Assembly (NCBI GenBank): GCA_029211095.1
Contig: JARGFS010000011.1
Span: 1 to 38,656 of the forward strand
DNA length: 38,656 bases
Reading direction: 5' to 3'
From: a bacterium
GTDB taxonomy: Bacteria > Zixibacteria > MSB-5A5 > GN15 > FEB-12
In this document: piece after piece, positions 1-38,656 of the stretch
Layout of the letters: each line of letters opens with the position of its first letter
Position numbering within the stretch: position 1 is the first letter of the stretch
The notes under the pieces: model-generated
Database searches by the model: none
What the model was told of the DNA's origin: nothing
The model's input: only the letters and a program-made list of their open reading frames with translations
Program-made: the position numbers and the translations under genes

Positions 1-438
1 GATTGACTTTGAGGTTAGTCAGAAGAGCCTCTCTATAGGTTCCAGAATTGATCAAACTTAATCTTATCAGCCTAAGTTAAGTCCGCGTCGGGAATAGTCA
101 ACACCTTTGGTTCTATTAAATGGTTGAGGCAAATGAATCGTCTCAAATTGACATCACTCTGGATTGTTATAGCAAGTCAGGGCGGAGCGGATCGAAAGTG
201 AGAGGGAGTAACCTTCCCGGCACTCAATATCCACCCGCCGTCAATCTCTTTTTTGCCACACTTAGGGCACTCTTTCATACTCATCAAGAAACTCCCGGTT
301 AACTGGTTGTTGCTGACTATTCATAATACCGAGAACCACTTCAAATATTCAGTAATTTACCGCAGGTCTAAACAGATAAACAGTACCCAATTAGACTGAT
401 ATTAGGCATTATTCGGGCGGGTGGCGGCACATCAAGAC
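1..438. other. Gene-poor stretch upstream of the FG-GAP gene
   Basis: Apart from the short minus-strand zinc-ribbon remnant, I see no convincing gene, RNA gene or strong hairpin here. Base composition is more AT-rich than in the flanking genes, as expected for intergenic DNA. The promoter of the next gene lies at its right-hand end. Confidence 0.6.
177..284 (-). pseudogene. Short zinc-ribbon ORF or gene remnant (35 aa)
   Basis: A 35-codon reading frame begins with ATG at 284, preceded by a GGGAG-like ribosome site at 291-296, and ends at a TGA at 177-179. Near its N-terminus it carries a CPKCGKK zinc knuckle followed by a Gly-Gly-Trp-Ile-Leu segment. This resembles the first half of the short single zinc-ribbon proteins related to DUF6487. 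The usual second Cys pair is missing, so I read it as a truncated remnant or a very small gene. It is isolated, with no partner gene nearby. A longer plus-strand frame lies across it but has no recognisable features. Confidence 0.3.
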
Positions 439-466
439 TTGACATTATAGGTATATATAGTACATT
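439..466 (+). promoter_or_regulatory. Candidate sigma-70-type promoter for the FG-GAP gene
   Basis: A perfect -35 hexamer TTGACA (439-444) is followed after 16 bases by TACATT (461-466), a 4/6 match to the -10 consensus. The AT-rich spacer contains GTATATATAG. Transcription would start near 473, giving a leader of about 50 nt before the ATG at 522. Confidence 0.45.
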
Positions 467-521
467 TTATGACAACAAATTGAGAGAACCAATAGATAAA
501 ATTCTAAAGTGGAGGGGATCC

Positions 522-3284
522 ATGCGCGTTGATAAATTCGGGACCGGTCTCAGGCAGATCATGTCAATTATATCATCTTTCCTGACCCTGACCGTGATTT
601 TCATGGTCATGCTGACCACTTCGGTTGGGGCGGCGGAGATCGTCCTGTCGCATCCGTCCGCTTTGCCGGGCGAAAATATCAGTTTTACCGGCCACAGCTT
701 TTGGTCTAATGAAACGGTAAGTGTGAGCGTCTCCTTGATCCAGGCTGACGGCAGTCTGGGGCGAGTTGAGCGCTTACCTGAATCTTCCACCGATGCCGAT
801 GGCAAATTTAGTGTTGTGTGGACGGTGCCGGAAGATAGTCCGAATCTCAGCGAAGTTAACTTCAATGCCATCGGCGCCTCTTCGGGACTTACCGCCACGG
901 CCAGTTTATCCGCCACCAATACGACGATTGAGTTTGTCCAGCCGTTTCCCGCGGAGATTTGCCGGGACACGATTGGCCTAACCGAGACTATTCTGTTTTG
1001 TGCCCAGTTATCACAGCGCTGCCCCAACGCCCAGACGACACCTCTTGTCGGAAGAAAAATGCAGTTTTTCATCAGCGATGGAAACTGTGGAGCCAACGTG
1101 GGGCAGGTTCCGTTTGCAAGCACGCTAACCGATCAGGACGGAAACGCCTGTCTGGAAATCACCGGTCTGGATTTGATCGGATTCGGTCAGCAACTGAGTG
1201 TACGAGCAAAATTCGATGGGGAGGCTCCTCCCGCCGATGGAAGCTTCAACAGCGCCTGCGATCCAAATGTGGCTGTCTACTTGTCGGTGTCAAACAGTTG
1301 CGAGAGTTCCCAGCTGATCGAGGGGTGCATAACCGACGAAGTCGATTTTGAAGTTGTCGCCGGAGATTCGGCCGATCTATACTTTGTCAGGACGGTAGAT
1401 ATAGATCGCGACAATTACAAGGATGTAATCTATACCGGAAAAGAAACCGCAGGACTGTTTATCGCCTACGGCAACAGTTCCGGTACGCTGAATGCGCCCG
1501 TTTCCTATATTTCCATCTCTCAGGACGCGTTTAGTTTTGGGTACGTAAATCCGGATACGCTGATGGACATAATTGCGGTCCGTGGAAACACGGTTTACAT
1601 CCTGACCAATCTGGGTGCGCGTCAGTTCCAAACGGATTCAATAATGGTGCTTAATTCAACGCCTGTCTCCAGAGCAGATAGCGGTTTGGTCCCTTCCATT
1701 ACGACCGGCTACTTTGATACCGATCCCTACCTGGATATAGTTGTTGGTCCCAATACACTGCTCAAGGGAGCGACTGGCGGGACCAGTTTTAGCGAATCAA
1801 CCCTGCCCTTTACGGTGCTGGCTTCGGAACGCTGCGATCTGGACAATTCCGGGTCAGCCGACCTCGTTGTCGTTGGCCAGAGTTCCATAGCAGCATTTCT
1901 CAATGATGGGACAGGACTGTTCACACCCGCGTTTTCATTCAATGTTCCCGAAGTTTCATTTCAGGTCCCGCCTTCAATCGGCGTAACCGATTTTAACCGG
2001 GATGGCAATTGTGATTTCGCTGTGGTGCTGCCGGCTACAGACACCTCATCGGTCAGTATTCTCTGGGTCTTTCACGGGGACGGTAACGGTGGGACGCTGT
2101 CAAATAACTCGCACCTCATTGATGGGTTGGCTTTCAACCTGGTTACAACCGATGTCAATCGTGACAACATAACCGATCTGACCGTTGCCAACGGAACGGC
2201 CCGTTCCCTGAATATCTTCTACGGTGACAGTCTGGGTAATTTTGGTCCCGCTCAGGATCTGAATCTTGGAACCGGAAGTGATGAAACCTACACGCTGGCC
2301 GCTCTCGATGTAGACCGGGATGGAAACACCGACTTTGTCTCCGGAGGATTAGGCGGCGGCAACCTCATAATCAGTATAAGCCAGGAACCGGATCAGCCGG
2401 TCCTTGCCGATGAGATGGTTGTCTTTGGCTTCTCCAATCTGGATGTAGCTGTTAAAAATCCGGATGGACATGAAATAACCGAAGAGTACAGCACGGTTGC
2501 GGGTTCTGACTATCAGGAATTGGATATGAATAGTGATGGTCTGCTCGATGAAAGAACCATCGACTATAACCTGATGTATGGTGAATACGAAATCACTCTG
2601 TACCTGGAACCGGATGCCGGGGATGAACCAACGTACGCCGGTGTTATTGGTATAGATGGATCACAGCAGGCGGTTATGTTCAAGGACTATAATGCCGGCG
2701 GGTTCGCAAAGGCGGACACCATCTTTCAGCCGGATTCAATCACCTTCTACTTCACCATGGAAGAAGTATCATCAATCAGCCCACCCAATGGCGCCGTGGT
2801 CAGTCTGTCTCGTCCGCACTTTGATTGGGCCATTCATGCTTCTTCGGTTACCGGACCATTCCATTTTGAATTGGACCGCTATTACGATTTCCGGAACCCA
2901 ATTTTTGACACCAGTGGACTTGTCTCACCGGACTTTTTGCCCAACAAGCAGCTCAATGATGATTCTGTCTATTACTGGAGATATCGCTCCTTTGATGGCG
3001 CCAGCTGGTCTGAGTATTCACGAACTTTTGCAGTCTATGTCACCGATGTTTGCTGCGATGGTTCCTCGGGCAATGTTGATGGCGACCCGACCAACGAGGT
3101 CGACATTAACGATATCACCTATCTGGCTGGCTATCTCTTTTCCGGAAACGAAGCGCCCGGTGACCCGCCGGGATGCGCCGGAGCCGGTAATGTTGATGGA
3201 GAGGGAATCGTGAATATTGCCGATGTCACGGCATTGGTGGAATATCTCTTTTCAGATGGGGATGAACCGGCCCTCTGTCCATGA
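522..3284 (+). CDS. Secreted FG-GAP/VCBS-repeat protein with C-terminal dockerin-like module
   Basis: A 920-aa secreted protein of unknown target. I place the start at ATG 522 because GGAGGGG (511-517) sits just upstream; an in-frame TTG at 480 has no such site. Residues 1-37 look like a signal peptide with a long hydrophobic core ending near VGAA. An Ig-like segment follows to about residue 150. At least seven FG-GAP/VCBS-type calcium loops of the form D-x-(N/D)-x-D-x-x-x-D then occur between about residues 290 and 630, suggesting an integrin-like beta-propeller. A late Ig/FN3-like segment (about 760-850) contains the W-x-Y-R ending common before dockerins. The final 70 residues hold two D-x-(N/D)-x-D/G loops with DINDITYLAGYLF and DVTALVEYLF helices, the most divergent copy of the module shared by six proteins here. 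Propeller and module are family knowledge; adhesion or surface assembly is inference. Confidence 0.85.
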   Translation: MRVDKFGTGLRQIMSIISSFLTLTVIFMVMLTTSVGAAEIVLSHPSALPGENISFTGHSFWSNETVSVSVSLIQADGSLGRVERLPESSTDADGKFSVVWTVPEDSPNLSEVNFNAIGASSGLTATASLSATNTTIEFVQPFPAEICRDTIGLTETILFCAQLSQRCPNAQTTPLVGRKMQFFISDGNCGANVGQVPFASTLTDQDGNACLEITGLDLIGFGQQLSVRAKFDGEAPPADGSFNSACDPNVAVYLSVSNSCESSQLIEGCITDEVDFEVVAGDSADLYFVRTVDIDRDNYKDVIYTGKETAGLFIAYGNSSGTLNAPVSYISISQDAFSFGYVNPDTLMDIIAVRGNTVYILTNLGARQFQTDSIMVLNSTPVSRADSGLVPSITTGYFDTDPYLDIVVGPNTLLKGATGGTSFSESTLPFTVLASERCDLDNSGSADLVVVGQSSIAAFLNDGTGLFTPAFSFNVPEVSFQVPPSIGVTDFNRDGNCDFAVVLPATDTSSVSILWVFHGDGNGGTLSNNSHLIDGLAFNLVTTDVNRDNITDLTVANGTARSLNIFYGDSLGNFGPAQDLNLGTGSDETYTLAALDVDRDGNTDFVSGGLGGGNLIISISQEPDQPVLADEMVVFGFSNLDVAVKNPDGHEITEEYSTVAGSDYQELDMNSDGLLDERTIDYNLMYGEYEITLYLEPDAGDEPTYAGVIGIDGSQQAVMFKDYNAGGFAKADTIFQPDSITFYFTMEEVSSISPPNGAVVSLSRPHFDWAIHASSVTGPFHFELDRYYDFRNPIFDTSGLVSPDFLPNKQLNDDSVYYWRYRSFDGASWSEYSRTFAVYVTDVCCDGSSGNVDGDPTNEVDINDITYLAGYLFSGNEAPGDPPGCAGAGNVDGEGIVNIADVTALVEYLFSDGDEPALCP

Positions 3285-3329
3285 CGCTCGGATTGGTCAT
3301 GACGGGAAAAAGTAACAGCTTCGCTCGGA

Positions 3330-4613
3330 TTATTTGACTTCAACGAGCAGGACGGTGATATCATCGGACTGCTCGGCTAACCCTCGGTAATCAGCAAGTT
3401 CTTTCAAAATCTGATCAATAAGCTCTCGGGCCGATTTGTCCCGGTGGTCTACCATCAGCTTCTCAAAGCGCTTTTCGCCAAACTGCTCCTGAGCTTCGTT
3501 GAAAGCCTCGCTGATACCATCGGTGTAAATGCAGAACTTGTCCCCCGGTTTCATTGAGAGTTTAATAGTGTTGAACTTAACTTCCGGAAGAACACCAATA
3601 ACCAGGTCTGCGTCCGAAGGTAGCTTGGCTTCTCCATCCCGGCTGACTACCAGCGGGGGGAGGTGCCCGGCGTTGATATATGAGATGGTCTTGTCATCAT
3701 GGTCATAGATTCCAAAAATGGCTGTAATGTACTGCTCGGAGGAGGTGAAGTTGTAAATCAGCTTGTTCAGGCAGTCCGCGAGTTCCTCAAGGTCCGGAAG
3801 TTCTGACCCGTGCAGTCGTGACCGCATCACTGCTTGCGCATTTCCGGTCAACAGCGCCGCAGGGAGCCCTTTCCCGGAAACATCCCCCAACGAAAAGAAG
3901 ACCCGGCTGTCACTGAGCTTGAGAATGTCATAGTAGTCTCCGCCCACGGCTTTGGCCGAATCGTTATAGCCAAGTATCTCAAATCCTTCGCTCACTGCGT
4001 TGTCCTGGGGGAGGAATCCCTTCTGGATTATGCGTGCAACCCCCATCTCTTTTTCCATCTCGGCCAGCACCGTCTCCCGCTCAAACAAGCGCGCATTCTC
4101 AATCACTTTCGAGACCTGGGTTCCGACAATACCAAGAAACCGCTGGTCTTGAGAAGTAAACCCATCTTCACTCCCTTTGTTGATCAGCGTCAGGACGCCC
4201 AGCAGCCCTTTGCGGGATAGAAGCGGGGCGGCCAGAATATGCCGTAAGCCGCCCTTGGCATAATTTGATCCATGGATGCGGTCATCATTGTCAGGATCAT
4301 TGGAGAGGAGAATAGACCGGTGTTTCAGCATCCATCCCTGAAGACTCAAATTCAAATGAAAGGGAATCAGCCCCTCGGTACTGGTGTCTCTGACAAAAGT
4401 CTTGAACCGCTCTTCCGGGGTGTCTTCCTGTTCCAGGAGAAAGATGGCCCCCTGTTCAGATTTGACCCGTCGGCAGCAATGATCCACGATAGTTTTGGTT
4501 ATGTGGTCAAGAGACATGGAAACATTGATGGCACTGGCAATTCTATTCAGTGTGGAAAGCTCGTCCAAAGACTGCTTCATGCGAGTTAATTCAGCGTCAG
4601 AAATTTCTGGCAT
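3330..4613 (-). CDS. GAF-domain SpoIIE/PP2C-type serine phosphatase (RsbU-like)
   Basis: A cytoplasmic regulator of about 427 aa. An alternative TTG start at 4628 would add five residues. The N-terminal ~190 residues form a GAF sensor domain: SLDHITKTIVDHCCRRV, later LLGVLTLINKGS. A short linker helix ending MEKEMGVARIIQKGFLP is typical of RsbU/SpoIIE-type enzymes. The C-terminal PP2C-like domain keeps the metal-binding signatures GGDYYDI, LGDVSGKGLPAALL, YINAGHLPP, YTDGISEAF and DDITVL, so it should be an active Mn/Mg-dependent phosphoserine/threonine phosphatase. It is divergent from the Ser/Thr kinase gene, 100-130 bp away, across a palindromic promoter. That makes the kinase or a shared substrate a plausible partner (inference). 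No transmembrane segment is visible. The tail converges with the FG-GAP gene with only 45 bp between the stops. Confidence 0.9.
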   Translation of the reverse strand: MPEISDAELTRMKQSLDELSTLNRIASAINVSMSLDHITKTIVDHCCRRVKSEQGAIFLLEQEDTPEERFKTFVRDTSTEGLIPFHLNLSLQGWMLKHRSILLSNDPDNDDRIHGSNYAKGGLRHILAAPLLSRKGLLGVLTLINKGSEDGFTSQDQRFLGIVGTQVSKVIENARLFERETVLAEMEKEMGVARIIQKGFLPQDNAVSEGFEILGYNDSAKAVGGDYYDILKLSDSRVFFSLGDVSGKGLPAALLTGNAQAVMRSRLHGSELPDLEELADCLNKLIYNFTSSEQYITAIFGIYDHDDKTISYINAGHLPPLVVSRDGEAKLPSDADLVIGVLPEVKFNTIKLSMKPGDKFCIYTDGISEAFNEAQEQFGEKRFEKLMVDHRDKSARELIDQILKELADYRGLAEQSDDITVLLVEVK

Positions 4614-4652
4614 TAGACTTTTGTCCAACCTATCTTAATGTGCGAAATAGTG

Positions 4653-4686
4653 TTAATTGGCCTTCTATCATAGAGTATAATACTCT
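4653..4686 (+). promoter_or_regulatory. Palindromic -10 region shared by kinase and phosphatase promoters
   Basis: AGAGTATAATACTCT (4672-4686) has perfect 7-bp arms around one central base. It contains a consensus TATAAT (4676-4681) on the plus strand and TATACT on the minus strand. A weak -35, TTAATT (4653-4658), lies 17 bases upstream of the plus-strand -10. Overlapping -10 boxes would make the two genes mutually exclusive at initiation. The palindrome could also be an operator for a dimeric regulator. Confidence 0.4.
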
Positions 4687-4703
4687 TTGCATGGAATAGT
4701 CAA
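4674..4703 (-). promoter_or_regulatory. Candidate promoter of the phosphatase gene
   Basis: Read on the minus strand, TTGACT (4703-4698) and TATACT (4679-4674) are separated by 18 bases. Both are 5/6 matches to the sigma-70 consensus. Initiation would fall near 4667, about 55 nt before the ATG. The -10 lies inside the palindrome at 4672-4686. Confidence 0.45.
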
Positions 4704-4745
4704 ACTGATTTCATCCTGAATAAGTGCGGAACTGTTTGAGTAAAA

Positions 4746-7124
4746 ATGTTAGCTGCTGGATCAACACTCGGAAATTATAAAGTCGAGAGAGTACTCGGCG
4801 AAGGGGGTATGGGAGTTGTTTATCTGGCTGAGCATCAGGACTCAGGCGACAAAGTGGCTCTCAAGGTTCTCAACGAACAATTTGCCTCTTCGACCGAACA
4901 TCAGGAAAGGCTCATTTCCGAAGCCCGCCTGAATGGGCTGGTAGAATCTCCCTATATTGTCAAAGTTGTTGAGTCTTCAGAATCGGATGGCATCCCGTTC
5001 TTTGCCATGGAATATGTCCTGGGCTCCGAGATGCGGGCGGGTGATGACGAGTTGAGTTGGGATGCCAAACTGGATATCTCCACAAAAATCGCCGAGGGGA
5101 TGGAAGCTGCCCACGCTGTCGGTCTGATTCACCGGGACCTGAAGCCTGAAAACATTCTGCTGACCGAGCAGAATGATCCCAAAATCCTTGATTTTGGCCT
5201 GGCCCGGGAGATTGATCCGGACGAAGTCAACCAGGATGGAGACGTGGAAGGGACGCTGTATTACCTGGCTCCCGAGCAGCTGTGCGGGGAGCAGCTTTCA
5301 GCTCAGTGTGATATCTTCAGCTTTGGCACCATTCTGTATGAGCTGTTTTGCGGACGTCGGCCATTTGAGGGGGAATACGCGGCCAGTATTATTTACGACA
5401 TCCTCCACGAAGAACCAATTCCGGCCACCGAGATAAATCCCGCCCTTCCTTCCTGGATGGATGTCCTGCTGGGCCGGCTGATGGCCAAGCGCCCCGAAGC
5501 ACGGTTTGAGTCTATGGCGGCGGTGAAGGAATTCATTGAGCAGTGTCGGGCCTCCGGAGACGCGGCCGGTGAAACCGCTGTCAAACCGAGAGCCACAGTT
5601 ACGGTTGTTGACCTCAAAAATATGTCTCAGGACGCGGAGTGGGCCTATTTCTGCGAAGGGTTCACCGATGACGTGATTAGAGAGCTGGCCCGAAGAACTG
5701 ATCTGGTGGTTTCGGCTCAACCCTCGACCTCGTTCAAACGTGATATTGGCGAGACCTTCAATATATGTCGTAGTGACTATGTGGTGGTCGGCTCCCTGAT
5801 GAAATGGCAGGAGAAAGTCAAACTGAGTCTGGCCGTGCACCAGCAGGAAAACAAAGAGATGATTTGGAGCGAGTCCTATACTGAATCGGCGGACAATCTG
5901 TTTGAACTGCTCGCTCGGGCCGCCGAAGCAACCTCATCTCAACTGGCCAAAGCATCCCATTCCGAAGCTGTGGAAGTGGCCGATGAATTCATTCATGACG
6001 TGACCGCCTATGATTTCTATCTCAAGGGGAAGAGCTATTATCAAACCAACCGGCCGGAGGACCTTAAGTTTGCCCAACAGATGTTTACCAGGGCGCTTGA
6101 GGTGGACCCAACCCTCGCCGTGGCCCATACCGGACTCTCCGATGTCTATGCCTTTGAGTACATGGCCTACTATGATCGGACGCCCGAGAAGATTGCCGCT
6201 GCTCTGGCCGAGGCTGAGAAAGCAATCCAGATTGAACCAACCCTCCCCGAGGCACACCGATCACTGGCCCGCTATTACATGTTCACCGGAGAAATTGATA
6301 AATCCGAAGTCTCTCTGACTATGACGATAGAGTTGAATCCCAAGTACGCGATCGGCTACCGGACGCTCGGCTGGCTGTACCACGCCCGCCAGGACTTTGT
6401 TGAGGCGACTAATTGGGCTCGCAAAGCGCTCTCGCTGGCTCCCACAGATTTGGAAACGCACCTTCTCCTCGGATTACTGGCAATCGATCAGGGGCAGTTG
6501 AGTGTCGCTGTCTCAACCCTCCAACGCGCTATCGAACTCGGTCCGGATTATGGCCGGGCTCACTACCAGCTTGGCGTTGCTTACAATAAGCTGGGGGTAA
6601 CGGAAAAAGCCCTGGCCGCATTCAACGCCGCCATAACCCATCAGGGAGACCCCAACAGTCTGATCGAAGCAGGCTATATTCATATGATTCGGAAAGAGTA
6701 TGATAAAGCGAGGGAAATGTTTGCCAAGTCGATAAAAAATGGCCATTTCGGTTTTGCCGCTCAATACTGGCTCGGATTCAGTTCCCTCTTGCAGGGGAAT
6801 GAGGAAACCGCTGATGAGGAATTTAACCAAGCGCTGGAGATGGTGAACGAGTATGACCTGAAAGACCCCAACAATCTGCCACTGGTGGCCTACAAAGGGA
6901 TGATACTGGCCGGTCTGAAGAATCGATCAGCGGCCATACTGGTCCTGGAGCAGGTGGAGAATGATCCGGACCTGGATCCTGATTCAAGGTATATTGTCGC
7001 CCGTGCGTACGCCCTCATCGATGAATCTGAACGGATGGAGCACCATCTAAAACTTACTCTGGAAGCCAAGGGCGGCCCCACCCGGAAAGAAGTTGACCAC
7101 GACCCGCATTTCTCTCTCAGTTGA
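4746..7124 (+). CDS. Serine/threonine protein kinase with TolB-like domain and TPR repeats
   Basis: A 792-aa PknB-family kinase without a transmembrane segment, hence probably cytoplasmic. Kinase hallmarks are all present: glycine loop GEGGMG at residues 18-23, catalytic lysine in VALK (K40), HRDLKPEN at 129-136, DFG at 149-151 and APE at 175-177. Residues about 280-405 form the small alpha/beta domain seen in TolB/adenylate-cyclase-associated proteins (COG5616-like): EGFTDDVIRELAR, then DYVVVGSLMKWQEKVKLSLAV. From about 420 to the C-terminus there are roughly eight TPR helical pairs, for example DPTLAVAHTGLSDVYA and GRAHYQLGVAYNKLG. These suggest docking of protein partners. The ribosome site is weak (TTGAG). 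It is divergent from the GAF-SpoIIE phosphatase, suggesting opposing control of shared phosphoproteins (inference). A bidirectional terminator follows. Confidence 0.93.
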   Translation: MLAAGSTLGNYKVERVLGEGGMGVVYLAEHQDSGDKVALKVLNEQFASSTEHQERLISEARLNGLVESPYIVKVVESSESDGIPFFAMEYVLGSEMRAGDDELSWDAKLDISTKIAEGMEAAHAVGLIHRDLKPENILLTEQNDPKILDFGLAREIDPDEVNQDGDVEGTLYYLAPEQLCGEQLSAQCDIFSFGTILYELFCGRRPFEGEYAASIIYDILHEEPIPATEINPALPSWMDVLLGRLMAKRPEARFESMAAVKEFIEQCRASGDAAGETAVKPRATVTVVDLKNMSQDAEWAYFCEGFTDDVIRELARRTDLVVSAQPSTSFKRDIGETFNICRSDYVVVGSLMKWQEKVKLSLAVHQQENKEMIWSESYTESADNLFELLARAAEATSSQLAKASHSEAVEVADEFIHDVTAYDFYLKGKSYYQTNRPEDLKFAQQMFTRALEVDPTLAVAHTGLSDVYAFEYMAYYDRTPEKIAAALAEAEKAIQIEPTLPEAHRSLARYYMFTGEIDKSEVSLTMTIELNPKYAIGYRTLGWLYHARQDFVEATNWARKALSLAPTDLETHLLLGLLAIDQGQLSVAVSTLQRAIELGPDYGRAHYQLGVAYNKLGVTEKALAAFNAAITHQGDPNSLIEAGYIHMIRKEYDKAREMFAKSIKNGHFGFAAQYWLGFSSLLQGNEETADEEFNQALEMVNEYDLKDPNNLPLVAYKGMILAGLKNRSAAILVLEQVENDPDLDPDSRYIVARAYALIDESERMEHHLKLTLEAKGGPTRKEVDHDPHFSLS

Positions 7125-7163
7125 GGGTCAGACTGCCCACACAAATTCGTTCTCTATGAAAAA

Positions 7164-7187
7164 GGCCGAACCCAGAAGGGTTCGGCC
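7164..7187. terminator. Bidirectional intrinsic terminator
   Basis: A perfect 10-bp inverted repeat, GGCCGAACCC and GGGTTCGGCC with a 4-base AGAA loop, is flanked by AAAAA on the left and TCTTCTT on the right. It can end the kinase transcript rightward and the C25 peptidase transcript leftward, where the U-tract is better. Confidence 0.85.
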
Positions 7188-7212
7188 TCTTCTTATCTCA
7201 AATGTGTTCTTT

Positions 7213-10200
7213 CTATCGGCAAAGCGGCGCTGGTCCGGAGGCAAACAGGAAATCCACAAAATAAGTCAAGTCAACAATGTCGGGACTACCTCCCGATCCA
7301 TCCATGTCAGCCGCCGCCTCCTGTGCCGGAGGCGCGCCGCCGGCAAAGAGATAGTCAACCAGGAAGGTAAGATCAGTTACATCCGGTCCTGTCTGGTCGC
7401 CGTTAGTGTCTCCGCAGATATATGTCTGAACCGTGAGAGTCACCGCCAGCGGTGAAGCGGGTGTGTCAGGGTCGTTGCAACCGACATTCAACATGCCGGT
7501 ATATAAACCGTTATCCAGATCCGTAGCATCGAGAGTGACCTGCACGATAGCTGAAGAACTCGGCTCAACCACCCCTCCGGAAGGAGTAACGGTCAGCCAG
7601 TTATTCGCTTTGATCTCAATGGCCAGATTATTGTGAAGGTAGGCCGCATTGTAGACAACTTCCAATCCATCATCGGCATCCGAATTCTGGATGCCAACCG
7701 TTTCCGCGTCAAGCGTAGCCGCACCCGGATCAAGGCTGCCGTATTGCAGCAAAATTGAACCGTCCGCGTTTAGAATCGTTTGGAACGATAGCGAACCGGT
7801 ACCGCCGCCCGACTGATAGATCGGCACACCGACGAAGCTGACAATGAACCTTGAATTAGCCGGATCAGACTGATAATAGACCGAGCCTCCAGCCGAGGGA
7901 TTCAAGTCATCCCAGTAGGTTGCCACCATAGCGGCCATGGTCGAAGTGGGGAGGGCGGTGTTGATACGGTTGGAAGTGCCAGCATCAAAGGTGATGGTTC
8001 CGTTTGAGCTTATATACAGCTGCGTATATGATGAATCATAGAGCGGGAAGCTAAAACCAATTCCGACCGGACCGACAAAGGCGTCATCCCCCAGGGTCAG
8101 CGGCGTTCCTGTCCCGGATATGTCAACCCAGGAGTAGGTCGGGCCGCCTGTCTCATCAGAATCAATCCAGGAGTGTCCAAATATGTCCGGACCTCCAAAG
8201 CTCCGCCCGGAAGCGGAGTAGAACGGCTCGGTTGTTTCGGACTTGTCGCTGTCGGCGGCGCGCTCGCCGAGTTGCGTTGGAAGCGCGGCTTTGGCCAGCG
8301 CACTCTGTTTGTCGTACATCTGGCAGCCCAGCTGATAGAACAGCCGACCGGGACCGTTGTTGGTAATTGTGAGCGGTTGAGTCAATTGATCACCCGCCGC
8401 AATCGTTCCACTGATTTCAGAAAGATCAAGCAGCACATCCGGTTCATAGATATGCATCGAGGCCGGAATTGTGCCGGTCAGGTTGCTGTTATCATTGGTG
8501 GTGTAATTCAGACCACAGCTGTGGTCCCCGCAGCTCTGCCCCGAAGCATCGAACGTGATAGCCATATCCAGCGAGTCTCCGGCCGCAATAGTCTGCTGCT
8601 CACCTGGGCACTGGAGCCAGGATGATGTGGCCGAGAAGATAATTCTCAGCGTTCCATCCCCCCGGTTGTTAATCCGAAGATTCTGTGCGACCTGATCTTC
8701 AGGCTGGACCGAGGCATTAAGTTCCGCTTCCGATAGTTCAACCGATGGAGTCCCAATTCGCCCATACCCCTTCAGTTCAATATCGTCAAGATTCCAACCG
8801 CAGTATTGCTGGGATCCATCGCTGCTCAGTCCAACACGAAGTTGGAAGTCCGGATTGCTGTCGGCAATAGCGGCCAGATCATAATTCAACTCTGACCACT
8901 CAAACGGCTGAATCGTACTGCCTGGATTTTCGTACAGCACAATCCAGCTGCTTCCATCGTACGCTTCCAGTTTACCGTGGTCATAGGTGGAAGTCTCCAT
9001 CCCCAACCAGTACCAGCAACTCATGATGACGCCGGAGAGCGAACCACAGTCAATAGTCGGTGAATAAACATATTGCATCGGGCTCACATTGGCGTTGTAA
9101 GTGCCGGTGGAAGTCAGGTCATTCCCCAAAACATGGTTGTCTCCTGATGGGGAGTGATCTTCGCTGGGATCACCACCGCCACCAACAGCAGCCCCGATAG
9201 TCCATTCGGCTGTTCCACCCAGACCGGTCCAGCCCTGATCAAAGGCGAAATCATCGTAGTAAAAGACGATCCTGTCACCAACGGTCAGATTGAACGAGAG
9301 GACTGCCGAGTATCCTCCGGTTCCGGTTACAGTCAGCTGCATAGGTACCGCGTATCCGATAGGACAGTCCGAGGCCGCCACGACGGTGAAAATATCTCCG
9401 GCGTTGTTGCCCAAGCCACCGGCCGAGTCGATAGTTCCATAGTAACCGTAGTCATCACTTACGGTGACGTATGAGTCGGAGCAGGAGAGGACAGCCTCAA
9501 GGTTTGATCCTATCGCGGAACCATCATTGGCCAGGGTTATGGTTATGTCAGCCGTTTCTCCCGGATCGAGAATTCCATTATTGTCGCCGGTCGCATCATC
9601 AATAAAGGAGGATGAGAACGACATCACCGGTGCATGGGCCTTAATGGTGAAACTGCCAGTCCAGGTATCGCGCGCGGTGCCGGTTATCTCTAAGTCAAAG
9701 GTGAGCGGGTGACCATCCGGGATGTCCGAGGCCACATCAAAGCCAAACCCATTGACAACATAGGCGGTGCCGCCATCCGGAATCACGGTTCCGTAGCTCT
9801 CACCGGCATCAGTAATCGTAACGTATGGATCGCTGCTGGTAAGACTGGCGTTGACCCCAAAGGCGGTGTCCGGACCAACATTGATCAGCTGGATTCCCAT
9901 GAGGAGGGACTCGCCGTTTTCAACCAAGCTATTCCCGTTTCCGGCACCATCATCGAGCACGTAGCTGTCATATACAACATACGGTCCCGAAGGTGTGATC
10001 ACCTGTACATCGGCCATATACGGAATCTTGTTCTGTCCGGTGACGGTGATCTTGGCCGTTCCCGGTACGCCAAAAGGGGTAATCGGTATTGTTGCCGTAC
10101 CGGAGGCATCAACATAACCGGCTCCCATAAGGTTGCCGTTAAACGAGATACCAACATAGGATGCTTCGTCAGCCTGAACCGTTACGTTATTGGCGGTAAT

Positions 10201-12057
10201 CAAAAGAACGGCATCATGAGCGACAGTGTTGGCCGAAGGAATCCCCAGATAGGTTGTGACCGAGGGGTCACCCATCAGCATATAGGCTTCCCAATAGTAA
10301 GTCTCCAGGCTGGATCCGGCTTCACTGACAGCCATGTTTCCGGCATAGACGATAGCATCGTTGGCAACATAGTGCTGCGTTACCGGTTCTCCATGATCAT
10401 GGAAAACACCGTCGTAAGCCCCCAGTCCGACATTTTCATAGGCCGGACCGGCACCGACTATCGGACCGCTGCCAACTCCCCACCAGTAATCTTCGTCCCA
10501 ATAAGTGTTATCCGTGGCTCCGATATATCCGATCCCCCCTTTATCCTCAAGTTGAAGGAATGCTTCGCCAAAACAGGGAGTCGAATAGGCAGTGCCGAAA
10601 GTATTTGGTGTACAGCAGTTGCCGATTCCCAACAAGTATTGATGATAGTTGGTCAGTCCGGGAAAGTCACTGGTGGTAAACGAAGGGTCCGCGTGTCCCG
10701 TATGTCCGCAGTGAGCAGTGTAGTTATACAGACCGACGCCATCGCTGACCGATTGTATGATGTCAGCGGCCGCTCCACCGGCATCCGAGGCCGGGTAGAG
10801 CCAGACGTTGGGCGTTATCCCGTGTGCGGCATTGAAATAAAGAGTAGTGCCGTAATTGATCTGGCCGTTTCCGTATGTGGGAGCATAGCTGGCGTCGACA
10901 CCGGAGACGAGCGTGACCTGGGCCAGGTAGGAAGGATCCGGCATCAGGTACTGCTCATATTCCATTGTCTTGTCTATCTGAGGCTGTAGCTCAGTCGGGT
11001 TCTGGGCCGAAAAGCGGCCAGAATAAATCTCCGGGAAGACATCGCCAGTGAACTCACAGAAATAAAGGTCTGTGATATGACCGTCCACTCCCGGGAACGG
11101 GGGAATCTGTTGGGCATCGCCGACCAGAAGTACAAACGAAGGGGCCGGATCGCTCGGTGTACCCGCATTATAGACCGATTGGATGTGGCTTTTGATGGCG
11201 GTGTTGGTCGTTCCGATCATATCGGTATAAGCAACTTCCACCACAAAACCCTTCTGAGTTTTCCAAGCTATAAATGGCTGCAACTGCGCTTCAAACATCC
11301 GGTCTGAGATTATCAGATACTTCACCGGGTACTTGGTTAAGTCGTCCCGTGCACTTGAAAACTGATAGTCGTAGTTGGTGACCTGACTATAAACACTCTC
11401 AAAGAAAGGGGAGTAGGTCTCCTGGTACTGGCTGCGAGTGGCAGCATGGTCCGGACGGTCATAGCTGACCCGGACACTGATATTGGTAAATACTCTCAGC
11501 TGCTTGTTGAGCGGATCATATTGAACTGGAGAGACAAACAACTTGGCCAGCCGGACGCCCCTCATGATCCCCGCTATCTTTGCCTCAACAATTGGCAGCT
11601 GGTAATAGCCTGGTGTTGAATAGCTCTCTGGATCAAAAATGAACTCAGCCGCGAGCGGGTCATCGGATTTCGAGAGCGAAGGCTGCACTGGCATCAGCAG
11701 TTCTTCAACCCCTTCGGCGCTCAGATCAATGATCCTCTCTTCAGCCGAGAGTATATCCACTCTGAGTTCACACCCCATCGGCACAGCTATCAGCTTGTTC
11801 AGCATTGGCAGCGAAGGTTCGCCGATCGACTGTGACCGGGTCAGGCCGGGGGATGTAAGGAGACTGAAGTCGCCTTGCTTAGTCCAGACAGGGGTCAAAT
11901 TCAGGGTTGCTATTGAAGTCTGAAACGAAAAACCGTTTTCGTCCCGATCTAACACTTGAAACTGATTACTGCCGTCCTGTAGCTGTATTTCGGCCCCGGT
12001 CACTACCGGAACAACCAAAACCAACAGGAGCAGTAGCTGCAGGAAGATACCTCTCAC
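7213..12057 (-). CDS. Secreted gingipain-like cysteine peptidase (C25 family) with dockerin-like module
   Basis: A 1614-aa exoprotein. The GTG start (12057-12055) is fixed by GGAGG at 12067-12063. Residues 1-21 are a signal peptide ending VVTGA. Residues ~50-240 resemble the C25 propeptide (GEPSLPMLNKLIAVP). The peptidase C25 domain spans about 245-605. YNYTAHCGH supplies the likely catalytic histidine (H449), and GIGNCCT the nucleophile (C481 or C482), followed by the family-typical PCFGEAFLQ and GGIGYIGAT segments. Downstream lie CARDB-like Ig domains with repeated LTSSD/LSCSDSYVTV units, a MAM/jelly-roll-like region (~960-1130), beta-sandwich segments, and a NIDO-like part (SNGTITFD). The protein ends in a dockerin-like pair carrying only two cysteines, where the other copies have four. 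Family knowledge implies protein degradation outside the cell. No type IX secretion CTD motif is evident. Confidence 0.9.
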   Translation of the reverse strand: MRGIFLQLLLLLVLVVPVVTGAEIQLQDGSNQFQVLDRDENGFSFQTSIATLNLTPVWTKQGDFSLLTSPGLTRSQSIGEPSLPMLNKLIAVPMGCELRVDILSAEERIIDLSAEGVEELLMPVQPSLSKSDDPLAAEFIFDPESYSTPGYYQLPIVEAKIAGIMRGVRLAKLFVSPVQYDPLNKQLRVFTNISVRVSYDRPDHAATRSQYQETYSPFFESVYSQVTNYDYQFSSARDDLTKYPVKYLIISDRMFEAQLQPFIAWKTQKGFVVEVAYTDMIGTTNTAIKSHIQSVYNAGTPSDPAPSFVLLVGDAQQIPPFPGVDGHITDLYFCEFTGDVFPEIYSGRFSAQNPTELQPQIDKTMEYEQYLMPDPSYLAQVTLVSGVDASYAPTYGNGQINYGTTLYFNAAHGITPNVWLYPASDAGGAAADIIQSVSDGVGLYNYTAHCGHTGHADPSFTTSDFPGLTNYHQYLLGIGNCCTPNTFGTAYSTPCFGEAFLQLEDKGGIGYIGATDNTYWDEDYWWGVGSGPIVGAGPAYENVGLGAYDGVFHDHGEPVTQHYVANDAIVYAGNMAVSEAGSSLETYYWEAYMLMGDPSVTTYLGIPSANTVAHDAVLLITANNVTVQADEASYVGISFNGNLMGAGYVDASGTATIPITPFGVPGTAKITVTGQNKIPYMADVQVITPSGPYVVYDSYVLDDGAGNGNSLVENGESLLMGIQLINVGPDTAFGVNASLTSSDPYVTITDAGESYGTVIPDGGTAYVVNGFGFDVASDIPDGHPLTFDLEITGTARDTWTGSFTIKAHAPVMSFSSSFIDDATGDNNGILDPGETADITITLANDGSAIGSNLEAVLSCSDSYVTVSDDYGYYGTIDSAGGLGNNAGDIFTVVAASDCPIGYAVPMQLTVTGTGGYSAVLSFNLTVGDRIVFYYDDFAFDQGWTGLGGTAEWTIGAAVGGGGDPSEDHSPSGDNHVLGNDLTSTGTYNANVSPMQYVYSPTIDCGSLSGVIMSCWYWLGMETSTYDHGKLEAYDGSSWIVLYENPGSTIQPFEWSELNYDLAAIADSNPDFQLRVGLSSDGSQQYCGWNLDDIELKGYGRIGTPSVELSEAELNASVQPEDQVAQNLRINNRGDGTLRIIFSATSSWLQCPGEQQTIAAGDSLDMAITFDASGQSCGDHSCGLNYTTNDNSNLTGTIPASMHIYEPDVLLDLSEISGTIAAGDQLTQPLTITNNGPGRLFYQLGCQMYDKQSALAKAALPTQLGERAADSDKSETTEPFYSASGRSFGGPDIFGHSWIDSDETGGPTYSWVDISGTGTPLTLGDDAFVGPVGIGFSFPLYDSSYTQLYISSNGTITFDAGTSNRINTALPTSTMAAMVATYWDDLNPSAGGSVYYQSDPANSRFIVSFVGVPIYQSGGGTGSLSFQTILNADGSILLQYGSLDPGAATLDAETVGIQNSDADDGLEVVYNAAYLHNNLAIEIKANNWLTVTPSGGVVEPSSSAIVQVTLDATDLDNGLYTGMLNVGCNDPDTPASPLAVTLTVQTYICGDTNGDQTGPDVTDLTFLVDYLFAGGAPPAQEAAADMDGSGGSPDIVDLTYFVDFLFASGPAPLCR

Positions 12058-12613
12058 CTTAACCTCCGCATTCTGCTTTTTGTGATTTAGCTTACCTAAT
12101 TCAGATTAGTCGTCCTTAATCTCTGACTCTGATGTAGGCGGATCCCGAATCTTGTGCTCTTACCAGCGTTCGAAACCGCAGCCAAATGAGTCATGTAACA
12201 ATAAGATACCAAGTTGACCCTAAAATCCCAAGACAAAAAAAGAATAATAGAGAGATTTAGCGATATTGCTGGTGTGCGGAAGTTTGTAAGCTTATCCGGT
12301 TTGGCCGTTGATTGCCGGGCGCAGTATCCGCCCCGAATCAGAACGCTCCAGAATTACGCTTAGGACTGCTTTAGTTGCTGTGCCTCATGCAATTGTGTTG
12401 TGAAATGGGTAAATTAGGTCTTTGCGATCCTATTATTTTTCGGATTTTGTCTTGACAGGAATGCGACACTCCCTATCTATATATTGTAGGTGGCACTACG
12501 GTGCTGGGAACGTTTGCAACGAATTACTGCTCAGCTAAACTTGAAATACATATAAAACAGCAATGTCTGTCTGCAATGAAGCGGACAGCGATGAACAGTG
12601 GAGGAATGCGGGT
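12058..12613. other. Divergent intergenic region
   Basis: This 556-bp spacer separates the divergent C25 peptidase and MopE-repeat genes. It holds the C25 ribosome site at its left edge and the candidate MopE promoter at 12452-12479. I see no RNA gene, no convincing open frame and no strong hairpin in the remainder. The tract around 12225-12260 is AT-rich. Confidence 0.6.
12452..12479 (+). promoter_or_regulatory. Candidate promoter for the MopE-repeat gene
   Basis: A perfect TTGACA (12452-12457) lies 16 bases upstream of TATCTA (12474-12479), which runs into the AT tract TATATATTG. The leader to the ATG at 12614 would be about 125 nt. Confidence 0.4.
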
Positions 12614-15304
12614 ATGGCGAGGATTACATTGCGCAACTTGTTAGCTGTATCTATGGGTATGGCCATTCTGGCTTTTGGTCCCGTAGTGCAATTGACTGTG
12701 GCCGCACCAAACGCGCTTGTGCATCCGGGGGGAGTTCCCGGGGCAGAGCAGATGAATTCATCGGTAGCCTGGAGTGAGACAACTCCGGGGGAGATTTATT
12801 CCGTTTATACAGAGTTCGTCGGCCCCGGACCGGCCGGCCAATTGGTCGGTCAATCATTTTCCGGCGGAGCAGGCGCTCCCGGGACCTGGGGATATCTCGG
12901 AGCGGTAGCTCCCACGCCTCCGTTTGTCTCGGAGTGGAACCCTACAATCTCTGCTTCTCCGTTCGGCGCATACTTCATGGCCGCGGCCGGGCACGGAGCT
13001 GCTGGATGGCCTCCGTATGGGGCTGTGAGTGGGATAACTTTGAATATGAGTCCCGGCGGCGGCGCTCCCTTTCCCGGTCCATCACTGGCTCCCCCTCTGG
13101 CTGTTGGTGTCGCCGGAGCAACCTGGCACGACTTCCCTTATATAAAAGTGGATGACAATCCAGCCAACCCGTTTCCGATTCTAGGAGCTGCTCATGTGGC
13201 CTGGATTGAGTATATCGAGGGGGGAGATGGCGACCCCAACGGTGACTTTAATGTGTTCAACGATCCCGCGGATGTTGTCACCATCTGGTTTACATACTCA
13301 CATGATCCTGCGGCCGCCACGCCGTTATCCTATCCTGCTTTTAATGCGCCCATAGCTCTTGTTGCAGGTACACCGGTTCTTCCGGCCACGCATCAGGCCA
13401 GCCGACCGGCAGTAGAAGTCTGCGGACCGGCTGGTTCAGTAGCGGTTGGTTTTGGAGGCGTTTGGGTCGGATGGATGGATCCCGCCGGAATCTGGCTCGA
13501 TGCCGACCTGGGCCCAGCTGTCGCCGCGGCCCCCCCGTTTGGTGTGCTGACCGGTGGATTGGGACCGCTTTTGCTCCCGTATCCAATCGCATTCAATCCT
13601 CCCTTTTTACCCGGCGCTCCGCCTGTTACCGCATCCAGTTCGGTGGCTATTGCCCATGACAACGGACCCATTTGCCCGGGAGCTTTGCATGTCGTCTGGT
13701 CCGATTTCACTCTCGGGGATGCTGATATCTGGATGGCTACCAGCCCCGACGGCGGGTTCACCTGGCCAGCCGTCCCGATCAGAGTCAATCAGGATCTGGC
13801 CGGTTCCGGAGCCGATCAGTGGTCTCCCGCAATTGCGGTCGATGCTGCTACCGGCGAAATATGTATCACATACTATGACCGGCGTTCTGCTCCGGGTGGC
13901 GGAATTGAGACTTGGGTTTCAACAACAAAAGATTGCGGGCTCACCTGGGTTGACGGAGTATTGTCAGATGCCGGACCTGTGCCGCCAATTACAACCCTTC
14001 CCGCCGGACCGGTAGTTCCGGGCGAACTCTATCTCGGTGATTATCTGGCCTCGGACTGGCAGGCAGCCAACGGGTTTGGTTTCTCCTGGAACGATGGCCG
14101 CAATGGTGCCGATCAGGATGTCATGTTTGAAACTGTTAAATTTGTTGATGCCGACGGCGACGGCTTCCCGGCTGGAGTTGACTGTGACGATACCAACCCA
14201 ACTATATTCCCGGGTGCTCCGGAGATACCGTGCGATGGTATCGATCAGGACTGCGATGGAATTGATGCTGGTACTCTGGATGTCGATGGTGATGGATTCA
14301 GCTTCTGTGCCGGAGACTGTGATGATTTTGATCCAAACAGGTTCCCGGGTGCTCCGGAGCTCTGTAACGGGGTCGATGATGACTGTGATGGATTGGTCCC
14401 TACTGTAGAAATCGACTCTGATGGCGACGGATTTGCGCCATGTGCAGGTGACTGTGATGACAGCAACCCGACAGTTTATCCGGGTGCGCCGGAAGTCGAT
14501 TGTGACGGAATTGACCAGGATTGCGATGGAGCGGACGGCGGCCTGCTTGATTCCGACGGAGATGGATGGACTATCTGCGCCGGTGATTGCGACGATTTCA
14601 ATCCGCTAATCTCCCCAGGGAATCCTGAAGTCCCATGCAACGGTATAGACGACGACTGTAATGCCTTGACTCTCGACGACTTTGATGTCGACGGTGACGG
14701 CGTGTCATTCTGTACAGGTGATTGTGATGACAACAATCCGCTTGTCTTCCCCGGAAATGTGGAGATATTATGTGATGGTTTAGACAACGACTGCAACCCG
14801 TTAACGCTCGATAATCCTGACGCTGACGGAGACGGTGTTACTTTCTGCGGTGGTGATTGCGACGACGGCGATGCAACCATCTACCCGGGAGCTCCGGAGA
14901 TACCGGATGACGGTATTGATCAGGACTGCAACGGCTCTGACGCCGTGACCTGTTACACTGATTCTGACGGTGACGGTTTTGGCGATCCGCTCAGTCCAGT
15001 CATCTGTCCTCTCGGAACTTGCGCCTCCTGTCCTGGAGTCGTGGCTGACAACACGGATTGTGATGACACGGATCCGTTAAAGCCACCGTGTAGTTGTTGC
15101 CTCATACGGGGAGATATCAACCATGATGGGACTATTGATATCACCGATCTCACTTACTTTGTGGACTTCATGTTTGCCGGTGGACCCCCGCCGCCTTGCA
15201 TGGACGAGGCGGACCTCAACAAGGATGGCTCGGTTGACATCACTGACCTGACTTATCTGGTTGACTATATGTTTGGTGGCGGCCCGCCTCCACTCCCATG
15301 TTGA
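12614..15304 (+). CDS. Secreted BNR-like protein with MopE calcium-loop repeats and dockerin-like module
   Basis: An 896-aa exoprotein. I choose ATG 12614 because GGAGG at 12600-12604 lies nine bases upstream and the next residues form a normal signal peptide (core [13 protein letters not shown]). The frame also extends to ATG 12563. Residues ~35-505 look like a sialidase/BNR-type propeller: Asp-box-like SPDGGFTW and a second DCGLTW, plus LHVVWSD and [10 protein letters not shown]. The sialidase catalytic Arg triad could not be confirmed, so enzymatic activity is doubtful. From about residue 512 there are six full copies and one degenerate copy of the ~42-residue MopE repeat (DGDG-x6-GDCDD-x3-P-x4-PG-x-PE). 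Each is rich in Asp and paired Cys, probably binding calcium or copper. The C-terminal 68 residues are a canonical four-cysteine dockerin-like pair. A terminator follows. Confidence 0.85.
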
Positions 15305-15351
15305 TCTGATATTATGCGTTTTTAAGAGTCCTGCTAACTGACCTTTATTAC

Positions 15352-15387
15352 AGAGGCTGTCGCCTGGAGGCGGCAGCCTCTCTTTAT
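15352..15387 (+). terminator. Intrinsic terminator after the MopE-repeat gene
   Basis: A 13-bp stem with one G-U pair (AGAGGCTGTCGCC with GGCGGCAGCCTCT) and a TGGA loop is followed by CTTTATT. It lies 48 bp after the stop. The promoter of the next gene starts at its very end. Confidence 0.75.
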
Positions 15388-15415
15388 TGGACCAATTTGA
15401 ACGCCGATCTACAAT
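15387..15415 (+). promoter_or_regulatory. Candidate promoter for the FN3-like gene
   Basis: TTGGAC (15387-15392) and TACAAT (15410-15415) are separated by exactly 17 bases. The -10 is a 5/6 match. Initiation would be near 15422, about 64 nt before the proposed ATG at 15486. Confidence 0.5.
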
Positions 15416-15485
15416 TTCTATGGCTCAGTCCGAAAATTAAGATATATTGAGATTGTCCTCTCAGGTGAAAAGGTTACGAATTTTA

Positions 15486-16427
15486 ATGCTACTACAGAGA
15501 ATATATCGATACTCAATGAATGGTCTCCGTAAACTGTCTCGAATCAAAGCGGCTGGACTACTCACTCTATCCCTCATAACCGCAATCCTCTGGCCCAGCG
15601 GCGCTCTTTTGGCTCAGGGATCAATTTTTGGACTCGTGACCAACAGCAATGGCTCCACTCCGAGCGTGGGGGAGATTCTCTTTGTCGGCTATCTCGATGA
15701 CACTGACGAGGAAATCCGGGTAGAATTCTGCGATGGGGCCGGTTACGGAGCCGGAAACTGGTATGATGATTTTCAAAACTACCTGACCGAATCGCCTGGC
15801 AACCCGTGCGACTATATTTTTCACAACATCTCCAACGGTGAAGGCTTCCATCTTTCGCTCGCTATCCCCAACAATTCCTTTCAGCAGGAGGATGTACAGC
15901 TTGGAGCGGTCACGGGGCCGGATGCCGTTACAGATTTCCAGGTCCAGAGGACCGGCGATGCCGAAGCTACCCTGCGGTGGACACCGGTTGCCGGATTGCG
16001 CTACCATCTCTATCGACGCGAAGCCAGCTCTAACGGTTCGTTTTTTCGTATCGATAATCCATCCGGCGATTTAAGCGATCCCGGGATTGATGATAGTCTC
16101 TATCTGGATCAGGGGCTGACAGTCGGGTTGGAATACGACTATCTGGCCATTGCCGAAAACAGTATTGGCCAGTGGGGGCCGCACGCTGAGTTGATTACCG
16201 TTGCCGGTTCCACTTCCTGCTGTAAGATAAAGGGTGACATCAATTCAAGCGGAGCGGTCGATATCTCGGACCTGACCTTCCTGGTTTCATACATGTTTGA
16301 AGCGGGCGCATCTCCGGAGTGTGAGAAAGAGGCCGACCTGGACCTCAACGGGCAGATAGATATAAGTGACCTTACCTACATGATAGAATATATGTTTGGC
16401 GGCGGACCAGCTCCACCCGCTTGTTGA
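15486..16427 (+). CDS. Secreted FN3-like protein with dockerin-like module
   Basis: A protein of about 313 aa. The start is uncertain: ATG 15486 has a weak AAAAGG 12 bases upstream, and ATG 15516 gives a more ordinary signal peptide. No strong ribosome site supports either, and a TTG at 15447 is less likely. The hydrophobic stretch AAGLLTLSLITAILWPSGALLAQ ends the export signal. A small beta domain, IFGLVTNSNGSTPSVGEILFVGYL, is followed by an FN3-like domain (TDFQVQRTGDAEATLRWTPV... then LEYDYLAIAENSIG). The last 68 residues are the dockerin-like pair with DISDLTFLVSYMF and DISDLTYMIEYMF and four cysteines. No catalytic motif is visible. It is the simplest of the six module-bearing proteins here and could be a structural or scaffold component. 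Confidence 0.75.
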   Translation: MLLQRIYRYSMNGLRKLSRIKAAGLLTLSLITAILWPSGALLAQGSIFGLVTNSNGSTPSVGEILFVGYLDDTDEEIRVEFCDGAGYGAGNWYDDFQNYLTESPGNPCDYIFHNISNGEGFHLSLAIPNNSFQQEDVQLGAVTGPDAVTDFQVQRTGDAEATLRWTPVAGLRYHLYRREASSNGSFFRIDNPSGDLSDPGIDDSLYLDQGLTVGLEYDYLAIAENSIGQWGPHAELITVAGSTSCCKIKGDINSSGAVDISDLTFLVSYMFEAGASPECEKEADLDLNGQIDISDLTYMIEYMFGGGPAPPAC

Positions 16428-16476
16428 GAGAACTTCGGACATTTGCCGCCAATTGTGCGACGACAAGAGTAATATG

Positions 16477-16505
16477 TTGACAATAACGGACTTATGGGGT
16501 AAGTT
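16477..16505 (+). promoter_or_regulatory. Candidate promoter for the M12B-like peptidase gene
   Basis: A perfect TTGACA (16477-16482) stands 17 bases before TAAGTT (16500-16505), a weak -10. The leader to ATG 16615 would be about 103 nt. Confidence 0.35.
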
Positions 16506-16614
16506 TTAATCTGTGAGGCGGACGACAGGAAGTCTCATTTTATTTGTTCCAACAAATGTTTGTGGGTAGTGTCCCACCTATCAATCGCCCAAAATGCTAT
16601 AGTGGAGAAACCCA

Positions 16615-19600
16615 ATGGTTGCACAAATTTCCTGTAGAAAAAATCTCTTATTGAGCGCGGCGATGATCGCTCTCGGCCTGTTATCGATCCTGTCGCTTTT
16701 GACGGCAAACGTAATTGCCGCGACAAATCTCCCTTCAACCACGGTGCGTCCGTTTACTCCCAAAGCGATTGATCCGTCCAGCGCTGAAATTCGCGCCGAT
16801 ATTTCACCTGACTTCTACGCAATTATTCGGGATGGCGGAGACTATCAGCGACTGGAAATTCCCGTATCGGCCGGACAGTCGGTACTGATGGATATTGAGC
16901 GTTTTGATGTCATTGCGCCGGATGCCCGGTTCCTTGATGGGTCCGGTCTGGGAGAGACCGCATTGCCACGCCCGGAAGTGATCACTTTCAAAGGAACATT
17001 GGCCGGGCAGGAAGATTCAAAGGTATTTATGGCCATCTCATCTACAGGAATGATCAATGGGTATACATCCTCTGCAAGCGGATCCGGCCATGCTTTCTCC
17101 ACCCTTCCGGATGATCTGGAGGCTGGCGCCCAAGTTATTACGATCAGACCGACTTCTTCAAGCGAAGGGCTCGATGTCCCTTTCTGCGGTACTGTTACCG
17201 ATGAAGAGTTTCTTCAGGAGTTGCAGCAGAATGTGCTTCGCACTCCTCCGCCGGATGGAGCGGGGCCGTTGCTGCAGCGGGTAGGTATCGATGCTGACCA
17301 GCGTTTTGTTCAGATGTTTGGCTCCACCATAGAGGCCCAGGATTATATTGTTCAGCTCCTGGCCGCCATCTCAGTGATATATGAAAGAGATAACAACATC
17401 AGGTTGACACTCGCCTTTGCCCGGCTCTGGCCTTCGGGTGGGGAACCATTCAGCCCCGGTGATCTTAGTGGTTTCAGGTCTCATTGGATTAACAATGAAG
17501 ATACTTCCGGTTTGAACATTGTCCACATGTTCAGCGGCACTCGCAATGCCCCCTACGGCGGAGTTGCTTACTACTCAAATACCTGCAGTCCCGCCGGATT
17601 CGGAATCGATGCTTACCTGAATGGTTCCTTCCTCTCGCCTGTAACTTACCCCGACAACGGGAACTGGGACGTAAACGTGGTCGCTCATGAAATGGGGCAT
17701 AATCATGGCGCACCCCACACGCACGACAGTTTCTTCTCACCGACCATTGATGAATGCGGCAACGGGGGACCATACTCGCGCGGGACAATCATGAGCTACT
17801 GCCACACAACTCAGGGGTATCAGTCAAATATTGATCTCCGTTTTCACCGGAGGGTCCAGGAAACAATTTATAGTTCTATCTGGAATGCCGGTTGCCACAG
17901 TCGTGACTGTAACGGGAACAACATCCCGGATGAAATTGATATCGCCAATATGACTTCGGCTGACAGCAATCTGGATGGCATCCCGGACGAGTGCCAGGAC
18001 TGCAACAACAATGCGATTCTCGATCCGGTAGATATTGCCGGTGGTGCCCCGGACGTCGATGGAAACGGTATCCCGGATGAATGCGAAGATGACTGCAATT
18101 CCAACAATATCCCGGATGACTATGAAACCTGGACTTTGGTGTCACCGGACGATGATGGCAACAATGTGCCTGATGCCTGCGATGTTGACTGCAACAGCAA
18201 CTCAATTCTTGATTACAGTGAGATTCAGAATAACATGGCGCTGGATTTGAATCGGAACCGAATTCTGGACGAGTGCGAAGACTGCAACAGTAATGGCCAG
18301 CTGGACTGGGTCGACCTGAACCGACCGTTTAACCTGCTGGTAGTTGATGACGCCGCCACCGAGATCAAAGAATTCCACGCTACCAGCGGTGTCAGCGTTC
18401 GCCAGGTCGGCTTTGTCTCATCAGGCTCCGATATTGTGCCTCATCCCAGCGGGGATACTTTCTTTGTAGCCGATGCCGGGCTTGGTATCTGGGCCTTCGA
18501 CGTTGCCTCTGGCGCTCAGGTCATCTTTGTCGCCAATGGTACCGGCACAATGGCCGCACCGGCTGGTCTGGCTATTGATGCGGCCGGACTAATTCTCTAT
18601 GTCTCCGATCTCTCCACCGGATCGGTTATCCGGTTCGATGCCCACACCGGTGCCTATCTGGGGGAATTTGTCCCCAGTGCCGGGTCGCCGCTCACATCTC
18701 CGTACGATATAACTTTTGGTCCTTCGGGTGATCTTTACGCCACCAGTGGAGATAACGCCGTCCATCGCTTCAACGGCACCACCGGCGCCTACATTGGAGT
18801 TTTTGTTACGGCCGGTTCCGGAGGACTGTCCGCTCCGCGCGGTCTCGCCTTCCTGGATAATGGGGACTTGGTCGTAACCAGCAATGGCAACAACCTGATC
18901 CTGCAGTATGATGGCACCACTGGTGCTTTTGTTAAGACTTTTAGCGATGATTACGGCTGGATCAACCCCTGGGGAATTGTCCGGGGGCCGGACGGAAATA
19001 TCTTCTTTAATGGCGATAACGGTGGCCAGCCACGTGTCTTTGAATATTTTCAGGATGGGCGTTACTACCGCTCTTTCGTTCGCGGCGCTGGTTATATAGA
19101 CGGTGCTACCGGACTCTGTTTTCTTCCCCCAAGTCTGGGAGATATCAATGAGAACCTGATCCCCGACCTGTGCGAAGGTGGCGATCTTGATTCCGATGGT
19201 ATTCCTGATGTTGCCGATAACTGCCCCGGAACCAGCAATCCTGCTCAAACAGATTCTGATGGCGATGGGGTCGGCGATGTTTGTGACAACTGTGCCACAC
19301 CAAATCCGGATCAGCGGGATGTTGACGGCGACGGGATCGGGGATGATTGCGACAATTGCCCGGCCACGGCCAATTTAGCTCAGACCGATTCTGACTCCGA
19401 TGGTCGTGGGGACGCCTGCGACAATTGCCCCGGTATGTCTAACCCGAGTCAGGCCGATGCCGATGGTGACTTTATCGGTGATATGTGCGATGTCTGCCCG
19501 AACGACCATAACAACGATGCCGATGGCGACGGTATCTGCGCTGCTTCCGACAACTGTCCGTCGGTGTTCAACCCCTTGCAGGAAGACGTCAACGGTAACG

Positions 19601-20733
19601 GTATCGGCGATGTCTGCGAGTCTGAGTTCTTTGACACCGTCAATACCGGATGGACGCAGCTTACTGTCAGCGGTATGGGTAACTTTGGCAACCAGGGGAC
19701 CGGCGGGACCAATATGGACTTTTTCAATGGAGGGGATTGCGAGTCAGTCTACCTCTACGATGGTTCACCGGTTATCTCATATATAAGCGGTACCGATTCC
19801 GTTCTTGATTACAATATGTATGGTACCCGCACCTTTGTTCGTAATCCCGGGCAGAAATTGGGACTGCCAACTGTTGATGCCGGGGGATACGAGATATTTG
19901 AGTCCGCGGCTTTTGCAACCGCCGATACCAGTATCGGACTTGAGAAAATCTGGTACGCGCCCAACCACTCGGCCAGTATTGGTCATATCATCCAGTGTCT
20001 CAAAGTCTATTCCGCCGATGGCGGAACCTACTCCAATGTTGCCATTGGTGAATTCATTGATTGGGATGTCCCCGGCTCCAATACCGGCGACAGGGACGTC
20101 AGCCGCAAGCTCGTCTGGCAGCGCGGCTCAGGCTTTGGCTGCCTGCCCAACAATGAAAGACTGGCCGCTATGGCTTATCTGGGTATGAACAGCAGCTCCG
20201 GATGCGTTGACACATCGGGGTCCCCTTTCAATCTGATCGCCGATGACAACTCTGTCTATATCTATCCGAACAATGGTCCGGACGCTCCCGAGTTTTATGA
20301 GCTGATGCGTGACCCGGCCCACGTTAATTCCGGAGCGTTGACAGACAAGTTTTCGCTGATGACCTATTTGAACTCCAGTACCATCAGCCCGGGGGATACG
20401 CTTTACATCTACACCATCCTGATGTCATTTCTCTCTGATACTGGCGGGCTGCTTGATGTCGAACTGGACAACGCCAAGTCCTGGTTCCTGGGCAACATCG
20501 TCCCCTCCTGTTCTATCGGCTGCTGCGTTCTCAGGGCCGACCTTGACCATAGCGGAGCACGCGACATAACCGACCTCACTTACCTGGTCGATTTCATGTT
20601 TGCCGGTGGTCCGCCCGCCGTCTGTCCTGAGGAAGGGGATGTCAATGGTGACAGCTTGCAGGATATCACTGATCTAACCTATTTTGTAGACTTCATGTTT
20701 GGTGGTGGAGCCGCTCCTCCTCCCTGCCCGTAA
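16615..20733 (+). CDS. Secreted reprolysin-like (M12B) metallopeptidase with propeller, TSP3 repeats and dockerin-like module
   Basis: A 1372-aa exoenzyme; GGAG (16604-16607) fixes the ATG. Residues 1-36 are a signal peptide. A propeptide of about 180 residues contains DVPFCGTV, whose Cys191 could act as a cysteine switch. The catalytic metzincin domain (~220-425) has the zinc site HEMGHNHGAPH at 358-368 and the Met-turn TIMSYC at 391-396. Next comes a Cys/Asp-rich block (~431-570) of NGNNIPDE/DGIPDEC loops. An SMP-30/NHL-type beta-propeller follows (~575-830). Thrombospondin type-3 calcium repeats occupy ~850-1000 (TDSDGDGVGDVCDNC and variants). A beta-rich domain (~1003-1300) precedes the four-cysteine dockerin-like pair at the C-terminus. 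An extracellular, calcium-stabilised protease is strongly supported; the substrate is unknown. The gene has its own terminator. Confidence 0.9.
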   Translation: MVAQISCRKNLLLSAAMIALGLLSILSLLTANVIAATNLPSTTVRPFTPKAIDPSSAEIRADISPDFYAIIRDGGDYQRLEIPVSAGQSVLMDIERFDVIAPDARFLDGSGLGETALPRPEVITFKGTLAGQEDSKVFMAISSTGMINGYTSSASGSGHAFSTLPDDLEAGAQVITIRPTSSSEGLDVPFCGTVTDEEFLQELQQNVLRTPPPDGAGPLLQRVGIDADQRFVQMFGSTIEAQDYIVQLLAAISVIYERDNNIRLTLAFARLWPSGGEPFSPGDLSGFRSHWINNEDTSGLNIVHMFSGTRNAPYGGVAYYSNTCSPAGFGIDAYLNGSFLSPVTYPDNGNWDVNVVAHEMGHNHGAPHTHDSFFSPTIDECGNGGPYSRGTIMSYCHTTQGYQSNIDLRFHRRVQETIYSSIWNAGCHSRDCNGNNIPDEIDIANMTSADSNLDGIPDECQDCNNNAILDPVDIAGGAPDVDGNGIPDECEDDCNSNNIPDDYETWTLVSPDDDGNNVPDACDVDCNSNSILDYSEIQNNMALDLNRNRILDECEDCNSNGQLDWVDLNRPFNLLVVDDAATEIKEFHATSGVSVRQVGFVSSGSDIVPHPSGDTFFVADAGLGIWAFDVASGAQVIFVANGTGTMAAPAGLAIDAAGLILYVSDLSTGSVIRFDAHTGAYLGEFVPSAGSPLTSPYDITFGPSGDLYATSGDNAVHRFNGTTGAYIGVFVTAGSGGLSAPRGLAFLDNGDLVVTSNGNNLILQYDGTTGAFVKTFSDDYGWINPWGIVRGPDGNIFFNGDNGGQPRVFEYFQDGRYYRSFVRGAGYIDGATGLCFLPPSLGDINENLIPDLCEGGDLDSDGIPDVADNCPGTSNPAQTDSDGDGVGDVCDNCATPNPDQRDVDGDGIGDDCDNCPATANLAQTDSDSDGRGDACDNCPGMSNPSQADADGDFIGDMCDVCPNDHNNDADGDGICAASDNCPSVFNPLQEDVNGNGIGDVCESEFFDTVNTGWTQLTVSGMGNFGNQGTGGTNMDFFNGGDCESVYLYDGSPVISYISGTDSVLDYNMYGTRTFVRNPGQKLGLPTVDAGGYEIFESAAFATADTSIGLEKIWYAPNHSASIGHIIQCLKVYSADGGTYSNVAIGEFIDWDVPGSNTGDRDVSRKLVWQRGSGFGCLPNNERLAAMAYLGMNSSSGCVDTSGSPFNLIADDNSVYIYPNNGPDAPEFYELMRDPAHVNSGALTDKFSLMTYLNSSTISPGDTLYIYTILMSFLSDTGGLLDVELDNAKSWFLGNIVPSCSIGCCVLRADLDHSGARDITDLTYLVDFMFAGGPPAVCPEEGDVNGDSLQDITDLTYFVDFMFGGGAAPPPCP

Positions 20734-20756
20734 GAATAATCCTCAGCGAACTCCAT

Positions 20757-20793
20757 TAAGGCGGTACGACCCGGTTCGTACCGCCTTAGTTTC
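20757..20793 (+). terminator. Intrinsic terminator after the M12B-like gene
   Basis: A perfect 13-bp stem, TAAGGCGGTACGA and TCGTACCGCCTTA around a CCCGGT loop, is followed by GTTTCTG. The U-tract is short, but the stem is long and GC-rich and lies 23 bp after the stop. Confidence 0.75.
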
Positions 20794-20813
20794 TGCGTTG
20801 CAGCCAAAATGAA

Positions 20814-20842
20814 TTGGATCAATCTGCCTTAATTCCTATATT
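20814..20842 (+). promoter_or_regulatory. Candidate promoter for the M23 peptidase gene
   Basis: TTGGAT (20814-20819) and TATATT (20837-20842) are separated by 17 bases. The predicted start is near 20849, leaving a leader of about 94 nt before ATG 20943. The hexamers resemble those of the FN3-like gene promoter. Confidence 0.45.
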
Positions 20843-20942
20843 CTAATTAAGTGACCGTTTTCTCTGACGATCCGGTCCCTGTTTCGACAATAACAGGGGA
20901 CGATATTTGTAGCGCATTAGCTTTCGACAAGAGGTACCGCAG

Positions 20943-23066
20943 ATGATTCAGAACTCCTCCGCCAAAGTCCCAAAAGTTATGTTAGCATTGGCCTGCATTC
21001 TCATGGCCGCACTCTGTGCCAGTACGGCGCATTCTCAAGATGACTCGCTCTCCTGGCCGGTCTGGCCCGACAGTTCCTTTCATGTTTTAGGGAATGACTA
21101 CGGCCAGTACCAGCGCTACACTGGCCCGGGCTCCGGCTTTATGCACACCGGAATAGATATCATGGTGCCGGAGTCTACCGAAGTCTACGCGGTCAAGCCC
21201 GGTTGGGTCAAAGCGATCCTGACTACCTCGGGGGACCAACACTGGCGGGTAGTTGTGGCGGACTCAGCCGGAAGTCAGCCCAGCGAAGCATTCCTGTACG
21301 CTCACTTAATCGAAAATTCAATAAAGATAGAAGCTGCACTTACTGTTGGGGACTATGTTGAAGCGGGACAGTTCCTCGGACGAATTGTCCATTTCGATCC
21401 CGGGATTGTCGGACTTGACTTCAATCACATTCATTTTTCAAAGATCAGGCCGGGAGGAAGCTGGTCAAACTACGTTTCCTGGGAATTCATCAGGGACCCG
21501 CTCAAAGAGTTGGCTTTATCCGGCGATATTGTCCCGCCGCAATTTGAAAACACGGTTGGCGCTGACATTCTTGCCTTTGCCGTAAACGAATCTGCGGTCT
21601 ATCTTCCTTCAACTTCTACTCTCTCCGGCGCTCTGGATATTATCTGCAAGGTGCAGGATACATACGGCGGTGCTTGGCGCATAGCCCCAAGAACGCTGGA
21701 GTATAAGCTCGTCGGACCGGACACCACCGATTGGCTGTTGGGCGCGAATTTTGATTTTGAACTCGGGACCTATGGATCAGCTGCACAGCAGAATGTAAAC
21801 TCTCTCTACAAGGATGACGCTACCTGTCTCAGCGAAGCTGACTATCTTACCCGTAACTACTATTTCGTGGTTACCAACAACGATGGCGACTCTGCTCTCG
21901 GCTGGTCCGATGGATCAGCCGCCTGGAATACGGCCGAATACAATAATGGTGCCTATACTGTATCTGTTCGGGCTACCGATGCCTCCGGGAATGCGTCGGT
22001 AGTCTCAATTGGTGTCACCATTGCCAACTACTTCTCCCTGTCGGGACAAATACTCACCAGCGATGCCGCCGATCCGGCCGGAACGATTGTGACTATTACC
22101 AATACCGGTGAAGCGGACACGACCAGCGGCACCGGTGCTTTCCAGTTCTCTTCGGTAGGGGGGGGATCAAAACTGATTCAAATTCGGAAAGATGGCTACT
22201 GGCCAATCGACACGGTGCTGATGATGAGCAGCAACCAGCAACTGAATTTGACCCTGGAACTTCTTATCGATACCGACGGCGATGGCTTTCTTGATGATGT
22301 AGATAACTGTCGGTATGTCCACAATCCCGATCAGTCAGATATAGACGGCGATCAGGTCGGTGATCTCTGTGACAACTGCGAGATCATCTCCAACAGTTCT
22401 CAAGCCGACTCTGATTTTGACCAGGTCGGCGATCTTTGTGACAATTGCATTAATGCGGCCAACCCGAATCAGACCGACACCGATTCCGATCTGCTCGGAG
22501 ACAGCTGCGACAATTGTACCGCAGTTTATAATCCGGGGCAGGTCGATTCCGACTTCGACGGAATAGGGGACAGCTGTGACACTTGCACCGATACCGACAA
22601 TGATGGGTTCGGCAACCCGGAATTCACGGCCAATAGCTGCCCGGATGACAATTGCCCCGATAGCCACAATCCGGATCAGGTCGATGCTGACAACGATGGT
22701 GTAGGGGATGTCTGCGATTCCTGCACCGACACCGACGGGGATGGTTTCGGTAATCCCGGCTACGGCAACAGCTCCTGTCCTGATGACAATTGTCCCAGTC
22801 ATGCCAACCCCGGCCAGAAAGATTTCGACAGCGATGGGGTCGGCGATGCCTGCTGTTGCCTGATCCGTGGCGATGCCAACAATGACGGGGCCAGAGACAT
22901 CACTGATCTCACCTTCTATGTCGATTTTATGTTTGCCGGCGGAGACTCATCTCCATGTCCCGAAGCGGGCGATATGAATGATGATGGCGCTCAGGACATA
23001 ACCGACCTGACCTTTTTCGTTGATTTCCTCTTTGCAGGAGGCGAGGCTCCTCCTCCCTGTCCGTAG
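20943..23066 (+). CDS. Secreted M23 (LytM-like) peptidase with TSP3 repeats and dockerin-like module
   Basis: A 707-aa exoprotein; GAGG at 20931-20934 supports ATG 20943. The signal peptide ends near AHSQ (residue 32). The M23 domain (~40-190) keeps the zinc ligands: HTGID (H68, D72) and NHIHF (H162, H164), with the family's VKAI, YAHL and V-G-D-Y-V-x-A-G-Q-x-L-G segments. Family members cut peptidoglycan cross-bridges, although degraded relatives also occur. An Ig-like region runs ~205-360, then a carboxypeptidase-regulatory-like beta domain (~365-440, starting YFSLSGQIL). About seven thrombospondin type-3 calcium loops (~440-635) follow, two of them with the DTDGDGFGNP spacing. The protein ends in the dockerin-like pair, DITDLTFYVDFMF and DITDLTFFVDFLF. 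Placement outside the cell is clear; murein hydrolysis is inference from the family. Confidence 0.88.
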   Translation: MIQNSSAKVPKVMLALACILMAALCASTAHSQDDSLSWPVWPDSSFHVLGNDYGQYQRYTGPGSGFMHTGIDIMVPESTEVYAVKPGWVKAILTTSGDQHWRVVVADSAGSQPSEAFLYAHLIENSIKIEAALTVGDYVEAGQFLGRIVHFDPGIVGLDFNHIHFSKIRPGGSWSNYVSWEFIRDPLKELALSGDIVPPQFENTVGADILAFAVNESAVYLPSTSTLSGALDIICKVQDTYGGAWRIAPRTLEYKLVGPDTTDWLLGANFDFELGTYGSAAQQNVNSLYKDDATCLSEADYLTRNYYFVVTNNDGDSALGWSDGSAAWNTAEYNNGAYTVSVRATDASGNASVVSIGVTIANYFSLSGQILTSDAADPAGTIVTITNTGEADTTSGTGAFQFSSVGGGSKLIQIRKDGYWPIDTVLMMSSNQQLNLTLELLIDTDGDGFLDDVDNCRYVHNPDQSDIDGDQVGDLCDNCEIISNSSQADSDFDQVGDLCDNCINAANPNQTDTDSDLLGDSCDNCTAVYNPGQVDSDFDGIGDSCDTCTDTDNDGFGNPEFTANSCPDDNCPDSHNPDQVDADNDGVGDVCDSCTDTDGDGFGNPGYGNSSCPDDNCPSHANPGQKDFDSDGVGDACCCLIRGDANNDGARDITDLTFYVDFMFAGGDSSPCPEAGDMNDDGAQDITDLTFFVDFLFAGGEAPPPCP

Positions 23067-23077
23067 TATAGCCAAAC

Positions 23078-23116
23078 AGGGCCGCCGCAGGATCTGCTCC
23101 GGCCCTAATATCTCTT
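23078..23116 (+). terminator. Probable terminator after the M23 gene
   Basis: A stem of AGGGCCG (23078-23084) with CGGCCCT (23100-23106) encloses an inner GCAG/CTGC stem with a GAT loop. AATATCTCTT follows. It lies 11 bp after the stop codon; the U-tract is weak. Confidence 0.55.
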
Positions 23117-23317
23117 GACCGACTCCATGTTCAGGAGTTAACTTAATACCAGTAGAGACTGCGGAAACGCAGAGTATCCTTTCTCTATTGCCCCTCACTT
23201 TTGGAACTCTGTTTAACGTAGCACCTTTATTGGAACTCCCATTTTCCCTATCTTGCAACTCCAACCGCCGAGTAGAATTGACTGAGTCATGGAGGATTTT
23301 GCCAATGGAGTGAATTG

Positions 23318-23586
23318 ACGGCTAAACAGTATGGCAGTCACTGCTTTAGCCCAAGACGAAAGAGAAAACGTACCAATCTACGCCTTTCGCGGCTAATTCT
23401 GTCAGAATTGGTTTCGGTCATCTTGCCCATGGATTGGGCCAGAGAGGCTGATTCGGAAAAGCTCATCGCCCGTTTGCTTCTCTGACAATTTGCCTTAAAC
23501 CGAATATCAATCCGTCGGACCTGCTGCGAACAAACAAACTGTAATACGGAGCCCGACAGCCTCTTTTTGGCTGTCGGGCTTTTTTG
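23318..23586 (+). ncRNA. Candidate structured non-coding RNA of unknown family
   Basis: Consecutive inverted repeats are packed in ~270 bp. They are GGCTAAACAG (23320-23329) with CTGCTTTAGCC (23341-23351); CGAAAG with CTTTCG (23357-23362, 23384-23389); AATTCT with AGAATT (23395-23409); GCCCA with TGGGC (23425-23439); and CAGAGAGGC with GCTTCTCTG (23440-23448, 23476-23484). The last element is the strong terminator at 23551. There is no upstream gene in this transcript other than the M23 gene, which already has its own hairpin. I could not match it to tmRNA, RNase P RNA, SRP RNA or 6S RNA, and no promoter is obvious. It could instead be a long structured 3' UTR. Confidence 0.35.
23551..23586 (+). 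terminator. Strong orphan intrinsic terminator
   Basis: A perfect 11-bp stem, GCCCGACAGCC and GGCTGTCGGGC with a TCTTTTT loop, is followed by TTTTTT. It is the best terminator in the window, yet it lies ~485 bp downstream of the nearest coding gene. Confidence 0.9.
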
Positions 23587-23787
23587 GCCTACAGACTATT
23601 GTCTTTTCCCCATACCATCTCTCCTAACAATCCGATCCGGAGGCCGGTAGATTCGTCTTTCAACTTCCGCACTCCCATGCAAGACAAGCATTTAACTTGA
23701 CCGCCAATTCTTCTGCCAGTCCGGCATCCCCCTTGCATATCCAGAGAACAGAACAAAGCGAAAACCAATTGACCAGGACGTTTCTCG

Positions 23788-24015
23788 ATGAAAGTTAAAT
23801 TCGTTTTGACCATGGATAATCTGGTGGTGGATGACCAGTCAATCGATCAAGTGGTCCTTGACTGGGAGAGCGATGTAGACCAGGAGCAGATTCTCGATGT
23901 TTCGCACCGATGGATTACATCCAAGAATTTCCTCACCACCCGTATGGACGGTCTCACCCGGGTAGGGGAGTCAACCCTGACTATAGAGCCGTTGGAAGAG
24001 GTCTCGGATGAATAG
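23788..24015 (+). CDS. Hypothetical 75-aa protein
   Basis: I do not recognise this protein. It is acidic, has no signal peptide or membrane segment, and reads like a small soluble alpha/beta fold: MKVKFVLTMDNLVVDD at the start, then IDQVVLDWESDVDQEQI. A weak AGGA (23774-23777) lies ten bases before the ATG. Its last eight bases overlap the start of the next gene, so translational coupling with that two-TM protein is likely. The pair ends at a strong terminator. Confidence 0.65.
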   Translation: MKVKFVLTMDNLVVDDQSIDQVVLDWESDVDQEQILDVSHRWITSKNFLTTRMDGLTRVGESTLTIEPLEEVSDE

Positions 24016-24343
24016 CGTTGAGCTGATCAGCCAGGCTAAAGCAATCGCTGAGACCGCCTCCGGCAAGGCCGAAGAATACTCCGGTTTGCTGGGGACCGCC
24101 CGTAGTTTCATCATTCAGAACTTTGGTGAGAACGGTCTCATTGCCGCCTATATTGCTCTTGCGGCATTTCTTCTGTTTATTATCTCCCGGCTGGCCAAGA
24201 TCACCTTTTCTACCATAAAGTATCTGGTCCTTCCGGCGGTCGCCCTGGCTTTTGTGGCTTCCTTCTTTGTCCCGTATACATTCTTTGCGCTACTTCCGGT
24301 CACCGTTACATTCAGTTCTCTCTTTCTGCTTTTTAGAGGATAA
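24008..24343 (+). CDS. Small two-TM membrane protein, copy 1 of a tandem paralogous pair
   Basis: A 111-aa protein of unknown function. The N-terminal ~45 residues are amphipathic and Ala/Ser-rich. Two hydrophobic segments follow, at about 46-62 (AAYIALAAFLLFIISRL) and 72-92 (YLVLPAVALAFVASFFV), then a hydrophobic tail ending LFLLFRG. It shares a clear pattern with the gene at 24556: FG-x2-G-x3-A-Y, YLV-x-P-x-VA-x-A, S-x-F-x-PYTF-x2-LLPV and SL-x-LL. It overlaps the upstream 75-aa gene by eight bases, indicating an operon, and is followed by a strong terminator. Confidence 0.75.
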   Translation: MNSVELISQAKAIAETASGKAEEYSGLLGTARSFIIQNFGENGLIAAYIALAAFLLFIISRLAKITFSTIKYLVLPAVALAFVASFFVPYTFFALLPVTVTFSSLFLLFRG

Positions 24344-24373
24344 CAGAGCTGACAGCTCAGTCCCATATAGACA

Positions 24374-24401
24374 GGCCGCCCTTCCGGGCGGTCTTTTTTT
24401 T
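24374..24401 (+). terminator. Intrinsic terminator
   Basis: An 8-bp GC-rich stem (GGCCGCCC with GGGCGGTC, one G-U pair) around TTCC is followed by eight T residues. It ends the transcript of the 75-aa and first two-TM protein genes. Confidence 0.88.
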
Positions 24402-24555
24402 GACCTGAGGGAAGCGGGAGCTTGCCCCCAAAGGGAATATGTAGTACCTTAAAGTATACTAACGGATCAGGATGTTTTATACGATCTTTACTTCTTATGG
24501 CAATTGGGGAGAATTGCCCGGACCACAAGAAAACTCTACCGGGCAAAACAGGTAA

Positions 24556-24873
24556 ATGGAAATACTATCCAACCTTCTTGACACCGCTCTTGCTCTGTCA
24601 GGCCAATTGGTTTCACTATTTGGCCGCCTGGCCACCCTTGTGGCGGAACAGTTCGGGCGGACCGGCCAGCTTGCTTTCTACCTGGTGCTGATTGTAATCA
24701 CTCTTCTGGCCGCCTGGAAAGCGCTCAGTCTGCTCTTCTCAATTCTCCGCTACTTAGTCATCCCTTCCGTAGCGGTGGCCTGGCTCGGTTCTCTTTTCCT
24801 GCCGTACACGTTTACGACTCTTCTGCCTGTTTCAACGGCCGGTTGTTCGCTGGTTTTGCTCTACAAGGCCTGA
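24556..24873 (+). CDS. Small two-TM membrane protein, copy 2 of a tandem paralogous pair
   Basis: A 105-aa protein, paralogous to the gene ending at 24343 as judged by the shared spacing FG-x2-G, YLV-x-P-x-VAVA, S-LFLPYTF and LLPVS. Hydrophobic segments lie at about 39-58 (LAFYLVLIVITLLAAW) and 68-90. The N-terminal half is again amphipathic (LLDTALALSGQLVSLFGRLA), possibly membrane-lying. The ribosome site is poor: AGG lies only three bases before ATG. It sits after the terminator of copy 1, so it needs its own promoter, which I could not identify. Function unknown. Confidence 0.72.
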   Translation: MEILSNLLDTALALSGQLVSLFGRLATLVAEQFGRTGQLAFYLVLIVITLLAAWKALSLLFSILRYLVIPSVAVAWLGSLFLPYTFTTLLPVSTAGCSLVLLYKA

Positions 24874-25062
24874 CCCGATAACTCTTGGTCCAAATCCTAT
24901 ATTCGGCCATCCATTATTGACGCCTCTCTCCGCCCATCTCAATCAATAAGTGGTTGTAGATCAATGAATTAAGCTGTGCCGGCCTGTTCCGGCAAGCCGC
25001 TTGCATTATACAGATTGAAACAAATCTGTCTTAAACCTATTGATTCTCTTTGGGGAGCGGCT

Positions 25063-25518
25063 ATGGGCGAAACACATCAGTGTGTAAACTGCGGGCGGGA
25101 ATTGGTTGAACGAAACGGAGTTCTGCTCTGCCTCAACTGCAATTCCAATGACCTGGATTCTACCCAGCCGTTTCATGATGACTCGATCCCCCATGATTCA
25201 GTCTTCATCGAATGCCCCGGAGCTACCCTGTATGAACCGGGGACCAACAATGTTATCGGCGGGGTCAAGTTTCTGGACAATGAAGACCCTTTCCGTGGCT
25301 GGAAAATAATCGGCGAACCGATCTTTGCACCCACGCACCGCCGTCGCCGCATGATCAAAAAAGAGGCCCTGGGCCGGATTCGACGCTGCGAAGGTTGCCA
25401 GGACTACACCGTCCGTATGCGCCGCAAGGAGGGACCGGATTTCTACATCCCCTCAACCAAGGACCCCAAACGGAAAAAACTGAAGTCCGTCAAACATACC
25501 TATGTCGAGCCCTGCTGA
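25063..25518 (+). CDS. Zinc-ribbon hypothetical protein (151 aa)
   Basis: The ATG at 25063 is chosen because GGGGAG (25052-25057) precedes it by five bases. A frame extending to 24976 would add 29 residues without similarity to anything. The N-terminus is a C-x2-C ... C-x2-C zinc ribbon (C7, C10, C23, C26: CVNCG and CLNC). The middle is Asp/Pro-rich. A basic region with THRRRRMIKKEALGRIRRCEGC introduces another Cys pair (~residues 104-107), and the C-terminal HTYVEPC supplies a further Cys. The composition suggests a nucleic-acid- or protein-binding adaptor. I do not recognise the family. Confidence 0.7.
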   Translation: MGETHQCVNCGRELVERNGVLLCLNCNSNDLDSTQPFHDDSIPHDSVFIECPGATLYEPGTNNVIGGVKFLDNEDPFRGWKIIGEPIFAPTHRRRRMIKKEALGRIRRCEGCQDYTVRMRRKEGPDFYIPSTKDPKRKKLKSVKHTYVEPC

Positions 25519-25620
25519 CTCTTTGACTTCACACCAATAAATTCTGCGCAACCGAAACCTTAGCATCCTTTCTCCGTATCCAGAATTGACAGCACAAAAA
25601 CTGGATATGGAGGAATGTCC

Positions 25621-26298
25621 ATGCGTAGGAAATCTGTTCTGGCCGCATTTGGCCTGCTCTTTTTTGCTTCTCAAATTCTTATATCGCAGGCTCACGCCGG
25701 GAGCTGGTGGGGCAACACGGAAAAAGGCTCGGGTGATCTCGAAACGGTCAGCTTTGACCTTGACAGTTTCTCGCGCATAAAAGCACAAGGCTCATCCGAC
25801 ATCTATATCAAAATTGGCCGCGAGCAAAGCGTTGAACTCACCTGCGATGACAACCTCATTGACAATATGATCATTAAGGTACGGGGGAAGAGTCTGATCA
25901 TTGACAGCGAAGGGAGTTTCAGTACCAGAAAGGGCCCCAGAATCGACATAACCGTCCCCAGCTTGGAATCCATGTCCCTGTCTGGTTCCGGGGATGTAGA
26001 AATTGAAGGACTGAACGGCGGAGAATTTGATTACCGACTGTCTGGTTCCGGAGACCTCAGGGCCGAAGGTAAACTCGAGTTTTTGGAGATCAAACTTACC
26101 GGTTCCGGGGACATAGATACACGCGACCTGATCGCCGAAGAGGTTGACTGCCGCTTGAGCGGCTCCGGAGATATCCAGGTTTACGCTTCCGAGTCATTTG
26201 ATGGTTCGGTTAGCGGCAGTGGCGACATTACTTATTACGGAAAGCCCAAACATGTTGACCGGAGCGTCTCCGGCTCTGGCTCGATCAGAAAACGCTGA
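25621..26298 (+). CDS. GIN-domain (DUF2807) putative surface/periplasmic protein
   Basis: A 225-aa exported protein. The second of two adjacent ATGs (25621) is preferred: GGAGG at 25609-25613 lies seven bases upstream of it but only one base from ATG 25615. The signal peptide ends near SQAHAG (residue ~25). The mature part is the beta-helix-like 'putative auto-transporter adhesin head' GIN domain (DUF2807): FDLDSFSRIKAQGSSDIYIKIG, then the characteristic ladder of six (L/V)(S/T)GSG(D/S) repeats at roughly 20-residue spacing. The family occurs widely in Bacteroidetes-like bacteria, with no established biochemical role. A terminator follows. Confidence 0.88.
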   Translation: MRRKSVLAAFGLLFFASQILISQAHAGSWWGNTEKGSGDLETVSFDLDSFSRIKAQGSSDIYIKIGREQSVELTCDDNLIDNMIIKVRGKSLIIDSEGSFSTRKGPRIDITVPSLESMSLSGSGDVEIEGLNGGEFDYRLSGSGDLRAEGKLEFLEIKLTGSGDIDTRDLIAEEVDCRLSGSGDIQVYASESFDGSVSGSGDITYYGKPKHVDRSVSGSGSIRKR

Positions 26299-26342
26299 CA
26301 AAAATATCTGCTACCAACCCACACAGCAGTGCTCTGAAGAAA

Positions 26343-26373
26343 ACGGCCGGAATCTTCCGGTCGTTTTTCTTTT
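26343..26373 (+). terminator. Intrinsic terminator after the GIN-domain gene
   Basis: A 10-bp stem (ACGGCCGGAA with TTCCGGTCGT, one G-U pair) with a 2-base TC loop is followed by TTTTCTTTTT. It lies 45 bp after the stop. Confidence 0.85.
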
Positions 26374-26494
26374 TAGCGTCCGTGCATACATCCCTGTTCT
26401 GGCCTTGTTAACCAATTGCAAGCGGCCTCAATAATAGCTGTCGATCCCAAGCCGTAAACTCTTTTTGTTCAATAAGATAGGTCAGGTTTTTTAC

Positions 26495-26523
26495 TTGCAA
26501 ACAGGCATAAAACTTCGTATCTT
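26495..26523 (+). promoter_or_regulatory. Candidate promoter of the dciA-gyrB operon
   Basis: TTGCAA (26495-26500) and TATCTT (26518-26523) are spaced by 17 bases. The -10 ends only 11 bases before the ATG at 26535, leaving at most a few leader nucleotides and no ribosome site. Confidence 0.45.
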
Positions 26524-26534
26524 TATTCGATATT

Positions 26535-28837
<2,303 letters not shown>

Positions 28838-28856
28838 CCAGGGCACAATGACTTTC

Positions 28857-28892
28857 TCAGGCGGCCGAGCCAATTCAAATTCAGCCGCCTGA
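28857..28892 (+). terminator. Hairpin after gyrB, possible terminator
   Basis: Perfect 9-bp arms TCAGGCGGC and GCCGCCTGA enclose an 18-base loop. No U-tract follows (AACATTGCC), so termination would be inefficient or factor-assisted. It could instead stabilise the gyrB mRNA end. Confidence 0.4.
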
Positions 28893-28896
28893 AACA

Positions 28897-28925
28897 TTGC
28901 CAATAAGTTTACTGTTATATATCTA
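28897..28925 (+). promoter_or_regulatory. Candidate promoter for the TPR protein gene
   Basis: TTGCCA (28897-28902) and TATCTA (28920-28925) are 17 bases apart. Initiation would be near 28932, about 32 nt before ATG 28964. Confidence 0.4.
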
Positions 28926-28963
28926 CAAGCAGAATCAGATAAATCTATCCGGGAGATAGGTCC

Positions 28964-29557
28964 ATGAAATCAATACGTCTATTATTATTGTTAACCATAG
29001 CATCGCTGCTATTCTCCGCCGGACCGATTCTGTCCGCACCCAGTTCTGAGACAAAAGAGAGTCCCAAGGCAGACAAAGCCTCGGTCAAAGAGGCGACTGA
29101 GGAATACAATCAGGGCGTCGGTCATATGGACAAAGCCAGACAGATCGCTATCGTTGGGGACTCAGCCTTCGCTTACAACTATCGTGCTACGGCCAGCGCC
29201 AAAGCGGGACGGGAATACGAAAAGGCTGTTGAGAACTTTGTCAAAGCGACCGAGCTTAACCCGGAATACAAAGAGGCTCATAATAATCTTGGCTTTTGCT
29301 ATCGTAAACTGGGCAAGCTGGCCGAATCCCTGGCCGCCTACGACAAAGCGATCAAGTTAGACAAGGACTTTGCCCAGGCAAGAGAATACCGGGGGGAGAC
29401 ATATCTTGCGATGGGCGAACTGGAAAAAGCCGAAGCAGAACTGGCTCAACTGATCCAACTGGAATCGCTCTACGCCGACACTCTCGCCCAGGCGATTAAG
29501 TTATATCGTCTGAACGAATTCAGCAGGAAAATGGACAACTCAGAGACCGACCAGTAA
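28964..29557 (+). CDS. Exported TPR protein
   Basis: A 197-aa protein with a signal peptide (core LLLLLTIASLLFSAGPIL, cleavage near SAP at residue 25-27) and a good GGGAG site eight bases before the ATG. A Lys/Glu-rich linker leads to three TPR-like units (about residues 45-160): KAGREYEKAVENFVKATELN, EAHNNLGFCYRKLGK and AREYRGETYLAMGELEKAE. It probably acts as a periplasmic protein-interaction module. Its TAA is directly followed by the ATG of the AHSA1-like gene, so the two are co-transcribed and translationally coupled. Confidence 0.8.
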   Translation: MKSIRLLLLLTIASLLFSAGPILSAPSSETKESPKADKASVKEATEEYNQGVGHMDKARQIAIVGDSAFAYNYRATASAKAGREYEKAVENFVKATELNPEYKEAHNNLGFCYRKLGKLAESLAAYDKAIKLDKDFAQAREYRGETYLAMGELEKAEAELAQLIQLESLYADTLAQAIKLYRLNEFSRKMDNSETDQ

Positions 29558-30019
29558 ATGCGCCACGTACTCTCTGATCGAACCATTGAGCTCGACGAAA
29601 CCATTGCCGCCCCTCTGAAACAAGTCTGGGCGGCGTGGACAACTACCGAGGGGATCACCTCCTGGCTGGTTCAGGAAGCCGAAATTGACCTTAGAATCGG
29701 CGGAGCCTATGAGCTCTACTTTGCCATTGAGGCTCCCAAAGGGAGTCGGGGGGCCGAAGGGTGCAAAGTCCTGAGCTATGCGCCGCAGAGGATGCTCTCC
29801 TTTTCCTGGAATGCCCCGCCCACTATCCCCAAATTGCGAAAACTGGGGCCCTGCACCTGGGTTGTATTGGAATTTGAAGCGCTCGATCCTAATAAGACCG
29901 CAATTAGGTTTCGGCAGTTCGGCATCAAAGTCGGCAAGGAATGGGATGAATATCTGGCCTACTTTGAATCTGCCTGGCCGAATGTATTAGCGGCTCTAAA
30001 AAAGCATTTCCAATCATAA
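29558..30019 (+). CDS. AHSA1/START-like SRPBCC-domain protein
   Basis: A 153-aa soluble protein of the SRPBCC superfamily, AHSA1-like branch. IELDETIAAPLKQVWAAWTT opens the fold, followed by SWLVQEAEIDLRIGGAYELYF, the mid-domain RMLSFSWNAPP and the C-terminal helix WDEYLAYFESAWPNVLAALKKHF. Such proteins bind hydrophobic ligands or act as Hsp90 co-chaperone relatives; no specific ligand can be read from the sequence. It starts immediately after the stop of the exported TPR gene, although its own product has no export signal. The functional link between the two is unclear. Confidence 0.85.
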   Translation: MRHVLSDRTIELDETIAAPLKQVWAAWTTTEGITSWLVQEAEIDLRIGGAYELYFAIEAPKGSRGAEGCKVLSYAPQRMLSFSWNAPPTIPKLRKLGPCTWVVLEFEALDPNKTAIRFRQFGIKVGKEWDEYLAYFESAWPNVLAALKKHFQS

Positions 30020-30128
30020 GTCGGTTCTTTTCCCGTGCCTTTCTTCAGATCGATCAGCTGAGAACTGCAACCTATTGTTGCCTGATCCGTCTATTACTGC
30101 GGGCACAATAATAGAAAGGTAGGATACT

Positions 30129-30236
30129 ATGGAACAACAGAGTCGTCACTCCGAACAAACCAAATTCAACTGGACTCTAATTGGGTTTGTCACCGTTGCC
30201 GCACTGGTAATGTTGGCATACCTGAAAATGGGCTGA
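30129..30236 (+). CDS. Small single-TM membrane peptide (35 aa)
   Basis: A 35-codon frame with a strong ribosome site, AGGTAGGA, ending four bases before ATG 30129. It encodes a polar, charged N-terminus (MEQQSRHSEQTKFNW) and one hydrophobic segment (about residues 16-32, TLIGFVTVAALVMLAYL), then KMG and TGA. This composition matches small membrane proteins rather than random DNA. I do not recognise a family. It lies alone between the AHSA1-like gene and the convergent minus-strand operon. Confidence 0.55.
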   Translation: MEQQSRHSEQTKFNWTLIGFVTVAALVMLAYLKMG

Positions 30237-30277
30237 TACGGATCGCTAAGACAATCCGGGCGGGGTTGAAGGGGGTT

Positions 30278-30751
30278 TTAGCTTTGAGCAGGTGATTCCG
30301 GCGGTTTTTCCGGTGGAGGTGGATTAATATCCTCTTCGGTTAATTCGATTTTGGGTGTGGCAATTCCGAGCCAGCGCTGATACCACTTCCACTTTTTCTT
30401 TTCCGTCTTGATTATTTTCTTAATTGCTTTTTGCCGCCTGTGCTCGACTGCATCGTACTCTTCAATCTTAAGCAGCAGAACTTCAATTGACTCTCGCTTC
30501 TCAAGAGCGGTCTGGAAGGTATTGTAGTCGTTGAAATTAAAAAGGGTCTGGACAATCGGCTCAAAAAAAACGAGAGCCTGTGCCCCGATAAAATTAAGCG
30601 GCTTGACTGACTCCAGAAACAGGATAGCCGGAACCGTCATCCCTTTCTCAACCACCTTGCGAGCGACTTTTTCCACCACGACATTTTCTTCTGGTGCCAG
30701 GGGGTTTTTGTCAGGATCAGAAAATTCTGGTTTGTCGCCGAGAAGTCCCAT
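30278..30751 (-). CDS. Hypothetical protein, last gene of the ribosomal-protein operon
   Basis: A 157-aa protein of unknown function. It is predicted soluble or membrane-associated: a hydrophobic stretch MTVPAILFLESVKPLNFIG, then ALVFFEPIVQTLFNFNDYNTFQTALEKRESIEVLLLKIEE. A strongly basic segment (RRQKAIKKIIKTEKKKWKW) and an acidic, proline-rich tail follow. The FNFNDYNTF-type core suggests a conserved uncharacterised family, but I cannot name it. Nine bases separate it from the upstream gene, so it is in the same operon. No clear terminator follows. Confidence 0.65.
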   Translation of the reverse strand: MGLLGDKPEFSDPDKNPLAPEENVVVEKVARKVVEKGMTVPAILFLESVKPLNFIGAQALVFFEPIVQTLFNFNDYNTFQTALEKRESIEVLLLKIEEYDAVEHRRQKAIKKIIKTEKKKWKWYQRWLGIATPKIELTEEDINPPPPEKPPESPAQS

Positions 30752-30760
30752 ACTTACTTA

Positions 30761-31240
30761 TCAGTCTTTCTCATCGGGCGCAGAGTTGGTTCCGATATGC
30801 TTGTCCAGGATAGTCAAAACTTCCTGCTTGTTGTTATCAAAAATGAGATAAAGCCCCCGAAAATTCTCCAGACGGGATGGCTCTACAAAAGGGGAGAGGA
30901 GTACGCCGTTTTTGTCAGCGTAATAACTGCGGAACATTGACCAGTCTTTCCTGATCGTCTGGGTAGTCGACCTGATGACCACCTGTCGGTCGGTTAGAGT
31001 GAAATAAGTGGGGAGGTAGAACTTGGCTACCGAGGCAAACATGGCGATAAGGGCGAGGGCAGCAAATATCTCCGAGTCGGTCATACTATAAACGATCCAA
31101 GTAATCACCAGCAGAAATAGTGAGACGCCCAGAGAGAGCAGTGGCCGCCTCTTGACCGGATGAGTTGTCCATGACAATTCGACAACTTCCGTTTTCTCCG
31201 GCGCGGCTGCCTTAAGTTTCTGTTCGCCGTTTTCATCCAT
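30761..31240 (-). CDS. Two-TM protein with PH-like cytoplasmic part
   Basis: A 159-aa membrane protein. Two hydrophobic segments (about residues 34-52, LLSLGVSLFLLVITWIVYS, and 56-74, EIFAALALIAMFASVAKFY) are followed by YFTLTDRQVVIRSTTQTIRKDWSMFRSYY... LIFDN. This layout of a TM hairpin plus a small beta domain resembles bacterial PH (bPH2/YdbT-like) proteins, but the similarity is only in pattern. It starts two bases after the stop of the 68-aa gene. Role unknown. Confidence 0.65.
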   Translation of the reverse strand: MDENGEQKLKAAAPEKTEVVELSWTTHPVKRRPLLSLGVSLFLLVITWIVYSMTDSEIFAALALIAMFASVAKFYLPTYFTLTDRQVVIRSTTQTIRKDWSMFRSYYADKNGVLLSPFVEPSRLENFRGLYLIFDNNKQEVLTILDKHIGTNSAPDEKD

Positions 31241-31242
31241 GG

Positions 31243-31449
31243 TTATTCTGATTCAGGATTCCTATACCGTTCAGTTTTAACCTTCTCCAGCATCTCAAGC
31301 AGTTCATCCGGTTTGAACAGTTCTTTCTCGATAAGAAGTCGTACTAACGCTTCCTGAGAAAGATTGTTGGAAAGCGCCAGCTCCTCGTAGGATATCTCGC
31401 GCTCTTTGCCATCGATTACCATCTTTAATGCAAATTTCTTCTCTTCCAT
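31243..31449 (-). CDS. Small hypothetical protein (68 aa)
   Basis: A short, highly charged helical protein with no membrane segment or export signal: EEKKFALKMVIDGKEREISYEELALSNNLSQEALVRLLIEKELFKPDELLEMLEKVK. A ribosome site, GGAAAGGAACTGAGG, immediately precedes the ATG. It lies 34 bp after the binding-protein gene and two bases before the two-TM gene, clearly inside the operon. I do not recognise a family. Confidence 0.65.
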   Translation of the reverse strand: MEEKKFALKMVIDGKEREISYEELALSNNLSQEALVRLLIEKELFKPDELLEMLEKVKTERYRNPESE

Positions 31450-31483
31450 CCTCAGTTCCTTTCCGGGTTGAGAGTTGGGCCAA

Positions 31484-33280
31484 CTACTTTTCGACCGGCA
31501 GGTCGGAACTGGCTGGCGCCTCTTTTTCCAGACGTATGGCCTGATTAAGCTGAATTCGATACAAGGGCATCTCTACATTCTCACGATTGTCCCCAAAGCG
31601 AATTGCCCCCGAAGTTCCCATGTGGCTGCTCAATCTCTTCAATTCAGCAATCAACTCAGCCCGGGAGTTTCCGTTTTGCGCCGCTCCGGTAATGAGCCGA
31701 ACAGCATCAAAGCCAAGAGTCGCCAATCGAGTCGGCTGGCTAGAGTATCTCTGATCATACTGAGCGGCAAAATCAAAATACTCCCGGCTGCTTCCGAGAG
31801 ATACAAACGGCGAAGGAAACACGGCCCCTTTGGTAATGTTGTCATCCAGTTTCAGAACCGCCTCGCCCCCCCAGCCATCGGACCCGAGTAATTTAGCCTT
31901 CAGATTGTAAAAATTTATCTGAGGAATCAACAGTCGTAGTGTGGTCGGCTCACCGGGAAGGAAGAGGCAATCGAGTCTGACCGGTAATTCATCGAGGTCA
32001 AGGGTGTCCCCCTGGTTGTTTATGATATAGGTTGAATCCGGGGCGTAGCCCAGAGCCATTCCTTTGGTATCTCTGATCTGTTTCCCAAAGTCATTATCTC
32101 GGGGGCGGTAATACTGAGTCGCTACAATCGTCCCGCCCAATTGCTTGAACCTCCGGCGGAAAGATTCAGCCATCCTCAGGTGGTCAGTGGAGGTGGGGGT
32201 GATGATAGCTGCGGTGTCCGCCTTAAGTTCACGCACGGCATACTCGGCCATTCGAACCCCCTGCAGTTCAATGTTGGGGGAGAGCTGGAACGTTGACGAG
32301 GACAACCGGGTCAATCCGGACTGAGTTGCCGCCGGGATCAACAGGGGGAGGTCAGAATTGCCGAGAGCAGCCGAAACCACCGCCGCTTCTTCGCTGGTCA
32401 ATGGGCCGACCGCGGCATTAACGGTTGCCGATCTGGCCAGTTCCAGTACGATCTGACCGGCATCAATCGGGTCTCCCTTGGTATCAAACGGAGTGATCGA
32501 TAGTCTTCTGTTTGCCTCTTTACGATACATCTCGGCGGCGATTACAGCGCCGTTGTAGATGTCATCGGCAAATGCCTTTAGTTCACCTGAGAATGGAAGG
32601 AGCAGGGCGATCTCAAAATCTGACTTGCCGCGACGCTCCTTAACTTCCTTCTCTGTTGATGGATCCAACGAGAGTCCACACAGGCCGAGCAACTGCTTCG
32701 CCTTTTCGTAGTCACCACGATCTGTCAGAGCTTCGGCTAATTCCGGTATCAACTGACACTTTCGCTCAGGTGACAATTCGGAAAATTCACCGGGCCCAAA
32801 ACTGACTGAGGAAGCTGATTTGAAGGCGGCTTTCATTGAGGCCGTCACCAGTTGATCCAGCCTCCTGTCCTTTGAGGCAGCATAAGCTTCCAGATAGCTG
32901 CCCATAGCCGCGTCCAGCTCCCCTTTGGCGTAGTGCGCATTGGCCCTGAAAAAGTAAGCGTAGGGGAGTTGTGCCGATTTTTCAAATTTCTTGATGAAGA
33001 AAGTGAATCCGGCTATCGCCTTGTCATGATCCCCAAAGTAGTAATCAGCTTTGGCACGATTAAACAGAAAGAGATCATGGTTGGGCGAGCTCTTGTACTG
33101 CCCTCCCATCTGTTCAAACAGCTTGGAGGCCGACAGCCAGTCCCCTTCCTGCATCAGTCGTTTCCCCTTGGCGTACAGGGAAACCACTTCCGGTTCATCA
33201 TCAATCACTTCCGCAACCATTTGGCCGGGAAGTATGAGTACCAGCAGGCAGAGAGCTAACGCTCTTATGTTAATAGACAT
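31484..33280 (-). CDS. TPR plus periplasmic-binding-fold protein (LpoA/LivK-like)
   Basis: A 598-aa exported protein. The signal peptide ends near GQMVAEV (residue ~23); no lipobox Cys is present. Residues ~35-200 are TPR-like: AKGKRLMQEGDWLSASKLFEQMG and AYFFRANAHYAKGELDAAMGSYLEAYA. From about 222 a type I periplasmic binding fold (Peripla_BP_6 type) begins with IALLLPFSGELKAFADDIYNGAVIAAEMY. It continues with AAVGPLTSEEAAVVSAAL and LLIPAATQSGLTRLSSSTFQLSP. TPR plus this fold is also the layout of LpoA, the outer-membrane activator of PBP1A, so a cell-wall-regulatory or ligand-sensing role is possible (inference). Its ATG directly abuts the DUF151 stop. Confidence 0.82.
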   Translation of the reverse strand: MSINIRALALCLLVLILPGQMVAEVIDDEPEVVSLYAKGKRLMQEGDWLSASKLFEQMGGQYKSSPNHDLFLFNRAKADYYFGDHDKAIAGFTFFIKKFEKSAQLPYAYFFRANAHYAKGELDAAMGSYLEAYAASKDRRLDQLVTASMKAAFKSASSVSFGPGEFSELSPERKCQLIPELAEALTDRGDYEKAKQLLGLCGLSLDPSTEKEVKERRGKSDFEIALLLPFSGELKAFADDIYNGAVIAAEMYRKEANRRLSITPFDTKGDPIDAGQIVLELARSATVNAAVGPLTSEEAAVVSAALGNSDLPLLIPAATQSGLTRLSSSTFQLSPNIELQGVRMAEYAVRELKADTAAIITPTSTDHLRMAESFRRRFKQLGGTIVATQYYRPRDNDFGKQIRDTKGMALGYAPDSTYIINNQGDTLDLDELPVRLDCLFLPGEPTTLRLLIPQINFYNLKAKLLGSDGWGGEAVLKLDDNITKGAVFPSPFVSLGSSREYFDFAAQYDQRYSSQPTRLATLGFDAVRLITGAAQNGNSRAELIAELKRLSSHMGTSGAIRFGDNRENVEMPLYRIQLNQAIRLEKEAPASSDLPVEK

Positions 33281-33775
33281 CTATAGCGAGTATTTCCCAA
33301 AATCTTCGGGATTAATTTTCTTGAGTCTTTCGCGCAGAGATTCCGGATCATTAGGAATATCGGGTGTGGCATCACTGCTGCTGGTCTGGAGATTGAACAG
33401 AACTTCATTTACGAAAATCTTGGCGCCTGTTTTCAGGGCGATAGCAATGGAATCTGATGGGCGAGAGTCCACCTGGTATTTCCTTCCGTTGGCCTCAAGA
33501 TGCAGCTGAGCATAAAAAGTCTGCTCCCGCAGTTCTGTAATTTCAACCCTGTTGACAACCGCCTCCAGCGAATGAATGACTGACTTAATCAGGTCATAGG
33601 TCATAGGACGCTGGGCTTCAACACCGGACAACTGCATGGCAATTCCCCAGGCTTCGGCATGACCAATCCAGATTGGCAAAACCCGATCCGTCTCCAGCGC
33701 CGCCAAGACTACCACCGGTGAATTGGTGGTCATGTCCAGAGCCAACCCGTCAATGCGAGCTTCAAGGAAATTCAT
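33281..33775 (-). CDS. Bifunctional nuclease-family protein (DUF151)
   Basis: A 164-aa member of the DUF151/BFN family. The conserved pieces are the N-terminal SPVVVLAALETDRVLPIWIGHAEAWGIAMQLSG, the central RPMTYDLIKSVIHSLEAVVNRVEI and the C-terminal QVDSRPSDSIAIALKTGAKIFV. Relatives from plants and bacteria have reported RNase/DNase activity, but the bacterial role is not settled. It starts three bases after the rplI stop and its stop abuts the next start, making it a fully embedded operon member. Confidence 0.92.
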   Translation of the reverse strand: MNFLEARIDGLALDMTTNSPVVVLAALETDRVLPIWIGHAEAWGIAMQLSGVEAQRPMTYDLIKSVIHSLEAVVNRVEITELREQTFYAQLHLEANGRKYQVDSRPSDSIAIALKTGAKIFVNEVLFNLQTSSSDATPDIPNDPESLRERLKKINPEDFGKYSL

Positions 33776-33778
33776 ACG

Positions 33779-34225
33779 TCAGGACTTCTTAATAACCCAG
33801 AGTTTTAATTCCGCGGTTACATCCTTCTCAATCTTGACCGGGACGGTGTAGACACCCAGAGTCTTGATCGGGCTTTCAAGAACGATAGACCGCTTATCAA
33901 CCACAACTCCCTCTTTCACCATCAATTCGGCAATGTCCGAATTGGTGACTGATCCAAATAACTTCTCTTCTTCGCCAACGAGAACTTCGACATTCAAAGA
34001 GAGCTTTTCAATCCGCTCTTTCACTTTCTCGGCGTCACGGCGGCGTTTTTTGTCTCTGATCTCACTCTGTCTGTGCAGTTCGCCAATAGCCTGAAGATTT
34101 GCTTTGGTAGCTACAATAGCAAGGTTCCGCGGCAGAAGGTAATTCCTTCCAAACCCGCCTTTGACTTCGATTGTCTGTCCGGCCTTGCCAACGTCCGGAA
34201 CATCTTCTCTAAGTATCACTTTCAT
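33779..34225 (-). CDS. rplI: 50S ribosomal protein L9
   Basis: A 148-aa L9 of normal length. The N-terminal RNA-binding domain has the signature GFGRNYLLPRNLAIVAT (about 24-40), preceded by ILREDVPDVGKAGQTIEVK. A long connecting helix (RDKKRRRDAEKVKERIEKL) leads to the C-terminal domain beginning EEEKLFGSVTNSDIAELM. A GAAAGGA site precedes the ATG. Genes rpsF, rpsR, the DUF2232 gene and rplI lie in this order, as in many bacteria. Confidence 0.97.
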   Translation of the reverse strand: MKVILREDVPDVGKAGQTIEVKGGFGRNYLLPRNLAIVATKANLQAIGELHRQSEIRDKKRRRDAEKVKERIEKLSLNVEVLVGEEEKLFGSVTNSDIAELMVKEGVVVDKRSIVLESPIKTLGVYTVPVKIEKDVTAELKLWVIKKS

Positions 34226-34263
34226 GTTAAGTCCTTTCTATTCTATTTGCAATATTGTTTGCT

Positions 34264-35301
34264 CTAAACTATGGGCCGGTTCTGGACCTTTCTCCAGTCG
34301 GCAAAGCTGTCGACAAATCCCAGCATCACGGTGACAATATAACCTATTACATGCGTCAAAAAAAGCATGAGATAGAACAGCACTTTCATCCAGATAGGAA
34401 TCTTGATCTTCCGCAATATCCCTTCCACCAGGGCCAGGCCGGTGACACAATAAAATACTGAGAGTATCGCAAGCAGGTTATCCGCAATTACACGGAACTC
34501 TTCACTTCCCAATATTCTCATGGAAATCCCAACTATCAGCAGCGGCGTCATTGCAAAAGGCATTTTCCACTCCAGCATCGGGCGAAGTCTCTGGATGAAC
34601 AGTTCCCGACGGTCCACCGCTCTGAGGAAAAAGAGATACCCAACGCTGAACTGCGCCATTATCCCCAGTATCAGGGCGGCCGGAAGAAGTCTCACTGTCA
34701 CGTCCATTGCTTTCTGGAAGTACTGAATGTTGTCCGCAATCAGTGACTGCTCGGCTCCGGCGTTCTGCAGGTTAATCGTAAGCTGTTCGGTCATGTCAGC
34801 GGCCAAAAGTGAAATAGCCCTGACGTATTCTGTCCAGACCGGATACATCTGAGCCACTCCCACCAATGATACAGCTATCAGCCCGCCAATATAGATGGGC
34901 ATCTGCTTGTACCGGTCGATATTCATTCTGCCAGTGATGACCGAGGCAGATATCAACATGGTCCAGGTGGTGACTAACATCCAGAGTTCTCCAATTCCAC
35001 TAAGTAAGTAACCGACAACAATCGCGCCCAACAGGCTGCTCCAGAGCGAGTATCCGCTTCGGAGATAAGCCAGCCAGGAGATTCCGTAAAACAGGTAGAT
35101 AGTGAGCAGATAAGCCGCCATCGAAAACAACAGGATCGTTCCGAAAGATGCTCCCTCAGGAACACCAAACCTGAATAGCGAAAAGAGAAACATCGCTATT
35201 ATTATCAGGATGCGACCTGTTCCACCGGCATGACCGGTCTGAACGGTACTGCCGACAGGATAATCGCTTCCGGTATGATCCGGCTCTACGGCTAATGCCA
35301 C
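34264..35301 (-). CDS. DUF2232-type polytopic membrane protein
   Basis: A 345-aa integral membrane protein with about eight hydrophobic segments, for example ILIIIAMFLFSLFRFGV, FGTILLFSMAAYLLTIYLFYG, MPIYIGGLIAVSLVGV and IPIWMKVLFYLMLFLTHVIGYI. It is read from a GTG (35301) with AGG eight bases upstream. Position between rpsR and rplI and topology match the DUF2232 (YybS-like) family, which occupies this slot in many genomes and resembles ECF-transporter S components. No substrate can be predicted. It begins 28 bp after the rpsR stop. Confidence 0.82.
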   Translation of the reverse strand: MALAVEPDHTGSDYPVGSTVQTGHAGGTGRILIIIAMFLFSLFRFGVPEGASFGTILLFSMAAYLLTIYLFYGISWLAYLRSGYSLWSSLLGAIVVGYLLSGIGELWMLVTTWTMLISASVITGRMNIDRYKQMPIYIGGLIAVSLVGVAQMYPVWTEYVRAISLLAADMTEQLTINLQNAGAEQSLIADNIQYFQKAMDVTVRLLPAALILGIMAQFSVGYLFFLRAVDRRELFIQRLRPMLEWKMPFAMTPLLIVGISMRILGSEEFRVIADNLLAILSVFYCVTGLALVEGILRKIKIPIWMKVLFYLMLFLTHVIGYIVTVMLGFVDSFADWRKVQNRPIV

Positions 35302-35329
35302 CTATAAGACCTGCTTGAACGAACCGCTG

Positions 35330-35557
35330 TTATCTGAACGATTCGCTCTCAAAGGCCATGATCGCCAGCACCCGGCTCCGCTTAATTGCGGTAGTCAGTT
35401 TCCGCTGGTGGACGGCGCAGTTGCCGGAAACACGACGGGGGATAATCTTCCCGCGCTCATTGACAAAACGTCTGAGCATCCGTTCATCTTTGTAGGCGAT
35501 AACGTCGATCTTGTTCTCACAAAAGCGACAAATCTTTCTTCTTCTATGTTCAGCCAT
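35330..35557 (-). CDS. rpsR: 30S ribosomal protein S18
   Basis: A 75-aa S18 with the conserved RRRKICRFCENK start, the core IDYKD-like IDVIAYKDERMLRRFVNERGKI and PRRVSGNCAVHQRKLTTAIKRSRVLAIM. The CRFC pair and the downstream Cys suggest a Cys-containing (zinc-capable, C+) paralogue form, though a full four-ligand set is not evident. S18 binds S6 in the 30S platform. AAGGAT precedes the ATG. Confidence 0.97.
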   Translation of the reverse strand: MAEHRRRKICRFCENKIDVIAYKDERMLRRFVNERGKIIPRRVSGNCAVHQRKLTTAIKRSRVLAIMAFESESFR

Positions 35558-35611
35558 GATCTAATCCTTATTTTCTCAGATATTCACGCACAAGTTTATT
35601 CACCGTCAACT

Positions 35612-36130
35612 TTACAGCTGCTCCGGCTCTTCGGTGTCGGCCGGCTTTTCCGGCTCCGGTTCCGGAGTTGGGGCGGCCTCTTCTGTCTTTGCAGCTGTTT
35701 CAGTTGTCTCGGCTGCCTCGGCAGGAAGTGCGGGTTTAGCCGCAGGAGCGGCATCCGGACGTCGTGTTCCGACCGGTGGACGGGAAGGACCATCACTCCT
35801 CCGTTCATTCTCTTCTTCCGGCTTCTCACCTAATTTGGCCGGATCACCCTCAAACCGAACGGTGAGGTGACGAAGGTAGACATCGTTGAGGCAGAAATGG
35901 CGCTCAAGTTTTCTCGGGGTATCTTCGCTCGCTTCATAAATGAAGCAACCGTAGTAGCCTTGGGTAAGGCCCTGGATCTGGTAAGCCAATCGGCGGGTAC
36001 CCATGTGATCGACATGAATCGTCTTGCCGCCGTTGCTGCTGATCAAGTCAGCAATTTCGGCAACGCGCTGATCAATGCCGGCATCTTCAAGCTGGGGATT
36101 GACAATGAAGGTCGTTTCGTAGACTTGCAC
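35612..36130 (-). CDS. rpsF: 30S ribosomal protein S6 with a long acidic C-terminal tail
   Basis: A 172-aa S6. The start is GTG (36130-36128) with GGGAGG eight bases upstream; no ATG is near. Residues 1-97 are an ordinary S6 domain: YETTFIVNPQLEDAGIDQRV, LAYQIQGLTQGYYGCFIYEA and LNDVYLRHLTVRF. Residues ~98-172 are an unusual Pro/Ala/Glu-rich, low-complexity tail (APAAKPALPAEAAETTE, then PEPEPEKPADTEEPEQL), much longer than the short acidic tail of E. coli S6. No ssb gene sits between it and rpsR, unlike many bacteria. Confidence 0.95.
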   Translation of the reverse strand: MQVYETTFIVNPQLEDAGIDQRVAEIADLISSNGGKTIHVDHMGTRRLAYQIQGLTQGYYGCFIYEASEDTPRKLERHFCLNDVYLRHLTVRFEGDPAKLGEKPEEENERRSDGPSRPPVGTRRPDAAPAAKPALPAEAAETTETAAKTEEAAPTPEPEPEKPADTEEPEQL

Positions 36131-36202
36131 TGCGTATCCTCCCTTTGGACGTTAAAGGTTCAAAACGGCTTAGCCTGGATATCGGAAAACAGCTAAGCAG
36201 GG

Positions 36203-36766
36203 TTATCTATTGTATCTGTTCATCGCCTCGTCGATTTGATGAACGGCCATAAATATGGCAGATTCGGCCGCAATTTCCAAGGACTTTTTTACCGGTTCCA
36301 ACTCGCTCTCGGAAAAACGGCCCAGTACAAAACTAGCCGGATCAACTCCTTCCGGGAGCGGTCCGACCCCCATTCTGAGCCGGGGAAAAGCACTATTGTT
36401 CAATGAGTTGGCTATTGATTGAAGGCCGTTGTGGCCGCCATCGGAGCCCTCTTTCCGAATTCTAATTCTGCCGACCGGGAGATTGAAATCATCGACCACA
36501 GCTAACATCTGCTCCGGATCGATCTCCAGCCGATGCTTCAACAAAACCGCGACCTTTCCGGATAAGTTCATAAAAGTCAATGGTTTAACCAGCAGGATCG
36601 GCTTAGTTTTATGAGTGATGCTGGCATACAGGAAATCTGGATGAGTCTGCACAAAACTCCTGTCGAACTTGGCAGCAATCAAGTCCGCCACCTCAAACCC
36701 GATATTATGCCGGGTACTCTCATATTTTCTACCCGGATTCCCGAGCCCGATAATCACTGAGATCAT
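36203..36766 (-). CDS. pth: Peptidyl-tRNA hydrolase
   Basis: A complete 187-aa Pth, which hydrolyses the ester bond of prematurely released peptidyl-tRNA. All catalytic positions are present: N10 in GLGNPG, H20 in STRHNIGF and D93 in VVDDFNLPVG. The conserved GSDGGHNGLQSI follows. Placement upstream of rpsF is common. There is no Shine-Dalgarno; a promoter-like -10 (TATAGA) lies only five bases before the ATG, suggesting a leaderless message. The 72 bp to rpsF contain no evident terminator, so the gene probably heads the ten-gene operon. Confidence 0.96.
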   Translation of the reverse strand: MISVIIGLGNPGRKYESTRHNIGFEVADLIAAKFDRSFVQTHPDFLYASITHKTKPILLVKPLTFMNLSGKVAVLLKHRLEIDPEQMLAVVDDFNLPVGRIRIRKEGSDGGHNGLQSIANSLNNSAFPRLRMGVGPLPEGVDPASFVLGRFSESELEPVKKSLEIAAESAIFMAVHQIDEAMNRYNR

Positions 36767-36771
36767 ACTAT

Positions 36772-36800
36772 TCTATAGCAGATTTGGCGGAGAGGGTAAA
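36772..36800 (-). promoter_or_regulatory. Candidate promoter of the pth-rpsF-rpsR-rplI operon
   Basis: On the minus strand, TTTACC (36800-36795) and TATAGA (36777-36772) are spaced by exactly 17 bases. The ATG of pth begins five bases after the -10 box, where transcription itself would be expected to start. Confidence 0.45.
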
Positions 36801-36842
36801 GCAGAAACTGGCAGTATCCGTCAGTCGGCTATTGCGGCTAAG

Positions 36843-36867
36843 TCACCCTGAGCCTGTCGAAGGGTGA
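36843..36867. repeat. Short REP-like palindrome
   Basis: A 25-bp inverted repeat with perfect arms TCACCCT and AGGGTGA around GAGCCTGTCGA. Very similar short palindromes (CCTGAGCCTGTCGAAGGG type) are dispersed in many unrelated bacterial genomes as intergenic REP elements. It lies just beyond the pth promoter and just before the first long repeat unit, and is distinct from that unit. Confidence 0.6.
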
Positions 36868-36883
36868 TCTCATGAAATGCTTT

Positions 36884-37006
36884 GGGTGGCCGGCTCAAAC
36901 TCGTTTGTGCCGGATTCATGCATCAACATTATCACAGAGAGAATCACGCCCAAACAAGTTTGGGCGTGGCACCCCATACCAGATGAGTGTACTCTTTCCA
37001 GTTGTC
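36884..37006 (+). repeat. REPtron-like repeat unit 1 (123 bp)
   Basis: A full unit beginning GGGTGGCCGGC and ending TTCCAGTTGTC. It contains two hairpins. The first pairs CCGGC/GCCGG and CAAAC/GTTTG around a TC loop with one T-T mismatch. The second is CGCCCAAAC AA GTTTGGGCG at 36947-36966. The two hairpins share a CAAAC-NN-GTTTG core, as in paired REP (BIME) elements. Confidence 0.85.
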
Positions 37007-37043
37007 GGGTGGCCGGCTCAAACTCGTTTGTGCCGGATTCATG
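37007..37043 (+). repeat. REPtron-like repeat unit 2 (partial, hairpin 1 only)
   Basis: The first 37 bases of the unit follow unit 1 directly, then similarity stops after GGATTCATG. The next ~87 bp (37044-37130) show no gene or repeat. Confidence 0.8.
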
Positions 37044-37130
37044 AACTTTGGACATGCCGATTCAGATTCACTGACACCCATTGTCAGTCCAGCTTCCTAA
37101 CTTGAAGTGTGTAAACTAAACAACAACTTT

Positions 37131-37165
37131 GGGTGGCCGGCTCAAACTCGTTTGTGCCGGATTCA
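37131..37165 (+). repeat. REPtron-like repeat unit 3 (partial, hairpin 1 only)
   Basis: A third copy of the first hairpin ends at CGGATTCA, 18 bases before the transposase ATG. It contains no stop in the transposase frame, so the frame reads back into the repeat from a GTG at 37133. Confidence 0.8.
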
Positions 37166-37183
37166 CATTCACAGGATCAAATC

Positions 37184-37732
37184 ATGAACAAGCGAGTACA
37201 TTTCAACACGCCAAACCACATACATGAGCTGACTTTTTCCTGCTATCATCGACGACCATTCCTGAATGATCCCAATCACGGTCAACTCTTGGTGGAAGCA
37301 ATTGATAGATCCAAAGAGAAACTTGAGTTCAGTCTATTGGGATATGTTTTCATGCCGAATCATATACATCTGTTGATACTCCCCTTGAGACAAAAGTACC
37401 AGATCAGCCTCATTCTAAAGAGCATTAAACAATCCGTTTCTCGTAGTGTAATGATACTGACACGAAAGACTAATCCAAACAGCTTAGATAGTTTCAAAAC
37501 CAAATCAAAGTCGAAGCCTTTCAGATTCTGGCAGCCGGGAGGTGGTTACGACAGAAACATCATCAGCCAAGTTGCACTGAGGAAGTCCATTGATTATATA
37601 CATAATAACCCAGTTAAGGCAGGCTTGGTTCAGTCACCAGACGAATGGGAGTGGTCGAGTTTCAAAGATTGGGCGAACTTGGGGCATGGACCAATTGCAG
37701 TGGACTTAGAGGCAATGCCCTTTGTTAAGTAG
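37184..37732 (+). CDS. REP-associated tyrosine transposase (RAYT, Y1/HUH family)
   Basis: A 182-aa transposase from ATG 37184, supported by AGGA at 37172-37175. The HUH metal-binding motif is in MPNHIHLLI (H60, H62). The catalytic tyrosine is Y138 in SIDYIHNNPVKAGLV, the signature of the RAYT branch. Upstream FWQPGGGYDRNI and downstream EWEWSSF are also family-typical. RAYTs nick one strand at REP hairpins and are thought to disperse them. The gene is intact and flanked on both sides by copies of a two-hairpin repeat, forming a REPtron. Base composition is more AT-rich than in neighbouring genes, consistent with acquisition. Confidence 0.93.
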   Translation: MNKRVHFNTPNHIHELTFSCYHRRPFLNDPNHGQLLVEAIDRSKEKLEFSLLGYVFMPNHIHLLILPLRQKYQISLILKSIKQSVSRSVMILTRKTNPNSLDSFKTKSKSKPFRFWQPGGGYDRNIISQVALRKSIDYIHNNPVKAGLVQSPDEWEWSSFKDWANLGHGPIAVDLEAMPFVK

Positions 37733-37748
37733 AATAAAAATTGAGTAC

Positions 37749-37872
37749 GGGTGGCCGGGACAAACTTGTTTGTGCCGGATTCATGCATCAACATTATCAC
37801 CAGAGAGAATCATGCCCAAACAAGTTTGGGCGTGGTACCCCATACCAGATGAGTGTACTCTTTCCAGTTGTC
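37749..37872 (+). repeat. REPtron-like repeat unit 4 (124 bp)
   Basis: A full unit directly downstream of the transposase. Hairpin 1 reads CAAACTTGTTTG here; hairpin 2 is GCCCAAACAAGTTTGGGC. It matches unit 1 at all but a few positions. Confidence 0.85.
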
Positions 37873-37996
37873 GGGTGGCTGGCTCAAACTCGTTTGTGCC
37901 GGATTTATGCATCAACATTATCACCAGAGAGAATCATGCCCAAATAAGTTTGGGCGTGGCACCCCATCCCAGATGAGTGTACTCTTTCCAGTTGTC
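37873..37996 (+). repeat. REPtron-like repeat unit 5 (124 bp)
   Basis: A full unit in perfect head-to-tail tandem with unit 4. One base of hairpin 2 is changed (CCCAAATAAGTTTGGG), leaving a G-T pair in the stem. Confidence 0.85.
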
Positions 37997-38091
37997 GGGT
38001 GGCCGGCTCAAACTCGTTTGTGCCGGATTCATGCATCAACATTATCAGAGAGAATCATGCCCAAACAAGTTTGGGCGTGGCACCCCATCCC
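37997..38091 (+). repeat. REPtron-like repeat unit 6 (truncated)
   Basis: Contains both hairpins but ends after CACCCCATCCC; the last ~30 bases of the unit are missing. The following 38092-38168 shows no feature before the response-regulator stop codon. Confidence 0.82.
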
Positions 38092-38168
38092 GACAGGGCT
38101 ACTCAGATTGTATGAGATTCAGTTCAAACCGGTGATACGGGCCGAAGGCATAAATCTGGCTATGTCAG

Positions 38169-38656
38169 TCAGTCGACCTTGGCAAATCGGTAGCCGACAC
38201 CCCGAATAGTCTCGATATACTTCGGCTCTTTCGGGTCGTCCTCAAAAATCTTGCGAAGTTTCAAGATAAAATTGTCAATCGTCCGGTTAGTCGGATAAAT
38301 ATGATACCCCCAGACAGCATCGAGCAGTTGATCCCGGCTGACCACGGTCCCCATCCGCTCCGTAAGGTATTTCATTACCATACACTCCTTACGCGTCAGG
38401 TCAAACTGACCTCCGGGACCGCTGGCTACATAAGTGGTAAAATCTATCGAGCGACCATCGAATTCAAACTTATCTTCAACTTCCTCTTTGGGAGTCAGCC
38501 AGGCTTGCCGTCTGAATATCCCCTGTATGCGGGCCAGCAGTTCTGCCACTTCAAACGGTTTGGTGATATAGTCATCGCCGCCGGAGAGAAGCCCGTCAAT
38601 CCGGTCATTGGTCTGATCGCGAGCCGAAGTAAACAGAATGGGAATGGTAGCTCCGG
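38169..38656 (-). CDS. OmpR/PhoB-family response regulator (partial, N-terminus beyond window)
   Basis: The frame runs off the right edge, so the N-terminal half of the receiver domain with the phospho-acceptor Asp is missing. The visible part starts with the end of the receiver domain: PILFTSARDQTNDRIDGLLSGGDDYITKPFEVAELLARI. It contains the conserved Ser/Thr-Ala switch and the K of TKPF. The winged-helix DNA-binding domain follows: LTRKECMVMKYLTERMGTVVSRDQLLDAVWGY, then RTIDNFILKLRKIFEDDP and TIRGVGYRFAKVD. It should be a transcription factor phosphorylated by a histidine kinase not in the window. Confidence 0.93.
   Translation of the reverse strand, partial: GATIPILFTSARDQTNDRIDGLLSGGDDYITKPFEVAELLARIQGIFRRQAWLTPKEEVEDKFEFDGRSIDFTTYVASGPGGQFDLTRKECMVMKYLTERMGTVVSRDQLLDAVWGYHIYPTNRTIDNFILKLRKIFEDDPKEPKYIETIRGVGYRFAKVD

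Follow-up and report, generated by a model that had tools for sequence, protein, structure and literature searches.

In the present analysis, we describe what is very probably a REPtron in Zixibacteria, in which one intact RAYT gene lies within its cognate REPs and a heterotypic A/B REPIN serves as the spreading unit. The system occupies a 1.2-kb block at 36884-38091 of the window (the whole stretch of DNA analysed, 38,656 nt), which consists of one 182-aa open reading frame (ORF) and ten hairpin arms and is flanked by a pth gene and a response regulator gene (Table 1). An earlier note on this DNA had proposed a REPtron with an intact transposase in an uncultured lineage, and these points are borne out. 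The ORF is intact, and its product scores 105.5 bits against the NCBIfam model REP_Tyr_transpos NF047646 (cut-off 80), which places it in the RAYT (TnpA-REP) family. The repeat is dispersed through the genome and is mostly intergenic. The nearest named RAYTs are those of Zixibacteria at 57%, 55% and 50% identity, all with REPs of the same foot and the same core and with other outer stems.

The RAYT protein also matches Y1_Tnp at 37 bits, and it could be aligned to the E. coli TnpA-REP structure 4er8. In this alignment, it has the HUH motif (H60-I-H62), W116-Q117 (W94-Q95 in 4er8), the catalytic tyrosine Y138 (Y115) and, four residues further on, the asparagine N142 (N119). E100 and H101 of 4er8 are replaced by D and R, replacements which have been reported in subclasses 2.5 and 2.7 (PMC6006769), and R104 of the E. 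coli enzyme is not kept, I127 standing in its place. The gene is single-copy, with one match in this genome at E <= 1e-15. Two other, distant Y1 genes, on contigs C78 (broken) and C223, were considered as alternative sources of the REPs and were rejected, as no such REPs lie near them.

Table 1 Features of the RAYT locus and its borders (positions in the window).
Feature	Position	Strand	Remarks
pth (peptidyl-tRNA hydrolase) gene	36203-36766	-	Left border of insertion site; identity read from sequence
REPIN 1	36884-36974	+	Arm A 36884-36917 (+), spacer, inverted arm B 36941-36974 (-)
Linker, 32 nt	36975-37006	+	Joins REPIN 1 to the next arm A; further copies below
Lone arm A	37007-37040	+	
Lone arm A	37131-37164	+	19 nt upstream of the RAYT start codon
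RAYT (TnpA-REP) gene	37184-37732	+	182 aa, intact; NF047646, Y1_Tnp, alignment to E. coli TnpA-REP 4er8
REPIN 2	37749-37840	+	Arm A 37749-37782 (+), arm B 37807-37840 (-)
Linker copy 2	37841-37872	+	
REPIN 3	37873-37964	+	Arm A 37873-37906 (+), arm B 37931-37964 (-)
Linker copy 3	37965-37996	+	
REPIN 4	37997-38085	+	Arm A 37997-38030 (+), arm B 38052-38085 (-); end of array, without linker
Response regulator gene, PhoB/OmpR-type	38169-38654, off window edge	-	Right border of insertion site; identity read from sequence

The repeat had been described as two hairpins with a common core and different outer arms. Both features were found, but the orientation had been overlooked. When hairpin 1 is compared with the reverse complement of hairpin 2, 34 nt align without gaps at 76%, and common to both are the foot GGGTG, a stem of ten pairs around CAAAC-NN-GTTTG and the tail GATT(C). 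Hairpin 2 is thus an inverted REP with the same foot, core and tail, and the two hairpins are the arms of one REPIN. The repeat unit is this REPIN, made of arm A and an inverted arm B (72-95 nt), and the 124-bp unit is the REPIN together with a 32-nt linker. The outer stem changes on both sides together, being CCGGG/CCCGG or CCGGC/GCCGG in A and CACGC/GCGTG in B. Arm A can be written as GGGTGG, CCGGG-N-CAAACTTGTTTG-N-CCCGG and ATT, and arm B as GGGTGC or GGGTGG, CACGCCCAAACTTGTTTGGGCGTG and ATTC. Under the REP definition (a hairpin of 20-65 nt with a 5' GT[AG]G foot), only the A type of these 34-nt arms agrees in full, the foot being GTGG in most A arms and GTGC or GTGG in B arms.

Pairing of the stem was examined by covariation. 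In the 36 arms of this genome, 46 cells with changes on both sides were counted, and the score was 0.345 compared with 0.109 in shuffled and at most 0.110 in slid alignments; in 103 arms including those of relatives, 147 cells and a score of 0.444 versus 0.123 were obtained, where the 103-arm alignment was fitted to the arm model, the 36-arm test is the cleaner of the two, and sequence kinship can inflate both scores. The compensated changes distinguish one arm type from another and one genome from another, and they affect both partners of a given pair. Arm A of REPIN 2 carries an uncompensated G-G at stem position 11/26. At position 12/25, beside the core, most arms have T-G, T-T or another non-Watson-Crick pair, and this mismatch may be a parallel to the bulge of E. 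coli REPs, in which a mismatch is required for cutting (PMC8266576).

At the locus itself, hairpin 1 is present in six copies and hairpin 2 in four, and the arrangement is as first described, with full units in exact tandem (steps of 124 nt at 37749, 37873 and 37997) and two partial units that consist of hairpin 1 only. The left full unit (36884-37006) measures 123 nt, the last unit ends at 38091 without the 32-nt linker, and the copies of the 124-nt unit are about 94-98% alike. The lone arm A next to the RAYT gene probably lies in its 5' leader, and relatives have a REP arm in the same position.

The repeat is not confined to this locus, and only its linked 124-nt form is local. By BLAST, the unit matched many contigs at levels far beyond chance, the best E values being 1e-56 within the locus and 2e-13 in other parts of the genome. 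Using the arm model, at least 58 arms were found at E <= 0.02 in 34 clusters on 28 contigs, the number being a lower bound from the 150 of 1858 first-look candidates that were scored by this model. The clusters are mostly intergenic: 25 of the 34 lie outside ORFs of at least 100 aa, where random placement within these loci would give 5.5 (P about 3e-14), and several of the nine 'genic' clusters fall in ORFs that look spurious, running through the repeats themselves. The dispersed REPINs are mostly 72-75 nt long, some 81-95 nt, and the linker was matched only inside the locus, save for a weak partial match on C45. The arms beside the RAYT gene are mostly CCGGC..GCCGG, while the main dispersed type is CCGGG..CCCGG, and therefore the dispersed elements have not been copied recently from the local array. 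Identical arm A sequences occur on the separate contigs C10, C93 and C224.

The earlier suggestion of hairpin 1 as the smallest element to be moved or cleaved now appears weak. All next-neighbour two-arm elements of this genome are inverted with their feet outward and nearly all are A/B, which points to the REPIN, not hairpin 1 alone, as the spreading unit. The one exception in type is C175, with an unusual second arm; in the pair on C219, repeats occur within the B arm. Inverted pairs of two A arms or of two B arms were not clearly seen. Lone arms were of type A at 12 loci and of type B at 3, and the B singles at C73 and C236 have a broken A alongside. On C93, the A arm is kept and of B little is left beyond the foot CACCC. 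It had been considered that partial copies might always end after GGATTCA, but this is not the case: the tandem A copies on C10, at steps of 85 nt, cross the spacer and stop inside arm B after GAATCACG. The A-only copies thus fit with loss of the B arm, which is sufficient to explain them. No clear target duplications were seen by eye at REPIN ends. Two single loci deserve mention in their own right. On C45 (L241, 2225-2265), a lone arm A with the stem GCCGCCTCAAAC..GTTTGGGGCGGT is followed by a T run and looks like a REP turned intrinsic terminator. On C93 (L043, 166-500), repeated coding-like pieces (GGACCGGGCCGATTGCCGA) are found in alternation with two copies of arm A, as if the REPs were involved in duplicating a gene end.

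Related RAYTs at 47-57% identity were found in seven other Zixibacteria, those within the family or order being in G011 (partial), G019, G020 and G039. All eight RAYTs, including the one described here, adjoin REPs of the same foot and core, with a near-variant core in G020, and the outer stems of these REPs differ by compensated changes. The RAYTs at or below 41% identity that were read (G040, G055, G029, G017, G030 and G036) are accompanied by hairpins whose cores are different and whose foot is often GGGTG as well. On the RAYT tree, the RAYTs with CAAAC REPs stand on one side of a branch, and a single change is needed for this trait, with weak support (55/81). As a separate observation, the RAYT at L251 (C11 of G029, approximately 365-883) is bordered by numerous, nearly identical copies of CCGTGACCAAGGTCACGGGCACGAGGATCTTGTG in tandem and represents another REPtron type.

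Of 61 genomes, 22 were found to contain arms, a same-genus genome having 15 at E <= 1e-4. Some of the 22 have no close RAYT; the foot and core are the same there, and the outer stem is genome-specific. For example, G001, G017, G030, G036, G021, G025 and G015 contain 6 to 31 CAAAC-core arms and no close RAYT, and seem to hold REP populations which outlive their enzyme, unless the RAYT gene is missing from the assembly. Since CAAAC REPs without a close RAYT occur in G001, G017, G030, G025 and G015, the presence of RAYT and repeat is not strictly coupled.

Orthologous sites were compared at the locus and elsewhere. In G025 and G009, which belong to other genera of the same family, the response regulator and pth genes are adjacent, less than 190 bp apart, and neither a RAYT nor a REP lies between them; when 36884-38091 is removed from the window, 194 bp are left between the two genes. 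As the genes are adjacent without the REPtron in both genomes, it was either inserted here or lost in both others. Compared with the genus mate G001, six orthologous REPIN sites were a mixture, some shared and decayed, with a decayed arm common to both genomes at one of them, and some lineage-specific, such as C239; none of the six was a clean site that lacks just one REPIN, some being too rearranged.

Taking the E. coli and Stenotrophomonas enzymes as models, we infer that the RAYT would bind the single-stranded hairpin through its core, loop and GTGG foot and would cut beside it, using Tyr138 and the HUH motif (H60/H62). It would then mobilise or copy REPINs in trans, with intergenic DNA as the main target. 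Under the guide rule established with the Marinomonas enzyme (PMC8266576), a GTGG foot would be predicted to prefer CA or CC as cleavage sites, and a candidate is the tail GATTCA of the local A arms. The arrays of REPIN plus 32-nt linker may then have arisen by tandem amplification at the REPtron, after which the arms would decay, and B, as the perfect hairpin, would be lost more often, leaving lone A arms. A related proposal, which we consider rather improbable, is that A and B are functionally different ends; REPIN polarity may then matter, the RAYT gene itself may move as a large REPIN, and the core may be read while the outer stem drifts by compensation. This proposal for Zixibacteria comes from G019, G020 and L060, where an A-like arm lies upstream of the RAYT and an inverted B-like arm downstream of it, with the gene placed like the cargo of a REPIN.

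Some observations tell against the REPtron explanation, namely the failure to find a clean empty site in the comparison with G001, the difference between RAYT-side and dispersed arms, the loose coupling of RAYT and repeat among genomes, and the replacement of R104. Several other explanations were also weighed. That a segment with hairpins was merely duplicated in place next to an unrelated transposase gene, with no dispersed family, agrees with the restriction of the full linked unit to the locus and with the likeness of its copies, but the arms and REPINs on 28 contigs, mostly intergenic, and in the same-genus genome and other Zixibacteria make it scarcely credible; a purely local duplication is ruled out by this dispersal, and only the linker array is a local duplication. 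It is also very improbable that the locus is an ordinary insertion sequence of the IS200/IS605 type, bounded by its own ends, and that the scattered repeats are its non-autonomous MITE-like derivatives. The Y1 transposase domain and the arms immediately on both sides of the gene in several relatives would suit this explanation; however, the protein gives 24.8 bits against the IS200 model NF033573 (cut-off 55), outside that family and above the RAYT cut-off, the gene is single-copy, and the arms are inverted, unlike the same-strand ends of IS200/IS605.

Alternatively, the hairpins could owe their retention to a role in RNA, as terminators, stabilisers of mRNA 3' ends or leader control elements, their spread being secondary. 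The intergenic bias, the T run after the C45 arm and the arm A shortly before the RAYT start would all be in line with such roles, but a T run is missing from most arms, and an RNA role by itself would not call for conservation of the GGGTG foot, which lies outside the stem; we regard this explanation as improbable. A somewhat more plausible, although still unlikely, explanation is that REPIN spread is over, the dispersed arms being relics of an older population and the RAYT being kept for a host function while no longer moving them. The difference between dispersed and RAYT-side arms, the decayed arm shared at an orthologous site and the genomes with arms and no close RAYT speak for relics, whereas the identical A arms on three contigs and the lineage-specific sites suggest some recent spread, although gene conversion could produce the same patterns.

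Among known systems, the REPtron described here resembles that of E. coli (PMC6006769, PMC8266576), where one RAYT also lies among several inverted pairs of two related, different REP types, the Y and Z2 REPs, which form three such pairs (PMC6006769). The two have in common the conserved HUH, Tyr, Asn and WQ residues, dispersed intergenic copies and a mismatch in the arm A stem. They differ in the foot (GTGG/GTGC here, GTAG there), in the core CAAAC-NN-GTTTG and in the guide-contact residues (D/R here, E/H there, with R104 not kept), and tens of copies were found here. As in Pseudomonas fluorescens SBW25 (PMC3116915), inverted doublets are the unit, lone REPs can be read as remnants, and tandem REPIN clusters with flanking DNA adjoin a RAYT; in contrast to the SBW25 REPINs, two distinct arm types occur in nearly every pair, and the foot and core are others. 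Dimers whose two elements differ in stem or loop are also known among the GTAG-tagged REP families of Enterobacteriaceae and P. aeruginosa, and a GTGG foot variant in O. terrae (PMC3733652), although the cores of these families are others. No report of such a family, or of any REPs, in Zixibacteria was found in our literature search, an absence which is not proof. RAYT/REPIN systems are hereby extended to Zixibacteria; the system belongs to an already known kind, that of domesticated transposases, and is organised in the manner of the E. coli REPtron. The related RAYTs, whose REPs keep foot and core and swap the outer stem by compensated changes, form a natural comparison set, which may help to tell the portion of the hairpin that is read by the enzyme from the portion that needs only to be paired. 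The genomes with REPs and no close RAYT can serve to study for how long a REPIN population persists once its enzyme is gone.

In addition to the REPs, short palindromes, TCACCCTGAGCCTGTCGAAGGGTGA and CATGCTGAGCTTGTCGAAGCATG, form a second family that is intergenic in both genomes and often close to REPINs; it is present in the window at 36843-36867 and near many REPINs in L213, L215, L229 and L230.
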